From Cohaesibacter marisflavi (GTDB taxonomy: Bacteria; Pseudomonadota; Alphaproteobacteria; Rhizobiales; Cohaesibacteraceae), in contig NZ_FOVR01000001.1 in NCBI RefSeq assembly GCF_900115225.1, forward strand, positions 310,001-374,000: a DNA stretch of 64,000 nt, given 5' to 3'. Both the position numbers and the translations under genes were made by a program. A model generated the notes under the pieces. The model worked only from the letters and a program-made list of their open reading frames with translations. It was not told where the DNA came from and made no database searches. Of the stretch, positions 1 to 64,000 are shown one piece after another; position 1 is the first letter of the stretch; each line of letters opens with the position of its first letter.

Positions 1-715
1 CTGAAAGCATGGAGTGAATATCGTTGATATAGGACGAGATGAAGCCGCTCTGTAATTCCAGCCCAAGCAGCAGAGACCAAAACAGGCATATTCCGCCAAG
101 GATGATCGTCCATCGGCTGCGCCCCAGAATAACGGACGCGAGCAGTATGCCGCAGACCACCAGAAAAGCGGTAATTTTCAAGAAGAACAGCAGGCCGAGC
201 AGGTAGGCCAGCAGAATGGCATCAAACCGCGATTTGGGTAGCATATACCAGAGCCCGGCCAAAAGGAGCAGGGCGGTTGCGAAGCGGTTATAGGTGGCAA
301 AATAGCTGATTTCAGAAAGATGGGTCTGGTCCAGTGTCATGGGAACCAGTGTGATCAGCGCCAACAACAGCAAGGCGCATCCGAACTCTGTATGGGATCT
401 GAAACGGGGTACGAGCGCCATGAAGACAGGCAGAAGCACCAGCCATGTCATGATGTGCAAGGAGACAAAGGCGTTGCTGTGGGGAAACAGCGCTTCTCCC
501 CACTTGGCCAAATAAAGCGTCAGTGAACCGATTGGTGAAAAGAAATCGATATGGGGCACCTGTCCCAGAGATATCCTGTAAGCGCCATCCTGAACAAAAA
601 TAAAGTCAAAAATCGCTCGGCCATAGGGTGCTCGCTGTAAAAACAGATAGCCGCACACCACGAGCAAAAGTGAAAAGGCCAGAAAAATAACCTGGCGAGG
701 TAATATGTTCTGCAT
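1..715 (-). CDS. GT-C-like polytopic membrane protein (3' end outside window)
   Basis: An open frame starts at an ATG at 713-715 and runs leftward to base 1 without a stop, so about 238 residues of the N-terminal part are visible. The protein opens with a hydrophobic segment (residues about 8-26). A first loop follows, holding aspartate-rich and G-x-x-P-H-x-D-F-like features (IFDFIFVQDGAYR, then GQVPHIDFFSPIG), and then at least five more membrane segments. This pattern is typical of GT-C fold glycosyltransferases (GT39/ArnT-like), which use lipid-linked sugar donors. The family call is inference from layout and loop motif. The N-terminus is clear, but the catalytic family cannot be fixed without the missing C-terminal part. 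Confidence 0.7.
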   Translation of the reverse strand, partial: MQNILPRQVIFLAFSLLLVVCGYLFLQRAPYGRAIFDFIFVQDGAYRISLGQVPHIDFFSPIGSLTLYLAKWGEALFPHSNAFVSLHIMTWLVLLPVFMALVPRFRSHTEFGCALLLLALITLVPMTLDQTHLSEISYFATYNRFATALLLLAGLWYMLPKSRFDAILLAYLLGLLFFLKITAFLVVCGILLASVILGRSRWTIILGGICLFWSLLLGLELQSGFISSYINDIHSMLS

Positions 716-1079
716 GAGAAAACCGCAACACTAATATTCAACTCTGGCTAAATCTACACTCCAAGATTTAACACTTGGTTGTGTGTTCAATTTTCTCACA
801 CTTTACCGATTAGTGCCTCACATAAGCTCGGTTTGGTCTATCGGTCTGAAACTATGGTGAAATACGCATCTGGTGCGGGTAGAGTGCGAAATCCATTGGG
901 ACGATCTGCCACAGATTGCTGGCAGAAAGACAGGCAGACATATCTGTGTGTGGAAGAAATGGTGCCGCATAAACACCAAGCCAGTGCATGGCATCCATGG
1001 ATTTTAAAAATGGAGAAGAAACGACCTCATCAGCCTCAATATCAGAAGCGGGAAAAGACATCGCTTTGAGGAAGAGAAT
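716..1079. other. Intergenic region, no gene seen
   Basis: This stretch lies between the start of the leftward membrane protein and the tRNA-Gln gene. Short open frames exist on both strands, but they overlap each other, lack ribosome-binding sites and have no recognisable protein character. It presumably holds the promoter of the leftward gene and the 3' flank of the tRNA. Confidence 0.5.
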
Positions 1080-1154
1080 TGGCTGGGGTGGTAGGATTCG
1101 AACCTACGATACACGATACCAAAAACCGATGCCTTACCACTTGGCCACACCCCA
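1080..1154 (-). tRNA. tRNA-Gln (anticodon TTG)
   Basis: On the minus strand the gene starts with TGGGGTG and ends with CACCCCA, G discriminator and an encoded CCA (1080-1082). The D-loop has GGTAAGGC and the T-arm GGTTCGAATCC. The anticodon loop TTTTGGT carries TTG, read as glutamine. The overall match to bacterial tRNA-Gln is close. The outermost anticodon-stem pair (position 27-43) appears to be T-T, a small oddity. Confidence 0.95.
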
Positions 1155-1191
1155 GCAAGCCCGAATAATTGCTCCGGCTTAGAGTAGGCTT

Positions 1192-1220
1192 TCTATACAG
1201 AAGGCCGATGGGTCGTGCAA
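1192..1220 (-). promoter_or_regulatory. Promoter of tRNA-Gln
   Basis: On the minus strand, TTGCAC (1215-1220) and TATAGA (1192-1197) are separated by exactly 17 bases. That places a start point about 30 bases upstream of the tRNA. It is a good housekeeping-sigma promoter by spacing and sequence. Confidence 0.7.
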
Positions 1221-1385
1221 TGCTTTAAACCAAATTTTTCACAAGTGAGGGCCATCTTTCATAAATCGGCTTGGTGTCCGCTCTTCGTCTTGGCGGAAAA
1301 GGGGCTCTAAGGACAGAAAAAGCAGCCGATCTGATATCCGACGTGGAAATCTTTCAAAGAGTTTAGAAATTTGTCTTTTATGCTC

Positions 1386-1414
1386 TTGCCATACCGCGAT
1401 GGGGAGGCTATAAG
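1386..1414 (+). promoter_or_regulatory. Promoter of tRNA-Pro
   Basis: TTGCCA (1386-1391) and TATAAG (1409-1414) are separated by 17 bases, with transcription expected to begin about ten bases before the tRNA-Pro gene. Confidence 0.75.
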
Positions 1415-1431
1415 CGCCTCCACCAGAGGTA

Positions 1432-1508
<77 letters not shown>

Positions 1509-1630
1509 TTTATTCTTATTTCCTCAATAGTTATAGATGGTCGTCACCCATGAAGCGCAGGATGATTCCTTGCGCCTTAACCGGTTTTCATGAGTTTCTT
1601 TTTGATATCGGAATGCCGTGCCCGTAGGCC

Positions 1631-2566
1631 TTAATCCAGCGTCAGATTGTCATCGAACACAGACTTGTTTGCCATATATTCAGGCTCGATGTGAATCGTC
1701 ACCACGGCGTGAGGCATTTCTTTTTGCAGGGCATTTTCGATTCTGTCACAAATGGCGTGGGCGTCATAGACGCTCATCTGGCTGGGGACCACCAGATGAA
1801 ACTCCACAAATATCACTCGGCCAGCATGGCGCGTGCGGATATCATGCGCTTCGATTGCTCCGTCCGCATTGGCCATGATGGATGTGCGCAGCTGCAACAG
1901 CTCCTCAGGATCAATCGCTTCATCCATCAGACCGCTTAATGACCCCTTGATCAACTCCCATCCTGTCCAGAGAATGGAAACGCCGACAAACATGGCGAGC
2001 AACGGATCAAGCCACACGAGCCCAGTGAGCTTGGCAAGCGTGACACCGGCGATGACACCGATGGAGGTAACAACATCCGTAAAGAGATGCCTGCCGTCCG
2101 CCACAAGGGCAGGGGAGCGCAGCCTTTTGCCGATGCGCACCAATGTAAAGGCCCAGCCGGCATTGAGGACACCACCTAGGCCGTTGAGCACTAGTCCGAT
2201 AGTCGGTACCGACAAATCCCGGGGATGAGTGAAGACCTCATAGGCTTCCATGAAAATGGCAACCGCAGCCAGCACCACCAATACCCCTTCAGCCACCGCC
2301 GAGAGATATTCTGCCTTATGGTGGCCGAACTGGTGATTATGGTCAGCTGGCTTTTCACCAAGCCAGAGGGCAATCAGAACCGCAAAGGCGGCCGCCAAAT
2401 TGATCAGGGTTTCCAGCGCATCAGAATAGAGCCCGACCGAGTTGGTCATGGCATAGGCTGCATATTTCAGCGCCAATACCACCAAGGCAACCAAAACAGA
2501 CCCGATTGCCAACTGCTTGGAAGACAATTTGCTTACCGGCTTTTTCAGGGATGCTGGATCAATCAT
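1631..2566 (-). CDS. Cation diffusion facilitator family transporter
   Basis: This is an inner-membrane metal-ion/proton antiporter of the CDF family, 311 residues, which is normal length. Six membrane segments fill residues about 20-210. Family metal-site positions are visible: D49, E52 and N56 in helix 2 (SDALETLIN) and H160/D164 in helix 5 (HLFTD). The loop HNHQFGHHKAEYLSA is the usual histidine-containing signature between helices 2 and 3. The cytoplasmic C-terminal domain (from about 215) has H241, H257 and the VTIHIEP segment. The helix 2 set D-x2-E-x3-N differs from the D-x3-D of FieF, so the transported metal (Zn, Mn, Fe or Co/Ni) cannot be assigned. It is divergent from the transaminase gene at 2917. 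Confidence 0.9.
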   Translation of the reverse strand: MIDPASLKKPVSKLSSKQLAIGSVLVALVVLALKYAAYAMTNSVGLYSDALETLINLAAAFAVLIALWLGEKPADHNHQFGHHKAEYLSAVAEGVLVVLAAVAIFMEAYEVFTHPRDLSVPTIGLVLNGLGGVLNAGWAFTLVRIGKRLRSPALVADGRHLFTDVVTSIGVIAGVTLAKLTGLVWLDPLLAMFVGVSILWTGWELIKGSLSGLMDEAIDPEELLQLRTSIMANADGAIEAHDIRTRHAGRVIFVEFHLVVPSQMSVYDAHAICDRIENALQKEMPHAVVTIHIEPEYMANKSVFDDNLTLD

Positions 2567-2916
2567 GGCTTGTCAGACGAGTCCATTTAGTGTGTTTTTG
2601 ATAGATGCTGCCCAATCCGTAGGTCTGTCAAGCAGATCGGAGGCGGGTAGTGGGCTTCTCGCATAGGCCTAAGGTGATTCCCATATGTGAAATTGTCCTA
2701 ACGGCTTTGCCGTGTATAACTGTCTTTGCCTGTTGGTGAGCAGTTCGGGGAAATTGTAATGATACGCCGACAGTCCTAATGTTAGGCAAACTCTCCTTGA
2801 GTGCCGATAATAAAGTGTTCGTCTCCTGCCGCGGGGGCCTCGCGTCGATCAACGCTCCAAAGGGTTTCATCGGTTTCCATCATTGAAAAGATTAGAAGAA
2901 AAAGAAAGGGCTCTTC
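2567..2916. other. Divergent intergenic region
   Basis: These 350 bases separate the leftward CDF transporter and the rightward transaminase gene, so both promoters should be here. I saw no convincing terminator, repeat or additional gene. Frames that cross it continue antisense into the neighbours and look like shadows. Confidence 0.4.
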
Positions 2917-3771
2917 ATGTCTCGCATCGTCTATGTCAATGGAGAATATCTGCCAGAAGAAGAGGCCAAGATCTCGATTTTTGATCGTGGCTTTCTGTTT
3001 GCTGACGGTGTTTATGAGGTTTCGACCATCCTTGATGGCAAGCTGGTCGACAATGCAGGACATCTTGCGCGCCTGCAGCGATCGCTCGCAGAGCTCGATA
3101 TTCCGGCTCCTTGCTCGATGGAAGAGATCGAAACAATCCAGCACACGCTGATCGAGCGCAACGCCATTGCGGCGGGCAGCATCTATCTGCAGGTGACCCG
3201 CGGTGCTGAAGATCGCAATTTCCTCTGGTCCGAGGGCCTGAAGCCATCGCTTATCATGTTTACTCAGTCGCGTGGCGCCAAGATGGACAAAGTGGCCGAG
3301 AAGGGCCTCGATGTGATCTCGCAGCCGGATATCCGCTGGCAGCGCCGCGACATCAAGACCGTTGCGCTTTTGCCTGCTTCACTGGCCAAGCGCAAGGCTA
3401 TTGCTGAAGGCGCCAATGATGCATGGCTTGTTGAAGATGGCATGATTACTGAAGGTACCTCCAATAACGCCCATATCATCACCAAGGATGGCAAGCTGGT
3501 GACCCGCGCCCTGTCCAACAAGATCTTGCACGGCATCACGCGCAAGGCGGTGCTCGCCTTGGCCAAGGAAGCCGGGCTGACGGTTGAAGAACGCAGCTTC
3601 TCCCCTGATGAGGTCAAGAATGCTGCAGAGGCATTCGTTACCTCAGCAACCATGTTTGTCACGCCTGTCGTCTCCTTTGACGGCGTAAAGATTGGTGACG
3701 GAAAACCCGGCCCCCACACCACGCGCTTGCGCGATCTTTATGTCTCGTTTGCCAAAAAGAGCCTGAGCTAA
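2917..3771 (+). CDS. dat: D-amino-acid transaminase (class IV PLP aminotransferase)
   Basis: It interconverts D-amino acids and 2-oxo acids, for example D-alanine and 2-oxoglutarate, in the cytosol using PLP. The 284 residues match the fold-type IV family throughout. Visible residues are R52 (phosphate binding, HLARLQRS), R100 (VTRGAEDR), the Schiff-base lysine K147 in DIKT, E179 in ITEGTS and the C-terminal VTSAT loop. The Bacillus enzyme has R-x-H in the substrate-carboxylate trap; here the sequence is R100-N-F102, so the histidine is absent and specificity may differ. The ATG follows the purine-rich AAGAAAGGG. The long PLP-domain match is strong, but a branched-chain or 4-amino-4-deoxychorismate lyase activity cannot be excluded. 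Confidence 0.85.
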   Translation: MSRIVYVNGEYLPEEEAKISIFDRGFLFADGVYEVSTILDGKLVDNAGHLARLQRSLAELDIPAPCSMEEIETIQHTLIERNAIAAGSIYLQVTRGAEDRNFLWSEGLKPSLIMFTQSRGAKMDKVAEKGLDVISQPDIRWQRRDIKTVALLPASLAKRKAIAEGANDAWLVEDGMITEGTSNNAHIITKDGKLVTRALSNKILHGITRKAVLALAKEAGLTVEERSFSPDEVKNAAEAFVTSATMFVTPVVSFDGVKIGDGKPGPHTTRLRDLYVSFAKKSLS

Positions 3772-3828
3772 AAATCATTGCCCCTTGAATGTTGACGGCT
3801 TTAACCCCATTTCATCGGAGCAACTTTG

Positions 3829-3948
3829 ATGCATGGAGAAAAGGTCCGCATTATGGGAAATCTCGATAAACCGTCTTTCGAGCCGGTCATGAGCTTGCTC
3901 GTCGGCCTGATGATCGTAGCTGCAATGGTGCTGGTCTGGCTTCTTTGA
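3829..3948 (+). CDS. Tiny single-span membrane protein (39 aa)
   Basis: A 39-residue frame starts at ATG 3829, with GGAG about nine bases upstream. An internal ATG at 3853, with AAGG upstream, would give 31 residues. The last 20 residues (SLLVGLMIVAAMVLVWLL) form one hydrophobic helix ending at the C-terminus. The function is unknown. It is the first of three small membrane-protein frames in the same orientation between the transaminase and the flavoprotein gene, which supports translation, but no family is recognised. Confidence 0.45.
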   Translation: MHGEKVRIMGNLDKPSFEPVMSLLVGLMIVAAMVLVWLL

Positions 3949-4034
3949 TGGGGGTAGACGTCAAAAATCAGACCCTTTTACAAGATTGGACATCCCGGCG
4001 CGCTCCGGGATGATCTTTTTAAGAGGAATTGGCT

Positions 4035-4193
4035 ATGACCGATAAAGCGACACCAGAGAATGCCGCCGTGGAGCATGTCTATTTGAAAGACCGCATGCGC
4101 GGATATCGGGGATGGCTCAAGATCGTCGTTTATACGCTTTCCGGCATTGTCATGTTGTCCATGTTTGCCAGTAACCTGCTTCAAAGCTTCTAA
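4035..4193 (+). CDS. Small single-span membrane protein (52 aa)
   Basis: This 52-residue frame starts at ATG 4035, preceded by AAGAGGAATTGGCT, a good ribosome-binding site. A charged N-terminal half (KDRMRGYRGW) leads into one hydrophobic segment (residues about 29-48). The layout resembles alphaproteobacterial aa3-type cytochrome oxidase subunit IV-like peptides, but the similarity is too short to rely on. No partner gene for such a role is nearby. Confidence 0.55.
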   Translation: MTDKATPENAAVEHVYLKDRMRGYRGWLKIVVYTLSGIVMLSMFASNLLQSF

Positions 4194-4294
4194 AGGCGAT
4201 CGGCCGGATTAGCCATTTTTGATTGAATTCTTATAGTCCAATGAGAGCCGGCAGCGCCTGTCTGGATACGCTCAAACATTTTCACGAGGCCATT

Positions 4295-4411
4295 ATGACT
4301 GCCAAGCAAAGAAAACGGCCATGGAAACGTTGGTTAAGCCCGTCTCTCATTGCGCTTTGCGTTCTGGTCGGGCTGGCAAGCCAATCAGGCTTCTGGCCTG
4401 GTTTGGGCTGA
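4295..4411 (+). CDS. Small single-span membrane protein (38 aa)
   Basis: The ATG at 4295 has CACGAGG six bases upstream, which favours it over the in-frame TTG at 4223 and ATG at 4241 (62 and 56 residues). The product has a basic N-terminus (AKQRKRPWKRW) and one hydrophobic helix (SLIALCVLVGLA). It converges with the flavoprotein gene, whose stop lies only two bases beyond. The function is unknown. Confidence 0.45.
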   Translation: MTAKQRKRPWKRWLSPSLIALCVLVGLASQSGFWPGLG

Positions 4412-4413
4412 CA

Positions 4414-5700
4414 TTAGGCTTTTGCATCCAGATAATGCGCAATGCCTTTGGCTGCACGGAAGCCTTGTGAGAAGCAGCCTGTGAGCAGATACCCTCCGGT
4501 TGGGGCTTCCCAATCCAACATCTCTCCGGCAATAAACAATCCTGGCGCTCTTTTCACCATCATCCTGTCATCCAACTCTTCAAGCAACACGCCGCCAGCA
4601 GTGCTTATTGCCTCAGCGATGGGGCGAGGGGCCGTTACCCTGAGGGACAGATTTTTGATGGCGTTTGAGAGCTGATCAACATCATTCATTACGGATTTGT
4701 CCGTCAGAGCCTTAAGCAGTGCGGCCTGCACGCCCTGAAGCTTGAGGCTGCGCCGCAGATGGTTCGAGAATGATTGTTTGCCGCGCGGACGACAAAGGCG
4801 CTCTTTGACTTGCGCAAGCGTCAGATTGGGGCGCAGGTCGATGTTCAAGGTGACGCTGCCGCCTTTCTCCAGAGCATCGCGTATAAGGGCAGAGAGTGCA
4901 TAGACAGGCCCTCCTTCGATGCCGCAATGAGCAATGTCCGATTCTCTGGTTTCAGGAGTATTTCCGGCGGCATGCTGCGACAGCACGAAGTCGCCGCTGA
5001 CGGATCTTTCCCCGAACGAAAGGCGCACCGATTTAACGGGGGTGCCAGCCCATTCCTTGCCGAAGCTTTCGGGAAGCTCGACATCAAAGCCGCAATTGGA
5101 AGGGCGATAGGGCGCACATGCGATGCCCTGAGCGATGAGGGGCGTCAAGAAGGCGCCATCTGTTCCAAGGCGTGGCCAGCTGGGGCCTCCAAGAGCCAGA
5201 AGGCAGGCATCCGCTTCAAAGCACTGTTCCCCCTGCTCGGTGTGGAACAGCAATGCACCGGCCTCGTTCCAGCCAATCCAGCGGTGCTTCGTTGCCAAGG
5301 TTGCGCCGCGGTCTTCAAGGCGTTTCATCAAGGCGCGAAGAAGGGGAGAGGCTTTCATGACTTTGGGAAAAATCCGCCCCGTCGAGCCGATGAAATGAGG
5401 CTGCCCCAACATCTCCATCCAGTCGAGAATGGCCTTGGTTCCAAATTCCTCTAGCATGGGCTGCATCCAGTCAGTCGCCTTGCCATAATGCTTGGCAAAG
5501 GCGTCGGGATTGGCAAGGCCTGACCGATGAGAGATGTTGAGACCGGTCTTGCCCGCCATCAGGATCTTGCGCGCCGGGCTCGGCATCGCATCAAACAGAT
5601 GGATGGACAAATCAGGGCGCAGCGTCGAGAGCCTGTCTGCTGCCATCAGGCCAGAAGCCCCCGCACCAATGATCGCGACCGTCTTCTTTTTCTCTTGCAT
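4414..5700 (-). CDS. NAD(P)/FAD-dependent oxidoreductase, HI0933/BaiN family
   Basis: This is a cytosolic flavoprotein of the HI0933-like family (TIGR03862-type subgroup), 428 residues. The N-terminal dinucleotide-binding motif is GAGASG (residues 12-17), followed by an acidic strand end (LFDAM) and the family segment GKTGLNISHR. The C-terminal FAD-contact motif is LFIAGEMLDWEAPTGGYLLTG, near residues 390-410. The substrate of this family is mostly unknown; some members act on bile acids or protect DNA. The ATG is preceded by AGAGGAAACGG, a good ribosome-binding site. The gene stands alone on the minus strand. Confidence 0.88.
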   Translation of the reverse strand: MQEKKKTVAIIGAGASGLMAADRLSTLRPDLSIHLFDAMPSPARKILMAGKTGLNISHRSGLANPDAFAKHYGKATDWMQPMLEEFGTKAILDWMEMLGQPHFIGSTGRIFPKVMKASPLLRALMKRLEDRGATLATKHRWIGWNEAGALLFHTEQGEQCFEADACLLALGGPSWPRLGTDGAFLTPLIAQGIACAPYRPSNCGFDVELPESFGKEWAGTPVKSVRLSFGERSVSGDFVLSQHAAGNTPETRESDIAHCGIEGGPVYALSALIRDALEKGGSVTLNIDLRPNLTLAQVKERLCRPRGKQSFSNHLRRSLKLQGVQAALLKALTDKSVMNDVDQLSNAIKNLSLRVTAPRPIAEAISTAGGVLLEELDDRMMVKRAPGLFIAGEMLDWEAPTGGYLLTGCFSQGFRAAKGIAHYLDAKA

Positions 5701-5780
5701 GTGCCCGTTTCCTCTTTTTTTGATCCATCAGACCTATAGCCGTCCAAGCACAATGGCTAGGGGCTTTTGTGGGTCATACA

Positions 5781-5811
5781 GAAAAAGGCCTCGAAACCCT
5801 GTTTCGAGGCC
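5781..5811 (-). terminator. Intrinsic terminator
   Basis: Perfect ten-base arms (5787-5796 and 5802-5811) enclose a five-base loop. On the minus strand the hairpin is followed by a run of Ts (complement of 5782-5786). It lies about 195 bases beyond the stop of the cysteine peptidase gene at 6007 and is its probable end. Confidence 0.8.
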
Positions 5812-6006
5812 AGTTGGGACAGCAGTGTGAGTGGGCCGTCCGGGCTCAAGTTCGATTGGTCTCCCTGAACATGGTGCGTGTGTCTTTTCCTCCGCTGTGA
5901 TTGACTGGGAACCATGCTCCAGACGCCTTGAGGGACCTGTGGCGTCTTTTACCTCCGGGAGTGAGAGGTCGCAGCGAGGCTGCGTAAATCTGTCAAATAA
6001 CGTGCT

Positions 6007-6648
6007 CTATTGGCTTCCGCGAAGTCGGAAACCGGCCACTGGGCGCTGCGTTCTCGGCTCGGGGGCTCCAGCCACCCGTTGCCAGATCGTGGGATTGCCC
6101 ACGGCCTGCCGCTTGTTCCAGCGATAGGGCACATCCTGCCATGGCAGGATTGTGGGATTCAGATTATCCAGCACAAACTCACCGCGGTCTGTTCTGACCA
6201 CCAGCACAGCATGATAGGTGCCGTCATTCAAAAAGGCGGTTGTGAGCAATAGTGCATCAGATGGCCAGCCTTTTCTAAGCAATTCCTGTTGCTTGGTCAG
6301 CGCGTAATCCTCGCAGTCGCCTTCTGTTACATAGGCCGACCACTCATCAATTTGTCCGTCTGCACGGGCCTTGATGCTCTTGTTGATCGAGGCATTCACT
6401 TCAAGCAGCTGGTTCCAGCTTTCCTGAGACAACGCTACTGTGCCTTGCCCATAGCGATTGCACGCAGCGGGATTGTTTGCGCAGTAATAGACATGTCCGG
6501 CAGGAGGGCTCGTGCGTTCTGTCATACGCATTGTTCCGGCGGCAGCAAAGGCGTTGTTCGGTACGAGCACGGCGACCAAGCCGGCTGACGCTACGCCTGC
6601 CAACAGACTTCTTCTTGCAAAGCTTGTCAGTTGTGAATGCCGAAACAA
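6007..6648 (-). CDS. Transglutaminase-like cysteine peptidase (BTLCP), secreted
   Basis: This is a bacterial transglutaminase-like cysteine peptidase (PF06035), 213 residues. An N-terminal export signal runs to about residue 36, with a twin arginine at 12-13, a hydrophobic core and AFA-A. The catalytic triad is visible as C112 (EGDCEDYA), H146 (YHAVLV) and D161 (VLDN). The family includes LapG, which cleaves surface adhesins, but many rhizobial members are uncharacterised periplasmic proteins. No LapD or adhesin gene lies nearby. The only sensible start is a TTG at 6648 with AGGGGG seven bases upstream. The 306 bases between its stop and the flavoprotein gene hold its terminator and no gene. 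Confidence 0.85.
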   Translation of the reverse strand: MFRHSQLTSFARRSLLAGVASAGLVAVLVPNNAFAAAGTMRMTERTSPPAGHVYYCANNPAACNRYGQGTVALSQESWNQLLEVNASINKSIKARADGQIDEWSAYVTEGDCEDYALTKQQELLRKGWPSDALLLTTAFLNDGTYHAVLVVRTDRGEFVLDNLNPTILPWQDVPYRWNKRQAVGNPTIWQRVAGAPEPRTQRPVAGFRLRGSQ

Positions 6649-7100
6649 GGTAACCCCCTAAGTGAACAACGCCTAACAAGCCTAGCGAGGGCTTTTAAAG
6701 AAGGCGTGAGAAATTATGGGGGATTTCAAATCAATTATAAACGAAAAATTAACCTTGATTCGACGGTTTTATACGATTCGTTTTTGTGAGCCGTGTCGAG
6801 TAAAGGGAAATGGCCGAAGGCCTGATTATGAAGCCCTTTTCAGGGTGTTGTTCTATTCTGTAAAGCCTTGGGAAACTATATTTCGTAGTAAACACAAATA
6901 TTTGACCGAAATAAAGGCAATGAAAAATATGATGATAATTCAGTGCTTTTGTCGCCAGCCTTACCAAAATCAATCAAGGCTCGTAAAAATTGATAGGGAT
7001 TTTTAGAAAGGCTGGAAACGACTCATAAACGGTCGTGGTGAAGGTGAGCCGTTGCGGAGCCGAGAATGAGTGATAATGTCTAAAAGTGCATGGCAGTGCG
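6649..7100. other. AT-rich intergenic region
   Basis: This region lies between the peptidase start and a small membrane-protein gene and is noticeably richer in A and T than its neighbours. A 96-codon frame at 6716-7006 has no ribosome-binding site and an irregular composition, so I do not call it. The peptidase promoter is expected here. Confidence 0.4.
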
Positions 7101-7331
7101 TCAATCGCCTTGCCAAGGAGTTTCATCTTTGTGCGCACGGCAGGGAAGCAGGTGCCGCAGAAGCCAGAGAATGGTCATTGCGGGCACGATTAGTAGGAAG
7201 CGTTCACTATTGGCTTCGAAATGCAGGCTGCTGAATTCACCATGGCTCCCCAGCAGCGACAGCGTCTCCCAGAAAAAGGTGACGGTGAAGAGCAATCCCA
7301 ACAGTGCTTTCGTGGAAACCGTGAATCTCAT
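7101..7331 (-). CDS. Small membrane protein, two predicted spans (76 aa)
   Basis: The frame encodes 76 residues with two hydrophobic segments (about 8-27 and 46-63, LLIVPAMTILWLLRHLL) and a hydrophilic tail. It resembles short two-helix membrane proteins but no known family. The ATG has AGCAGG about 11 bases upstream, a modest ribosome-binding site. An overlapping frame on the opposite strand (7090-7398) is less protein-like. Moderate confidence. Confidence 0.45.
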   Translation of the reverse strand: MRFTVSTKALLGLLFTVTFFWETLSLLGSHGEFSSLHFEANSERFLLIVPAMTILWLLRHLLPCRAHKDETPWQGD

Positions 7332-7688
7332 TGTCTTATGCCTGCTTCTCGCGGCCCGATCTCCAAGGCGCCATCTGGGAGCCAGTCGGGCTATATAAGA
7401 AGACTATCACATCCTACTTTCGCTTCGTTTAAAGGCATGGATAAAATTCTAAAGATGCTGCGTCGCTTTTAAACCGACGGGAAGAGGCTTGAAGCTGCGC
7501 ACTATCGGCGAGTTTTGAATCAGAGTCTCAAGTACTTGAATCACTATCTGAAGCTGCTTGAATCTTTTTGTGAAGGAGGGCGAATCCCTTTGTTAGAAAC
7601 TATGCCTAAGCGTCTGAAGAGACTCACTCTATCAGGGATTTAAAGTGACACCTTCGCGGTTGAACTTCAGCTTCTAGAAGGCTTGTCA
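7332..7688. other. Intergenic region, no gene seen
   Basis: This region lies between the small membrane-protein gene and the terminator of the CoA-transferase gene. Several short motifs resembling GAAGCTTGAA recur loosely around 7490-7560, but I could not establish a true repeat. Confidence 0.35.
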
Positions 7689-7720
7689 TAAAAAAAGAGC
7701 GATGGTCGAAACCACCGCTC
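7689..7720 (-). terminator. Intrinsic terminator of the CoA-transferase gene
   Basis: Ten-base arms (7697-7706 and 7711-7720) surround the tetraloop TTCG as read on the minus strand. One internal pair is a G-U wobble in RNA. Seven Ts follow on the minus strand (complement of 7690-7696). It lies 75 bases after the stop at 7796. Confidence 0.9.
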
Positions 7721-7795
7721 CTGATCGAACCGGGAAGGTCATAAAGGGCGGGCGAGATGCGTAGCTGACCACATCACACCAAGCCTTGAGGCGAT

Positions 7796-9391
7796 CTATT
7801 CGCAAAGATCGACCTTCATGTCCCAGTTCTTGATTTTCATCGTGCCGTTCTGGGCGAGGTTCAGCTGCATCTTGAAGACACGATCCCACAACTGAGGCTC
7901 GTGGCCCACGCCGCGGCGGATACAGTCTTTCTCGGCCATGTCGAAATACTCGTTCATGATGTCCTTGTAATCCGGATGGACGCAGTTGTTGATGATGCAA
8001 TGCGCACGATCACGAGGAGCCAGACCACGCAAGTCAGCAAGACCCTGCTCGGTTACCACAACGTCGAGGTCATGCTCGGTGTGGTCGATATGCTGGGCGT
8101 GCGGAACAACGCAGCAGATACCGGTCGGGTCGGTTTTGGACGGACGAACCGAGGGCGTATGCATGATCTTCAGGAAGCCGGAGCGCAAGAAGTCACCCGA
8201 CCCGCCGATGCCGTTCACAATGCGGGTACCGCTGATCAAGGTCGAGTTGGCATGGCCATACATGTCGATTTCGATCGGCGTGTTCATCGCAATTACACCG
8301 AGGCGGCGAGCCACTTCGGGGTTGTTGGAGATGGACAACGGACGCAGGATGATCTTGTCTTGATAGAATTCACGGCGCTCGATGAAACGCGGCATGCCAT
8401 GATCCTGAGACAGCGACAGTGAGCAGGAGGAGGCATAGTCAAGACGTCCTGAGTCGAACAGATCAAGCATGCCGTCCTGTAGCACCTCTGTGTAAACGCT
8501 GAGGTTATAGAAAGGACCATCAGCCAGCCCGCCAACAACGGCGTTGGCGATGGAGCCGACACCAGACTGCAGTGGCAGCAGATTTTCTGGCAGACGATGA
8601 TGCTTCACTTCGTTCTTGAAGAAGTCGAGCAGGTAGTTGGCAATTGCTACGGAGCCTTCGTCCGGATCGGCCAGAGCACGGCCCTTGTCGGTATGCTCGG
8701 ATTCAACGATGGCAACGATCTTGCTCGGGTCACATGGGATGCACGGCATGCCGATGCGGCTGTTTGCCTTGGTGATACCGATGATTTCACGATGCGGAGG
8801 AGCATGCAGAACCATGATGTCATGCATACCTTCATAGGAAGGCATCGCGGTATTGACTTCGAGAATGATGTTGTCGCAGGTCTGGATGATTTCCGGGATC
8901 ACGCCAACCGATGCGGAAGGAACAAGACATCCGTCTTCGGTAACCGCAGACACTTCGATGATGGCGAGGTCGAGTTTGCCGGATTTGGAATCTTTGGTGT
9001 AGAAGCCGTAGGCCAGATCCTGAGCAAAAAGCGACAAGTGTTTGTCGCCCATGCGGATGCGGCCTTCGTTGATGGCCTTGGCAATGTTCTTGCCGGTCTG
9101 GTAAGGCCAGCGACGGTCGATCATGTCGTTATCGGCCCAGCGCCCTTCTGTCTCAGCACCAACGGAAGCACCGATGAACAGGTTGAATTTCAGTTTGCCT
9201 TGAAGATTATTTTTCTCGACATGCTCGGCCAGTGCGATAGGCACAGCCTTTGGATACCCTGCAGGCGTAAAACCGGACCAACCCAAGTTCATGCCATCCT
9301 TGAACATGTCGATGGTGTCTTCCACCTTCATGACTTTGTTCATAAGGAATGGACAGCGGACTCGATCTTCCAGTGTTCCATACATACCCAT
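7796..9391 (-). CDS. Acetyl-CoA hydrolase/transferase; succinyl-CoA:acetate CoA-transferase type
   Basis: This cytosolic class I CoA-transferase moves CoA between succinyl-CoA and acetate (AarC/Cat1 group), 531 residues. The glutamate that forms the glutamyl-CoA thioester is E302 in SVYTEVLQDG. The oxyanion-hole and CoA-binding glycine motif GIGGSGDF lies at 394-401. A conserved GQ/GVGSIANAV segment at about 277-286 also fits the family. The match covers the whole protein, so acetate and succinyl-CoA are likely substrates, though family members also take propionate. It could feed the methylmalonyl-CoA route encoded by mutAB and meaB in this window. The ATG at 9391 has AGGAGAAAACAAGA upstream. 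The gene is followed by a terminator and is probably monocistronic. Confidence 0.9.
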   Translation of the reverse strand: MGMYGTLEDRVRCPFLMNKVMKVEDTIDMFKDGMNLGWSGFTPAGYPKAVPIALAEHVEKNNLQGKLKFNLFIGASVGAETEGRWADNDMIDRRWPYQTGKNIAKAINEGRIRMGDKHLSLFAQDLAYGFYTKDSKSGKLDLAIIEVSAVTEDGCLVPSASVGVIPEIIQTCDNIILEVNTAMPSYEGMHDIMVLHAPPHREIIGITKANSRIGMPCIPCDPSKIVAIVESEHTDKGRALADPDEGSVAIANYLLDFFKNEVKHHRLPENLLPLQSGVGSIANAVVGGLADGPFYNLSVYTEVLQDGMLDLFDSGRLDYASSCSLSLSQDHGMPRFIERREFYQDKIILRPLSISNNPEVARRLGVIAMNTPIEIDMYGHANSTLISGTRIVNGIGGSGDFLRSGFLKIMHTPSVRPSKTDPTGICCVVPHAQHIDHTEHDLDVVVTEQGLADLRGLAPRDRAHCIINNCVHPDYKDIMNEYFDMAEKDCIRRGVGHEPQLWDRVFKMQLNLAQNGTMKIKNWDMKVDLCE

Positions 9392-9989
9392 TCTTGTTTT
9401 CTCCTGTGAGGATCTGTTTTTAATGTTTCGGGTCTGCCCAACGTTCCGAGCGGGAGGATTGTGGGCGCATTTCAGAAAAGCAACTCTCGATATGATGCAA
9501 CCGGGAGGGCGAAGAGGTCAGTTCGGAGGTTGTCAGCCGCGCAGCTCTTTCTGTCTCGCGAGTGCGCGCGGCCAGACAGGTCGACGGGCAACGCAAAGCC
9601 GTGCTTACGAAGAAAGAATAGCGGGCCGGATCTTTTACCACTCCGGGGATGGTCGACATCTTCTTTGCCTGAGACAGGTTGTCATGCATTGTCTTGAGGG
9701 TATTCCCTGATTGAGAACCGCAAATATAATGGCTCTTTTCATCCTAAAGTGTAACACCAACAAAGGGTAGCGGGAATTCGGACCAAGGGTGAACTATCGA
9801 CGAATATTTGTAAATTTTTGGACAAGAAAAATGAGGAAAAACACCGATTTGTTTTTCATTTTGTCTTGAGTCAATGATCTCTGGGGGAGCGGCTTCGCAA
9901 TCAGCGAAAATGACCGGATTCTGCTCATGCCTATCCATTTTGAATAGGAGCGCCACCGCATGGTTTTCTGACAGAGGAGACCTGGAAAC
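9392..9989. other. Intergenic region upstream of the CoA-transferase gene
   Basis: About 600 bases without a supported gene. The part next to the CoA-transferase (about 9430-9690) is GC-richer and has an 89-codon minus-strand frame with serine/arginine-rich, low-quality sequence and no ribosome-binding site. The part from 9710 to 9880 is AT-rich and likely promoter DNA. Confidence 0.4.
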
Positions 9990-10024
9990 GAGCGCGCGAT
10001 TCGGTTTTACGAGTGCGCGCGCTC
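9990..10024 (-). terminator. Weak hairpin terminator candidate
   Basis: Arms GAGCGCGCG (9990-9998) and CGCGCGCTC (10016-10024) pair perfectly. On the minus strand only three Ts follow, so termination would be weak or Rho-assisted. It lies 47 bases after the transporter stop. Confidence 0.4.
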
Positions 10025-10070
10025 TGCGCCTTGGGAGGCGGAATGAAGAAGCCGGCTAAGCTCGCCTGGT

Positions 10071-11108
10071 TTACTCTGGCTGACAGATCTCGCCGCCAAG
10101 AACGGCCTTCATCGTCCTGATCAGCAGGCCGATGATCACCAGGACCAGAAGAGCGAAGAGCCCATATCCGATCGTCTCGTGGATGCCCGACTGGATCTTC
10201 TCCGCATAGAGCAGAGTGGAAATAGTCAACGCCGCCAGCGGGAAGCTGTAAGCCCACCACGACATGGCAAAGGAGATGCGCGACAGCTTTGGCACTTGAA
10301 GCAGGATGATCAGGAAGAAAAACACGCCGGTGTAATAGAGAATCCGCGAGAAGGGATCGATCCCGCCTGTCATGGTGACAAAGGAAACGAATCCCACTGC
10401 AGGAGGGGCAATGAGGATCATCAGCGTCGGCAACAGGCGCTCTGGCAATGGATTGTGGAAAACCAGACGGTTGAAAACCAGCGTCAAAAGCACGACCCAG
10501 AAGAGGATGCCGATCGCAAAGAAGAACCAGGAAATCTCGGTATATCCCAGCCGACTGCCAGCAATCGGAACGAGGATATTGCCCACCACAGGTATGAACC
10601 AGGCAGGATTGAGATGCATCAATTCAAAGTTCCTGTGGCCGATCCAGGTGGAGAGAACGGCCAGCGTTCCAATTAAATGTAGCGCGCTGCCCACGGCCCA
10701 GAAACCGAAAGATAAAGCATGAGAAAAAGGGCCGAACGCGGTGCCCATCAGAATCAGCCCGATAGAAGCTGCAGGGAAGAAGCATAGTCGCACCGGATGA
10801 TGCCATTCCCACGAAATGGCTGCAGGATACTTGATTGCCTTGAGCAGATAGATCCCGAGTAGTATGGCAAAGACGATGCCTGTAAAAGTCAATAAATACA
10901 GACTGTTGCTGTGTTCCATGCCAAAGCTTTTCTCAAGTCTCTCTGTCGCGAGGGTAAAGCCGGCCAGCCCCATCACCATAGCAAAGAAGGCATTTGGAAA
11001 ATGCTCCAGCCGAGATTCCGCTGTTGCTACTGAGGGACCCGATGCGCCGCTAAGGGCCGCTGCGGCAGAGGAGGAGGCCGCCTCCTGAGGGTTGTTTGTC
11101 TGCGACAT
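10071..11108 (-). CDS. TDT/SLAC1 family anion channel or transporter
   Basis: This is an inner-membrane protein of the tellurite-resistance/dicarboxylate transporter (TehA/SLAC1) family, 345 residues. An alanine/serine-rich cytosolic N-terminus (about 35 residues) precedes the family entry motif LEHFPNAFFAMVMGLAGF, followed by about ten membrane helices. Such proteins pass anions or dicarboxylates; the substrate here is unknown. The gene is divergent from an Rrf2 Fe-S regulator. E. coli tehAB is an NsrR target, so control by the neighbouring regulator is plausible but inferred. The ATG has GGAGAGACAGA upstream. Confidence 0.88.
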   Translation of the reverse strand: MSQTNNPQEAASSSAAAALSGASGPSVATAESRLEHFPNAFFAMVMGLAGFTLATERLEKSFGMEHSNSLYLLTFTGIVFAILLGIYLLKAIKYPAAISWEWHHPVRLCFFPAASIGLILMGTAFGPFSHALSFGFWAVGSALHLIGTLAVLSTWIGHRNFELMHLNPAWFIPVVGNILVPIAGSRLGYTEISWFFFAIGILFWVVLLTLVFNRLVFHNPLPERLLPTLMILIAPPAVGFVSFVTMTGGIDPFSRILYYTGVFFFLIILLQVPKLSRISFAMSWWAYSFPLAALTISTLLYAEKIQSGIHETIGYGLFALLVLVIIGLLIRTMKAVLGGEICQPE

Positions 11109-11189
11109 TCTGTCTCTCCATTTATCCGCATAAATTTAAACAAGTAAACTTGATACTTCTTATCACAAGTGTTACAACATAACCAACAT

Positions 11190-11219
11190 TTGATTGTAGG
11201 GAAACAACAAACTTATATT
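11190..11219 (+). promoter_or_regulatory. Promoter of a candidate small RNA
   Basis: TTGATT (11190-11195), 18 bases, then TATATT (11214-11219). Transcription would start near 11226, pointing away from the transporter gene and towards a strong terminator at 11288-11348 that no protein gene explains. Confidence 0.5.
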
Positions 11220-11225
11220 TATTCG

Positions 11226-11348
11226 AAAGTATGAAGGTTTAAGAGGACGTTTCAGCATTCATCGCTTTCCGACGAGGAGAGTCGATGGCACTGCTGCCTG
11301 TATCGATCACCCCGGTCTCTAATCGATATGGGCAGCAGTGCATTTTTT
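11226..11348 (+). ncRNA. Candidate small RNA with strong terminator
   Basis: This transcript of about 120 bases is proposed from a promoter-like pair ending at 11219 and a powerful intrinsic terminator. It lies in the gap between two divergent genes, where neither protein gene can use a plus-strand terminator. It contains no open frame with a ribosome-binding site. A GA-rich single-stranded stretch (GACGAGGAGAG, about 11270-11280) precedes the terminator stem. The family is not recognised. It could also be a 5' leader or attenuator of the Rrf2 gene, with the terminator read through under some condition. Confidence 0.5.
11288..11348 (+). terminator. Strong intrinsic terminator or attenuator
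   Basis: Twenty-base arms (11288-11307 and 11322-11341) pair along their full length with two G-U wobbles, around a 14-base loop, then A and six Ts (11343-11348). There is no T run on the other strand, so it works rightward only. Confidence 0.85.
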
Positions 11349-11398
11349 ATGTTCGATTGAATATGAATCTGTCATTGTTGGCTATGCGACCCAAGATG

Positions 11399-11414
11399 CT
11401 ATACTAAGGTATAG
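11399..11414. promoter_or_regulatory. Palindrome upstream of the Rrf2 gene
   Basis: CTATAC and GTATAG flank TAAG, about 80 bases before the regulator start. AAGATG lies immediately upstream (11393-11398), which resembles the half-site of NsrR operators. An autoregulatory operator is possible. Confidence 0.4.
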
Positions 11415-11494
11415 AGTCCGTTGGGGGCGTCGGTATTTGCGATTCTAGATCGCAACGGCGGCTCTGGTTTATTTAGCCAAGGTTTGGAGGTTTC

Positions 11495-11974
11495 ATGCGT
11501 CTTACTCAGCATTCCAACTATGCAATGCGCCTGCTTATGTACTGCGCTCTCAAGCCTGAGCAGACCGTACGTTTGGCTGAGATCGCCGAAGCCTATGACA
11601 TCTCCGGTCATCATCTGAATAAAATCGCCCAGCGATTGGTTCATATCGGCGCCATTCATGCCATTCGGGGCCGGAATGGCGGCATTCGTCTGGCCAAAGA
11701 CCCTAAGGACATCAATGTTGGTGAGATCATCCGGCAAACCGAAGAGAATATGCTCATTGTCGAGTGCTTCTCGGAGGAGAGCAATACCTGCCCGCTGATC
11801 TCCGAATGTAAATTCCGCACCTTGCTGCAGAATGCTCTGGAGGCTTTCTTGAAGGTTCTGGATTCGCAGACACTCGCAGACATGGTCGCTCAACCCGATT
11901 GTCTCAAGCCGCTTTTGGGTATGGCTGAGCAGATTGGCGGTCTTGGTCAGATGCACCGACCCGACTGCGCGTGA
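11495..11974 (+). CDS. Rrf2-family Fe-S cluster transcriptional regulator (NsrR/RirA type)
   Basis: This is a dimeric winged-helix repressor of 159 residues that likely binds an Fe-S cluster. The N-terminal HTH (MRLTQHSNYAMRLLMYCA to about residue 66) includes the HLNKIAQRL recognition helix and RGRNGGIRLA wing. Cluster ligands C91, C99 and C105 lie in ECFSEESNTCPLISEC. Their spacing equals that of rhizobial RirA, whereas the HTH and the segment FLKVLDSQTLADMV look more like the nitric-oxide sensor NsrR. I therefore leave the symbol open. It is divergent from the TDT transporter. The ATG has TTTGGAGG seven bases upstream. The role as NO or iron sensor is inference. Confidence 0.88.
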   Translation: MRLTQHSNYAMRLLMYCALKPEQTVRLAEIAEAYDISGHHLNKIAQRLVHIGAIHAIRGRNGGIRLAKDPKDINVGEIIRQTEENMLIVECFSEESNTCPLISECKFRTLLQNALEAFLKVLDSQTLADMVAQPDCLKPLLGMAEQIGGLGQMHRPDCA

Positions 11975-12487
11975 TCACTCCTTATTCTTGATATCTCTCA
12001 TGGTGCCAGTGATAGCGGCCAAAGGGTCCGCGCGGCCTCCTTGCTATGTGAATCGTTTGCCCGGGCCGCAGGAAGCGGGGCAGGGGACCGTGTATTTTAC
12101 CGAAATTTACCGTTGAAGCCCACGAAGCGTCTGGGGTAGATGATATCCCCAGACAATTGAGATCATTCACAAACCTGCTTGTCATGTCTCATGATCATCG
12201 ACTTTTTTGGTCGGCACAGGTGGGGGCGGCGGTTTTTATGGGCTCGCGTAAATATGCTAGTATACCATATTTACCCCGAGCGATGCTTTTGATACGTTTC
12301 GGTACAAATATGTAATGCTAATTGCGAAGATGACCTCTTGCGAAGGGGCGACTAAAGTCTGCACGAATTTTAACGCGCGCTGACTTAGGATCGAACTCAT
12401 TTAGTCGACAGCCACAATCAGGTTTTTAAACTGGTATTGTGGCTCTTTATTATTATTTGCTGCGTTTAGGAGTGGACAGGGACAATC
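11975..12487. other. Intergenic region with palindrome and orphan hairpin
   Basis: No protein gene is supported. A palindrome, AAATATG and CATATTT nine bases apart, lies at 12250-12272. A terminator-like hairpin lies at 12410-12457. The sequence between them could be a small RNA or an untranslated leader of the SDR gene. Confidence 0.45.
12410..12457 (+). terminator. Terminator-like hairpin before the SDR gene
   Basis: AGCCACAAT (12410-12418) pairs with ATTGTGGCT (12436-12444). An interrupted T-rich tail (CTTTATTATTATTT) follows. It is only about 30 bases before the SDR start, so it ends an upstream transcript or acts as an attenuator. Confidence 0.5.
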
Positions 12488-13786
12488 ATGCGTATTCTGG
12501 TTCTTGGTGGTTATGGCCTGATCGGATCGGAAATATGCCGAGCCTTACTGCGTGCTGAGCATGAGGTCGTGAGCCTGTCTCGAACACCCAGAGAAGCAGC
12601 TCGGCTGTTGCCGCAAGTCGAGTGGCATACCGGTGACATGCGCCGCATGCTTGAATCCAGCGAATGGGTGCATCTGCTGGATGACGTCGACGCTGTGGTC
12701 AATGCTGCGAGTGCTTTGCAGGATGGCTTGATGGCCGACCTGGAAGCGGTGCATCATCTTTCCGTCAAGGCCTGTCTTGATGCATGCGAGGAGCGCGGCA
12801 TTTTGCGCTTTGTGCAGATTTCGTCGACTGGCGCCGAACCCAACGCCCCCACAGCCTTTATGCGCACCAAGGCAATCGGTGACGATATCGTCATGGATTC
12901 CTCCATCGAATGGGTTGTGCTGCGTCCCGGGCTGGTTCTGGCGCCATCTGCTTATAGTGGCACGGCTCTTTTACGGCTTTTGGCCGGATTCCCTTATATA
13001 CAGCCGCTTATGATGGCGGATCGTCGTATTCAAACCATTCATATTGATGAATTGACCGAAGCTGCGCTTATGGCTGTTGAAGGCCGGATTCCTGCACAAG
13101 CCGATATCGATCTGGTAGAAGCGGAGAGCCACTCTTTCGAGGAACTGGTGGCAAGCATGCGCAACTGGCTCGGTTTTTCGCCTGCTGTCAAAAGCTTTCG
13201 CTTCTCGGGCTGGACAGCCGATCTGATTACCAGCGTTGCCAATGGTCTCGGGCGTTTGGGCTGGCGGTCGCCCATGCGTACCACTGCGCTGCAGGTGCTC
13301 GAAGGACATGTCAATGGCGATCCGACCTTGTGGCATTCCATCTCCGGGCGCTATTGCCGCTCATATGAAGAAACTCTGGCCATGATGCCGAGCACGACTC
13401 AGGAGCGCTGGTTTTCGAAGCTGGCTTTGTTGCTGCCGGTACTGGTCGCCACCTTGTCTCTATTCTGGATACTGACCGGCGTCCTGACCCTGTTCGACAT
13501 GCAACTGGCAGCCAAGAATCTGACAGGCTCTGGCGCAACGGTGCTTCAGGTGCAGTTTCTGCTTGCCAGTGCTGCCTTCATTGATATTGCGCTGGGGATT
13601 GCCATCCTTATCCGAAGGATGGCCTATCAGGTCTGTCTGGCCATGGTCGTCATGACCGTGATCTACCTGCTATCTGCCAGTGTTTTGGTGCCCGCTTTAT
13701 GGATGGACCCCGCAGGAGCCCTGCTGAAGGCGATTCCGGCCTTGATGGTTGCCTTGGTTACCCGCGCATTGCTCGGCAGCCGCTAG
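12488..13786 (+). CDS. SDR-family NAD(P)-binding protein fused to a DoxX-like membrane domain
   Basis: The 432-residue protein has two parts. Residues 1 to about 290 form an extended/atypical short-chain dehydrogenase domain with the nucleotide motif GGYGLIG at 7-13, the acidic or basic switch after VVSLSRTPREA, and the VLRPGLVL strand. Residues about 305-430 hold four hydrophobic helices like the DoxX/DUF4345-type membrane domain. This fusion is known in proteobacteria but its reaction is not established; a quinone- or lipid-linked reduction at the membrane is a guess. The ATG has AGGGACAATC upstream. It converges with the DmpA-type gene. Confidence 0.85.
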   Translation: MRILVLGGYGLIGSEICRALLRAEHEVVSLSRTPREAARLLPQVEWHTGDMRRMLESSEWVHLLDDVDAVVNAASALQDGLMADLEAVHHLSVKACLDACEERGILRFVQISSTGAEPNAPTAFMRTKAIGDDIVMDSSIEWVVLRPGLVLAPSAYSGTALLRLLAGFPYIQPLMMADRRIQTIHIDELTEAALMAVEGRIPAQADIDLVEAESHSFEELVASMRNWLGFSPAVKSFRFSGWTADLITSVANGLGRLGWRSPMRTTALQVLEGHVNGDPTLWHSISGRYCRSYEETLAMMPSTTQERWFSKLALLLPVLVATLSLFWILTGVLTLFDMQLAAKNLTGSGATVLQVQFLLASAAFIDIALGIAILIRRMAYQVCLAMVVMTVIYLLSASVLVPALWMDPAGALLKAIPALMVALVTRALLGSR

Positions 13787-13800
13787 CCGCAGCTTCTGCG

Positions 13801-14850
13801 CTATTTCTTCAGCTTGAGCCACCAGTCCGCAAGGCTCTCGCGCACGCGATCATGTTTGCCCTTTGTTGTCTTCGAAGCGAAAAGCGCATTGAGAATCGCT
13901 TCTTCTACGGCTTCAATCGTCGTGCTGAAGAGATGATCCAATTGATCTTCATGCAGCATTTCCATGGCGAGCACGGGCGTGTCCGGAGCATCGTGCGGCA
14001 GGCGACCTGCTGTCGAGAAACCGAGTACCACGTCTCCACTGCCTGAGCCAAACTGGGTGCCTGTGCGCGCAAGACCCGCTGTTGCGCGCTTGCAGATGCG
14101 CTTGAGTTGACGCGATGTCAGCGGTGCATCTGTTGCCAGTAGAATGATGATAGACCCAAGTTCCGCATTATTTCCGCTTTCCTGACAGGCCTGTATCTCC
14201 GCGCCAATTGGCCGACCATTGACCATCAGATCGGGCAGGCGGCCCATGTTGCATAAGGTCGTAGCGGCCAAAGTGAAGCTGCGAGCGCCAATCCCGATTA
14301 CGCGTGAAGCAGAGCCAATGCCGCCCTTGAGCCCATAGCTGCTCATGCCGGTTCCCGCGCCAACAGCGCCTTGCGCTAGCTGCGGATCATGGCGCGCAAG
14401 AGCCTGCAAAACATGCTCTTCTGAAACATGCAGCCCGCGAATATCGTTCAGAAATGCCCCGTCGTTGCATTCCATGACGATTGGGTTGACGGTGCCCGTC
14501 GTCTCTCCAATGGCGGGGTGTCCGGCGAGCATATGCTTGACCAGTGCAGTCGAGGCCGTGCCAACCGACAAGGTGTTGGTCAGAACAATAGGCGTTTCCA
14601 ACTGACCCAGCTCCTCCAACTGCATCAGCCCGATGCTTTTGCCAAAGCCATTGATCACATGGCAAGCCGCAATGCATTTAGTCTGGAAAACCGAATCTGG
14701 CGCGGGGTGCACAACGGTGACGCCCGTTTGCGTCGAACCATCCGACAAGGTGACGTGACCGAAGGAAAGGCCTTCTATGTCGGCCATACTGTTGGTCGGG
14801 CCAGTCGGCCGTTCGCCAATCTGAATGTCAAAGTCGCGCGCATATGCCAT
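13801..14850 (-). CDS. P1-family peptidase, DmpA type (L-aminopeptidase/D-esterase)
   Basis: This Ntn-hydrolase-like peptidase is made as one chain that cuts itself to expose an N-terminal serine nucleophile. The 349 residues match DmpA of Ochrobactrum along the whole length. The predicted self-cleavage point is G232-S233 in ELGSIIILLATDAP. The glycine-rich core GAVGAGTGMSSYGLKGGIGSAS lies at 161-182. Family members release N-terminal L-residues or hydrolyse D-amino-acid amides and beta-peptides, so substrate is open. The stop lies 15 bases from that of the convergent SDR gene. Confidence 0.9.
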   Translation of the reverse strand: MAYARDFDIQIGERPTGPTNSMADIEGLSFGHVTLSDGSTQTGVTVVHPAPDSVFQTKCIAACHVINGFGKSIGLMQLEELGQLETPIVLTNTLSVGTASTALVKHMLAGHPAIGETTGTVNPIVMECNDGAFLNDIRGLHVSEEHVLQALARHDPQLAQGAVGAGTGMSSYGLKGGIGSASRVIGIGARSFTLAATTLCNMGRLPDLMVNGRPIGAEIQACQESGNNAELGSIIILLATDAPLTSRQLKRICKRATAGLARTGTQFGSGSGDVVLGFSTAGRLPHDAPDTPVLAMEMLHEDQLDHLFSTTIEAVEEAILNALFASKTTKGKHDRVRESLADWWLKLKK

Positions 14851-15048
14851 GATTCAAAGTCTCGTTGCCTCATAGGAAAAGTTGGCGAACCCTAGACAAA
14901 TGTGCAGCATTTCTCAAGATATTCTGCGGCTCTTCTGGAATGACTAACCCCTTGTGCTTCATAAGGACTGGGGCTAGGCTCTTTTGCAAATCGAAGTCGT
15001 TTTCTTTATGAGTGTCCACAACGATAAAAATCAAGAACCGAGGGTGCA

Positions 15049-16086
15049 ATGTCTGTTTTGGTAGAGGTAACACGCGGTGTGCGGGTGGAAAGCTGGCATA
15101 TGGGAGCCATTGCGGTGGTTGACGCGTCCGGCGACCTGGTTTCTTCCATTGGCGATATCGAAAGTCCGGTCTTCCCGCGCTCTGCAATCAAGGGATTGCA
15201 AGCTTTGCCCTTGATAGAATCCGGCGCTGCCGATCATTTTCATCTACCGTCCGAAGCGCTTTCCATCGCGTGCGCTTCCCACAATGGCGAAGAGGTGCAT
15301 GTTGATACGGTCAAAGCCATGCTCAAGGCATGCGGTCTGGCTGAAGGCGCACTTGAATGCGGAGCACATAGCCCGCGTTATGAGGCTGATCAGGCCGTAT
15401 TGCACATGCGCGGCGCATCCCCCACTGCGGCAAACAACAACTGCTCCGGCAAGCATGCCGGCTTCCTCTGCTTTGCGCAGGAGGCCGGATTTGATCATCA
15501 TGGCTATGTGAAAGTGGACCATCCGGTTCAACGGGAGGTCCGGGCCGTGCTTGAGCAAACCACCGGCTTCTCTCTTGAAGGAGAGGCAGGGATGGACTTG
15601 TGCGGTATCGACGGCTGCTCAATCCCCACTTATGCCATTCCTCTCAAGAATCTTGCTCATGCCTTCGCTCGCTTTGGGACCGGCACAGATTTTGCGCCAG
15701 AACGGGCGAAAGCAGCCCAAAGATTGAGGCAGGCGGTTGCCAAGGCGCCGTACATGGTTGCAGGGCACGATCGTTTCTGCACGTCCGTCATGGAGATATT
15801 TGGAGAGCGAGCCTTTGTCAAAACCGGAGCCGAAGGCGTCTTTTGTGCCAGTTTCCCAGACCAGGGTCTAGGGGTGGCGATCAAATGCTGGGATGGCGCA
15901 ACCCGGGCTGCTGAAATCATGATGGCGGCTGCGATTGATGCCTTTGTACCCATGAGTGAAGGAGAGGCCGTCGCCATGGACGATTGGCGCGAGCATAAGC
16001 TGGTCAACTGGAACGGTATTCATGTGGGCACAGTGAAGCTGGTCGACGGCGCGCTGTCTCATCTGATGCAAAAGCTCAAGGCTTAG
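15049..16086 (+). CDS. ansA: L-asparaginase, Rhizobium etli AnsA type (PF06089)
   Basis: This enzyme converts L-asparagine to aspartate and ammonia and belongs to the thermolabile rhizobial asparaginase family, unrelated to E. coli AnsA/AnsB. The protein has 345 residues. Residues aligned by motif with the R. etli enzyme are S45 and K48 (PRSAIKG, S-x2-K), S77 (ASHNGEE), zinc-site C132 and K135 (NNCSGKHAGF) and D188/C190 (GIDGCSIPTY). The ATG has GAGGGTGCA just upstream. It appears monocistronic and divergent from the DmpA-type gene. The symbol follows the R. etli usage. Confidence 0.88.
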   Translation: MSVLVEVTRGVRVESWHMGAIAVVDASGDLVSSIGDIESPVFPRSAIKGLQALPLIESGAADHFHLPSEALSIACASHNGEEVHVDTVKAMLKACGLAEGALECGAHSPRYEADQAVLHMRGASPTAANNNCSGKHAGFLCFAQEAGFDHHGYVKVDHPVQREVRAVLEQTTGFSLEGEAGMDLCGIDGCSIPTYAIPLKNLAHAFARFGTGTDFAPERAKAAQRLRQAVAKAPYMVAGHDRFCTSVMEIFGERAFVKTGAEGVFCASFPDQGLGVAIKCWDGATRAAEIMMAAAIDAFVPMSEGEAVAMDDWREHKLVNWNGIHVGTVKLVDGALSHLMQKLKA

Positions 16087-16129
16087 CCCATCAAAGTTAT
16101 GGACCGGTCTGAATGACTTGTGCCGACAC

Positions 16130-16996
16130 CTAAAGCCAGACGATTTCCCGACTGCCATCGGCCGCACGCTTGCGCGACTTGCCAGATAGGGGCGGGCCCG
16201 ACAGTGGGCGTTGGGTTTCATAGAAATCATCTTTCAGAAGATTGCTAACTGGAATCTTCATGAGCTTATGCAACGCCCGATCCAGATCTTGTGCGTAAAA
16301 GGGCTTCTTCAGAAAACCTGATATATTGACGTCGCGATACTGGTCTTTCAGGCTTTCCTTGTCCTTGGCGCTCATCAGCACAATACGACAAAGGGGCTGA
16401 CGGTCCGTGATATGTTTGACCATTCCTGCACCGAGCCAATCCTTGGTTGCAGGGTCGACAAGCATGATCTGGTAAGGAATGGCTTTGCAAAGCGAAGCGG
16501 CCAGCGGACCACTCTCTGCTTCAGAGGTCATCAGATCGAACCGGCTGTCGGATAGAAGCTTGAAGATGATATGGCGAGCTGCGGGTTGCGAGTCGACAAC
16601 GAGAGCAGACAATCGCGTCTTCTGCGCATCGCGCCGTTTCAGCAAGCGCTCTACATCCGCCTTTTTAAGCGGCGTCTGGATGCAGTCATAAAGGTTGGTT
16701 CTAGTTGCCTGAGCGAGTGTTTCTCGATTGAAATAGTCCGCCATCAAGATGGTTATCACCCCTTGAACAAGGGGGCCCAGTAGCTCAAGTATATCCAGAC
16801 CGGAATTGTCAGCAAATTGCTCGCTAATGAGTAGCATATCAACGGGCTGTTCCGCCAGAATGCTGCGCAATAGATCGGCGGATGATGCTTCCAAAACGGC
16901 AACATCTTGATCCTGTTCGGAAATTTTGTGAACTAAGCCTTGGCGCTCATTGGCGTTTGCATCTGCAACGACAATGGCTCCCTTGCCTCTCCGCAT
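16130..16996 (-). CDS. Double receiver-domain protein, first domain degenerate
   Basis: The 288-residue protein (start at ATG 16996 with GAGG five bases before; an in-frame TTG at 17023 is less likely) has two CheY-like receiver folds and no output domain. In the first, the phospho-acceptor position is a serine (MLLISEQ), so it is probably not phosphorylated. The second keeps D (IMLVDPATKD), a serine at the switch position (IVLMSAKD) and lysine in GFLKKPF. A basic tail (GKSRKRAADGSREIVWL) ends in a hydrophobic motif similar to that of the gene at 23055. The function is unknown; signalling through protein contacts is the likely mode. Confidence 0.75.
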   Translation of the reverse strand: MRRGKGAIVVADANANERQGLVHKISEQDQDVAVLEASSADLLRSILAEQPVDMLLISEQFADNSGLDILELLGPLVQGVITILMADYFNRETLAQATRTNLYDCIQTPLKKADVERLLKRRDAQKTRLSALVVDSQPAARHIIFKLLSDSRFDLMTSEAESGPLAASLCKAIPYQIMLVDPATKDWLGAGMVKHITDRQPLCRIVLMSAKDKESLKDQYRDVNISGFLKKPFYAQDLDRALHKLMKIPVSNLLKDDFYETQRPLSGPPLSGKSRKRAADGSREIVWL

Positions 16997-17190
16997 TGAA
17001 CCTCGTCCCCATTTCAAGTTCAATTTCTTCTACCTTACAGAAAAGTCGTTAAAACAAATGTTACAATCAGAAATATAAAGGGCAAACCCGCACTTTCTGT
17101 CTCTTGGCATTCTGCACATGTATGTTGCGCGTAGCTTGTGCGATCGGAGGAACCACCAACGCAAAGCTGCAAATTGTATGAGGCTCAAAG

Positions 17191-17223
17191 AAAAAACCGC
17201 GCACCTGGGGCACGCGGTTTTTT
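17191..17223. terminator. Bidirectional intrinsic terminator
   Basis: AAAAAACCGCG (17191-17201) pairs with CGCGGTTTTTT (17213-17223), giving T runs on both strands. It lies 56 bases past the meaB stop and isolates meaB from the double-receiver gene downstream. Confidence 0.85.
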
Positions 17224-17278
17224 GAGATTTTTAGAGGTAAAAAGCTGGATTGGGGCCAAGCGCATAAAGCTAGGGCGA

Positions 17279-18280
17279 TCAATCCTTCTTGAGGCTCGTC
17301 AACAGTTGGCTCATCACATCCTCAACCGCCACCGAGGCTGGCAGGGTGCCGCTTTCTACGCATTTTTCCACCTGTTCGAGCAGTTTGGTGACGCTTTCAT
17401 TCTCACGCAACAGGGATTTCATCCGGTCTTCCAGCATGGACCACATCCAGCGAACCTGCTGCCCACTGCGTTTATCTTGCAGTTCGCCGCTTTCGGTGAG
17501 CTTTTCCTGATGCTCGACAACCTTGTTCCACATCTTATCGAGACTCTCGTTGGCAAGGCCCGAGACGGTCATAACTGGTGGCGTCCAATTCTGGCTTACC
17601 GGTGTCATGATGTGCAAGGCTGCGCGATATTGTGCCGCAGCCTTACGGGCGCGCGCCCAACCGTCGCCATCGGCCTTGTTCACAGCGATCATATCGGCGA
17701 TTTCAAGAACACCTTTCTTGATGCCCTGCAGTTCATCGCCCGCACCGGGCAACATCAGCACGAGGAAGAAGTCGACCATGTCGGCAACTGTGGTCTCCGA
17801 CTGGCCGATACCAACTGTTTCCACCAGAATGACATCATACCCGGCAGCCTCGCAAAGGAACATGGTCTCGCGTGTACGGGCAGCCACGCCACCCAGCGTA
17901 CCGGCAGAAGGAGAAGGGCGGATAAAGGCATTCGGGTCGTTGCAGAGCTGTTCCATGCGTGTCTTGTCGCCCAGAATGGAACCCCCCGTGCGGGTGGATG
18001 AGGGGTCAACAGCGAGCACTGCGACCTTCTTGCCTGCTTCGGTCAAGTTTTTGCCCAATTGGTCAATCGTCGTGGATTTGCCAACGCCCGGAACGCCCGT
18101 GATACCAACGCGATGAGCCTTGCCGGAATAGGGAAGCAACTGGGTCAGCAGATCGCGTGCAATGGCCCTGTGCTCAGGCTTGCGGCTTTCTACGAGCGTT
18201 ATGGCTCTGGCAAGGGATGCTCTGTTCCCCTCCAGGATTTGTTTGGCCAGAAGATCAGCATTCAAATGAGCAGGTACCAT
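17279..18280 (-). CDS. meaB: Methylmalonyl-CoA mutase-associated GTPase MeaB
   Basis: This is a G3E-family GTPase chaperone that guards loading and reactivation of the B12 cofactor of methylmalonyl-CoA mutase. With the ATG at 18280 (GAAGGA nine bases upstream) the protein has 333 residues; an in-frame ATG at 18331 would add 17 unconserved residues. The P-loop GVPGVGKST lies at 62-70, the Walker-B-like region is DVILVETVGIGQSE, and NKAD supplies guanine specificity. The C-terminal helical region provides the dimer arm. The partner genes mutA and mutB lie about 10 kb away on the other strand, so it is not in their operon. Confidence 0.95.
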   Translation of the reverse strand: MVPAHLNADLLAKQILEGNRASLARAITLVESRKPEHRAIARDLLTQLLPYSGKAHRVGITGVPGVGKSTTIDQLGKNLTEAGKKVAVLAVDPSSTRTGGSILGDKTRMEQLCNDPNAFIRPSPSAGTLGGVAARTRETMFLCEAAGYDVILVETVGIGQSETTVADMVDFFLVLMLPGAGDELQGIKKGVLEIADMIAVNKADGDGWARARKAAAQYRAALHIMTPVSQNWTPPVMTVSGLANESLDKMWNKVVEHQEKLTESGELQDKRSGQQVRWMWSMLEDRMKSLLRENESVTKLLEQVEKCVESGTLPASVAVEDVMSQLLTSLKKD

Positions 18281-18520
18281 AACGTCTTTCCTTCGCCCGT
18301 TGGGGTGGGCGCTCTCTTGTCTCAGTGTCAATGGTTCGTACGATCAGATTTTCAGGGCCTTTTTGCCATGTGAGTCGCGTGGCGGCAAGGCCGGAACAAT
18401 GCCTAGCGCATCAAAAGCGCCTTGTCTGCTTGTCAAAATGGGCTGTTGATTTCCGCTTGGCGTCATTCGTTCGGGAAGGGATCGTTCGGTTGGGTAGGCC
18501 TTGAGCCGTGGTTTGAAGGC

Positions 18521-20350
18521 CTAATAGTTTACATCGATCGCGATTTGATCGCGGCTTGGGTCTGGCATGGCGATCGGTTTGGCTGGATTGCAAGCGCTAT
18601 CTTCGCGCAAGACGACGTGATCATCCTGAACCGTAACCGCATAGGGCTCAAACAGCAGCGTGCCGGATTTTTCCCCGTCGCCCGCAACCGAAAGTTCAGC
18701 GCGGAAGCGCATCATGTTGCTGGCCAGACCATAGCTTGGTAGATCGGGCAGCAGCTTGACGACGCCTTCGGTCACGATCTGTTGGTTGCTCTTGCTTGTC
18801 AGCGTCAGGTGGAAGCCATCGCACCAGTTGCCCGGAACCTCGCCCTCGATCAGCATGTCGCCGCCCAACTCTGCCCCTGACCGAAGCCCTTCTACATTAA
18901 CGCTGGCAGCAGAAAAGCCCTTGGCATTATGTCGGCTCACCCTGAGGGCTTCCCCTCCGAAATGAGGCGCAAAGCGCTCAGACAGTGTCGCACTGAAGAT
19001 AGAGGCCGGAACATAGACATCATACTGACCGTCCGCTTCCGCTCCCAAAATGCCGGGATTGAAATGGAAGGAAAGGCCTGCGATTTTGCTTGTTTCGCGC
19101 GAGGGAACAAGCGTGAAATTCTGTAACAGCGACAGGCTGGGCTTGAGGTCCTTGAGCCATGAATCCTGATCGGGTCGCACCAGTGTGCCGAGACGGATGG
19201 ATTTCTGCCGCACGATATCGGTCTGGATATAGGCATCGATCAACTCGATTGTGCTAGCCAGCTCCTTGTCATCCTTGGCCTGAAACAAATCCTGCAGCCC
19301 GAATGGGGCATTGTTCACATTATCATAGTTGAAGCTCAGGATCTGGCCGATCTGCTTCTGCCCATCGAGGCTCTTGACCTCTTCAAGATAGAGAGAGCTG
19401 AAATCCGCCGAGTAAAATCGGTCCTCCACCCGTCCCGTAATCACCAGCGCAGGGCGTTCCTCAAGCGGCACATTGCTATTGAGCGAGTCTTCTTCCTGTT
19501 CGCGCGCCGGATCTCCTGCAGCGGATTGCTGCTGTCTCTGTGTTTGCCATTGCTCAAGAGCGCGCTCTTCGAGAATATTGCGCAGATAACGGCTCAGCCT
19601 AGTGTGATCCACCAGCGCATTGGGCATGAGATAGGTTATGGACGCGTCTTGCGAATAAAGCAGAAATGGCCGCTGCTGAGTGAAAAGAGCCGAAAAACTC
19701 TTGCGCAGTGCAGGGCCAGCACTCGCCGCTTCTTCCAGATCGGAAGCATTCTTATCCGCAGCAGACAAAGGCGCAGCTTCCTGATTTTCGGTCTCTTGGG
19801 GCGCGTCAGAGGTTTCAGCAAGCATGCCATCGCCAGTCGCGGGCGTAACATCCAAAATGGGGGCACCAATCTTCGGCTCGCCGGTTTGGGCCGGGATATC
19901 CAACTCGTCCTGATTGAGCGAGGAGGGCACATTGGGCAGAAGTGGACTGGTCATGGAGGGAGGCATGGTTGACTGCCCCGAAGGGGCTGCCGGTGTCGGC
20001 TTTGCCTCGTCATTCCCGGTACCGGTCGTAGCGCCTGCGGCCAAGAGTGAGAAGGGGGCAGAAGGTCTACCGGCCTTCATGACAAAGGGAGCTGTGCGAA
20101 TATCAGACTGAAGGAGCCAAGGCGATTTGTTTCCTGCGACTAGGGGCTGGCTCGCTCCGTGCACATCGATCCTTTTATAGAGAACAGGCACAGAGCCATT
20201 CGCGCTGCTCTTTTCAAGTAACGGCTGGGCAAGGGCTGAAGAGCTGGCAAGACCAGCGGCCACAAGACCGAGCAGCCCCGCAACCGCTGCGCGCGCTTTG
20301 CCACCTCTGTCTGTAAGCCTAAAGCTATGTTCGCCAGTCTGCGCTGTCAT
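18521..20350 (-). CDS. Large exported protein of unknown function (609 aa)
   Basis: I take the ATG at 20350, which puts a signal peptide (GLLGLVAAGLASSSALAQ, cleavage near residue 41) at the right place; an in-frame ATG at 20443 would bury it. A proline/serine/threonine-rich, acidic linker covers about residues 75-205. A folded region follows with many beta-like segments, including the stretch IGQILSFNYDNVNNAPFG and a region with CDGFHLTLTSKSN before the end. I do not recognise a family. The protein is probably periplasmic or envelope associated. It is followed leftward by meaB with a 240-base gap. Confidence 0.6.
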   Translation of the reverse strand: MTAQTGEHSFRLTDRGGKARAAVAGLLGLVAAGLASSSALAQPLLEKSSANGSVPVLYKRIDVHGASQPLVAGNKSPWLLQSDIRTAPFVMKAGRPSAPFSLLAAGATTGTGNDEAKPTPAAPSGQSTMPPSMTSPLLPNVPSSLNQDELDIPAQTGEPKIGAPILDVTPATGDGMLAETSDAPQETENQEAAPLSAADKNASDLEEAASAGPALRKSFSALFTQQRPFLLYSQDASITYLMPNALVDHTRLSRYLRNILEERALEQWQTQRQQQSAAGDPAREQEEDSLNSNVPLEERPALVITGRVEDRFYSADFSSLYLEEVKSLDGQKQIGQILSFNYDNVNNAPFGLQDLFQAKDDKELASTIELIDAYIQTDIVRQKSIRLGTLVRPDQDSWLKDLKPSLSLLQNFTLVPSRETSKIAGLSFHFNPGILGAEADGQYDVYVPASIFSATLSERFAPHFGGEALRVSRHNAKGFSAASVNVEGLRSGAELGGDMLIEGEVPGNWCDGFHLTLTSKSNQQIVTEGVVKLLPDLPSYGLASNMMRFRAELSVAGDGEKSGTLLFEPYAVTVQDDHVVLREDSACNPAKPIAMPDPSRDQIAIDVNY

Positions 20351-20502
20351 CTCAATCACTCTTTTCGCAAAAGACTTTTTGCGGAAGATTCGGTTTAGAT
20401 AAGTTTCCGGTCTTTTTTGAGGCCGATGCCCCGAATTGCACACTGCGCAATAGCCGTCAGACCATCACGCAAAAACGGGCACTAAGTCAATGATTTAAAA
20501 GA

Positions 20503-21096
20503 CTAGGGCGTCCAGAGAATGCGCTGCAGTGTTGCCCCTTGCAAATCAGATGACGACGGCAGGCGATCAAACGGGCCCTTATATTCTGAAATGGCAAAGA
20601 CGAGTGAAACCTTCTCTGTGTTGGCAGCCTTGCAAATGGCCATGCCGCGCCAGAGATTTTTGCCCACTCGACAGGCTCTGCGCGGCAGATGCGCCTGTGC
20701 GAAGGTCATGCCGAGACGTTCGCCATTGGGGCCGGCAACCGCATCGCCAACGCCATGGACAACGCCGATCTTGCCACCGGTGCCTTTGAAAATCTGAACC
20801 ATTTGCATGCCATCGCGAAAGGCCGCATAGGTCCACTGGGTGTCGTTTTCACCAGCGGTCTGGATTGTCTCTATGTCAAAGCCGGGCAGGGCCGCGCCAA
20901 TAGACTTGGGGCCGTATCCGGTTTCCGGCGTTAGGCCACTAATGCCTGCATCGGTGACAGTCAGAACGGCCCGCGGCGGTGGAGCGCCAGCTGAATCCGT
21001 CATGGGTCCCATCGGGACGCTGCAACCAGCCAAGGTGAGCAAGAGGGCAAAACCGGGAAGGGAACGCAAAACTGATTTAAGCAATAGTGTGTGCAT
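20503..21096 (-). CDS. DUF1131-family lipoprotein
   Basis: With the ATG at 21096 the product has 197 residues and a lipoprotein signal, LLLTLAGC, with the lipid-attached cysteine at 25. An earlier in-frame start at 21216 would move the signal inside the protein. The mature part resembles DUF1131 proteins: a DAGISGLTPETGYGPKSIGAALPGF opening, VQIFKGTGGKIGVVHGVGDAV in the middle, two cysteines (RACRVG and MAICKA) and the typical ending LQRILWTP. The function of the family is unknown. It lies upstream of the large exported protein in the same direction. Confidence 0.7.
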   Translation of the reverse strand: MHTLLLKSVLRSLPGFALLLTLAGCSVPMGPMTDSAGAPPPRAVLTVTDAGISGLTPETGYGPKSIGAALPGFDIETIQTAGENDTQWTYAAFRDGMQMVQIFKGTGGKIGVVHGVGDAVAGPNGERLGMTFAQAHLPRRACRVGKNLWRGMAICKAANTEKVSLVFAISEYKGPFDRLPSSSDLQGATLQRILWTP

Positions 21097-21456
21097 CAAT
21101 GATACCGATTTGAAACAGAGGTGCAGGCGCAAATGCAACCTGTCGCATGGTCGAAACACCAGCCGCTGAATGCATAACAGATTCGGAAGAGAAGGACAGT
21201 CGGAACAGCCGAACAAGCCTGTATCCTTCCAATCTGATCCAGGGGTGGAGATCCTAGAAAATCCGGTAAAAGTGTATATGTGTGACCAAATTATTCAAGC
21301 TCTGAATACATATACCTTTTTCGGCCAAAAGCCGCAGTGCAATGCGAATCTTCACAAGGGGCTTATGTCTTCTTTCATGTGATTTGACAACAACTAAGTC
21401 TGGATCTGGGCGTTAGTTTGGCAAATGCCTGAGAGAGGGAAAGAAAAGATCAAAAA
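21097..21456. other. Intergenic region, no gene seen
   Basis: This region lies between the lipoprotein and the M20 peptidase gene. An AT-rich inverted repeat, GTATATGT (21274-21281) and ACATATAC (21308-21315), is followed by CTTTTT, which could be a weak rightward terminator. Nothing else is supported. Confidence 0.35.
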
Positions 21457-21484
21457 GAGGCTGAACCCTTCAGGACCCAGCCTC
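21452..21484 (-). terminator. Intrinsic terminator of the M20 peptidase gene
   Basis: GAGGCTG (21457-21463) pairs with CAGCCTC (21478-21484). On the minus strand five Ts follow (complement of 21452-21456). It lies just past the peptidase stop at 21511. Confidence 0.8.
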
Positions 21485-21510
21485 ACATCTTTTGGAAGCT
21501 TGCTCTTGGC

Positions 21511-22899
21511 TTATTCAGCCAGAGCAGCCAGAACGCGAACCCAAGAGCGGATGCCCTTGTGGTAGCTTTCCAGATTGTATTTCTCGTTTGGTGAATGGAT
21601 ATTGTCGGTTTCCAGAGCGTAGCCGATGAGCATGGAATCCATACCCAGAATATCCTTGAATTCGCTAACAATCGGAATGGAACCGCCCATACCCATCATG
21701 ATGGTGTCCTTGCCCCATTCGTCCTTGAGTGCGGCAGCTCCTTTTTGCAGCGGCGGGAAGTCGGCAGAAAGGCTGTGGCCAGGGGCCGAGCCATGTTCGA
21801 TATAGTCAACCGAGCAATCCGCAGGCAGTCGCTCCTCGACGAAAGCGCGCAGATTTTCGCGGATTTTGTCAGGGTCCTGTTTGCCCACGAGACGACAGGA
21901 AATCTTGGCCGACGCCTGAGACGCGATCACGGTCTTGAAGCCCGAGCCGGTGTAGCCACCGGTGATGCCGTTGAATTCGCAGGTCGGACGTGCGTTGAGT
22001 TGCTCGTAAACACTGTAGCCCGTTTCCCCGGCCGGAATAGAAAGGCCAACATCCCTGAGGAATTCTGCGTCGTCGAAAGGCAGCGCATCCCACTGGGCTT
22101 TGACATCCGGGGCGAGTTCTTCCACGCCATCATAGAAGCCGGGAATCTGAACTCTGCCATTGTCATCATGCAGATCGGCAAGAATGCGGGACAGAATCTT
22201 GATCGGGTTTGCCGCCGGGCCACCATAGGCGCCCGAATGCAGATCACGATTGGCTGCTGTGATGATGATTTCTTCGCCCATCAGACCGCGCAACATCGTT
22301 GTAATCGCAGGCGTTTCAGGATCAAACATGGTGGTGTCGCAGACCAGCGCCAGATCCTTGGAGAGTTCGTCTTTATGCGCATTGAGGAAAGGCAACAGAC
22401 TTGGCGAGCCGCTTTCTTCTTCCCCTTCAAACAGAATAGAAACCGCAATTGGCAAAGAGCCATGAACTTCCTTATAAGCGCGACAGGCTTCCACGAAGGT
22501 CAGCATCTGGCCCTTGTCGTCAGAAGACCCTCGGCCGAAGATCATCTTGACCCCGTCTTTTTCAAAGACCTTGGCATTAAAGGGATCATCATCCCACAAT
22601 TCCAGCGGATCAACGGGCTGGACATCATAATGGGCATAGAACAGAACATGAGGGCCGGGTTTGTCGGCAGTGTCGCTGTCATGGCCAACGACCATCGGGT
22701 GTCCGGGAGTTTCGTGAACGCGCGTGTCGATTCCGATGCCATTCAATTCGTTGGCAATCCATTCGGCAGCCTTCTGGCATTCTTCCTTATAGTCAGGATC
22801 AGTAGAAATGGATTTAAAACCGACCAGAGTGACCAGGCGTTTGAGAGAATCATCGAAATTGGCGTCGACCTGCGCCAAAACGGAATCAAGATTTGTCAT
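21511..22899 (-). CDS. M20-family metallopeptidase (dipeptidase/carnosinase-like)
   Basis: This cytosolic zinc-dependent peptidase has 462 residues, the usual size. Metal ligands and catalytic residues are visible: H90 and D92 in FYAHYDVQP, bridging D127 in GRGSSDDKG, the catalytic pair E160/E161 in LFEGEEESGSPS, and the C-terminal histidine in ESYHKG. The dimerisation (lid) domain lies between about 210 and 330. Members cleave dipeptides or acylated amino acids; the exact substrate cannot be read. The gene has its own terminator and no obvious operon partner. Confidence 0.9.
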   Translation of the reverse strand: MTNLDSVLAQVDANFDDSLKRLVTLVGFKSISTDPDYKEECQKAAEWIANELNGIGIDTRVHETPGHPMVVGHDSDTADKPGPHVLFYAHYDVQPVDPLELWDDDPFNAKVFEKDGVKMIFGRGSSDDKGQMLTFVEACRAYKEVHGSLPIAVSILFEGEEESGSPSLLPFLNAHKDELSKDLALVCDTTMFDPETPAITTMLRGLMGEEIIITAANRDLHSGAYGGPAANPIKILSRILADLHDDNGRVQIPGFYDGVEELAPDVKAQWDALPFDDAEFLRDVGLSIPAGETGYSVYEQLNARPTCEFNGITGGYTGSGFKTVIASQASAKISCRLVGKQDPDKIRENLRAFVEERLPADCSVDYIEHGSAPGHSLSADFPPLQKGAAALKDEWGKDTIMMGMGGSIPIVSEFKDILGMDSMLIGYALETDNIHSPNEKYNLESYHKGIRSWVRVLAALAE

Positions 22900-23054
22900 G
22901 AAATTACCTTATCGGAACGGAATAAACACGCGCTCGCACGCGATGCTGATGGTCAAGACGCTATCAGCTTCCTGATGGAGACGCCAGCCTTGCGCTCGTA
23001 ACTTTCACACATGTTCCCGGAACGATCCGAAGGAGTGCAAACGCCATCATCGGA

Positions 23055-23957
23055 CTAGAGGAATACCACTTCTTCTTCTGCTGACTGTCCTGACCGTCCC
23101 GGTGCTGTGAGGGCTGGAATGTCGACATCAAAACCGTCCGAACGAAATGAATCAGGGTGGTCCGCACGGGGCTCCGGGCTGCCTTCATCGTGGGACTGCT
23201 TCTCGCTATTCGCTATATTTTCTGCAAACCCAGAGACGAGATCTGCTGTAGAGCCATTTTCTCTAATGGAAACAGAATTGGAGGCATCCCGGGAACTATG
23301 GTCCTTCATGGCGGCTTGTGTCGCGGTCAAGTCAGCCGCTGTCACTGACTTTGCCGAAGGACCTTTGATATGAGTAGGCGCTTCATCAAGATCGCTTAAG
23401 GCCGTGCTTTTGGACACACCGCTTTTCGTTGCAAACTGCTTACTCAGAGCCTCGGCACTAGCCGCATCTTTCGGTGGTTGGGCTTCGCTCTGGAGAGTGG
23501 GGACGGGCGTTTTTTCCCTGGGCTTTGTCCAGCCGAGTTCTTCATCTGTTTGCGGAATATAGCGGGCGGCCAGTTCAAGATGTTTTCGAACAGTGTCAAT
23601 CGACGTCGGGAGAATTACGAGGGATGCGATACCCAGCTTGCGTGCATTGAGTACATCCTGAGCTGTCGCTTTCTTGGAGCACAGAATGAGACACACACCG
23701 CGTCCTCCGGCAAATTCAACCTGTCTTGCGGGAATGAGCATCTTGGCCAGATGCTGAGGGCCATAGCTCTCATCAACAAAGACGATATCTGCCTGCCCTG
23801 CGGCAACAATAGACGTCGCCTGCTCAATGTCTGACATGGAGAGCGGATGCTCTATGCCACAATTTTTGAGCAGATCGGCCCACAATTGACGATCATGTCG
23901 CCTAGGGGCGAGAATCATGACTGACAGGCTTTTCACTGGTATCAAGCGACGCGACAC
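23055..23957 (-). CDS. Receiver-like protein with long disordered tail
   Basis: Residues about 10-130 resemble a CheY-like receiver fold: MILAPRRHDR, then DIVFVDESYG at the acceptor strand, LILCSKKAT, and VILPTSIDTVRKHL where the usual KP is replaced by LP. Residues about 140-290 are low-complexity, charged and serine-rich. The protein ends SAEEEVVFL, close to the SREIVWL end of the double-receiver gene at 16130. The start is GTG 23957 with GAGG four bases upstream. There is no DNA-binding domain. The function is unknown. Confidence 0.6.
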   Translation of the reverse strand: MSRRLIPVKSLSVMILAPRRHDRQLWADLLKNCGIEHPLSMSDIEQATSIVAAGQADIVFVDESYGPQHLAKMLIPARQVEFAGGRGVCLILCSKKATAQDVLNARKLGIASLVILPTSIDTVRKHLELAARYIPQTDEELGWTKPREKTPVPTLQSEAQPPKDAASAEALSKQFATKSGVSKSTALSDLDEAPTHIKGPSAKSVTAADLTATQAAMKDHSSRDASNSVSIRENGSTADLVSGFAENIANSEKQSHDEGSPEPRADHPDSFRSDGFDVDIPALTAPGRSGQSAEEEVVFL

Positions 23958-24173
23958 TTTTGCCTCACCAAATTATTGTTGTTGTTTAGGCATCAGACCC
24001 CCAGTTGTCTGAGCCTATTGTTATTTTTGACCCCTGTTTTGTACAAGAATGCAAAAATAGGCCACTCCTATTGGTAATGGCCTATGATTGCTAACAATTC
24101 CTTGTAATCGGTAAAATTTCAAGTTTTTGTATAAGTGTCAGTTAACAGGAACTTGCGCCAATAGAATAGCCAC

Positions 24174-25754
24174 TCAACGTCCGCTTTTAAGGCTGCCTAA
24201 AATGCCTCTTACGATAGCTCTGCCTAAAGAAGAGGCAACCGAACGGACGACAGATTTGACTGCTGCCTCAGCAACAGTCTGGCGGCCAGAGCTGCGTCTG
24301 CTGGTGGATCTAGAGGGGGCGCTTTGTGGCCGATCACCCCTGTTGAAGTCGGGCAGAGTGAAGCCTGTACGGCTTTTCTTGGCCTTGGTTGTTTCTTCTT
24401 GTTGCCGCTGTTCCTCTTCGCGCTGGATTTTATTCTGCGCTCTCGTTTGTAGCACTTCATAGGCGCTTTCCCGGTCTACAACCCGGTCATAGACGCCCAG
24501 AATGGGGCTATTGGTTATGATCTCTTTGCGCTCTCCCTCTGAAAGGGGGCCGATACGTGAACTTGGTGGTCGGATCAGGGTGCGCTGAACCATTGAGGGC
24601 ACACCCTTTTTCATCAAGGTGGAAACTAGTGCTTCGCCGACGCCCAACTCGGTGATGACTTGCCGGGTATCAAGTGCCGGATTGGGGCGGAAGGTGTCGG
24701 CTGCTACCCGAACGGCCTTTTGGTCGCGAGGGGTGTAGGCCCTTAGTGCATGCTGTATACGGTTGCCAAGCTGGGACAATACGTCATCGGGCACATCAAG
24801 CGGGTTTTGCGTAACGAAATAAACGCCGACCCCCTTGGAGCGGATAAGCTTGACCACCTGTTCCACCTTGTCCACGAGCACTTTCGGGGCATCTTCAAAC
24901 AGGAGGTGGGCTTCATCAAAGAAGAAGACAAGGCGCGGCCTGTCCCTGTCTCCAATTTCTGGCAGTTCCTCGAACAGTTCCGAGAGAAGCCACAATAGGA
25001 AGGTCGCATAAAGGCGAGGGGACTGCATTAGCTTGTCTGCGGCAAGAATGGACACAACGCCGCGACCATCTCGCGTGGTGCGCATCAGATCAAGGATATC
25101 AAGCGCAGTCTCGCCGAAGAAATGCTCCGCACCCTGTTGCTCCAGAACCAGCAAGTCGCGCTGAATAGCGCCGATTGAGGCTGTGGAGATATTGCCATAT
25201 ACGGCGGAAAGCTCTTTGCGCCGCTCTTCCATATTGACCAGAAGCGCACGCAGATCTTTCAGATCCAGTAGCAACAAGCCTTCGTCATCGGCCAGTTTGA
25301 AGGCAATGTTGAGAATGCCCTCTTGCGTATCATTCAACCCGAGCAGGCGTGCAAGCAGCAAAGGCCCCATGTCGGTGATGGTTGTGCGTACAGGGTGTCC
25401 TTGCTCACCAAACAGATCCCAGAAGATTGTCGGAACAGATGCGAAGTCATAGTCTTTACCAAGGCCGATTGTCTCTGCACGCTTGGCAAGAAAATCTTTC
25501 GCTTCCCCCTTGGCTGCCAGCCCAGACAGGTCGCCCTTGACGTCAGCACAAAAGACAGGAACACCGGCATTGGAAAAGCCTTCTGCGAGAATTTGCAGCG
25601 ACACGGTCTTTCCCGTGCCTGTTGCACCCGTGATCAGCCCATGCCGGTTGGCCAAAGAAAGGGGCAGATACTCACCCTGACTGGTCTGTGTGCCGTCTTC
25701 TGCGGAAAGAAAAGAGGTGCCGAGATAAACGGCCTCATCATGCAACATGGTCAT
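24174..25754 (-). CDS. HerA-like ATPase, DUF853 (YjgR) family
   Basis: This is a RecA-fold ATPase of the HerA/FtsK superfamily, 526 residues. The Walker A is GATGTGKT (43-50), the Walker B is [15 protein letters not shown] (about 260-275), and [30 protein letters not shown] fits the family sensor region. A basic, arginine/serine-rich linker (about 430-490) precedes a helical C-terminal end. The family is widespread and mostly uncharacterised; DNA or protein translocation is assumed. AGGAA lies seven bases before the ATG. No NurA-like nuclease gene is adjacent, so a classical HerA-NurA role is not supported. Confidence 0.88.
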
Positions 25755-26126
25755 GGCGATTCCTGCTCTGAGTCTTTGGCTTGCCAGTCATGCTAGAAGA
25801 CCGACCCGCCCAGTAGAATGAAATACAAACGCTAAGAAGTTCCAGATCCTGACAGTAATGTCCCGGTTCAAAGCTGCAAATGCGCATGCAATGTCAGGAG
25901 TGTAATATACCGAATCTTTTACGTTGGTTGATCTGTCTGCGCAATATGATTGAAGGCAACCGGACCAGCTATCAGACAATAGAAGCCATATTTCCGGCGC
26001 CCGTGCAGTTCATTCTCAGTGATTGGCCCAAGGGTGGCTCAATCTGCTGTTTCTTTCATCGCCCATTGTAAGCTATGTAAAGACTCAAACGCCTTTGTCT
26101 GAACCAATCACATTCAGGAGATCATT
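25755..26126. other. Divergent intergenic region
   Basis: Promoters of the HerA-like gene and of the rightward small gene at 26127 should lie here. I saw no further gene or clear operator. Confidence 0.4.
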
Positions 26127-26519
26127 ATGGAACAAGTCATTGCCCGGATCGCATCCGCAGCAGGCATATCCGAAGACCTCGCCATGACCGCCGTCAAGAT
26201 CATTCTCAACTTCCTCTCCAAGGAAGCCCCCGAAGACAAAATGAATATGCTGGTTGAGGCTCTGGGAGCGCAGCCGCTTATGGAAAGCGCTGCTGAAACC
26301 GAGGAAAGCGGTGGCGGGCTGCTTGGCGGCTTGATGGGCGGCATGGGTGGCATGGGCGGTGCCATGGCTGCGCTGAACCAGTTGACCAGCGAAGGCCTAA
26401 GCATGGGTGAGATACAGACCGTCGCTTCGGAGCTGATTACCGTCGCCAAGGAAAATGCAGACGATAGTCTGGTGGATGATGTCGTCAATTCTGTGCCTGC
26501 ACTTCGCCAGATCCTGTAA
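26127..26519 (+). CDS. Small helical protein, DUF2267-like (130 aa)
   Basis: The protein has two helical parts. Residues 1-50 (ISEDLAMTAVKIILNFLSKEAP) resemble the DUF2267 repeat, and residues about 85-130 are helical. They are joined by a glycine/methionine-rich linker (GGLLGGLMGGMGGMGG). CAGGAG lies before the ATG. The function is unknown; similar small proteins occur in many proteobacteria. It may be co-transcribed with the DUF4332 gene 150 bases on. Confidence 0.65.
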   Translation: MEQVIARIASAAGISEDLAMTAVKIILNFLSKEAPEDKMNMLVEALGAQPLMESAAETEESGGGLLGGLMGGMGGMGGAMAALNQLTSEGLSMGEIQTVASELITVAKENADDSLVDDVVNSVPALRQIL

Positions 26520-26671
26520 TTGGACACATCCAATACTTGCAGACCGCCTCTTTATACTACACTGTGTTGGTGGTGATCATACCCTATGCTCGCTGCCAAC
26601 AATCAGGAGGATGGTGCCGGGCGGACCATGGGTGAATAGCTCGGTCACCATTTATTGTGTGGAGGCAAGTT

Positions 26672-27082
26672 ATGACATCTTATTCTATTGCAAAAATCGA
26701 GGGAATCGGACCCGTCTATACCGAGAAGCTGAAGGCTGTTGGCATCACCAACACCAAGGCTTATTTGGAAAAAGCCAAGGATGCCGCTGGGCGCAAGGCT
26801 CTGGAAGAGGAGACCGGCATAGACCATGCCCGTATCCTAAAATGGGCGAATATGGCTGATCTAATGCGTATCAAGGGCGTGGGGGAGGAATATTCCGAAC
26901 TGCTGGAAGCTGCCGGTGTGGACACGGTCAAGGAATTGCGCAATCGCAATGCTGCCAACCTGACCGCTGCCATGAAAGAGGCAAATGTCGAGAAGAAGCT
27001 CGTCCGTCAGGTGCCGGCTCTGGGAAATGTTGAAAATTGGGTTGCAGAGGCAAAACAATTGCCTCCCATGATGACCTACTGA
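26672..27082 (+). CDS. DUF4332 protein with helix-hairpin-helix motifs
   Basis: The 136-residue protein starts at ATG 26672 with TGGAGG upstream. It carries two helix-hairpin-helix-like elements: IEGIGPVYTEKLKAVGI (residues 8-24) and IKGVGEEYSELLEAAGV (about 68-84). These match DUF4332, a family often annotated as DNA- or protein-binding without a proven role. It ends at a bidirectional terminator. Confidence 0.85.
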   Translation: MTSYSIAKIEGIGPVYTEKLKAVGITNTKAYLEKAKDAAGRKALEEETGIDHARILKWANMADLMRIKGVGEEYSELLEAAGVDTVKELRNRNAANLTAAMKEANVEKKLVRQVPALGNVENWVAEAKQLPPMMTY

Positions 27083-27103
27083 ACTGATAACACAAGCATA
27101 TTG

Positions 27104-27134
27104 AAAAGCCAGCGAACCATGTCGCTGGCTTTTT
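27104..27134. terminator. Bidirectional intrinsic terminator
   Basis: AAAAGCCAGCGA (27104-27115) and TCGCTGGCTTTT (27122-27133) form a perfect stem with a six-base loop. T runs exist on both strands, serving the DUF4332 gene and the convergent LuxR gene. Confidence 0.9.
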
Positions 27135-27234
27135 CAGTTTTTCAGAGCGCTTCAGTTGCGGTTTCTTACACCACGTCTCTGCCGCACCCAACTGGTACTG
27201 CGGCCCGTATCTACAATGCCCGTCCTCTACGAGA

Positions 27235-27975
27235 TCAGCGAAGCTGGATCTGTCCATAACGCATGGCTTCAACAACCGTTTGCGTCTTGTTGGCAGCCTG
27301 CATTTTCTCGGAGGCATTTTGCAGATGGGCATGCACGGTACGTTGCGAGATATGCAGCTCGTCTGCAATGTCGCCCGCGGTTTTCCCTTCGGCCGTCATG
27401 CTCAGAACCAGCTTTTCGCGCGTCGAAAGCTCGCCCGGGCGGCTGGAAAGGATCGGATGCACAGAATGCATCTCTGCCAACTCGTGCTGGATGGTTGTTG
27501 TCAGGGCTGTCAGCTCACGTTCGGACACATTCAATTCAGGCCCGGCTACGCAAATGGCCACTTGCATGACATTGAAATGATGAACGTGAATGCCGATCAA
27601 GGTGCGATAGGTGCGCGGGCTGGTGCCGCTGCGCTGCAAAAGGCCAATGAGCGAGGATTCCTTGATCCAGCTATTTTCCTTTTCATCAAGATTCCAGCTT
27701 GTCGGCTTGGACAAGACGGCAATGCGTCGCAAAAGGTCGTCACTACCGCGCACCTGTGCAAGATGGGCGCTGGACAGAATACTATCACCCCAGTGCTGAT
27801 AGAGTACCAGTTTGCCAAGGTCTCGGCCGGGAAGGGGGAGGCCTGTGATAAGAATATGCTCTGCACCGAACGATCTGAATCGTGATACGACACTCTCGAA
27901 AAAGGCGTCGGGATTTCTGGATGGTTGAGTGACAGAAATGGACTTATCGGAGGGAGCCCAACGGGTATCAGTCAT
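27235..27975 (-). CDS. LuxR-family transcriptional regulator
   Basis: I take the ATG at 27975 (246 codons plus stop); an in-frame TTG at 28053 would add 26 hydrophobic residues. The N-terminal domain (about 20-175) looks like the alpha/beta sensor fold of LuxR-type autoinducer-binding proteins, but key ligand residues are not convincing. The C-terminal LuxR HTH is clear: LSTREKLVLSMTAEGKTAGDIADELHISQRTVHAHL. No luxI-type synthase is in the window, so it would be a solo regulator. It is divergent from mutA with about 830 bases between. Confidence 0.8.
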   Translation of the reverse strand: MTDTRWAPSDKSISVTQPSRNPDAFFESVVSRFRSFGAEHILITGLPLPGRDLGKLVLYQHWGDSILSSAHLAQVRGSDDLLRRIAVLSKPTSWNLDEKENSWIKESSLIGLLQRSGTSPRTYRTLIGIHVHHFNVMQVAICVAGPELNVSERELTALTTTIQHELAEMHSVHPILSSRPGELSTREKLVLSMTAEGKTAGDIADELHISQRTVHAHLQNASEKMQAANKTQTVVEAMRYGQIQLR

Positions 27976-28805
27976 GGATATAAACTGCTGTTTCGATGTT
28001 GAAATAAAATCAGACACAAATGCCTGACCGACAAAAAATAAAGCAACAGTCAATCAGGTTGGATTATCTCTTTCCTGACACACTATCGCCTTCCCACTTA
28101 GACCCGCTCTAGATGTTGGACTATTGTACAAATCTGGGCAAGCGAAAAAACGGGGAGACAAGATTATCAATGTAATTTTTCGCCAGTATGGTTCAAAAGC
28201 TAGGTAAATTTTCCCCAGTTTGATTTTTTAAGATACGGAGCCACATGGAATCGTTCGTAATTTTTGACAGGCTCTAAAACATATGATTCTCTGCTGGGAC
28301 AGCTATGCGAAAAAACGATGTCCAGCTGGACGATGCGGCAGGAAACGTTTGGACACAAACGGTGGGGCGTTTTTCAGGGGCCGAAAATTTTCGATCAACA
28401 GCGCCATTCGGAGAGCTTGCGAAGTAGGGTGTTTAGGCTTTAGTCTAAGGGCTGGAGTGACTTAGCTGCACTTTCTTTGCCAATCTTCAGGACTAGATAA
28501 AAATCCGAACTATTCATGTGCTTTCAAACTGAGCTAATGCAAGGCCGAAGCTCCATCGGTTTTTTGCAAAATTTTTTATCCTGTAGAAAGACACATGTCA
28601 GAAAACCAGCTTAATTATTGGCTTAGGATAATGAGATAGGACAAAGATCGGTGATGCAAAGTGTATATCCTTGCGATCTGATGCAAAAATAAGTGCAGTG
28701 TATCAGTTCACGATAAGGACAGATGCACGAAAAAAGACGATTTGAGGAATGTGCGCAGGGGCGATCAGCTCCTTCGGAATCTTTCCTCTATAATTGGGAG
28801 TGAAT
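27976..28805. other. Long intergenic region upstream of mutAB
   Basis: About 830 AT-rich bases between luxR-type and mutA genes. A TTTGCAAA element lies at 28563-28570, and two TGATGCAAA elements lie at 28652-28660 and 28679-28687, 27 bases apart. A 60-codon frame at 28283 has no ribosome-binding site and is not called. No cobalamin riboswitch was recognised. Confidence 0.45.
28563..28570. promoter_or_regulatory. TTTGCAAA element, candidate PccR/ScfR site
   Basis: The octamer TTTGCAAA, within TTTTTTGCAAAATTTTTT (28560-28577), equals the site described for PccR, the propionyl-CoA-responsive regulator of Rhodobacter. It lies about 240 bases before the mutA start. It is short, so chance occurrence is possible. 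Confidence 0.35.
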
Positions 28806-30662
28806 ATGATGAGCGAAGCGTTGAGGATAGCCGAAACATTTCCAGGCTATTCCCGTGAAGACTGGGTCGCGATGGTCGAAAAGGCACTCAAGGGCCAGCC
28901 GATTTCTCGCCTCACAACGAAAACAGTAGACGGCACGGAAATCACCCCGATTTTCGAAAGAGCCGCAGGAAAAGCGCCTTTGGCGATGCGCGCCAAGGAT
29001 ACCCCTTGGGCCGTTTGTCAGCGGATGGATCATCCTGATGCAGCCAAGGCAAATGAACTGGTTTTGAATGACCTTCTGAACGGCGTAAACATGATCAGCA
29101 TTCCGTTTGCTGGTAGCGCCACCGCCCGTGGCTACGGTCTGGCAGCAGACAAGGATGTTCTTGCAAAGGCTTTGAACGAAGTCGTCATGGATCTGATTGC
29201 ATTCCGTCTGGAAACCGGGGCTGCTGGTGATGCTGCTGCCAAGGCTTTCGCGGATGTTGTTGCAGACAAGGGCGCAGATGCTGCTTCTGTGAAGGTTTCC
29301 TTCGGCCTGGATCCAATCGGTTGTTTTGCAAGCACCGGTGCTCTGCCGTCCGATTGGGCCGCAACTCTGGTCAGCACGATCAAGGATCTGAAAGCCAAAG
29401 GCTTCAAGGGACCATTCATTACCGCTGATGCACGGCCTTACCATGATGCCGGCGCTAGCGACGCACAGGAACTGGGTGCAGTTGCTGCAACCATCGTCGC
29501 TTACTGGCGTGTTCTGGAAGAAGCCGGTTTCGAGGCTTCTGAAGCTCTTGGCATGATTGATGTGGTGCTTTCCGTTGAAGCAAACCAGTTTGCTTCTCTG
29601 GCCAAGATGCGTGCGATGCGTCACTTGTGGGCTCTGATTGTAGAAGCCGCTGGTGTTGATTTCTTGCCTCTCTCCATTCATGCAGAGACCTCCTGGGCAA
29701 TGATGACGCGCCTTGATCCATATGTGAACATTCTGCGTGAAACCACCGCCTGCTTTGCTGCCGGTGTTGGTGGGGCTGACAGCGTTTGCATCGTTCCGCA
29801 TACGATGGCACTGGGTCTGCCGACCTGGCATGACCGTCGCATTTCGCGCAACCTGCAGACCATGCTGATCGAAGAATCAAATCTTTATCGCGTAACTGAC
29901 CCTGCCGCAGGGTCTGGTTATGTTGAAAGCATGACTGATGAAACCGGCGCAATTGCCTGGGCTCTGTTCCAGGAAGCTGAAAAAGCTGGTGGTGCAGTTG
30001 AAGCGTTGAAAAAAGGCCTCTTTGTTGATGCAATCGCCAGATCCAACGATGCACGCAACAAGCTAATCGCAACCCGTCGCGCTGCATTGACCGGCGCATC
30101 GGCCTTCCCGAACATCGAAGAAAAAGATGTTGAAGTGGTCGACGTTGCTCCGATTGCTCTGGCTCTTCCGGCTGCTGGTGAAACCTGCACGCCTTTGAAG
30201 GTGGTTCGCCTTTCCGAGCCTTATGAAGCTCTGCGTGATGCTGCCAAGGTTGCCGGCAATCCTCCGGTCTTCTTTGCCAACATGGGCCGCATTGCCGACT
30301 TCACCGCACGCGCAACATGGACCAAAAACTTCTTCGAAGCGGGTGGCATCAAGGCTTTGTCTGACAAAGGCTACACCGATCCGGCAGAAGCTGTTGCCGA
30401 CTTAAAGGCTTCCGGTGCTGCCATCGCAGCCATCGTTGGTCCTGATGGCCTTTATGAAGAAAATGGTGCCGCATTCGCCAAGGCTCTGAAAGAAGCGGGC
30501 GCGAAAATGGTTTATATCGCAGGTCGTCCGAAAGATCTCATGGAAGCACTCTCTGCTGCCGGTGTTGATTCTTTCGCTTTCGAAAGCTGCGATGTGCTTG
30601 CTGAACTCAATAAAATTCATGACGTTCTGGGCATTGCCCCGGTCGCCAAGGCAGAAGCATAA
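28806..30662 (+). CDS. mutA: Methylmalonyl-CoA mutase small (beta) subunit
   Basis: This is the non-catalytic partner of the B12-dependent mutase that interconverts (R)-methylmalonyl-CoA and succinyl-CoA. The protein has 618 residues from ATG 28806, which GGGAG precedes; ATG 28809 and upstream GTG/TTG codons are alternatives. It has a TIM-barrel-like part (to about 430) and a C-terminal Rossmann-like part that lacks the DxHxxG cobalamin motif, as expected for this subunit. mutB follows after 12 bases with AGGAGC in the gap, forming an operon. Codons such as GCT, GGT, GTT and CGT are frequent, which suggests strong expression. Confidence 0.93.
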   Translation: MMSEALRIAETFPGYSREDWVAMVEKALKGQPISRLTTKTVDGTEITPIFERAAGKAPLAMRAKDTPWAVCQRMDHPDAAKANELVLNDLLNGVNMISIPFAGSATARGYGLAADKDVLAKALNEVVMDLIAFRLETGAAGDAAAKAFADVVADKGADAASVKVSFGLDPIGCFASTGALPSDWAATLVSTIKDLKAKGFKGPFITADARPYHDAGASDAQELGAVAATIVAYWRVLEEAGFEASEALGMIDVVLSVEANQFASLAKMRAMRHLWALIVEAAGVDFLPLSIHAETSWAMMTRLDPYVNILRETTACFAAGVGGADSVCIVPHTMALGLPTWHDRRISRNLQTMLIEESNLYRVTDPAAGSGYVESMTDETGAIAWALFQEAEKAGGAVEALKKGLFVDAIARSNDARNKLIATRRAALTGASAFPNIEEKDVEVVDVAPIALALPAAGETCTPLKVVRLSEPYEALRDAAKVAGNPPVFFANMGRIADFTARATWTKNFFEAGGIKALSDKGYTDPAEAVADLKASGAAIAAIVGPDGLYEENGAAFAKALKEAGAKMVYIAGRPKDLMEALSAAGVDSFAFESCDVLAELNKIHDVLGIAPVAKAEA

Positions 30663-30674
30663 GGAGCTGGAATT

Positions 30675-32834
30675 ATGAGCAAGATCCCTAACTTTGCCGA
30701 CATAGCATTCAAGGCGGCCAGCCCTTCTGTGACCGCTGGTGATTCCCTCTGGCACACGCCGGAAGGTATCGACGTAAAAGACGCCTATGCCGAGAGCGAA
30801 ATCTCCAAATATGATTTCCTCAACACCTGGCCGGGTCTGGCCCCGTTCGTGCGTGGCCCATATCCTACCATGTATGCACAGCGCCCATGGACGATCCGTC
30901 AGTATGCCGGTTTCTCCACCGCTGAAGACTCCAACGCCTTCTACCGCCGCAACCTTGCAGCTGGTCAGAAAGGCCTGTCCATCGCGTTTGACCTTGCAAC
31001 GCACCGTGGTTACGACTCAGACCATCCGCGCGTTGTTGGTGACGTTGGCATGGCCGGTGTTGCGATTGACAGCATCTATGACATGCGCACCCTGTTCGAC
31101 GGTATTCCGCTCGACAAGATGTCTGTGTCCATGACCATGAACGGTGCTGTTCTTCCTGTTATGGCGCTGTATATCATCGCCGCAGAAGAGCAGGGTGTTT
31201 CTCAGGACAAACTGGCCGGGACCATTCAGAACGACATTCTGAAAGAGTTCATGGTTCGTAACACCTACATCTACCCACCGCATCCTTCCATGCGCATCAT
31301 CTCGGACATCTTTGCTTATACGTCCCAGAATATGCCGAAATTCAACTCCATCTCGATCTCCGGCTACCACATGCAGGAAGCTGGTGCTACGGCTGACCTT
31401 GAGCTGGCCTACACGATCGCTGACGGTCTGGAATATATCGGTGCTGGCGTGGAAACCGGTCTGGATGTGGATGCTTTCGCACCGCGCCTGTCCTTCTTCT
31501 GGTCCATCGGCATGAACTTCTTCATGGAAGTTGCCAAGATGCGTGCCGCTCGTCTGGTTTGGGCTAAACTCGTCAAAGAGAAGTTCAATCCGAAGAATCC
31601 GAAGTCCTATTCCCTGCGTACCCACTCCCAGACATCTGGTTGGTCGCTCACCGCTCAGGATGTTTACAACAACATCGGGCGTACCGCGATCGAAGCTATG
31701 GGCGCAACGCAAGGGCATACCCAGTCTCTGCATACCAACGCTCTTGACGAAGCGCTGGCTCTGCCGACTGACTTCTCTGCACGTATCGCTCGTAACACCC
31801 AGCTGTTCCTGCAGCAGGAAAGCATGACCACCAAAGTCATCGACCCTTGGGGCGGTTCTCACTATGTTGAGAAACTCACCGCTGAGCTGGCTGAAAAAGC
31901 CCTTGCTCACATCAAGGAAGTTGAAAGCCTTGGCGGCATGGCAAAAGCCATCGAAGCCGGTATTCCTAAACTGCGCATCGAAGAAGCTGCTGCAAAAACT
32001 CAGGCTCGCATCGATGGCGGTTCCCAGACTGTTGTTGGCGTGAACAAATACAAGCCAGACTTCGAAGAAGACATCGAAGTGCTGCAGGTTGACAACACCT
32101 CTGTTCGTCAGCAGCAGCTCGACAAACTGGCTCGCCTGAGAGCTGAACGTGATCAGGGTGAAGTGGATCAGGCTCTTGCTGACCTGACCGCAGCAGCCGA
32201 GCAGGGCACTGGCAACCTGCTTGATCTCTCCGTTAAGGCAGCGCGCGTTAAAGCCACTGTTGGTGAAATCAGCTACGCACTGGAAAAAGTTTACGGTCGC
32301 CATCGCGCCGAAATCAAATCCATCTCCGGTGTCTATCGTAAAGAGGTTGGTGCCATGTCCGACGTCGTACAGAAAGTCTCCAAACTGGTTGATGAGTTCG
32401 AAGCAAACGACGGTCGTCGTCCTCGTATCCTCATCGCAAAAATGGGCCAGGATGGTCACGATCGCGGCCAGAAGGTTATTGCGTCCGGCTTTGCTGACCT
32501 TGGCTTCGACGTTGATATCGGACCTCTCTTCCAGACCCCTGAAGAAGCTGGCCGTCAGGCTGTCGAGAACGACGTGCATGTGGTTGCTGCCTCTTCGTTG
32601 GCTGCTGGTCACTTGACCCTCGTACCGGCTCTGCGTGATGCTCTGGCTGCTGAAGGTCGTCCGGACGTCATGATCGTTGCTGGTGGTGTTATTCCGCCGC
32701 AGGATTATGATGCGCTTTATGCTGCGGGCGCCTCTGCCATTTATCCTCCGGGAACGGTTATTGCTGAAGCTGCTATCGATCTCATCGGTCAGCTCAACAA
32801 ACGCCTTGGCTACACCAAGGACGCTGCTGAATAA
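30675..32834 (+). CDS. mutB: Methylmalonyl-CoA mutase large (alpha, catalytic) subunit
   Basis: This is the catalytic, adenosylcobalamin-dependent subunit of 719 residues (also called scpA). The N-terminal barrel contains the substrate channel with [26 protein letters not shown] and the [11 protein letters not shown] segment. The C-terminal B12 domain has the DGHDRG motif at 593-598, where H595 is the lower cobalt ligand, and downstream the SSLAAGH and GGVIPPQD segments. It ends the mutAB operon at a strong terminator. It needs MeaB (17279) for cofactor protection. Confidence 0.96.
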
Positions 32835-32872
32835 GCGCAATGCGCTTTGCTTCAAGCAATTTGACATAAAGA

Positions 32873-32900
32873 GAGGCCGCCCTTTGGGTGGCCTCTTTTT
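32873..32900 (+). terminator. Intrinsic terminator of mutAB
   Basis: Ten-base arms (32873-32882 and 32886-32895, one G-U pair) with a three-base loop, then five Ts. Confidence 0.9.
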
Positions 32901-33027
32901 CGATCTGATGACATGCATTACCTGAGCTGCGACAGGCTGTCTTGGCAGGAAATAGCGGCCTCTTTCTTGACTCTTGTGATGCGCTCCCCACTTGTTGAAG
33001 ATCTATCCAATGGGAGACTCATATTTC

Positions 33028-33348
33028 ATGCTTATTACCACCACCTCCAGCGTACAGGGCCGCGTCATTCGCGATTACAAGGGCATCGTCAATGGGGAAG
33101 CCATTCTGGGCGCCAACGTGTTCAAGGATTTCTTTGCAGGCATCAGGGATATTGTCGGCGGGCGTTCGGGCGCCTATGAATCCGAGCTCCAGCGCGCTCG
33201 TGAAATCGCGCTTGATGAAATGACCCAGCACGCCCATCGTCTGGGCGCCAATGCGATCATCGGCGTGGATGTCGATTATGAAACCGTTGGCGACAAAGGC
33301 TCTATGCTGATGGTGGCTGCCTCTGGAACAGCTGTCGTCATTGAGTAA
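33028..33348 (+). CDS. YbjQ/UPF0145 family protein
   Basis: With the start at ATG 33028 the protein has 106 residues and begins [12 protein letters not shown], as the family does. Earlier in-frame starts (33010, 32992) would add unconserved residues. Conserved motifs are [28 protein letters not shown] and [14 protein letters not shown]. The family forms ring-shaped pentamers and is sometimes labelled heavy-metal-binding; the role is unknown. Confidence 0.88.
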
Positions 33349-33463
33349 CGAATCGTCGATACTCTCATCTGAATATATCCGGCAATAGCCAACGCTATCC
33401 GGTGCGTGAGGCGTCCTTTGAAGCGGTCGCAGGGACGGGCGTCTTGAAAGGTGAGACAATCAG

Positions 33464-34048
33464 ATGAAAAATCTATGTGTTTTCTGCGGCTCCAGTTGGG
33501 GGCGCAGAAAAGAATTCGAAGAAGCTGCCATAAATCTGTCGAAAGAGATTGCGCGGCGCGGCTATGGTCTTGTCTATGGCGGGTCTTCTGCTGGACTGAT
33601 GGGTGCCTGTGCCGATGCTGCCTTGGCCGAAGGGGGCAAGGTGATCGGTATCCTGCCTGATGCGCTCAAAGCCAAGGAAATAGATCATAAGGGGCTAACC
33701 GAACTGCATTTGGTGGAAAGCATGCATGAGCGCAAAAAGCTGATGGAAGAGCTTTCCGATGGCTTCATATCGATTCCCGGCGGCATTGGCACGATGGATG
33801 AGCTGTTCGAGATGTGGACCTGGGCCACGCTGGGTTGGCACGAAAAGCCTTCTGCGCTTTTCAATGTTGCTGGCTATTATGATGATCTCATCCGGTTTCT
33901 GGATCGTACCGCAGAAGATGCTTTCGTCAAGCATGAGCATCGAGACATGCTAATTGTCGAAACGGACATTGCACGGCTATTCGACCGTCTGGAAAACTAT
34001 GCCGCCCCGAAGGTTGGCAAATGGATTCCAAAAGATGATGCTCTCTAG
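33464..34048 (+). CDS. LOG-family protein (TIGR00730)
   Basis: This is a putative nucleoside 5'-monophosphate phosphoribohydrolase of 194 residues. The nucleotide-binding opening is VFCGSSWG, the GG(S)SAGLMG loop lies at 39-47, and the catalytic motifs are SMHERK (86-91) and PGGIGTMDE (105-113), all intact. In bacteria, members can release free cytokinin-type bases or clear damaged nucleotides; which applies is not known. GGTGAG precedes the ATG. Confidence 0.92.
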   Translation: MKNLCVFCGSSWGRRKEFEEAAINLSKEIARRGYGLVYGGSSAGLMGACADAALAEGGKVIGILPDALKAKEIDHKGLTELHLVESMHERKKLMEELSDGFISIPGGIGTMDELFEMWTWATLGWHEKPSALFNVAGYYDDLIRFLDRTAEDAFVKHEHRDMLIVETDIARLFDRLENYAAPKVGKWIPKDDAL

Positions 34049-34125
34049 GATAGCGTGTCTGTCTTTTGGCATGGTAGCATTTCGATGTGACGCAGACTTT
34101 TGGTCCTGACCAGAAAGAGGCATTT

Positions 34126-34599
34126 ATGGTTGAATTTATAAGATTGTCCGATTGTCCCGCCATCGTCGAGCAATGCGCCAGCTTTCATGCAACGCTCTCT
34201 GGTGATGACAGCGGCGAGGGGTTGGAGATGCGCATAGCAGCCTTCCGTCGACTCGCTCTGGATGGTGAACAGGAAGATGGGATCGTGGCGCTCTTTGATG
34301 AAGGCGATCAGAAGGGAAAGATTGCAGGTCTTGCGGTTTTGCTTGCAGCCGAGTTGGAGGCCTTTGAAGAGCTGGGACCTTGGCAGACTGGCGTGAAAAT
34401 CAGTCCGGCAGTCAAGGATCAGGAAGCTTTGAAATCTGTTCTGAGCGATCAGGTTGAAGCTCTAGCTCTGGATCTGGGCCACGATCAAATCTTCGTGCAT
34501 GCAGACGAGCGAAGCTGGTTTGAAGCGCGAGGCTATTCCGAGATAGAAGCCTTTGAAAGAGGCGGGGAGACTTTTTGGGTGCTTGGAAAGGCATTGTAA
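34126..34599 (+). CDS. GNAT-family N-acetyltransferase-like protein
   Basis: With ATG 34126 (AGAAAGAGG upstream) the protein has 157 residues. It has the alpha/beta layout of GNAT proteins: a strand with GKIAGLAVLLAAELEAFEELGPWQTGVKISP, a diverged acetyl-CoA loop, and the C-terminal HADERSWFEARGYSEIEAFERGGETFWVLGK strand pair. The acetyl-CoA pyrophosphate loop Q/RxxGxG/A is not well preserved, so activity is uncertain. Confidence 0.7.
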   Translation: MVEFIRLSDCPAIVEQCASFHATLSGDDSGEGLEMRIAAFRRLALDGEQEDGIVALFDEGDQKGKIAGLAVLLAAELEAFEELGPWQTGVKISPAVKDQEALKSVLSDQVEALALDLGHDQIFVHADERSWFEARGYSEIEAFERGGETFWVLGKAL

Positions 34600-34605
34600 A
34601 ATAAC

Positions 34606-34657
34606 AAAAAGCCCCTTTTGTCATGGTCTGTATGACCTGAGACAAGAGGGGCTCTTT
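34606..34657. terminator. Bidirectional intrinsic terminator
   Basis: AGCCCCTTTTGTC (34610-34622) pairs with GACAAGAGGGGCT (34641-34653). An inner stem GGTC/GACC caps it, and A/T runs lie on both flanks. It serves the GNAT gene and the convergent dehalogenase gene. Confidence 0.8.
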
Positions 34658-34680
34658 GAATACTTCAAACTTGCTTTCTT

Positions 34681-35352
34681 CTACAAGGTCAAAAGGCCTT
34701 TCAGATCCTTGAACTGGGCAACCGGGGAGAGATCGCGATATTCATCCAGATCGGCTGTGCGGTTAATCCAGACCGTGCGGAAACCGTAAGCCGTCGCGCC
34801 AGCCACATCCCAACGGTTGGAAGACTGGAAAGAAATGGCTTCTGGGAAACAGCGGAACGCTGTCATGGCCAGATCATAAACCGATGACTGGGTCTTATAG
34901 GTCTTCACATCATCGGCGCTCAGGATATGGTCGAAAAGGTCGCCTAAGCCGTTTTTTGCGACAGCAGCGTCCAGCATCTTGCGGGTGCCGTTTGACAAGA
35001 TAGCCAATTGCGCGTCGCGGGCCTTTAATTCTTCAAGAACCGGGCGAACATCTTCAAAGGCATCGGCCTCATGATAGGTGTCCAGCAAGGCCTGACGCAT
35101 GGATCGATCAGCATCTGGAATGCGCTCATAGGCAAAATCGAGGGCGCGTTCTGTCAGTGTCCAAAAATCGACATAGCGGCCGGTGAGGGCGCGCACCCAG
35201 CTATATTCAAGCTGCTTTGACCGCCAGATTTCGGAAAGATGCGCTGCGTTGGGGCCGAGTCGGTCTGAATATCGACGCACGGCAGCATGCACATCGAAAA
35301 GGGTTCCATAAGCATCAAATACATAAATTGAGCATGCGTCTGAGCCAGCCAT
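34681..35352 (-). CDS. Haloacid dehalogenase, type II
   Basis: This is a HAD-superfamily L-2-haloacid dehalogenase, 223 residues. The nucleophile is D13 in YVFDAYGTLFD. The WRSKQLEYSWVRALTGRY segment carries substrate arginine and aromatic residues. ILSNG holds the motif II serine, VKTYK the motif III lysine, and SSNRWDVAGA the family-specific motif IV. It hydrolyses short 2-haloacids to 2-hydroxyacids, fitting marine halogenated substrates. It is alone on its strand. Confidence 0.92.
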   Translation of the reverse strand: MAGSDACSIYVFDAYGTLFDVHAAVRRYSDRLGPNAAHLSEIWRSKQLEYSWVRALTGRYVDFWTLTERALDFAYERIPDADRSMRQALLDTYHEADAFEDVRPVLEELKARDAQLAILSNGTRKMLDAAVAKNGLGDLFDHILSADDVKTYKTQSSVYDLAMTAFRCFPEAISFQSSNRWDVAGATAYGFRTVWINRTADLDEYRDLSPVAQFKDLKGLLTL

Positions 35353-35790
35353 GCTTTTTTCTCCTTGAAATGTCTTTTGGATAGGCCACGAAAGTCGTCC
35401 GGGTAAATTTGCACCATTCGCAACTGAAGTGAGGCCCTATAATTTGCACAGGCGTTATAAGAATGCAACGTGTGATCACAGGATATGTTCCAGAGTTATC
35501 GGGAAGATTTTTATTGATTTGATGAACAATATGTATCGCTTTTTGCAGATTTTGGGCCTATAAGAATGAACCTCATCTATTTGCACTCCGCTCAAGGAAT
35601 GGCTTGACCTGAGGCTGCTTTATGGTTTCCATCTAGCTTGCAGTCATCCAGCTCCCACCCCTTGAACCCGGTTCAATCAGCCCCAATCAAAATGAGACAG
35701 TTTGCCTCACGAGACTTTTTTTCAAGATTGTCGGGTTTCCGCTATGGATAGGGGAGCGAGCGAGAGGAAATAAAAGCAAGGAATATTTCA
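35353..35790. other. Divergent intergenic region with palindrome
   Basis: These 438 bases lie between the dehalogenase and branched-chain aminotransferase starts. The main feature is TTGAACC-C-GGTTCAA at 35662-35676, a candidate operator. No gene is supported. Confidence 0.45.
35662..35676. promoter_or_regulatory. Perfect palindrome, candidate operator
   Basis: TTGAACC and GGTTCAA flank a single C, about 115 bases before the aminotransferase start. No regulator can be named. Confidence 0.4.
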
Positions 35791-36648
35791 ATGGCAGAAT
35801 TTTCACAAACTTGGACTTGGTATAAAGGCGAATGGCTCGAAGGCAACCCGGCGATGATGGGCCCACGCGCACACGCATTCTGGCAGGGCTCGACCGTATT
35901 TGACGGTGCCCGCTATTTCGAAGGCGTGATGCCCGATCTTGATCGCCACTGTGAGCGTATCAATCGCTCTTGCGAAACCCTTCTCATGAAGCCGACCATG
36001 AAGACCGGCGAAATCATGGAACTGGCTGCTGAAGGTTGTCAGAAATTTGGCGGTCGCGCTGTTTATATTCGCCCGACCTATTGGGGCCTTGGCAGCTTGG
36101 CGTCCGTGATCAATGTGGATCCAGATGACATTGAGTTCTGCCTGACGCTGTTTGATGCAGAGATGCCTGATCCGAACAATGGCACCCGTGTAACCACCAC
36201 CAAATTCCGTCGTCCGACCCTTGAGACGATGCCAACCAACGCCAAGGCATCCGGTCTTTACATCAACAATGCCCGTTGCCTGAAAGAGGCCATGGACAAG
36301 GGTTTTGACAATGCCATTGTCTGCGACATGCTTGGCAACGTGGCCGAACTGGCAACCGCCAACTTCTTCATCGTCAAGGATGGTATCGTCAAGACTTCCG
36401 TTCCCAACGGCAGTTTCCTGAATGGTATTACCCGTCAGCGCACAATCCAGTTGCTGCGCGACGCCGGCGAAACCGTCGTCGAATGCTCTTTGACCCTTGA
36501 TGACTGCCGCGAAGCGGATGAAATGTTCTCGACCGGCAACTACTCCAAGGTTGTTCCGATCCTGGCATTTGATGATCGTCAATATGACCATGGCCCGATC
36601 GCCAAGAAGGCGCGTGAGCTATACTGGGAATTCGCGTTCAAGAAATAA
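35791..36648 (+). CDS. ilvE: Branched-chain amino acid aminotransferase
   Basis: This fold-type IV PLP enzyme exchanges amino groups between leucine, isoleucine or valine and 2-oxoglutarate; 285 residues. The PLP lysine is K152 in TNAKASGLY, E186 lies in NVAELATAN, and the YIRPTYWG strand (92-99) forms the substrate face. The class IV signature region covers 186-215. The chain is shorter than E. coli IlvE but normal for alphaproteobacterial members. The symbol is by function; another copy may exist elsewhere. Confidence 0.85.
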   Translation: MAEFSQTWTWYKGEWLEGNPAMMGPRAHAFWQGSTVFDGARYFEGVMPDLDRHCERINRSCETLLMKPTMKTGEIMELAAEGCQKFGGRAVYIRPTYWGLGSLASVINVDPDDIEFCLTLFDAEMPDPNNGTRVTTTKFRRPTLETMPTNAKASGLYINNARCLKEAMDKGFDNAIVCDMLGNVAELATANFFIVKDGIVKTSVPNGSFLNGITRQRTIQLLRDAGETVVECSLTLDDCREADEMFSTGNYSKVVPILAFDDRQYDHGPIAKKARELYWEFAFKK

Positions 36649-36682
36649 GGGGTGCGGGGTAACCTGCAGGTCCTGAAAATTT

Positions 36683-36712
36683 AAGGGGAAGGGATTGACC
36701 TTCCCCTTTTTT
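36683..36712 (+). terminator. Intrinsic terminator of the aminotransferase gene
   Basis: AAGGGGAAGG (36683-36692) pairs with CCTTCCCCTT (36699-36708). The T run continues to 36712. It begins 35 bases past the stop. The following 254 bases to 36966 hold no gene. Confidence 0.92.
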
Positions 36713-36966
36713 GTTTCCAGATTTCCGATAGTGGTTAAGTGTTGTGATTTGCCCTGCTTTTGACATTTTACTGGCTTACTGAGTGAGCTAAAGAGAAATA
36801 GGCATCAGCAATATATGCCCGCCTCAAATTCGATAGCCTCCATTTGATGGCTCTGCCCAGAGCACAAGTAAGGTTGAGATGGGCGTGTTAAAGATGCTTA
36901 GCCGGATCAGGAAGGGTTAAAAATTGCCTTTCAAGATCTGGGCAGGAGATCACCGTCAGGAGCAAA

Positions 36967-37422
36967 ATGATGAAAAGCAAACGACCCCTATCGTTTCTGA
37001 TTGTTGCAAGCCTGTCGATTGCGTTTGTGCTGCCCATTATTGACGCAGCCAGTGCATTCCCATCCGGCGCGTCTTCGGATAGTGCCCCCCAAGGGCTGGG
37101 AATGCTTGTGCAGGCCGCTTCATCCAGGCCATCCAAGCAGGTTACCACCGGCAACGCCCACAATATTCGCCCCAATCCGAAACCGTCCAAATGCCTGATG
37201 CTTGCCAAGAAAATCGGCGCATCCCGCGTGTGGTGGGGACGCCATGTCGGGGCCAAGGAAGTGGAAGATGACGATCTTTTCTTCTCGGTCGGTCCGCGCA
37301 GGGTTGAGTTCGATGATATCGGGTGCTTCCGCACCAAAAAGGATTGCCAGAACTGGCTCTACTGGAAGCGAACGGAATATCCGATTTTTGCCTCCATCAG
37401 TCCATGCCGCAGAGGGTTGTAA
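36967..37422 (+). CDS. Secreted hypothetical protein (151 aa)
   Basis: The gene has CAGGAGCAAA before the ATG and encodes a signal peptide (FLIVASLSIAFVLPIIDAASA, cleavage near residue 30). The mature part is short and basic, with cysteines in SKCLML, IGCFRTKKDCQNW and SPCRRG that could form two disulfides. I recognise no family. A periplasmic or extracellular location is likely. Confidence 0.65.
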   Translation: MMKSKRPLSFLIVASLSIAFVLPIIDAASAFPSGASSDSAPQGLGMLVQAASSRPSKQVTTGNAHNIRPNPKPSKCLMLAKKIGASRVWWGRHVGAKEVEDDDLFFSVGPRRVEFDDIGCFRTKKDCQNWLYWKRTEYPIFASISPCRRGL

Positions 37423-37483
37423 TCTTCTCTGCGTGAGCGCACTGCCCTCATGATTGTCTGAAGACAATTGATCGTCAAAAAGA

Positions 37484-37516
37484 AAACCCCACCTCGATGA
37501 GATGGGGTTTCTTTTT
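37484..37516. terminator. Bidirectional intrinsic terminator
   Basis: AAACCCCACCTC (37484-37495) pairs with GAGATGGGGTTT (37499-37510), apart from one C-A position on the plus strand that becomes a U-G pair on the minus strand. T-rich tails lie on both sides. It separates the convergent secreted-protein and sodB genes. Confidence 0.8.
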
Positions 37517-37578
37517 ATCTTTACGGGCTAGTGGTGAGCGATAGGCAACCCACGCGCCCCTTACGTCTCTGAGCGATA

Positions 37579-38178
37579 TCAGGAAGCGGCTTCGAGAAGC
37601 TCGGCTACATATTCCCAGTTGACCAGATTGTCGAACCAAGCCTCAAGATATTTCGGGCGCGCGTTGCGATAGTCGATATAATAGGAATGTTCCCAAACAT
37701 CGCAGCCAAGCAGCGGTGTTCCGCCGTGAACCAACGGGTTTTCGCCATTCGGGGTCTTGGTCACAGCAAGCTTGCCGTCTACCAGAGCCAGCCATGCCCA
37801 GCCGGAACCGAACTGGGTAACACCAGCATTGATGAAGTCAGCGCGGAACTTGTCCATGCCGCCGAGATCTTCTTCGATCTTGGCTGCCAGAGCGCCCGGA
37901 ATGCCGCCTTCCTTGGCAACAGGCTTCATCCATTTCCAGAAATGAACGTGGTTGTAATGCTGAGCTGCGTTATTGAAGAGACCGGCATTTTTGCCGAAGC
38001 TTTCCTTGATCACATCTTCAAGGCTTTTGCCTTCCAGACCGGAGTCCTTGAGAAGGTTGTTGCCGTTGGTGACGTAAGCCATGTGGTGCTTGTCGTGGTG
38101 GAATTCGAGGGTCTCTGCAGACATGAAATCGCCAAGAGCGTCATAGGCATATGGAAGTTCGGGAAGTTCAAAAGCCAT
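37579..38178 (-). CDS. sodB: Superoxide dismutase, Fe type
   Basis: This enzyme dismutates superoxide to oxygen and hydrogen peroxide in the cytosol; 199 residues. Metal ligands are H27 (FHHDKHH), H74 (AQHYNH), D160 and H164 (DVWEHSYY). The AQHYNHVHFWKWM and FGSGWAWL segments favour the iron form, although cambialistic use of manganese cannot be excluded. A perfect FNR-type box lies 54 bases upstream of the start. Confidence 0.93.
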   Translation of the reverse strand: MAFELPELPYAYDALGDFMSAETLEFHHDKHHMAYVTNGNNLLKDSGLEGKSLEDVIKESFGKNAGLFNNAAQHYNHVHFWKWMKPVAKEGGIPGALAAKIEEDLGGMDKFRADFINAGVTQFGSGWAWLALVDGKLAVTKTPNGENPLVHGGTPLLGCDVWEHSYYIDYRNARPKYLEAWFDNLVNWEYVAELLEAAS

Positions 38179-38231
38179 TGAAATATCTCCATTTAATTGA
38201 AAGGGCTACCGGCGGGAAAGTCGGTGGAATT

Positions 38232-38245
38232 TTGATATGTATCAA
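38232..38245. promoter_or_regulatory. FNR/FixK-type box before sodB
   Basis: TTGAT-ATGT-ATCAA matches the FNR consensus TTGAT-N4-ATCAA exactly. The symmetry extends to TTTTGATA/TATCAAAA (38230-38247). It lies 54-67 bases upstream of the sodB ATG, in a position to block or activate the promoter. Confidence 0.6.
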
Positions 38246-38378
38246 AAATAATGGTTATTGCTTATGACCACAAGGGGAGCCAAACGCATTTTCTTGAAAC
38301 AGCACCAAATTCACAAACTTTCAGGTTGCGGAAGACCAAAAATTCCTGGTCAGATAGGTTAAGCAACCTACCATCTTC

Positions 38379-39461
38379 TCAAGCAATGCGCGAGGAAGCC
38401 TTTTGTTCCATGCCGAACAGGGAAATCAGTTTTTCTTCAAAAATTCTTGGAGAAAAATCTTCTTCGCGAATGCGCTCAAAACAGGCTTGCTTGATTCTGT
38501 CGATCTGGGGCCGATCTTCCAATAGCTCCTGAAGCTTGACGGCGAGAAGAAACGCATCTCCGATGGGAACCAGTGGCGCAACCATGCCGCCTTTCAGAAT
38601 ATCCATCGGGCCGCTGGCGCAAGTGGAAACGCAAGCGATGCCCGCATCCATCATTTGACAAAGGGAAAAGGAATAAGGGGCATTGGCTGCTGCCAGGCAA
38701 TAAAGATCGAAGGCCTCTGCCATTTCTGCTGCGTCCATCGGGCCCATAAATTCTACAAAGGGAGCGATATGATCTGCCAGTTCCTTCAACTCATGCTCCA
38801 GTGGGCCTTGCCCGGCGATGACAAATTTAACATCCGGACAACTCTGGTGTAGCAGCTGGGCTGCATGAAGGAAGGTACCCAGTCCGTCGCCTTCTTCGAA
38901 GGGGCCACTCGTACCAATCGTCAAGGGGGTGTCTTCAGCCGAAGGCAGAGGCTTGATTTCTGAGAATTGGGTCTCGTAAGGGTAGGGCATGACATCTACA
39001 GGGACTTCGCCCTCGAACAAATGCTCAGCCTCTTCCGAAACGCTCGATGTAAGAGTCACCAGACGGTTGGCATGTTTGAACCCATCAAGCATATCATCAT
39101 GGCATACGCCGATAACCTTCCGTGCGATCTGCCCCAATCCACGGCAGGCAAAGGCTTCGTGACTGATCGCAAAATCGAAGCGAAAGCGCCGCGTTGCTGT
39201 CAGAATCGGCCAGAGCTGCGGCGTGCGTTGAAGCAGCTTTCGGGAGAAGTCCGAGACGGGATACATATTGTAGCCCATGGAGCGCGCATCTTCGGCAAAT
39301 GGCGAGCCATTTGGGGCCATGATGGTAATGTCGAAGCGCTTGGAATGGGTCAGGTGATGCAGATAGATATCATAGGCTTCCAGAATAGCCGCATCCTTCC
39401 GCTCTGGCGCAAAAAACAGCAGTGATTTGCGCGGCTGCTCGGGATTGACGTGACTATCCAT
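38379..39461 (-). CDS. GT-B fold glycosyltransferase (family 4-like)
   Basis: This is a cytosolic or membrane-peripheral glycosyltransferase. ATG 39461 has AGGA at nine bases; the in-frame ATG 39470 would add three residues. The N-terminal Rossmann half (KSLLFFAPERKDA, MAPNGSPFAED) and the C-terminal half (LTIGTSGPFEEGDG, KFVIAGQGPLEHELKELA, SLCQMMDAGIACVST) follow the GT4 pattern. The usual E-x7-E pair is altered, with SFSLCQMMDAG in its place. The acceptor is unknown; no polysaccharide cluster is adjacent. Confidence 0.82.
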   Translation of the reverse strand: MDSHVNPEQPRKSLLFFAPERKDAAILEAYDIYLHHLTHSKRFDITIMAPNGSPFAEDARSMGYNMYPVSDFSRKLLQRTPQLWPILTATRRFRFDFAISHEAFACRGLGQIARKVIGVCHDDMLDGFKHANRLVTLTSSVSEEAEHLFEGEVPVDVMPYPYETQFSEIKPLPSAEDTPLTIGTSGPFEEGDGLGTFLHAAQLLHQSCPDVKFVIAGQGPLEHELKELADHIAPFVEFMGPMDAAEMAEAFDLYCLAAANAPYSFSLCQMMDAGIACVSTCASGPMDILKGGMVAPLVPIGDAFLLAVKLQELLEDRPQIDRIKQACFERIREEDFSPRIFEEKLISLFGMEQKASSRIA

Positions 39462-39470
39462 CGTCTGCAT

Positions 39471-39787
39471 TCCTGTGTCTCCGGTGGTTGTCTACTTGAA
39501 AGGACTACCGGGCAAACCCTTGCATTTGGCAATCCTTACCACCCTTTGAGTCTATGACAGAATTCCCGCGCTACTGCAACAAGGTGGCAATGCTGAACAA
39601 AGCGCCGCAACAGAATGGTTGGGAAAACCCTTGATCGCTTGATTTCTGCTCTGCGATTGGCGAAAAGAAGGAAGGCCAGAGCCTGAAGGCCGTCAGACCT
39701 GACACATTCCAAATATATCGCTTATCCGCGACCTTTCTCTCTCGTGAATTCAACACCAGCTTTTCAATAAATAAAGAAGAAAATGCC
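39471..39787. other. Divergent intergenic region, nothing notable
   Basis: This region lies between the glycosyltransferase and the DAP-like hydrolase starts. I see no repeat, terminator or gene; it presumably holds both promoters. Confidence 0.35.
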
Positions 39788-41302
39788 ATGACCATTGCTC
39801 CAAACTGGCAACAAGCCGAACGAGTCGCCAAAGAAATCTGCTCAGTCTGGGGCGCCGATGCGCCCGGTGGTGTCATTGTGGCTTTCGACGCTGAAGGGGA
39901 CAGGCTCTCTGTTGCCTCAGGCCTTGAAAATCTCTCCACGGGCAAAGCCTTTTCAGATCAGTCCGTGGGCCGCTTTGCTTCGATTACCAAGCATCTTTTC
40001 TGCACTCTGGTTCTTCAGCATCCTGATTTGTTGTCCGTTGATGATCGTCTCGGGGCGCATTTGCCTGAGCTTGGCGAGCCGCTCGCCAGCGTGACTGTTG
40101 GTCAGGCTCTGGATATGAGCGGCGGTCTGCCAGATATGCGTGAATGCCTTTCACTGCTGGGCCTGTCGGTTTACACAGAGACAAGCGAAGAAGCCAACCA
40201 TGCCTTCATGGTGCGCCAGAGGCGGCTTAACTTTGATGCCGGTACCGAGGTGTCCTATTCCAATACGGGCTACCGGCTGGTTGAAATGATCCTCAAGCGC
40301 AAGGGTGTTCTGCTGCGGGATTTCCTCAAAGATACAATCAATTCAGAGCTGGGCACCGCCTTTGATGCCCCCCATGTGTGGGCAGAACCCGTCAAGGATC
40401 TATGCCCGGGCTATTGGTTCGATGGTAACACGTGGTTGCAGTCGGCAGCCGGTCTTCAGATTTCAGCTTCAGGCAGTGTGACCACATCGGCCTCCGGCAT
40501 GAGCAAATGGCTGCGCACTTTGATGGCTGGGAAAGGCAAATGGGCAGGTATCCTTGATCAATTGTCCGCTCCTCGAAAACTCGAAAACGGCACAGTCACC
40601 GGCTACGGGCTCGGCATTACAGATACCCTTCTGGGAGATCGTGTTTTGATCGGGCATGGTGGCAGCCATCCCGGCTACAAGGCCTATATCATGATGGATC
40701 GGCCAACAGGAACCGGCATTGTCTTCCTCTCGAACAGGGATGATGCGGATTCTCGCGACACTGCTTCGCGTGTCATGGCGGCCTTGCTCGATCTGCCCAT
40801 GCCCAAGCCAGCACCAAGACGCCTTCCGGAAGGATTATACGTGGCAGAGACAGGTCCTTTCTGGCTCGAAGTGGCAGATGGAAACGCAACATGGCTCGAT
40901 GATGCCAGCGGTCTATATGAAGAGGGCGACAACAAAGTGTCTACCCGTTCTGCCACATCCCAGTTGGAGCTTAAGTGGGATGGTGAGGCCCTTGTCGGAA
41001 CGGTTGGCTATGTGCCCCGGCATTTGGTTCGAGCAACTGCTGAGACTGTTTGTGATCAGCTCAATGGTTTGTGGCGCAGCGATGAAGGGGCGTTTCTGGA
41101 GATTTCCAACGGGAGCCTCACAATGGGGGTGGGCCCCATTCGCCAAACCGTTCCGCTCACGTCTATTGGGGGCGGACGCTATCTGTTCACGATCACTGAT
41201 AGCCTCTGGACCAAACGCGTTTGTCTCAATTGTCTTGAAACGGACCGCATTGAGTTGGCTCTTAGCCGTGCCCGCATGATCGAATATAAGCGCGTTCGTT
41301 GA
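39788..41302 (+). CDS. Serine hydrolase, D-aminopeptidase-like (family S12)
   Basis: This is a penicillin-recognising serine hydrolase of 504 residues, close in length and layout to D-aminopeptidase of Ochrobactrum anthropi. Catalytic motifs are S65-I-T-K68, Y157-S-N159 and H290-G-G. Beyond about residue 335, two beta-barrel-like domains follow (LPEGLYVAETGPFWLEV and LNGLWRSDEGAFLEI segments), as in DAP. That enzyme releases N-terminal D-residues; a general esterase/beta-lactamase-like activity is the alternative. No signal peptide is present. Confidence 0.85.
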   Translation: MTIAPNWQQAERVAKEICSVWGADAPGGVIVAFDAEGDRLSVASGLENLSTGKAFSDQSVGRFASITKHLFCTLVLQHPDLLSVDDRLGAHLPELGEPLASVTVGQALDMSGGLPDMRECLSLLGLSVYTETSEEANHAFMVRQRRLNFDAGTEVSYSNTGYRLVEMILKRKGVLLRDFLKDTINSELGTAFDAPHVWAEPVKDLCPGYWFDGNTWLQSAAGLQISASGSVTTSASGMSKWLRTLMAGKGKWAGILDQLSAPRKLENGTVTGYGLGITDTLLGDRVLIGHGGSHPGYKAYIMMDRPTGTGIVFLSNRDDADSRDTASRVMAALLDLPMPKPAPRRLPEGLYVAETGPFWLEVADGNATWLDDASGLYEEGDNKVSTRSATSQLELKWDGEALVGTVGYVPRHLVRATAETVCDQLNGLWRSDEGAFLEISNGSLTMGVGPIRQTVPLTSIGGGRYLFTITDSLWTKRVCLNCLETDRIELALSRARMIEYKRVR

Positions 41303-41670
41303 TCACGATTGCGTGAGGTTAAGAATGGAAAAGGCCCGCTTTTGACTGTTTTTAGCGAAATTTTGCAGCATTCAGTTGTTTTGCATGGAGTGAATAAGTC
41401 GCTAGAAATAGTTTTGCGAGCTCGCCCTTTGGTTTTAAATATATGTGAACGTTACAGCTATATAATACTATCCATAGGTCTTGCTCTAGATAAAAATAGT
41501 ATCACATATATTTGTTTTGAATATGTTTGAATTCAGGGATGTTATAGCTTCTCTCGGACATATACTTGGCAACAAATCCATAAAAACAAGGCCCATTGAA
41601 CGCGATAAGATTTGTGGTATTTAAAATATCGCAAATTTTGTATATTATAATATTCTGAAGGAGACCGGAC
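41303..41670. other. AT-rich intergenic region
   Basis: About 370 bases, clearly richer in A and T than the flanking genes. A 73-codon frame at 41309 lacks a ribosome-binding site and is not called. The promoter of the CelD-like gene is expected here. Confidence 0.4.
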
Positions 41671-42771
41671 GTGCCTTTCAGCGAAAACTACGAAATCGAA
41701 ACTCATACAGAGTTTGATTTCGAAGGAGAAGACTATTGCTCTCTTTTTGGGGCAAGCAACGCCACAGTCTTTCAGAACCCGCAATGGCTGGCGTTGCTTT
41801 ACGGACGCTTGGTTCCCCACTCAGGGGCCAGGCCACTGATCATATCTGCAAGGAGAAAAGACACAGGCCAGCTTTGTCTGCTCTTGCCGCTGTTGCACAC
41901 TTCCTATCTCGGGTTGGCATGTGTTGAGCCTGCTGATTGCGGGACCGCTGACTATAACGCTGTTGTCTATGATCCTGCCTTCGAAGAAGAGCTCTTGAGC
42001 GATGGAAAGATCAGCAAGGTTATTGTGTCTTTGCTGAAGCCATGCCATTTGATCCTCTTTCGAAAGATGCAAGGCGACAGCAAGATGCTCGCTCATCTGC
42101 TGGGCGAGGTGATTGTGGGTGACATGACCTCATCTGGCCATGACATGCCAATCTGGGCACCTTACGAGAAATGGCGAACAGAAATTCTCTCCAATAAGCT
42201 CAGGACCGGACTGCGTCGCAAACACAGAAAGCTCGTCGCAATCGGAGAGGTTTCACTCAGGATCTGCAAAGAAGAAGACGACATCAAGGCTGTTATGAAG
42301 GCGTTGCAGGATCAACGCCGAGATCGCTATTCTGATGATCTGTTTTTGGAAGACAGTTATTTTGAATTCTACAGCGCAGTTGCGCTGGAGGGCGTCGAAA
42401 CCGGATTATCCGAGCTTTCAGCGCTCTATGTGGGTGATGACATCATCGGCATCGAACTCGGCTTTATTCATGATCAATGCTATCATTTCATTCTCTCTGG
42501 CATGCAGGGAGGAGACTATTACAAAATGTCTCCTGGGCTGCAACTGATTGACTATATTCTTGACCATCGCGTCGCGTTGGGAGACACCCGTATCGATTTC
42601 ACGATCGGGGATGAAGAATATAAAAGCAGTTTTGGCGCCAAGCCGACAAGATTGCGCTTGATGGCAAGGCCAATGACGCTGCTTGGACGTCTTGCTTTGA
42701 AAACCTATATGCAGGGTGGACCGGTCAAGGACTTCGCCAAGCGCCTGGTTGCCATGGCCAGAAAAAAATAG
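41671..42771 (+). CDS. GNAT-family (BioF2/CelD-like) acetyltransferase
   Basis: The 366-residue protein starts at GTG 41671 with GAAGGAG six bases upstream. The N-terminal half resembles the first GNAT-like domain of CelD/FemAB-type proteins (VFQNPQWLALLYGRLVPHSGARPLIISA). The C-terminal half is the PF13480 acetyltransferase domain (LRRKHRKLVAIGEVSLRICKEE, ELSALYVGDDIIGIELGFIHDQCYHFILSG, PGLQLIDYILDHRVALGDTRIDFTIGDEEYKSSFG). Such enzymes often modify exopolysaccharides or peptides. It follows an AT-rich stretch and is monocistronic. Confidence 0.82.
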   Translation: MPFSENYEIETHTEFDFEGEDYCSLFGASNATVFQNPQWLALLYGRLVPHSGARPLIISARRKDTGQLCLLLPLLHTSYLGLACVEPADCGTADYNAVVYDPAFEEELLSDGKISKVIVSLLKPCHLILFRKMQGDSKMLAHLLGEVIVGDMTSSGHDMPIWAPYEKWRTEILSNKLRTGLRRKHRKLVAIGEVSLRICKEEDDIKAVMKALQDQRRDRYSDDLFLEDSYFEFYSAVALEGVETGLSELSALYVGDDIIGIELGFIHDQCYHFILSGMQGGDYYKMSPGLQLIDYILDHRVALGDTRIDFTIGDEEYKSSFGAKPTRLRLMARPMTLLGRLALKTYMQGGPVKDFAKRLVAMARKK

Positions 42772-42806
42772 AACATCATGTTGATCCAGCTACCCTGCGT
42801 TCAACC

Positions 42807-42847
42807 AAAAAAGACCGCCTGACAGAGATCTGCAGGCGGTCTTTTTT
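42807..42847. terminator. Bidirectional intrinsic terminator
   Basis: AAAAAAGACCGCCTG (42807-42821) pairs perfectly with CAGGCGGTCTTTTTT (42833-42847). It separates the convergent CelD-like and oligopeptidase genes. Confidence 0.95.
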
Positions 42848-42875
42848 CCGATGTCATGGAGGTCAAAATGAAGGC

Positions 42876-44996
42876 CTAAAGCTTGCCGCTCACCTTGATG
42901 GCAAAAGCATATTCCAGAGCTGTTTCCTTGAGGCGATCAAACCGTCCCGATGCTCCGGCATGCCCGCTGCCCATATTGATTTTGAGCAGCAGCAGATTGT
43001 CATCTGTGCGTTTCTCTCTCAACTTCGCAACCCACTTTGCCGGTTCCCAATAGGTGACGCGCGGGTCTGTTAGACCGCCGACGGCGAGGATCGCCGGGTA
43101 GGCCTGCTCGGTGACATTGTCATATGGGCTGTAGGCCGCGATATATTTATAGTCTTCCTCAGAGGCAATCGGGTTGCCCCATTCCGGCCATTCGGGCGGT
43201 GTCAGCGGCAAGGTGTCATCAAGCATGGTGTTGAGCACATCAACAAACGGCACGATTGCCAGAATGCCGGAGAAGAGGTGAGGCGCCATATTGGTAACCG
43301 CGCCCATCAGCATACCGCCAGCAGAGCCGCCTTCGGCAACAATCTTGCCTTCAGAGGTGTATCCTTCCGCGACCAGGAATTCGCCAGCAGAAATGAAATC
43401 CTTGAAGGTGTTGGTCTTGGTTCCGCGTTTGCCATTGGTGTACCAGGCGAAGCCCTTTTCCTTGCCGCCGCGGATATGGGCGATAGCATAGACAAACCCG
43501 CGATCCACCAGCGATAGAGCCGTGGTTGAGAAGCTGGCTGGAATCGAGATGCCGTAAGAGCCATAGCCATAAAGCAGGCAGGGGGCGGAGCCATCAAGCG
43601 CCGTGTCCTTGCGATAGAGCAGGGTAACGGGGACCAGTTCGCCATCATGGGCAGGCGCCATCAAACGGCGGGTGACATAGTCCTCCGGTTCATGCCCTGA
43701 CGGCACTTCCTGCTCCTTGCGCAAGGTGCGTGACCGGCTGGACATGTTGTAATCATAAATCCGGCTTGGGGTTGTCATGGACGAATAGGAGAAGCGGACC
43801 GTGTCCGTATCAAACTCTAAGGAGCCGTGGAAGCCGAGGGCATAGGCTTCTTCTTCAAAGGCAATGGCATGCTGCGCTCCATTGCGCAGGCTGCGGATCT
43901 GGATGCGTGGCAGGCCGTTCTCCCGCTCCATCCAAACCAGAAATTCCTTGAAGATGCTATGGCTGAGTATGAGCCGCCCGGCTTGATGAGGCACGAGATC
44001 CTTCCAGTGGATGCGGCCAGACATTGTCGGGGCTGCAGTCACAAGCTTGAAGTCTTCTGCATCGTCGGCATTGGTCAGGATATAGAGAATGCCCTGACCT
44101 TCATCGACGCTATATTCAATGCCCGTTTCGCGTTCTGCGATGAGGCGGGGCTTGCTCGCATTGTCTTTGGCACTTAGCAAATAGCATTCACTGGTCTGGT
44201 GATCGTGGCAATCGATGAAGATATAATTGCCGGACTGGCTTTTGCCCAACCCGACAAAAAAGCCGGCATCGGATTCTTCATACAGCAGTTCATCGGCGGA
44301 TTGCTCTGTGCCTAGTTTGTGACGGAAAACCCGGCTTGGCCGGTGGTTGTCATCCTGCCAAGTGTAGTAGAGATGCGTGCTGTCTTCGCTCCAGACAACG
44401 CCGCCAGTGGTACGCTCGATCAGATCTGCGGTTTCTTCGCCTGTGCGGAGATCGCGAATGCGGATTGTGAAATATTCAGACCCCTTGGTGTCTACGGCCC
44501 AGGCCAGCTTGCTGTGATCAGGGCTGTGGGAGAGTGACGCAAGGCGGAAAAAATCCTCGCCTTCCGCTTCCTTGTTACCATCCAGCAGAATGGTCTCGTC
44601 TCCCCCTTCACGCGGGATACGAACATAGAGCGGATATTGACCACCCAGCACATAGCGCGTGCCATAGGCATAGGGGCCATCAGGAGCGGGCACCGAGCTG
44701 TCATCTTCTTTGATGCGACCCTTCATTTCTTCAAACAGCTTGGTCTGCAGTTCTTCGGTGTCGGCCATTTCCTTGACCGTATAGTCATTCTCAGCTTCGA
44801 GATAAGCTTCGATATCATCGTCAAGAACCTCACGCCCCTTTTGCATGACCTCCTGCCAATTATCGGCGCGCAACCATGCATAATCGTCGCTAAGCTCGAT
44901 CCCGTGATTGGTCACACGGTGATCGCGTTTTTCCGCTCTTGGTGCGAGAGAGGGGAAAGCGGCTTTGGTGAAAGAAGACCTGTTCTGTGATGACAT
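42876..44996 (-). CDS. ptrB: Oligopeptidase B (S9 prolyl-oligopeptidase family)
   Basis: This cytosolic serine peptidase cleaves peptides after basic residues; 706 residues, usual for the family. A seven-bladed propeller covers about 80-420. The catalytic domain carries S558 in EGGSAGGM, D644 in GLTDPRV and H679 in GSGHAGASGR. LLYGYGSYGIS is the oxyanion-side motif. The E-D acidic pairs that define basic-residue specificity cannot be checked by eye. It ends at a shared terminator and is monocistronic. Confidence 0.93.
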   Translation of the reverse strand: MSSQNRSSFTKAAFPSLAPRAEKRDHRVTNHGIELSDDYAWLRADNWQEVMQKGREVLDDDIEAYLEAENDYTVKEMADTEELQTKLFEEMKGRIKEDDSSVPAPDGPYAYGTRYVLGGQYPLYVRIPREGGDETILLDGNKEAEGEDFFRLASLSHSPDHSKLAWAVDTKGSEYFTIRIRDLRTGEETADLIERTTGGVVWSEDSTHLYYTWQDDNHRPSRVFRHKLGTEQSADELLYEESDAGFFVGLGKSQSGNYIFIDCHDHQTSECYLLSAKDNASKPRLIAERETGIEYSVDEGQGILYILTNADDAEDFKLVTAAPTMSGRIHWKDLVPHQAGRLILSHSIFKEFLVWMERENGLPRIQIRSLRNGAQHAIAFEEEAYALGFHGSLEFDTDTVRFSYSSMTTPSRIYDYNMSSRSRTLRKEQEVPSGHEPEDYVTRRLMAPAHDGELVPVTLLYRKDTALDGSAPCLLYGYGSYGISIPASFSTTALSLVDRGFVYAIAHIRGGKEKGFAWYTNGKRGTKTNTFKDFISAGEFLVAEGYTSEGKIVAEGGSAGGMLMGAVTNMAPHLFSGILAIVPFVDVLNTMLDDTLPLTPPEWPEWGNPIASEEDYKYIAAYSPYDNVTEQAYPAILAVGGLTDPRVTYWEPAKWVAKLREKRTDDNLLLLKINMGSGHAGASGRFDRLKETALEYAFAIKVSGKL

Positions 44997-45271
44997 TATA
45001 CGACCTTGTTAAACGGCTATAATTCCAGACTACACCTATGATCTTCATGCTGAATGTGCAAGGGCGATAATCAAGGTAAGGAGAGCCTGAGCCTGCTCTT
45101 TGGCACGGTTCACTCACTTGGTCCTGTTAAGACAAGGCCTATTTAGACGCATTCGGGCCGGTTTGATCTGTCTTATGTTGCAAATTCTCGCGCAGATGCT
45201 AGCAATATGGCAACAAATTCTGGCAACCCATTTCTCCCGCCTTTTGCCAGAGAAGAACAAGGAGCCTTCTT

Positions 45272-45607
45272 ATGCCGCATATGGTTATTTCCTACGCCAA
45301 ACCACTCGAAGACCAAGCTGATATCAAAAAGATCGTTCAAACCGTTTGGGAAACTGCCGAAAAATCCGGTCTGTTCACGCCTGCTGCGATCAAGGCGCGG
45401 GCATTGCCGATTGAGCATTTTGTCACCGGCGGTTCTGATCAGCTATTTGTGCATGTGGAAGCCAAGATGTTTGGCGGTCGCACCGAAGAGCAAAAGAAGA
45501 CACTGACCAAGAGCCTGTTCGATGCGGTGTCTGGACTGGTCAAGGCGGATGTCGCTGTGAGCGCTGAAGCAATCGATATGGATAAGGCGACCTACACCAA
45601 GTCATAG
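45272..45607 (+). CDS. 5-carboxymethyl-2-hydroxymuconate isomerase-like tautomerase
   Basis: This is a small tautomerase-superfamily protein of 111 residues. Pro2 becomes the N-terminal catalytic proline after methionine removal (PHMVISYAKPL). The TGGSDQLFVHVEAKMFGGRTEEQKKTL segment matches the CHMI (HpaF) family with its conserved arginine. AAGGAGCC precedes the ATG. No other homoprotocatechuate pathway gene is nearby, so the substrate is uncertain. Confidence 0.85.
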   Translation: MPHMVISYAKPLEDQADIKKIVQTVWETAEKSGLFTPAAIKARALPIEHFVTGGSDQLFVHVEAKMFGGRTEEQKKTLTKSLFDAVSGLVKADVAVSAEAIDMDKATYTKS

Positions 45608-45737
45608 GGTGCACTTTATTCTTTGCGCAGCAAAGTTCTTGTGAGAAAGACAAAGCTCGGTGCCGTGATCATTGATCCTGTGCGCTGGGCTTTTCTATTT
45701 CTACCGGGCTAACCGCTATGACGAATGCGCTGCGGGA

Positions 45738-46256
45738 TCAGGAAGCCTTTTGTTTATTGCGGCGGAAGGAGATGACCCCGATTGCAAGGCTTGTCAGGGC
45801 AATGACCAGCCCCGCAGACAGGGCCTGCATGGGGCCGATTGTGTCAGCTTTCCTTAGTACAGCCTCATCGGGTGCCGCCGGATTGTAGTGAACCGTGACA
45901 TTGGTGCCTTGCGGCAGATCCTCAATTTCGGTTTCCGCCACACCGCGTAAGGTGCGTGCCGGATGATGAATGCTCAACTGGTCTCCAATCAAGAAAGAGC
46001 CGTCCACCTCATAGCGATAACGAACGTGAGGCTGGAACATCTCGATTGGCTTGCCGTTGGCCTTGGTCTGAGTAAGAGACTCCACATGGCTTTCCAGAAT
46101 CTGGCCGGGCGTCGCTTGCCAGCTATCTGGAATTTGGGCTTGTTGTAGCCCCATCCAACCCAACCCTGCGTAAACGAAGCCCCCAAGAGAAATCGCAAGC
46201 ATGAAATAGCTAAGGATACAGGGGGATGCATTGGGGCACGAAGCCGGTTTGCTCAT
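45738..46256 (-). CDS. DUF3592-family membrane protein
   Basis: With ATG 46256 (GGAGG five bases upstream) the protein has 172 residues; an ATG 12 bases earlier is less well placed. Two membrane helices (about 17-36 and 142-162) flank an extracytoplasmic beta domain with VRYRYEVDGSFLIGDQLSI and VTVHYNPAAPDEAVL, the DUF3592 hallmark. The function is unknown. Confidence 0.85.
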   Translation of the reverse strand: MSKPASCPNASPCILSYFMLAISLGGFVYAGLGWMGLQQAQIPDSWQATPGQILESHVESLTQTKANGKPIEMFQPHVRYRYEVDGSFLIGDQLSIHHPARTLRGVAETEIEDLPQGTNVTVHYNPAAPDEAVLRKADTIGPMQALSAGLVIALTSLAIGVISFRRNKQKAS

Positions 46257-46345
46257 GGAAGCCTCCACTTGGTTCGAGACAGGGCGACCTTAAGGGGCAG
46301 GGCGCAAAAAGCAAGCTGCCAATGAGTTGGAAGCTCATCTGCGTG

Positions 46346-46741
46346 TCAGTCCTCCGGCTCAAAACGCAGCGCGACACCATTCATGCAATAGCGCAGGCCG
46401 GTCGGCATTGGGCCGTCATCAAAGACATGACCCAGATGCGAACCGCAATTTGCACAGCGAATTTCGGTTCTTTCCATAAAAAGACTGTGATCGGAATGCT
46501 CTGTCACGGCCTCTGCATCTGCTGATTCATAAAAACTGGGCCAACCGCACCCTGCATCAAACTTCGAATCCGATGTAAAAAGACGCGTTCCGCAAGCAAC
46601 ACAGTAATATTCGCCCGTTCTATTCTCGAAATTGAGCGGTGAGGACCCAGGACGTTCCGTGCCATGTTGTCGCATCACATGGTATTGTTCATCGGTTAGT
46701 AATTGCTTCCACTCTTCTTCTTTCTTTAATTCTTTTGTCAT
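46346..46741 (-). CDS. msrB: Peptide-methionine (R)-S-oxide reductase MsrB
   Basis: This enzyme repairs methionine-R-sulfoxide in proteins. ATG 46741, with GGGAGT eight bases upstream, gives 131 residues; a longer frame to 46777 is not needed. Zinc-binding cysteine pairs occur in YCVACGT and RCANCGSH, the active-site region is CGWPSF, and the catalytic cysteine lies in RYCMNGVAL. It is a stand-alone MsrB domain without MsrA. It reads leftward, in the same direction as the DUF3592 gene. Confidence 0.95.
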   Translation of the reverse strand: MTKELKKEEEWKQLLTDEQYHVMRQHGTERPGSSPLNFENRTGEYYCVACGTRLFTSDSKFDAGCGWPSFYESADAEAVTEHSDHSLFMERTEIRCANCGSHLGHVFDDGPMPTGLRYCMNGVALRFEPED

Positions 46742-47247
46742 AGCATGACTCCCAACCAAGACACTTAAATCTTGCAAAAATAACCGGCTAAACTTTCGCG
46801 AATTTCTTGTTTGTCCGGGTTTTCACTGTATGGTTCTGATACGTTGAATCATATAGGTATCCGGAAGCCTAGTCTAAAGGCTAAGGCTTATTTGGTTTTT
46901 CATCGCGTATGAAACACCATCTCTTCTATGACGCCATGGCGTGTGGTTTTCACGGCTGGTTTGGGAAGATGCTTGATTACAATACGGTTCAGTTGTTCCG
47001 TAATGTGGTGTGAGGGGCGGTGGAAACTGCTTGCTAAACCGCTATAATAGGTTGGTTAGAATTTCTGCGATTCGAAGTGGGGCGCAATAAAGAAACGTTT
47101 GAAGGCTTGGGTGCGCAACTTTCCACAGGAAAATTTGAGCTTATGGGTTATTTTTTTAAATAGACCCTGTAATCCCAAGACTTAAAGTCAGGTCAACTGC
47201 TCTTTTAGGGATGGTTGGCCATTTGGATAGTTTGATGAGGAAAGCGC
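46742..47247. other. Intergenic region upstream of the Mrp operon
   Basis: About 500 bases between the divergent msrB and mrpA genes. TATAAT at 47044-47049 is a perfect -10 hexamer facing the Mrp operon, but no good -35 element stands at 16-18 bases. No gene or clear operator is seen. Confidence 0.4.
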
Positions 47248-49650
47248 ATGGCGTTGGAATTCGGTGGCGGTCTCAATCTGGCATTGGCCACTCCCTTTGC
47301 TGCAGCAGTGGTTGCTCCATATCTCAAGCGGCTGATGGGACATAATGTTGCCTGGCTGCTTGCCTTGATGCCTGCCGGCATTTTCGTCTATTTGTGCCAG
47401 TTCATTGGAACAGTTGCGACCTCCGGTCACGGAGTGCATATCACACCGCTGGAATGGTTGCCGCAATATGGCATCCAGTATTCCCTCTTTGTCGATGGTC
47501 TCAGCCTGGTTTTTGCGCTGCTGATATCCGGTATTGGCACCCTGATCATTCTCTATTCAGGTGGATATATGAAGGGCCACGCCGACCAAGGGCGTTTCTT
47601 CAGCTTCATGTTCCTGTTTATGGGCTCTATGATCGGCGTTGTGCTGGCCGACAATCTGATGACGCTGTTCATCTATTGGGAGCTGACCTCGATTACGTCA
47701 TTTCTGCTCATCGGTTTCAATCACAAGGAAGAGCGCTCCCGTCGTGCGGCCTTGCAGGCCCTTATTGTAACCGGCGGTGGTGGTTTGGCCCTGTTGGCCG
47801 GATTGCTGATGATGTATCAGGCTGGCGGCACGATGGAGATGAGCGAACTGCTCACCAGAGGCGATGTCCTGCGCGACAATGGCCACTATGGTGCCATGCT
47901 GCTTTTGATCTTGGGCGGAGCCTTCACCAAATCCGCACAATTTCCGTTTCACTACTGGCTTCGCAATGCCATGGAAGCGCCAACCCCTGTATCTGCTTAT
48001 CTGCATTCTGCCACCATGGTCAAAGCGGGTGTTTATCTGTTGATGCGTGTGCATCCCGTCATGGGGGACACGACGCTCTGGATGACCATTCTTCCGATTT
48101 TCGGCGCGATCACCCTGATCATGGGGACATGGATGAGCCTGCGCCAGACCGACCTGAAGCTGACACTGGCCTACACAACGATTGCCTCACTTGGGCTATT
48201 GGTGATGCTGGTCGGGACCTCCAATGAAACCGCCATCACCGGCGCAGTGGTCTATCTGTTTGCGCATGCGCTCTTTAAGGGCGGCTTCTTCATGATTGTC
48301 GGAACCATCGACCATGAAGCCGGAACCCGTGATGTGACGCGCCTTGGTGGTTTGCGCAATGCCATGCCTGTTTCCTTCTATGCGGCTGTAGCCTGTGCTT
48401 TGTCGATGGGTGGGATCTGGCCCTTTATCGGCTTTATCGCCAAGGAAGAAATGTATCTGGGCCTGCTTGGTACAAACCTGCCTGCCTTGTTGCTGACGCT
48501 CGCCGCCGTATTGGGCAACGCGATGATGTTTGGTGCCGCTTTCGTCGTCGCACTCAAGCCATTTCTCGGGGAGGAAGTTCATACCCCCAAGCACGCCCAT
48601 GAAGGACCGGTTCTTCTGGTTGCCGGGCCGGTAACACTTGCCAGCCTTGGCCTTCTGGCCATGCTGTTTGGCGATTTCGTGGGGGCGGAGCTTCTGCGCC
48701 CCATGGCCAATGCTGTGCATGGGCATCATGGGCATCTGCAAATCGGCATCGGCGCTGTTCATGTCAATTTCGCCTTCATGTTGTCGCTCATCACCATCGC
48801 TCTTGGGGTGGGCTTCTATTTCCGATATGAAGCCATCAGATCAACGCGCGGTGTGCTTATCCGTACACTGGGGGAGGGGCCTGACAGCTTCTTTGATATT
48901 TTTATCGCCGGTCTTGTTCGCTTCTCCGCACGCACGATGCGCCTGTTGCAGAGCGGGAATATGGAGGTCTATCTGGCTGCGACCTTCGCCACCATTGCGC
49001 TGGCGTTGATCGTGCCTATGATCGTCTTTGACGAATTGCCCGACTGGCCCCAATTCCCTGATCTCTATATCTATGAATGGTCCACTCTTGGTCTCGCGGT
49101 CGTGGGGCTATATGCATTGATCGTCGCCAAGACGCGCTTGACGGCGATTGTGTCACTGGGCATTCAAGGCTTTGCCGTGGCGTTGATCTTCCTGCTGTTT
49201 GGCGCTCCTGATTTGAGCTTCACGCAGTTCATGGTCGAGACACTGGCCGTTGTCATCATCGCCCTCATCATGAACCGTCTCTCGCTGAAGGAGCATGACA
49301 AGCGGCCGCCACAACAAGTGATGGTTGATGCGAGTTTGTCGATTCTCGTGGGACTTGGCTTCTGTCTGCTGCTCATGTCTGTTACGCAGGGAGCGTTTGA
49401 TCGTCACCTGAGCGATTTCTTTACTGACTATAGCCGTGTCATCGCCCATGGCCGCAACATCGTGAATGTTATCATCGTTGACTTCCGCGGCTTCGATACG
49501 TTGGGAGAAATCGCTGTTGTTACGATCACGGCTCTGTGTGTGCATACCCTTACGTTGGGCACGGGGCGGTCCGGGCTTAAAAGCAAGTTTTTCAAGAATA
49601 AGTCTTCCGGCTTTGATGAAGCGACCTCTGGTCAGAAAGGAGCAGAGTAA
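47248..49650 (+). CDS. mrpA: Mrp Na+(K+)/H+ antiporter subunit A
   Basis: This is the large, complex-I NuoL-like subunit of the multi-subunit Mrp (Mnh/Pha) antiporter, 800 residues with about 20 membrane helices. The key acidic residue E145 lies in IYWELTS, and conserved channel lysines and histidines occur in the FPFHYWLRNAMEAPTPVSAYLHSATMVKAG segment. The C-terminal extension after about 620 belongs to the MrpA type. The gene overlaps mrpB by one base and opens a seven-gene operon. The complex exports Na+ or K+ in exchange for protons, for salt and pH tolerance. Confidence 0.95.
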   Translation: MALEFGGGLNLALATPFAAAVVAPYLKRLMGHNVAWLLALMPAGIFVYLCQFIGTVATSGHGVHITPLEWLPQYGIQYSLFVDGLSLVFALLISGIGTLIILYSGGYMKGHADQGRFFSFMFLFMGSMIGVVLADNLMTLFIYWELTSITSFLLIGFNHKEERSRRAALQALIVTGGGGLALLAGLLMMYQAGGTMEMSELLTRGDVLRDNGHYGAMLLLILGGAFTKSAQFPFHYWLRNAMEAPTPVSAYLHSATMVKAGVYLLMRVHPVMGDTTLWMTILPIFGAITLIMGTWMSLRQTDLKLTLAYTTIASLGLLVMLVGTSNETAITGAVVYLFAHALFKGGFFMIVGTIDHEAGTRDVTRLGGLRNAMPVSFYAAVACALSMGGIWPFIGFIAKEEMYLGLLGTNLPALLLTLAAVLGNAMMFGAAFVVALKPFLGEEVHTPKHAHEGPVLLVAGPVTLASLGLLAMLFGDFVGAELLRPMANAVHGHHGHLQIGIGAVHVNFAFMLSLITIALGVGFYFRYEAIRSTRGVLIRTLGEGPDSFFDIFIAGLVRFSARTMRLLQSGNMEVYLAATFATIALALIVPMIVFDELPDWPQFPDLYIYEWSTLGLAVVGLYALIVAKTRLTAIVSLGIQGFAVALIFLLFGAPDLSFTQFMVETLAVVIIALIMNRLSLKEHDKRPPQQVMVDASLSILVGLGFCLLLMSVTQGAFDRHLSDFFTDYSRVIAHGRNIVNVIIVDFRGFDTLGEIAVVTITALCVHTLTLGTGRSGLKSKFFKNKSSGFDEATSGQKGAE

Positions 49651-50060
49651 TGCAAACTCTGATTTTTCGGACAACAGCCCCGTTTCTGGCGGCCCTGATG
49701 ATCCTGTTCTCCATCTTCGTGACCCTGCGCGGACATAATGATCCTGGTGGTGGCTTCATCGGCGGTTTGATCGCTGCATCGGCCTTTATGATGTATGGTA
49801 TCGCCGCCGGCGTGGAATATGTGCGCAGGGCACTGTATTTCCACCCGATTTCTGTGGCCGCCTTTGGTTTGGTGCTTTCGTCCGGATCTGGCTTGCTTTC
49901 CATGTTCGAAGCGCAGCCATTCATGACCAGTCAATGGACCTTCCCCACCATCATGGGGGTAGAGGTGGCTATCTCCACCCCGATGTTCTTTGATATCGGC
50001 GTCTATCTGGTGGTCATGGGCAGCTTGACATCCATCGCATTGAAACTGGAAGAGGAATAA
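49650..50060 (+). CDS. mrpB: Mrp antiporter subunit B
   Basis: Small membrane subunit of 136 residues with four helices. The typical segment VTLRGHNDPGGGFIGGLIAASAFMMYGIA lies at about 22-50. Because B is a separate gene, the operon is the seven-gene (group 1) kind rather than the six-gene form with a fused AB. The start shares one base with the mrpA stop, which implies coupled translation. Confidence 0.93.
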   Translation: MQTLIFRTTAPFLAALMILFSIFVTLRGHNDPGGGFIGGLIAASAFMMYGIAAGVEYVRRALYFHPISVAAFGLVLSSGSGLLSMFEAQPFMTSQWTFPTIMGVEVAISTPMFFDIGVYLVVMGSLTSIALKLEEE

Positions 50061-50067
50061 AGCGACC

Positions 50068-50445
50068 ATGGAAGGCGTTCTTTCTATTCTCGTTGGTATC
50101 TTCTTCGCGGTGAGCATCTATCTGATGATGTCGCGCTATACCATTCGCATCATGCTGGGGGTTGCTGCGCTTAGTAACGCAGTTAACCTGCTTATCTTTA
50201 CGAGTGGACGCTTGATGCGTGAGGTGCCGCCAATCATCCCTGAAGGGGCTTCGGTGCCCGCAATGCCGACAGCCAACCCGTTGCCTCAGGCTCTTATCCT
50301 GACGGCTATTGTTATTTCATTCTCATTTCTGGCCTTTCTCCTCGTGCTTGCCTATCGGGCCTATCAGGAGTTGGGAACCGACGACATAACGCAGATGCGT
50401 GTCGCGGAACCGGCAGATGAAGATCTGCCTCCTGTCAGTTACTAA
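50068..50445 (+). CDS. mrpC: Mrp antiporter subunit C
   Basis: NuoK-like subunit of 125 residues with three membrane helices. The central IMLGVAALSNAVNLLIFTSGRL motif and the PLPQALILTAIVISFS helix are typical. It follows mrpB by seven bases. Confidence 0.94.
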   Translation: MEGVLSILVGIFFAVSIYLMMSRYTIRIMLGVAALSNAVNLLIFTSGRLMREVPPIIPEGASVPAMPTANPLPQALILTAIVISFSFLAFLLVLAYRAYQELGTDDITQMRVAEPADEDLPPVSY

Positions 50446-50459
50446 GGAGAGAGACAGCT

Positions 50460-52148
50460 ATGGCTGGAAATGCTGATCACGCGGTGGATTATGCCGCAGG
50501 AATGCTGATGGCGCCGACCTCGCTGGCGGACTGGCTGATTGTGGCTCCATCGCTGATTACTATCATTGGTGGAGCGTCACTCGTGATGCTGCGCTATCAG
50601 GCAAAATGGCATGGCTATCTGGCATGCTTCTATCTGGCTGCCTTGGTTTTGGTGGATGCGTTGCTCTTGTCGCGGGTCATGGTTGAAGGGCCAATTACCA
50701 TGACAATGGGGCGTTGGTTGCCGCCATTTGGCATTACACTGGTGGTCGATGCCTTGGGCGGATTGATGGCGCTTATCGCCGCGATCGTCGCTCTGGCGGT
50801 TTGTGTCTATTCACTGGCGGACATATCGGTCACCTCAACAAGGTTTGGCTTCTATCCTGCGTTGCTCTGGATGATGACCGGTATTACAGGATCCTTCCTC
50901 ACCGGTGATATCTTCAACCTCTATGTCTGGTTTGAAGTGATGCTGATTTCATCCTTCGGTCTCCTGATCGTGGATGGCGAGCGCATTCAACTGGATGGCG
51001 CGATGAAATATGCCGTGCTCAACCTGATGGCAACGACGCTGTTTCTGGTCACCACAGGATATCTTTACGGTGCGGTCGGATCGCTGAATATGGCCGACAT
51101 TGCCTTGCGCCTGAGGGAAATGCCTGAAGGTGCCGCGCCGATGGGCACGATTGCCACGCTATATCTGCTGGCCTTCTCCATGAAGGCGGCGGCCTTTCCG
51201 GTCAATTTCTGGCTGCCCGCCTCCTACCACACGCCAAAGATCGTTGTTTCTGCAATTTTCGCAGGGCTGCTGACAAAGGTTGGCGTCTATGCCTTGATCC
51301 GCACGCTGGTTCTGGTAATGCCCGAGGGCAGGGACATGCTGAGCGATCTTATCGCATGGATCGCAGCCTTGACCATGATTGTTGGCGCTATTGGTGCCTT
51401 GGCGCAGAATGATGTGCGCCGGACCTTCGGCTTTCTGGTTGTTGGCGGTATCGGCTCGTCGATGGTTGGGGTCGCTGTGGGCACGCAGGATGCCATCACC
51501 GGTGCTATTCTCTATGCCGTGAACTCCATTCTTGTGATGACGGCTCTGTATCTGGCCTTCGGCATTCTGATGCGCAAGAACGGAGGCAAGGTTAATCTTG
51601 CGGATCTCGGCGGAGGTTACAGAGCTTCCAGTTGGCTTTCCATTCTATTTCTAGCGCTGGTCTTTGCTGCATCCGGTTTGCCGCCATTTTCCGGTTTCTG
51701 GCCAAAAATGGTGCTCGTGGAATCGAGCCTCAAGGAAGGGTATGGCTGGCTTGCCTTCTCCGTCCTTATCTCTGGCTTCATAACCACCATTGCTATGGGC
51801 CGCGTTTGGGCGCATGCCTTCTGGCGCGGTGGTCCGATCGGCACGCAGGACGGACGGGACGCCGCTCCGCTTTATACCTTGTCCGAGATTGTCAGAAGGC
51901 GCGTTTTTGTGCCGGTTATGGCACTGGTCGCGATGATCGTCTATATTGGCGTCTATCCATCACCCGTCTTCTCGGTTTCGCAATATGGCGCGGCGACGCT
52001 TCTTAAGCCTGATCAGTATTTCGATGCCGTTTTCGGCCCAGTGCGGGCGCAGGAGAAAGAGCGCGCAGAAGCTCAGGCCGTCGAAGGGCATCGCCTCAAT
52101 GAAGCGTCAGAGAATGGGGCTGTTCAGAATTCGGAAGGAGCGCACTGA
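50460..52148 (+). CDS. mrpD: Mrp antiporter subunit D
   Basis: NuoM/N-like subunit of 562 residues and about 14 helices. The transport-critical glutamate is E159 in FNLYVWFEVMLISSFG, and a channel lysine lies in AFSMKAAAFPVNFWLPASYHTPKI. The C-terminus has a longer soluble tail (after about 530). It overlaps mrpE by one base. Confidence 0.95.
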   Translation: MAGNADHAVDYAAGMLMAPTSLADWLIVAPSLITIIGGASLVMLRYQAKWHGYLACFYLAALVLVDALLLSRVMVEGPITMTMGRWLPPFGITLVVDALGGLMALIAAIVALAVCVYSLADISVTSTRFGFYPALLWMMTGITGSFLTGDIFNLYVWFEVMLISSFGLLIVDGERIQLDGAMKYAVLNLMATTLFLVTTGYLYGAVGSLNMADIALRLREMPEGAAPMGTIATLYLLAFSMKAAAFPVNFWLPASYHTPKIVVSAIFAGLLTKVGVYALIRTLVLVMPEGRDMLSDLIAWIAALTMIVGAIGALAQNDVRRTFGFLVVGGIGSSMVGVAVGTQDAITGAILYAVNSILVMTALYLAFGILMRKNGGKVNLADLGGGYRASSWLSILFLALVFAASGLPPFSGFWPKMVLVESSLKEGYGWLAFSVLISGFITTIAMGRVWAHAFWRGGPIGTQDGRDAAPLYTLSEIVRRRVFVPVMALVAMIVYIGVYPSPVFSVSQYGAATLLKPDQYFDAVFGPVRAQEKERAEAQAVEGHRLNEASENGAVQNSEGAH

Positions 52149-52624
52149 TGAAATATCTGTTTCTGGTCAATGTTCTGTTGGCCATCATCTGGGCGGCCGT
52201 CGGTGGAACCTTCACGGTGCCCAACCTGCTTTTCGGTTTCGTGTTAGGCACGATTGTCCTGTTCATCATCCGGGAAAAAGCTGGCACGCTGCGCTACTTC
52301 CAGCGTGTGCGACGGATCGTATCGCTGCTCTTCCTGTTTATCGTTGAGCTAATCAAATCTGCCGCCAAGGTGGCCATTCTCGCTGTTTGTCCCAACATCA
52401 AGCTCAAGCCGGGCTTCTTTGCTTATGAGCTGAAAACCGATCGAGATCTGGAAATAACCATTCTGGCAAACCTGATCACGCTGACGCCGGGCACCTTGTC
52501 TGTTGATGTGTCCGACGACAAGAAATATCTCTATATTCATGCAATCACGATTGATGATCTGGAAGACATGCGCGAGGAAATCGAAACTGGCTTTGAACGC
52601 AAGATCATGGAGGCCTTTCGCTGA
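52148..52624 (+). CDS. mrpE: Mrp antiporter subunit E
   Basis: A 158-residue subunit with two or three N-terminal helices and a soluble C-terminal region. The segment [31 protein letters not shown] is the family signature. It overlaps mrpD and mrpF by one base each. Confidence 0.93.
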
Positions 52625-52989
52625 TGGATCCACTTATGAATATGCCGTCATTTCTTGATGTCGCCATACTGCTGACACTGATGATCCTGTCTCTGTCCTT
52701 CCTGTTCACGGCCTATCGCATCATCAAGGGCCCGACATTGGGAGACCGGATTATTGGTCTCGATATGCTGGTTGCGGTCGGCATCGGCTTTATCGCCGTG
52801 ATCGGGGTGAAAACCGACTTCTATCTGTATACTGATATTGCCATTGCGCTGGGGCTGGTCGGTTTCCTGTCCACCTTGGCCTTTGCCCGGTTTGTGCTGC
52901 ATCACGGGGATAGCTCGGAATATTTCGATGAGAAAGAGGCCGCCAAAGCGGAAGCTGACGCCAAGAGAGCTCTGGAGGGACTGGAATGA
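52624..52989 (+). CDS. mrpF: Mrp antiporter subunit F
   Basis: Small subunit of 121 residues with three helices. [24 protein letters not shown] carries the conserved acidic residue in a helix. A charged tail ends the chain. It overlaps mrpG by four bases (ATGA). Confidence 0.93.
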
Positions 52990-53354
52990 TTGGTTTGACC
53001 CTTACTATGATATCCGAGGTGTTCGTCGGGCTTTTGCTTTTGCTGGGGGCGGTGTTCGTGCTCACAGCGTCTATCGGTATGCTCCGCTTCCCTGATGTCT
53101 ATACCCGGATGCATTCTGCGTCCAAGGCCGGTACGCTGGGGTCTGGCATCGCGCTGTTGGCTCTAGCCTTGCATTCAGGAGAATTCGACGTATTCTCTCG
53201 TGCGTTGGCTGGTATTATCTTTTTTCTATTGACGACCCCGGTTACAGCACATTTGGTTGCAAAAGCTGCGTACTCTACCGGAACAAAACCCTGGAAGGGG
53301 ACAGTAATTGACGAATATGCAGATAGTATGGAGAAGAATTCAGACCATAAGTGA
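52986..53354 (+). CDS. mrpG: Mrp antiporter subunit G
   Basis: Last subunit of the operon, 122 residues with three helices. The motif [33 protein letters not shown] is characteristic. A terminator follows 36 bases after the stop. Confidence 0.94.
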
Positions 53355-53390
53355 TTTCTCTATATCTGGCCGTTGAATGATTGTTAACTA

Positions 53391-53419
53391 GGGAGTTTCG
53401 AGCCGAAACTCCCTTTTCT
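53391..53419 (+). terminator. Intrinsic terminator of the Mrp operon
   Basis: GGGAGTTTCG (53391-53400) pairs perfectly with CGAAACTCCC (53404-53413), then TTTTCTT. The remaining gap before mucR (53420-53659) is AT-rich and should contain the mucR promoter. Confidence 0.93.
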
Positions 53420-53659
53420 TATGTTTGTTTCTGCGCGCACATATAATCTTGCTTTACTATGAAATTTCCGCATCATATAATTGTTTCCCACAAGCATACA
53501 AAGAAAAATGCATTATTTCTTGAAGTAAAAACATAGATACATTACCAATGACGCCAATGGTTTTTGAAACTGGTGACTCTAGTATCCAACAGTTGAGTGC
53601 CAGATTGTTCAGGTGAACAGCAATCATCTTGAGCGTCAATTGGAAAGAATGTCCGGATT

Positions 53660-54073
53660 ATGTCAGAAAACACAGATAACAACATACTGATTGAGCTTAC
53701 CGCTGATATCGTTTCCGCATATGTTAGCAATAATGCTGTGCCGGTAAATGATCTCTCGGGCCTCATTGGCGACATCTATAAAGCTTTGGAAGATACCAAA
53801 ACTCCCGTTTCCGAAGAAGTTGTCGAAGCACCGAAACCAGCAGTCTCGGTCAAGAAATCAATCACGCCAGATTACATCATCTGTCTTGAAGATGGGAAGA
53901 AGTTCAAGTCGCTCAAGCGTCACCTTCGCACCCATTACAACCTGTCTCCCGAAGAATATCGTGAGAAATGGGGTCTTCCCGCAGATTACCCAATGGTTGC
54001 TCCAAGCTACGCAGAAGCACGCTCCAGCCTTGCCAAGAAAATGGGCTTGGGTCAGCAGCGCCGCAAGAAGTAA
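53660..54073 (+). CDS. mucR: MucR/Ros family transcriptional regulator
   Basis: This is a nucleoid-type regulator of surface polysaccharides, motility and cell cycle in alphaproteobacteria; 137 residues. The N-terminal oligomerisation region ([25 protein letters not shown]) precedes the zinc-finger-like domain with [33 protein letters not shown]. The second zinc cysteine of Ros is replaced by aspartate (C-L-E-D), as in many MucR proteins. The gene has its own terminator. Confidence 0.94.
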
Positions 54074-54131
54074 GATACGTCAAAGTTTCCATTAAATATT
54101 GCGCAGCGCCGTCTGCGTAGACGCAAAGAAT

Positions 54132-54156
54132 AAGGCAGCTTTCAAGCTGCCTTTTC
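54132..54156 (+). terminator. Intrinsic terminator of mucR
   Basis: AAGGCAGCT (54132-54140) and AGCTGCCTT (54145-54153) form a perfect stem with a four-base loop, then a T-rich tail. Confidence 0.85.
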
Positions 54157-54238
54157 TGTTTTGTCTTGCTTTTTGCTACACGGTTTTCTTCTTTAAGGTT
54201 GGGCTTGTCCATCTACTCTGATTGTAGATTAGGGGCCC

Positions 54239-54649
54239 TTACCTCAGGGCCTTTTCCGCAGCGATCGCCTGCATAAGCGCAATATGCCGCATTAGGGAAT
54301 ATCTGTAATGGGCGGCACGTCCACGCCGCCGCTCCGCCCTGAGTGCCTGACTAAGCTTTCTCAGAATTGCACCTTCATTATTCTTCTCCAGACTTCGGAG
54401 CTCTCCTGGGAACATGTGAAGCAAGCCTGGCAGATCTCGGTCGCGTACATACTTTCTCTCTCCAATTCGAACCATGTCTCTGATGAATGTTGAGCCATGA
54501 ATAACTCTCCTGCCTGCAAGTGTGTCGTTACAACTGGCAAGGCTACCCTTTTTCGGAACGTGAGGAAGTGATGACGGCAGCACGGTTTTGCCATTCGCGA
54601 AAGACCGAGTGCTAAGCGCCCCTTTGGGCTGAAGACTGTTTTGAACCAT
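54239..54649 (-). CDS. DUF6477-like protein (136 aa)
   Basis: The C-terminal part resembles DUF6477: RVIHGSTFIRDMVRIGERKYVRDRDLPGLL (49-78), a basic ALRAERRRGRAAHYRYSLMRHIALMQAIAAEKA end (102-134). I take ATG 54649; the open frame continues to 54883 but that extension looks like noise. The ribosome-binding site is weak. The family is small and unstudied. The gene is divergent from the DnaA-like gene. Moderate confidence in both coding and family. Confidence 0.55.
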   Translation of the reverse strand: MVQNSLQPKGALSTRSFANGKTVLPSSLPHVPKKGSLASCNDTLAGRRVIHGSTFIRDMVRIGERKYVRDRDLPGLLHMFPGELRSLEKNNEGAILRKLSQALRAERRRGRAAHYRYSLMRHIALMQAIAAEKALR

Positions 54650-54837
54650 GCCTAGATTGTCTCTCAAGCAGAAAGAAGGGGGATTATGGGTATAAGGAGA
54701 GTTTCCAAAGTGGGATGGTGAACAAAGAGTAAAGCGACGAAAGGTAACAAATATGAGGGATTTGCGGGGATCGCGGCGACTGGCTTTAAAAATATTCCAT
54801 TTTTTATGTGAGGAATTTATTCCTGATTCAAGCAAAG

Positions 54838-54861
54838 GTTGTATATATGTACTAATACAAC
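54838..54861. promoter_or_regulatory. Inverted repeat before the DnaA-like gene
   Basis: GTTGTAT (54838-54844) and ATACAAC (54855-54861), ten bases apart, lie about 40 bases upstream of the DnaA-like start, overlapping the likely promoter. An operator is possible. Confidence 0.4.
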
Positions 54862-54900
54862 GCATCGCAACAAATGCGAGCAAGGTTCATGGAGTAAACA

Positions 54901-55314
54901 ATGGAAACTGCATTAAATATCGAAAGTCTGGCGGCCAACGCATCCCCCTGGCTAGGAAATCCGATGGTAAGTGGAGAGGCGCAGAATGGTGTGCACGCTC
55001 TTGCGCTGGTAGACGAACTGGTTTCACGAACCTACCGGCTACCGCGCAGCGCCCTGCATGCTGGCACTCGTTGCAGAAAGAGCGTGGCCTTTGCGCGCCA
55101 GGTGGCCATGTATCTTTGCCATGTCTGTCTGAGCTACCCTCTCAAGGATATCGCCAGCTACTATGAGCGGGATCGGACGACGGTCGCTTATGCCTGCCGA
55201 GTGGTTGAGGACCGCCGCGAGGAGGAAGAAACGGAACTGCTGATCAACAGTCTGGAGAGCGCTCTCGAGACCATGATGCTCGTTACCCCGCTGACCAGAA
55301 TGAGGGAAAAATGA
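54901..55314 (+). CDS. DnaA domain IV-like helix-turn-helix protein
   Basis: The 137-residue protein resembles only the DNA-binding domain of the replication initiator DnaA. Residues about 60-105 hold SVAFARQVAMYLCHVCLSYPLKDIASYYERDRTTVAYACRVV, where DRTTVAYAC corresponds to the DnaA signature RDHTTV-x-HAC. There is no ATPase domain. GGAGTAAACA precedes the ATG. It overlaps the DUF6456 gene by four bases (ATGA), so the two are translationally coupled. A transcription factor or replication-linked role is possible, but not known. Confidence 0.85.
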   Translation: METALNIESLAANASPWLGNPMVSGEAQNGVHALALVDELVSRTYRLPRSALHAGTRCRKSVAFARQVAMYLCHVCLSYPLKDIASYYERDRTTVAYACRVVEDRREEEETELLINSLESALETMMLVTPLTRMREK

Positions 55315-56150
55315 ACAAGACTAGCCATGAGTGTCAGAAAAATACCGCGCTTGAAAATGGTCTTGCAGGAGATTGCCTCAAGCTTATTGGGCAAATCGCC
55401 CGCAGTAACAACCGACAGGTGGACCGGTGGCCCAAACCACAAATCCAGAATTTGCTCAAACGCGGCTGGGTGGAGATGAAAGAGACGGAACTGGCATTAA
55501 CGGACAAGGGCAGAACGGCGTTGCGGCGTGAAAAGCTCAAGCGCGAAGAAATTCGGCTCACCGAAAAAGGGGCAATTGGCACACAGGTTCGTGGGGAGAA
55601 GGTGCCGTACAATAGGGCGCGCGGTGACGCTAACGTTGTCAAGACAGAGAACCCTCTGCATCATCTGGCCAATCGTAGGAAAGCGGATGGCAGTTGCTAT
55701 CTTACTGGCAGTCAGCTTGAAGCGGGCGAAAGGCTATGCAGTGATTTCGATCGGGGGCAACTGGTTAAAACCCTTGGTATCAATTGGCAACGATTGGGAC
55801 AATCCGAAGGGGCCGTTTCCAAGAATGCACGCAGAGCCAACGCGGGACCCGGTTTTGGAGATGTGGCGCTGGACGCACAGGACCGATTTAGAGCTGCGTT
55901 GAAATATGTTGGGGAAGAGTTTGCCGACCCTTTGATCGATTTCTGCTGTTTCCAGAAAGGGCTGGAAGAAATGGAGCGTACGCGCAATTGGCCTGCGCGG
56001 TCGGCAAAGCTTGTCTTGTCGCTGGCGCTTGCCAGATTGGCGCGGCATTACGGACTCTTCGATGAGGTCACTGGCCCAGCCCGAAGCGCCATGCGCCGTT
56101 GGGGCACTAAAGACTATCGGCCGTCTCTGCTCTCATCAGATGAGAGTTGA
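55311..56150 (+). CDS. DUF6456 domain protein
   Basis: The 279-residue protein has an N-terminal winged-helix-like part (LKLIGQIARSNNRQVDRWPKPQIQNLLKRGWVEM, then LALTDKGRTALRR) and a C-terminal DUF6456 domain (about 125-260), with RFRAALKYVGEEFADPLIDFCCFQKGLEEMERTRNWPARSAKLVLSLALARLARHYGL. Its start lies in the stop of the DnaA-like gene. Function is unknown; paired occurrence suggests a DNA-binding complex. Confidence 0.82.
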   Translation: MNKTSHECQKNTALENGLAGDCLKLIGQIARSNNRQVDRWPKPQIQNLLKRGWVEMKETELALTDKGRTALRREKLKREEIRLTEKGAIGTQVRGEKVPYNRARGDANVVKTENPLHHLANRRKADGSCYLTGSQLEAGERLCSDFDRGQLVKTLGINWQRLGQSEGAVSKNARRANAGPGFGDVALDAQDRFRAALKYVGEEFADPLIDFCCFQKGLEEMERTRNWPARSAKLVLSLALARLARHYGLFDEVTGPARSAMRRWGTKDYRPSLLSSDES

Positions 56151-56211
56151 GCGGAGAGGGCACTTCTATTCTTCTGTTTGATGGTTCCGGCGTTGAGCAC
56201 CAGTGCTGATT

Positions 56212-56634
56212 TTAGCCCAATGCCTTTTGGGCATCAGATTTGATACGGCCGATCATTGCGGAAAGACCGTTTGAACGTTGTGGCGTCAAATGGTCCCGCA
56301 GGCCGATCTGATCGAATATGGCATCAGCATCCGTACCCAGAATATCTTTGGCTGTCTTGCCAGAAAAGGTGGCCAGTGCGATGGCAACCAGACCTTTTAC
56401 GATATGCGCGTCGCTGTCGCCCTGGAAGGTCAGCGTCGGGTTGGACGCATCGCCATTTACCTCTGTGGTCAGCCAAACCTGCGAAACGCACCCCTCGACC
56501 TTGTTTTCGGATGTCATGGCTTCCTGAGGTAGATCTTCCAGCTCGCGGCCAAGCTCAATGACATAGCGATAACGCTCTTCCCAGTCGTCAATAAAAGAAA
56601 AATTCTCAATGATCTCGTCAATCGATAAAGGCAT
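56212..56634 (-). CDS. sufE: SufE-family sulfur acceptor
   Basis: This protein accepts persulfide sulfur from the cysteine desulfurase SufS for Fe-S cluster assembly; 140 residues. The acceptor cysteine is C49 in KVEGCVSQVWL, and ALATFSGKTAKDIL and FDQIGLRDHLTPQRSNGLSAMIGRIK follow. No other suf gene is in the window. It converges with the DUF6456 gene. Confidence 0.94.
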   Translation of the reverse strand: MPLSIDEIIENFSFIDDWEERYRYVIELGRELEDLPQEAMTSENKVEGCVSQVWLTTEVNGDASNPTLTFQGDSDAHIVKGLVAIALATFSGKTAKDILGTDADAIFDQIGLRDHLTPQRSNGLSAMIGRIKSDAQKALG

Positions 56635-56780
56635 GGCAGTCTCGGTTCTTGTCTGAATCCACTTCTTTGGCGACTACACTAATCAAGCCGGTGGCGTGGA
56701 GCAAGGGGCAAGCCATCTATGAGCAAGACTGGCTATAAAGACACTATAAATTGAGGGGATAGGGAGAGGAGGATGGGCAA

Positions 56781-56820
56781 AAAGAAAGCGCCGAAATGAA
56801 GGGCAGGTTCATTTCGGCGC
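56781..56820 (-). terminator. Intrinsic terminator of the DUF5330 gene
   Basis: GCGCCGAAATGAA (56788-56800) pairs perfectly with TTCATTTCGGCGC (56808-56820). On the minus strand TTTCTTTTT follows. It is about 190 bases past the DUF5330 stop. Confidence 0.88.
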
Positions 56821-56855
56821 GGCCACTGGCCCAGTGGGACGAGTACGGTCAGATG

Positions 56856-56916
56856 CTTGATGCAATCACGGATGATGAGGCCGTTGTCAGTGAATAACAA
56901 TAGAGATTGCATCAAG
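56856..56916. repeat. Inverted repeat, 12-base arms
   Basis: CTTGATGCAATC (56856-56867) and GATTGCATCAAG (56905-56916) are exact inverse copies 37 bases apart. There is no T tail, so this is not a terminator. Function unknown. Confidence 0.7.
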
Positions 56917-57007
56917 TGTCCGACCTGGAGTTCGGCTCGCCTAATAGGTGGGACAAAGCCGAAATTCGTTTGGTTTTCACTGTTCCTTATTCAATTAACC
57001 GACTTTG

Positions 57008-57391
57008 TCAGTCGGCGTTGCGAACCATTTCCGCCAAAGCCTGGCGATCAAGTTCCTGTTGTTTGAGCGTGGCTTCGTTCATAGCCAACGTGTTTTCTGG
57101 TGCAGAAGTGGTGGTATCTGCCGTCTGATCTTTGTCACCATCTAGGTACATGTAAACCTGCTTGGCTCCGTAACGGGCTTTGGCAGAGAAATTCTCGATT
57201 GCCACTTCCCCAGCCGCGCAAACCTCAGGCTGCCGCGAGCAAAAGGAGGTAAAATCCTTCAGAGTGGCTTGCGCAGCTACCAACGCCTCAGACGTTGAGA
57301 GATTCGCATTGTCAGATGTGTTTTCACGATCTGCTGGCAGAATCAGAATGACCAGCGATAGCCAGAAAGCAGCTCTGATAAGAAATGACAT
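57008..57391 (-). CDS. DUF5330 family protein
   Basis: This 127-residue protein has an N-terminal hydrophobic anchor or signal (FLIRAAFWLSLVILILPA) and the family core FTSFCSRQPEVCAAGEVAIENFSAKARYGAKQVYMYL with two cysteines (about 51-88). It is a Hyphomicrobiales-specific envelope protein of unknown role. A palindrome lies directly upstream of its start. Confidence 0.85.
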   Translation of the reverse strand: MSFLIRAAFWLSLVILILPADRENTSDNANLSTSEALVAAQATLKDFTSFCSRQPEVCAAGEVAIENFSAKARYGAKQVYMYLDGDKDQTADTTTSAPENTLAMNEATLKQQELDRQALAEMVRNAD

Positions 57392-57998
57392 TCCCGTGCC
57401 CTTTCAATTCCCACATATGCCTCACACCTGTGAGGCGACATCCGTCCACGAACCACACCATTACCAACTTTCCTGTTTTGTAATATGATGAAAGTCGGTG
57501 CAATTGATGTTGACCCTACGATAGCGTGATCATGTCAAAAGCAGTTTGAAAGAAAGAGTCAAAATAGATTCAAATTTGATCTTTCAAAAAAGAGTCTGTT
57601 TACCAAGGCGTATGTCCGCAGAAACCTGCCGCTTTAACCTTAACCGCCGGAGCTCCAAATGGCCTGCAAAGGGCAGGAGAGCCGAGCGGATAAACAGCTA
57701 TGAACAGCTGTGGATGCAACTATAAGACTGAAATTTATAAGGTTTTCCGGTTTCTAGTTCTATTTTTCTAGTGAATTGTTAACCATAAGAACGTTTTCTT
57801 TGCCCTAATCGGCAAAAACCAATTGTTCATCATAATTAGTCGTGAGGAGAGCGTTGGTTTTTTAGCGTTCCTTAAAAGTATGCGTGGCACTCTGATGACA
57901 ACGCTGCCTGCCGACCAGAAGGTCGACGACCTGTGTTTGTATTGCGTAATTTTTATGGACTCCAAAAGAGAGTGCCATAAACCAGGTGAGGTTAAATC
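57392..57998. other. Divergent intergenic region before the kinase gene
   Basis: About 600 bases. It includes the palindrome GCCTCAC/GTGAGGC (57419-57436), just upstream of the DUF5330 start. A TTAACCAT element at 57778-57785 resembles a CtrA half-site and lies about 215 bases before the kinase start. Both assignments are tentative. No gene is supported. Confidence 0.45.
57419..57436. promoter_or_regulatory. Palindrome upstream of the DUF5330 gene
   Basis: GCCTCAC and GTGAGGC flank ACCT, 28 bases from the start codon at 57391. It is a candidate operator or a short 5' hairpin. Confidence 0.4.
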
Positions 57999-59909
57999 GT
58001 GCTCGACGCCATTTGGGACAAGTCGCCCCTTCGGTCTGTTATAGACGGTCTTCTTTATGAACCCAGCAAACTTTGCGATCAGGACAGAGCGCGCCACGCC
58101 CTGTTCATTGGGGTGCATTTGGCCGTTGGCCTGTTGGCTCTAGCCACTCTGCCAATTGTTATCCTGACGGCAAGCGACGCCATGGGGGCTGCCGCCTCCA
58201 ACTTGTCTTTGTTGCCATTGTGGATGCTCACTCCGCTCATCTCCGTACTGTATCTGTCTAAAACGGGTAAGCTGGGCAATGCCTTCTTGCTGACGGCTTC
58301 CATGACTGCGGCCTTTATCATCTGGATTGCCAGCATGACCGGCGGATTGCAGTCTCCCCATCTGATTTGGCTTGGTGTCATTCCTCTGGAGGTTGCCCTT
58401 TCCGGCAATAAGAGAATCATCAAGCGGGCTCTGGTTATTTGTTTGCTGGCCCTTGGTCTTATTGGCTGCATTGATATGACCGGATTCCTTAAACCTGCTC
58501 CTTTGACCAACGGTGGTCTTTCGCTGGTCGGAGTGTTGTCGGTTATGGTCGCCATCCTTTATGCCGGTATGTTGGCTATTCGGATCGAGTTTCTGCATCG
58601 TGGGCGTCTTTGCCTGCTTCAGGCGGAAGAAATGCGCTATCGCTCTATTGCCGATACGGTTTCCGATATGATCACGCGCCATGATCGCAGTGGAGACGTG
58701 ACCTTTGCCTCTCCCACCGCTCAGTCGCTCATCAATGTCAAACCAGAGCATCTCATGGGCAACGGGCTTTTTCAGAGAGTGCATATTCCGGATCGCCCTG
58801 CTTTTCTTCAGGCTTTGTCTGATTGCATGAACAAGAGTGATGATGACAAGACACCGGTGACGGTGGAAGTGCGCATCGTGGCTCAGCCGGAAGGCTCTGC
58901 TGACGCTTCTGATGAAGTCAAGGGCAGGGAACAGCTGCGCTGGTGTGAAATGAAATGCGCACCAGAGCGCGACGATAGCGGCGTTGTCATTGGTGCCATT
59001 GCCGCATCTCGCGATATCAGCAAACGCAAGAAGCAGCAGCAGGCATTGGAAGAGGCGCGCAGCGAAGCGGAATTGGCCAACGAGAGCAAAACACGCTTTC
59101 TGGCCAATGTGACCCATGAACTGAGAACCCCGCTCAACACCATCATTGGCTTTTCTGAAATCCTTTGCCATCCTGATCTGGTACATGACAATGAAGCCAA
59201 GAGCATCGAATATGCCGAACTGATTCACAAGGGTGGCAATCATCTTCTGCAGCTGGTGAATGCTCTGCTGGATATGTCGCGTATCGAGTCGGGCAATTTT
59301 GAAGTTGTGTCACAGCAATTCGATATTGTTGACCTGAGCGAAAGCTGTTGCAAGATGATGCAAGGCGATGCAGAAAATCGGGGTATCGCGCTCTACAGCA
59401 AGAATGATGAAGATATCCACGAAGTCTGCCTCGATCCGCGTGCCTGCCGTCAGATCCTTCTCAATCTGATCACCAATGCGCTGAAATTCAGCGACCGTGG
59501 TGACAAGGTCATGGTCTCGGTGCGTCATGCCCGCGACCATCGCGGCCGCAAACTGGATCACATGATCGATTTGATTGTGTCCGACAGCGGCATTGGCATT
59601 GACAAGCAGGACATTCCCAAACTAGGAAAGCCATTCGTTCAAGCCGAAAATAGTTTGCAGCGTCGCTTCGAGGGCGCTGGCATCGGGCTTTCCATCGTGC
59701 AGGGCTTAAGCACCTTGCAGAATGGCCACATGTCCATTGATAGCGAGCTGGGCATAGGAACGACGGTAACCGTAACCCTGCCGCTAGATATGACAAAGAC
59801 TGCGCTTGAGAGTGACGATCCGTCTGTTGATCTGATCGTTCCTATTGAATCGCACTTGATAAAGGAAGACACCGAGACTCAGGCAAACAGGGCACACAAG
59901 GTCGCCTGA
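57999..59909 (+). CDS. divJ: PAS sensor histidine kinase, DivJ-like
   Basis: This membrane sensor kinase has 636 residues. About six membrane helices span 35-200, a PAS domain lies at about 211-345, the dimerisation/phospho-acceptor domain has H373 in VTHELRTPLNTIIGFSEIL, and the ATP domain carries the N box (LLNLITNALKFSDRG), G1 (DSGIGID) and G2 (GAGIGLSIVQG). The six-helix plus PAS layout, with the TGG-QSPHLIWLGVIPLEVALSGNKR segment, matches DivJ, which phosphorylates DivK/PleD. The GTG start has AGGTGAGG upstream. The DivJ call is by architecture and similarity; another PAS kinase is possible. Confidence 0.8.
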   Translation: MLDAIWDKSPLRSVIDGLLYEPSKLCDQDRARHALFIGVHLAVGLLALATLPIVILTASDAMGAAASNLSLLPLWMLTPLISVLYLSKTGKLGNAFLLTASMTAAFIIWIASMTGGLQSPHLIWLGVIPLEVALSGNKRIIKRALVICLLALGLIGCIDMTGFLKPAPLTNGGLSLVGVLSVMVAILYAGMLAIRIEFLHRGRLCLLQAEEMRYRSIADTVSDMITRHDRSGDVTFASPTAQSLINVKPEHLMGNGLFQRVHIPDRPAFLQALSDCMNKSDDDKTPVTVEVRIVAQPEGSADASDEVKGREQLRWCEMKCAPERDDSGVVIGAIAASRDISKRKKQQQALEEARSEAELANESKTRFLANVTHELRTPLNTIIGFSEILCHPDLVHDNEAKSIEYAELIHKGGNHLLQLVNALLDMSRIESGNFEVVSQQFDIVDLSESCCKMMQGDAENRGIALYSKNDEDIHEVCLDPRACRQILLNLITNALKFSDRGDKVMVSVRHARDHRGRKLDHMIDLIVSDSGIGIDKQDIPKLGKPFVQAENSLQRRFEGAGIGLSIVQGLSTLQNGHMSIDSELGIGTTVTVTLPLDMTKTALESDDPSVDLIVPIESHLIKEDTETQANRAHKVA

Positions 59910-59987
59910 CAGTGATTTCCCTGAATGGAAAATCGCTAGAAGAAAACCAAATCCGGTAGAGAACAATTGAGCAAGAGGCAAAACGCA

Positions 59988-60905
59988 ATGTCAGAGACAT
60001 ATGACGATTATGAAAACTGGGAAGAAGAGCGCAGGGTTAGCCCGCTCTCCCTGGTTGTCATTGTGGTCATGGCGCTCACTAGCGCCGCCATTATTGGCAA
60101 TGCCCTTTTAAGACAGCCCAATTCCGCCGGTGTTGTGATCATGAAGGATGTGCGCAACGAGCATCTGAAAAATCGTGCCAACGCAAAATCCGGTGTCAAT
60201 GCTCTGGAGCAGGTTAACAAGCAGGCAATGACCCTGACCATACAGAATGCGCTCATGATTGCTGGCTATTATGCCGGTCCTCTCGATGGGGTAGAAGGAC
60301 GCCAGACGGAAGAGGCCATTGCTGCCTATCAGGATTCGGTTGGTCTCAATGTTACCGGCAAGGTTTCGCAGCAACTCTATGATATTCTGACCCGGCGCAA
60401 AGAGCTGGCAACCGGCAGTGTAGCTCAGGTTCAGAGTGTGAAGGTCGCTCCGACCAATCAAACCCAAATGCCTGAGCAAGTGCTGATCACCAAACCGGAA
60501 CCTCAGCCAGAGCCAAAGCAGGTGTCACAAAAGCTCGATGCATTGCCGCGTATCAAACCGGCAGGCTCAACGTCAAAACCTACTACTCCACGGTCAACTG
60601 CTCGCATGCAGATCACCCCGAAGCCAGTGCCGCGCAAGCTGGTGTCCATCGGTCCGGTTCCGCCTGAGAGCATTCCGATGGCAACCGCATCTGTAAGCGC
60701 CTCGGGAGATCCGGTTCTGGCCAAGGTTCAGCAGGCGTTGAAGAATATCGGCTTTGAAAACCTGACCGTTGACGGCGTTATGGGCAGCCAGACGAGTTCT
60801 GCAATCGAACATTTCCAGCGGAGCCGAGGTCACCCTGTTACCGGTCAGGTGAATGATCGCCTGCTGCAGGAAATGATGATCATGGGTTATCTCGATCTGG
60901 GCTAA
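59988..60905 (+). CDS. Membrane-anchored peptidoglycan-binding protein
   Basis: ATG 59988 with AAGAGG upstream gives 305 residues; an in-frame TTG at 59967 is less likely. One membrane helix lies at about 19-38. Two PF01471-type repeats follow: IQNALMIAGYYAGPLDGVEGRQTEEAIAAYQ and VQQALKNIGFENLTVDGVMGSQTSSAIEHFQ, joined by a proline-rich linker. It is likely periplasmic and wall-binding. It follows the kinase by 78 bases, perhaps co-transcribed. Confidence 0.87.
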   Translation: MSETYDDYENWEEERRVSPLSLVVIVVMALTSAAIIGNALLRQPNSAGVVIMKDVRNEHLKNRANAKSGVNALEQVNKQAMTLTIQNALMIAGYYAGPLDGVEGRQTEEAIAAYQDSVGLNVTGKVSQQLYDILTRRKELATGSVAQVQSVKVAPTNQTQMPEQVLITKPEPQPEPKQVSQKLDALPRIKPAGSTSKPTTPRSTARMQITPKPVPRKLVSIGPVPPESIPMATASVSASGDPVLAKVQQALKNIGFENLTVDGVMGSQTSSAIEHFQRSRGHPVTGQVNDRLLQEMMIMGYLDLG

Positions 60906-60933
60906 CTCCAACCTCTCTCAAGTAAGACAATCA

Positions 60934-61281
60934 ATGCGCCTAACTTCTGACCTGTGGGTCTCTGCCTACTTGCGCCGCCGTAATTCTGCGGGCAAGCCAT
61001 CAGTTCTTGTCCGTCGTGGAGCCAAAGAGGCTGGCGCCATCTTTGTGCGTGTGGATCGGCTGGACGGTACGCACGACCTTTATGAGCCGGCAAGCCAGCT
61101 CTCCTATAGCGAGGACAACTCAAGGCAGGGAGACCGCCTCTTTCGCCGCTGTCTGGAAGCTGTATCCACATTCGATATCATGGACAGGCTGGAGAAAGAG
61201 GCCAAGTTTGACAGTGATTTCTGGGTTGTCGAAACAGAATGTGCCGATGCGGGCCATGATCTGATGCTTGCCGATGACTGA
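60934..61281 (+). CDS. DUF1491 family protein
   Basis: Cytosolic 115-residue protein with the DUF1491 pattern: LWVSAYLRRRNSAGKPSVLVRRGAKEAGAIFVRVD, then RLEKEAKFDSDFWVVETEC. The family is restricted to alphaproteobacteria and of unknown role. It starts 28 bases after the peptidoglycan-binding gene and ends at a terminator, so the kinase, peptidoglycan-binding and DUF1491 genes could be one transcript. Confidence 0.88.
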   Translation: MRLTSDLWVSAYLRRRNSAGKPSVLVRRGAKEAGAIFVRVDRLDGTHDLYEPASQLSYSEDNSRQGDRLFRRCLEAVSTFDIMDRLEKEAKFDSDFWVVETECADAGHDLMLADD

Positions 61282-61306
61282 TCGATTCAGAGCCCCGCTG
61301 ATAAAC

Positions 61307-61350
61307 AAAAACCCTTGCCACTTGAGAAAAGCGGCAAGGGTTTTGTTTTT
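61307..61350. terminator. Bidirectional intrinsic terminator
   Basis: AAAACCCTTGCC (61308-61319) pairs with GGCAAGGGTTTT (61333-61344), T/A-rich flanks on both sides. It separates the convergent DUF1491 and DUF2336-type genes. Confidence 0.88.
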
Positions 61351-61372
61351 GGATTTCTCTGGGCTGTCAGTT

Positions 61373-64000
61373 TCAGCCTTGTTCCGGTCTCTTTAATCTG
61401 CGGCCGAACTCAGGCAGAGCAGAGCCTTCGCTGGCTGCTTTTCGTGAAGGATCTGAAGAGCCTTGCAATCCGGTTTTCCTTAGACGGGCGGCGCTTTTGC
61501 CCGCGCCTTCGTCATGGAGTGGCGCGTGCTGCGTGGAGGCGACGGTACGCGGCTGGCCAAACAATTGGGCGACAATCTTGTTCGCTGCAGCAGGATAGAG
61601 CTGATGATACAGTGTCATCAGCTGGGTGATTTTCTCATAGTCATGAGCAATAGCATCGGGGCCATGCAACAGGATAGAAAGGGTGCTGCTCTCATCCAGC
61701 CCGATGGAATAGAGATAAACCACCAGCGCTTCGCCGCCCTTGTCCTGAAGGAGCTGCGTCATATCAAGACGGCGATGGCCTGAAATATCATGCATCAAGT
61801 CTGCCGCGCGAATGCGATCATTGCTAAAGCGGGCGGCAACCAGTTCCTGCACCGTGAAGTCATCAAGCATGACGCGTGCCTGATCATCTTTGGTTTGTTG
61901 GCCCGCATCGACAATGGTTTCTGCCAGAATGGATTGCAGGATAGTGAGCCTTGTTTCAGCGTCATAGCCATAGAAGCTGTTTGCCATGCCATCCCGTGCG
62001 GTTGCGTTCAGAACCATGGATGCGAGATCTACAGGGTCTGTCTCGTTACTCTCGTCCGATGGCGAGGATGAAGAAGCCGCTGTCTCATTCGCGTTCTGGT
62101 TCTTCTCGGAGCCCTTCATGGCCTCATAGGCATCGACATCAACCAGCGTGTGCTGAGACAACTCAGGCAGGGACGAAATGTCGTCAGCTTCGCTCTCAGT
62201 ATCCATCTTCTCGATCGGAGCGGGCGCATCATGATCGGCTTGGAACCCTGCGGAAAATGATGGTGCGCTAACGCTTTGGCGCGTTCCGTCCTCATAGTCC
62301 TTCATCTTCTGACGCAGGGCATTCAACGCTTCACGCTGGGCCTCCAACTGTTCGGAAATCACCTGCATCGGGGTTGCTTCAAGATCTTCCAGAGCAGTGA
62401 TCTCGCCATTTTCCAGAATGTCGATCTCGATGGGTTCAACCAATTCCACATGAGGCATGGCTCTTGATGATGTATCGAGAAGCAAATCAGAGACAGACGG
62501 CAGGTCTGGCTCGGCTTCGACAAGTTCCAGACCAGCAAAGCTGATCATGTCAGGCATGAAGCCAAGGGGCGCATGCTCATGGACCAGAGGTTCATCACCC
62601 TCGGAGGAGACTTCTTCATCTACGGACGAAGGAGCGCCACGGGGAATGGGCAGAGGCTCGGCAATGAGTGGCTGATCGGTAGCCTCGGATATGATGGATG
62701 TATCCTCCGAAGAAGCGTGTCCTTCATCTGCGTCTTCTTCAGCGGAGCCTACTGGCTCTTCGTCCTGCGAGGACATTTCACTCTGGTCGGTTGTTGCGAT
62801 GCTATCAAGCGACAGTTCGCTTTCAATCGCTTTCACGACCTTTTCAAGTCCCGTTGTGCTCATTTGCGCCAAGGGATTGGTTTTTGTTTCTGTCTGTTGG
62901 CTTGTGCTTTCCGCAGCCGCAGGGACGGAGAAAATTCTTGGCGCAACTCCGTCTTCTTCCGAGGCCGGAATATCGCCGGTGAGACGCGCCAATGCGCGCT
63001 CCCAGTCATCTTCGGTCGCCGAGGTTAAATGGGCGCGTGGAATGGACAGATCATTCTGAGCTGTGTCGCTTGGCGTAGAGGAAGCCGCCTGTTCTGAACC
63101 CGGAGCAGGTGTCGGCGCTTTGGTTGCTTTTTCAGCCTCGCCTGAATTTGGTGTGGAAACAGTTTCACTGTTGGATGACTTGCGAATGGTCAGAGTGATT
63201 TGAGGTTTGCGCTCCAAAGACCTGGACGCAACAGGCTCCTTTGAAAGAGGCTCTCCAGCGGTGCGATTGGCCAGCTTCTGGCTTGCTTGTGCCAGGAGTT
63301 CAGCCTCTTGCTGATCAAGAGGGCGCTTAAGGGCAGAGCGTAAGTTGTCCAAAGGCGATGTGTTGAAGGAGGCGAGCGGTACCTTCGCGGTCAATGGCGC
63401 AGATGGCTCTGGTTCCTCTTGTGGCGCGTCCTCCAGCATAGGGGGAAGCAGCTCGGCCAGCGGCGGCTCTTCTGCTGAAATGACAAAGGAGGTTTTATCG
63501 CAGGCATCAAAATCGACATCATTATCAGGAGCCACATAGGACGTCGAGAGAGCCGGTGTGTGATCTTCTTCAGGTTCATCCGCAGGACCAAAGGAAATGG
63601 TCGCCTCGCGTTCATCGCCTAAGAGAGGGGACTTCAACAATGGGAAATCGGCATTCTCGCTATCGAAAGCGCCGATTGTGAAGGAAGCTGGCCCGGTTTC
63701 TTCTTCGAACGCGCTTGGCTGAGCTATGGCAGCCGTTTCGAGCATTTCCACATCGTCCATCAGCTCTTCAGGCTCAGAGGCGCCCATCGAAGAGGCAAGG
63801 GCTGCTGGCGCTTCTTCTGTCGCTGACACATCTGGAGCTTCCTGCTCAAGCGCATCTGCGACTCCATAGACGATGTCGCTGCTTTCAGATAAGGGCAATG
63901 CATCGTCGAGCTGGGACTGATCAGTTTCAGCCAGCTGTCTTGCCAAAGCCTCGATTGCATCATCATCCAGCGCATCCCAATCGCTTTCGGAAAGCTGATC
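61373..64000 (-). CDS. Long acidic protein with C-terminal DUF2336-like region (5' end outside window)
   Basis: The frame is open from base 64000 down to the stop at 61373, giving 875 visible residues; a TTG at 63946 is only an internal codon and no true start is in view. Most of the visible part (to about residue 620) is acidic, proline/serine-rich and probably disordered. The last 190 or so residues are helical (NSFYGYDAETRLTILQSILAETIVDAG, FSNDRIRAADLMHDISGHRRLDMTQLL, YEKITQLMTLYHQLYP) and resemble DUF2336-type helical repeats. A basic tail ends the protein. The function is unknown. Confidence 0.7.
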   Translation of the reverse strand, partial: DQLSESDWDALDDDAIEALARQLAETDQSQLDDALPLSESSDIVYGVADALEQEAPDVSATEEAPAALASSMGASEPEELMDDVEMLETAAIAQPSAFEEETGPASFTIGAFDSENADFPLLKSPLLGDEREATISFGPADEPEEDHTPALSTSYVAPDNDVDFDACDKTSFVISAEEPPLAELLPPMLEDAPQEEPEPSAPLTAKVPLASFNTSPLDNLRSALKRPLDQQEAELLAQASQKLANRTAGEPLSKEPVASRSLERKPQITLTIRKSSNSETVSTPNSGEAEKATKAPTPAPGSEQAASSTPSDTAQNDLSIPRAHLTSATEDDWERALARLTGDIPASEEDGVAPRIFSVPAAAESTSQQTETKTNPLAQMSTTGLEKVVKAIESELSLDSIATTDQSEMSSQDEEPVGSAEEDADEGHASSEDTSIISEATDQPLIAEPLPIPRGAPSSVDEEVSSEGDEPLVHEHAPLGFMPDMISFAGLELVEAEPDLPSVSDLLLDTSSRAMPHVELVEPIEIDILENGEITALEDLEATPMQVISEQLEAQREALNALRQKMKDYEDGTRQSVSAPSFSAGFQADHDAPAPIEKMDTESEADDISSLPELSQHTLVDVDAYEAMKGSEKNQNANETAASSSSPSDESNETDPVDLASMVLNATARDGMANSFYGYDAETRLTILQSILAETIVDAGQQTKDDQARVMLDDFTVQELVAARFSNDRIRAADLMHDISGHRRLDMTQLLQDKGGEALVVYLYSIGLDESSTLSILLHGPDAIAHDYEKITQLMTLYHQLYPAAANKIVAQLFGQPRTVASTQHAPLHDEGAGKSAARLRKTGLQGSSDPSRKAASEGSALPEFGRRLKRPEQG

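Follow-up and report, generated by a model that had tools for sequence, protein, structure and literature searches.

In Sinorhizobium meliloti, the RNA called alpha-r14 or NfeR1 has stems that vary in sequence and an unpaired loop motif that remains constant, and this loop pairs with translation starts, according to the parts of PMC7143759 and PMC10746234 that describe it. Here we consider an element in the gap between a transporter gene and an Rrf2-family regulator gene in a 64,000-nucleotide stretch of the Cohaesibacter marisflavi genome, which we refer to as the window. As far as the descriptions in PMC7143759 and PMC10746234 go, this element resembles alpha-r14 as a predicted short alphaproteobacterial RNA with variable stems and a constant unpaired loop motif. 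It differs in that alpha-r14 is described as having three hairpins, each with CCUCCUCCC, whereas the Cohaesibacter element has two hairpins and one constant loop, ACCCCGGUCUCUA. Furthermore, NfeR1 is described from six locus copies in S. meliloti, as compared with one per Cohaesibacter genome. Membership in alpha-r14 was rejected since the hairpin number and the motif differ and no Rfam match was obtained.

AbcR1 and AbcR2 are also presented in the relevant part of PMC7143759 as intergenic and short, with a CU-rich unpaired motif that is thought to meet ribosome-binding sites. The Cohaesibacter element is likewise intergenic and short with a CU-rich unpaired motif, whereas the AbcR RNAs, in the same account, have three stem loops with two such motifs, a different sequence, and genes arranged in tandem next to lsrB. 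No AbcR match at the gathering score of Rfam was obtained for the Cohaesibacter element.

Another relevant comparison is with ribosome- or terminator-based attenuators in the leaders of regulator genes, where a terminator hairpin is located upstream on the same strand and is itself preceded by a small in-frame start. The terminator hairpin in Cohaesibacter is similarly placed, upstream of the regulator gene rrf2 on the same strand and with an in-frame start ahead. In the window and the eight relatives nearest to it, the element differs from such attenuators by a promoter-like site past the terminator; further differences are the lack of a conserved alternative fold, as judged by eye, and a peptide that is not kept. 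Our analysis suggests that the Cohaesibacter gap very probably encodes a small folded RNA, and that the element most likely belongs to a new genus-level family of small RNAs that end at a terminator.

Gene Neighborhood and Fold of the Gap

The two genes that flank the gap are divergent, in agreement with an earlier reading of the sequence alone. On the reverse strand, a SLAC1/TDT-family transporter gene (10071-11108) scored above the cut-off of the Pfam SLAC1 model and below those of the NCBIfam TDT and TehA models. On the forward strand, rrf2 (11495-11974) codes for an Rrf2-family regulator with cysteines in the pattern C-X7-C-X5-C, for which the Rrf2 superfamily cut-off was passed. This regulator is RirA/NsrR-like, the best narrower NCBIfam names being RirA and NsrR, both below cut-off, and the five nearest named records in the Rrf2 search are from Cohaesibacter, with 72-87% identity. 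An assignment as NsrR was rejected, the NCBIfam scores being under the RirA and NsrR cut-offs, and the subfamily was left unassigned.

Close to the start of the transporter gene, we identified an imperfect palindrome, AAGTATCAAGTTTACTTG (11141-11158, reverse strand), which is a candidate operator and is present in recognisable form in all 18 gaps examined from the genus. It is the sole exact site in its own genome, where six more were found at two mismatches; the reversed control gave nine. The palindrome does not fit the NsrR consensus, in the form in which that consensus is quoted in PMC1274295, which also spoke against naming the regulator NsrR. Perhaps the palindrome is the operator of a local Rrf2 regulator.

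Two hairpins were identified on the forward strand of the gap. Hairpin 2, the terminator stem (11288-11341), has arms at 11288-11307 and 11322-11341 that form 20 pairs, two of which are G-U, around a loop of 14 bases, and it is followed after a single A by TTTTTT (11343-11348). It was this rightward hairpin of 20 pairs with six Ts that had been recognised from the sequence alone; it was placed 70 bases past the proposed -10 element, and the measured spacing is 68 bases. Hairpin 1 (11260-11287; CATCGCTTTCC / GACGA / GGAGAG-T-CGATG) lies upstream of the terminator stem and is, together with the genus-wide conservation described below, new to the present analysis. Its 3' arm contains a Shine-Dalgarno-like GAGGAG and an ATG (11285-11287), which are mostly paired.

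The predicted fold of 11190-11350 has an energy of -58 kcal/mol, as compared with a mean of -36.2 for shuffled sequences (z -5.8), and none of 200 shuffles was as good. A terminator scan called no terminator at hairpin 2 because the scan allows loops of at most 8 bases. A second scan of the window, covering either strand, looked for uninterrupted stems of 14 or more pairs that have a T-rich tail and a loop of at most 20 bases; it returned seven rows (one hairpin counted twice, once per strand), with hairpin 2 as the longest. Elsewhere in the window, a symmetric 15-pair hairpin with an A run on its 5' side and a T run on its 3' side is located between convergent open frames (42807-42847) and looks like a bidirectional terminator.

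Distribution Across Genomes

A BLAST search with 151 bases matched the region in 15 of the 18 genomes of the genus, the genome of the window included. A covariance model was built from 17 sequences (alignment A1), from which locus L019 of genome G015 was omitted because its loop differs. With this model, all 18 genomes gave one strong match each, including G015 despite its absence from the model (44 bits, E 5.6e-6). Conservation of the stem in close relatives, on which the sequence-only reading had made its proposal depend, is thus observed in every genome of the genus that was searched. The weak extra matches were to that stem read on its other strand, except for one at E 0.4 in G007. The flanking genes were mapped on 21 loci, which are 18 distinct loci once three duplicates are dropped, and the element is situated between divergent transporter and Rrf2 genes in all 18 distinct gaps.

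Beyond the genus, searches with stricter filters, by which weak matches can be lost, gave 11 matches among 297 genomes drawn from the order, all in Cohaesibacter and none in the 286 others, and under the same kind of filters only the genome of the window was matched among 385 drawn from the class, with none in the remaining 384. When the filters were relaxed for 26 genomes from other genera, a single match was obtained at E 0.39 in G058, which was taken as chance upon inspection of 141 bases. The draws of genomes partly overlap. An exact match of 22 bases in G060 was also dismissed as chance since it is located inside an open frame of 386 codons. In the genome of the window, TTCGAAANTATGAA-like sites numbered eight, six of them with one mismatch, as compared with five in the reversed control; the only other exact one is located within an open frame of 210 codons and was rejected. 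The pairing of the two flanking genes was examined outside the genus at loci L022-L055 and L114-L123 around relatives of the Rrf2 gene, where no TDT match was found with E up to 1e-3 within a reach of at most 1.5-3 kb on each side.

With Rfam 15 at the gathering scores, only two tRNAs were identified in the whole window, and the loci of six relatives gave no match. A search of 10900-11600 with E up to 10 produced seven rows. Apart from a single mycobacterial small RNA, they belonged to microRNA, snoRNA and lncRNA entries, and every one was rejected as being far below its gathering score. In the literature searched, we found no publication on a small RNA in Cohaesibacter and no prior description of this element. 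A search on NsrR, tehA and small RNA led to work on stress in E. coli, and one by the letters of the loop returned work with unrelated titles.

Many small RNA families in Sinorhizobium are limited to a genus or a family, and their neighbours are often kept, according to the portion of PMC3927594 that treats them. Because these families are similarly restricted, the genus-limited distribution seen here is ordinary, at least by the part of PMC3927594 on which this comparison draws. The element very probably represents a new family of an ordinary kind.

Covariation, Strand and the Constant Loop

The covariation test covered 16 distinct rows, 447 cells and 28 pairs, with 500 shuffles and slid-partner controls; it is biased towards the tested structure since this was predicted from the same alignment. 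Standard pairs made up 97.5% of the 447 cells as compared with 88.9% in the shuffles. Pairs changed on both sides amounted to 14 of 28 (8.3 in the shuffles) and doubly changed cells to 51 (18.7 in the shuffles), values that were reached by none of the 500 shuffles in either case. When the partners were slid, the paired share dropped to 31-54%. The number of further pair types did not separate the alignment from the shuffles (31 versus 30.1).

Most of this signal is located in hairpin 2, where 98.6% of the cells of 18 modelled pairs are paired and 13 pairs are doubly changed. The independent changes are fewer than the cells because L001-L009, which are the window and its eight nearest relatives and make up nine of the 18 genomes, share a nearly identical hairpin 2. 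In hairpin 1, 95.6% of the cells of 10 pairs are paired across the 16 distinct rows, with five pairs invariant; as only one pair is doubly changed, the support for this hairpin comes mainly from sequence conservation.

Of the 447 cells, 57 are G-U and two are A-C. If the alignment is read as the opposite strand, by which G-U becomes A-C, the paired cells fall from 436 to 381 of 447, a comparison that somewhat favours the rightward strand since the consensus was folded on it. Because G-U outnumber A-C cells to this extent, selection appears to act on a rightward RNA. The length and near-perfection of the inverted repeat could also suggest a DNA element that makes no RNA, such as a protein-binding inverted repeat or a mobile repeat. 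We consider this highly improbable given the ratio of G-U to A-C cells, the single strong place per genome, and the lack of any blastn match with E up to 1 in plasmid and phage collections.

The apical loop of hairpin 2, CACCCCGGTCTCTA (11308-11321, forward strand), is the likeliest pairing site. Of the 18 genomes, 17 carry its core CCGGTCTCT and 15 carry the longer form ACCCCGGTCTCTA; the exceptions are L019 of G015, which has CACCCCAGTGTTTT, and L014 and L015, which differ outside the core. The loop core has stayed constant within a stem that paired changes have rebuilt.

The T run is more variable. It contains six Ts in nine of the 17 aligned sequences, five in L014, four in L011 and at most three in the other six (L010, L012, L013, L015, L020 and L021), among which the tails of L010 and L013 are still T-rich, with six Ts among the first 8-9 bases. 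By inspection, the tail of L019 is TTTTT. The stem is thus better conserved than the terminator tail. In the window, where stem and T run are both good, one explanation would be a plain terminator that protects rrf2 against stray rightward transcription from the promoter of the divergent transporter. Such a role is quite improbable in our estimation, since it leaves unexplained hairpin 1, the constant loop and the retention of the stem despite the decay of the T run.

Promoter-Like Sites and a Possible Leader of the Regulator Gene

The sequence-only reading had placed a promoter at TTGATT-18-TATATT (11190-11219, forward strand), with TTGATT at 11190-11195 and TATATT at 11214-11219, and had suggested, as one of two possibilities, a transcript of about 120 bases. 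The two boxes exist, although they are weak, and sites of this type occurred twice as compared with 0.8 expected from shuffles of 10900-11700 and 1.1 from shuffles of 11100-11500. The sequence at the -10 position drifts and is not conserved when the window is compared with the eight relatives nearest to it (TATATT, TAAATT, TAATTT, TAGATT, TCATTT, TGGATA, TAGATA, TTTGTA and TTTGTA); the remaining nine gaps have no anchor at that place. We found support neither for this exact promoter nor for the proposed transcript length.

A candidate for a promoter or control site of the RNA is the conserved block TTCGAAAGTATGAA (11222-11235, forward strand). Blocks like TTCGAAAnTATGAA, with TTCGAA or TTTGAA followed by eight looser bases, are located 81-90 bases 5' of the loop core in 13 of the 18 gaps, and about 30-40 bases 5' of hairpin 1. 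L006 has a degenerate form of the block, and the gaps of L010, L013, L020 and L021 yielded none.

On the 3' side of the terminator, we observed a promoter-like site, TTGGCT-16-TATACT (11378-11405), which overlaps with the palindrome CTATAC-TAAG-GTATAG (11399-11414), together spanning 11378-11414 on the forward strand. The motif TATACT-N2-4-GTATA is situated at +88 from the loop core in nine of nine sequences from L001-L009, whereas a search of the remaining nine gaps did not find it. The site is likely to be a separate rrf2 promoter, and the palindrome over its -10-like part may perhaps serve in self-regulation of rrf2.

These sites are relevant for the hypothesis that both hairpins belong to the 5' region of the regulator mRNA and act as an attenuator that sets the read-through into rrf2, whether or not a short RNA is also released. 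In each of the 18 gaps the element indeed precedes rrf2 and shares its strand, the stem is kept better than the T run, and the downstream palindrome was not found in half of the gaps. In L020 and L021, moreover, the T run is poor and the 93 bases from hairpin 2 to rrf2 contain no obvious promoter by eye. Against a leader speak the promoter-like site and palindrome between the terminator and rrf2 in L001-L009, the lack upon inspection of a conserved alternative pairing between hairpin 1 and the loop, and an upstream stretch that differs between lineages, with no conserved sensor domain. We regard a leader function as rather unlikely overall, though it is the strongest of the alternatives, and it retains some probability because six of the 17 sequences have only a short T run.

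Two readings had been offered from the sequence alone, an independent transcript or a long rrf2 leader. Covariation and the G-U asymmetry strongly support a conserved structured RNA on the forward strand. For the window and the eight relatives nearest to it, the promoter-like site of rrf2 past the terminator favours a separate small RNA, and the leader has its best case in L020 and L021.

A Possible Reading Frame Starting in Hairpin 1

In all 18 gaps, a start codon (16 ATG, 2 GTG) is located just 3' of a GGAG-like site and is in frame with the codons of the loop, which would read PVS or PVF. The distances from start to loop are 27, 24 and 21 bases, every one a multiple of three. It could therefore be imagined that the GAGGAG and the ATG or GTG in hairpin 1 open a short frame through hairpin 2, such that ribosomes melt the terminator, and even that the RNA has a dual function. 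The sequence of L019 fits this idea in part, since two of its altered loop codons, CCA and GTG, are silent changes; the third, TTT, is not.

Several features argue against such translational gating. The end of the candidate peptide is not kept, its length being 13 to 69 residues with some frames running to the end of the gap, and the middle of the peptide is scrambled in L015. The variable columns in L001-L009 are spread as 5, 6 and 7 over the three codon positions, and in 17 of the 18 the loop codons CCG GTC TCT show no variation at their third positions. The frame in L020 and L021 depends on an assumed GTG, since their ATG is out of frame. Furthermore, pairing within hairpin 1 would also explain the letters of the start and the Shine-Dalgarno-like site. 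Because the third positions in the loop are fixed and the peptide end is not kept, the constraint seems to be mainly on the RNA. We hold translational gating to be improbable, and keep a small reserve for a translated leader.

A related hypothesis couples a switch in cis to a small RNA acting in trans. Here, hairpin 1 would hide the ribosome-binding site and start; if opened, a ribosome would pass through hairpin 2 and transcription would continue into the Fe-S regulator gene, and if closed, a stable small RNA would result, the loop of which acts elsewhere. We give this possibility little credence, but if true, a single element would join a cis switch and a trans-acting small RNA at an Rrf2 locus.

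Search for Targets of the Loop

The function that we favour, by a modest lead over all other readings together, is that of a rightward small RNA that would act in trans through its constant loop on the translation starts of one or more mRNAs. We picture that the gap is transcribed rightward from a short start region through hairpin 1 and hairpin 2 to an end near 11348, which would give a length of about 100-125 bases if the start is near the TTCGAA block. The tall and freely changing stem of hairpin 2 would serve to present the near-constant loop ACCCCGGUCUCUA, which may then pair with the translation starts of its target or targets. Pairing by the loop is, we infer, the leading candidate for how the RNA functions.

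Across the 18 genomes, the loop core has an exact complement of 11 bases at 53 places, of which 16 are the element itself, as compared with 55 for the reversed control. A second exact AGAGACCGGGG was observed in each of G001 and G004, both about 13.9 kb from the element. The start-like pattern GAGACCGG-N0-6-RTG was above the reversed control in 16 of the 18 genomes, among the matches listed, an excess that could hint at pairing or simply at base composition.

We also scored the pairing of the loop against 40 gene starts chosen mechanically within the window. The start of the transporter gene itself ranked 22 of 40, with six pairs and a score of -9.1. The best score, -19.1, was obtained for a gene with a GNAT domain (Pfam) and a GTG start at 41671, the start region of which is GGAGACCGGACGTG, with AAGGAGACCGGACGTG as the complement to the RNA loop. 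Of 500 permuted loops, 34 scored as well as the real loop against these 40 starts, and because of this we claim no target.

The complement at the start of the GNAT-domain gene is exact in six of the eight closest orthologues, the gene of the window counted, whereas it is changed in L143 and broken in L141. Weaker pairing is seen in L147 and L148, the two orthologues that come next. In the genome of L141 (G003), the RNA loop itself is intact. The RNA is also present in G011, where no close orthologue of the GNAT-domain gene was found. Upstream of this gene in the window, a 17-pair AT-rich hairpin with a T-rich tail is located at 41605-41675. Neither the complement search in the 18 genomes nor the 40 starts in the window separated any target of the loop from chance.

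Implications for Cohaesibacter

Our findings describe a well-supported RNA family without an Rfam match, which is present as a single copy at one locus in all 18 Cohaesibacter genomes analysed, beside a regulator of the Fe-S type and a transporter. The element would provide an example of a small RNA that is confined to one genus and one locus, in which the stem has been rewritten and the loop has been held. As such, it offers a precise entry point for studies of RNA regulation in Cohaesibacter.
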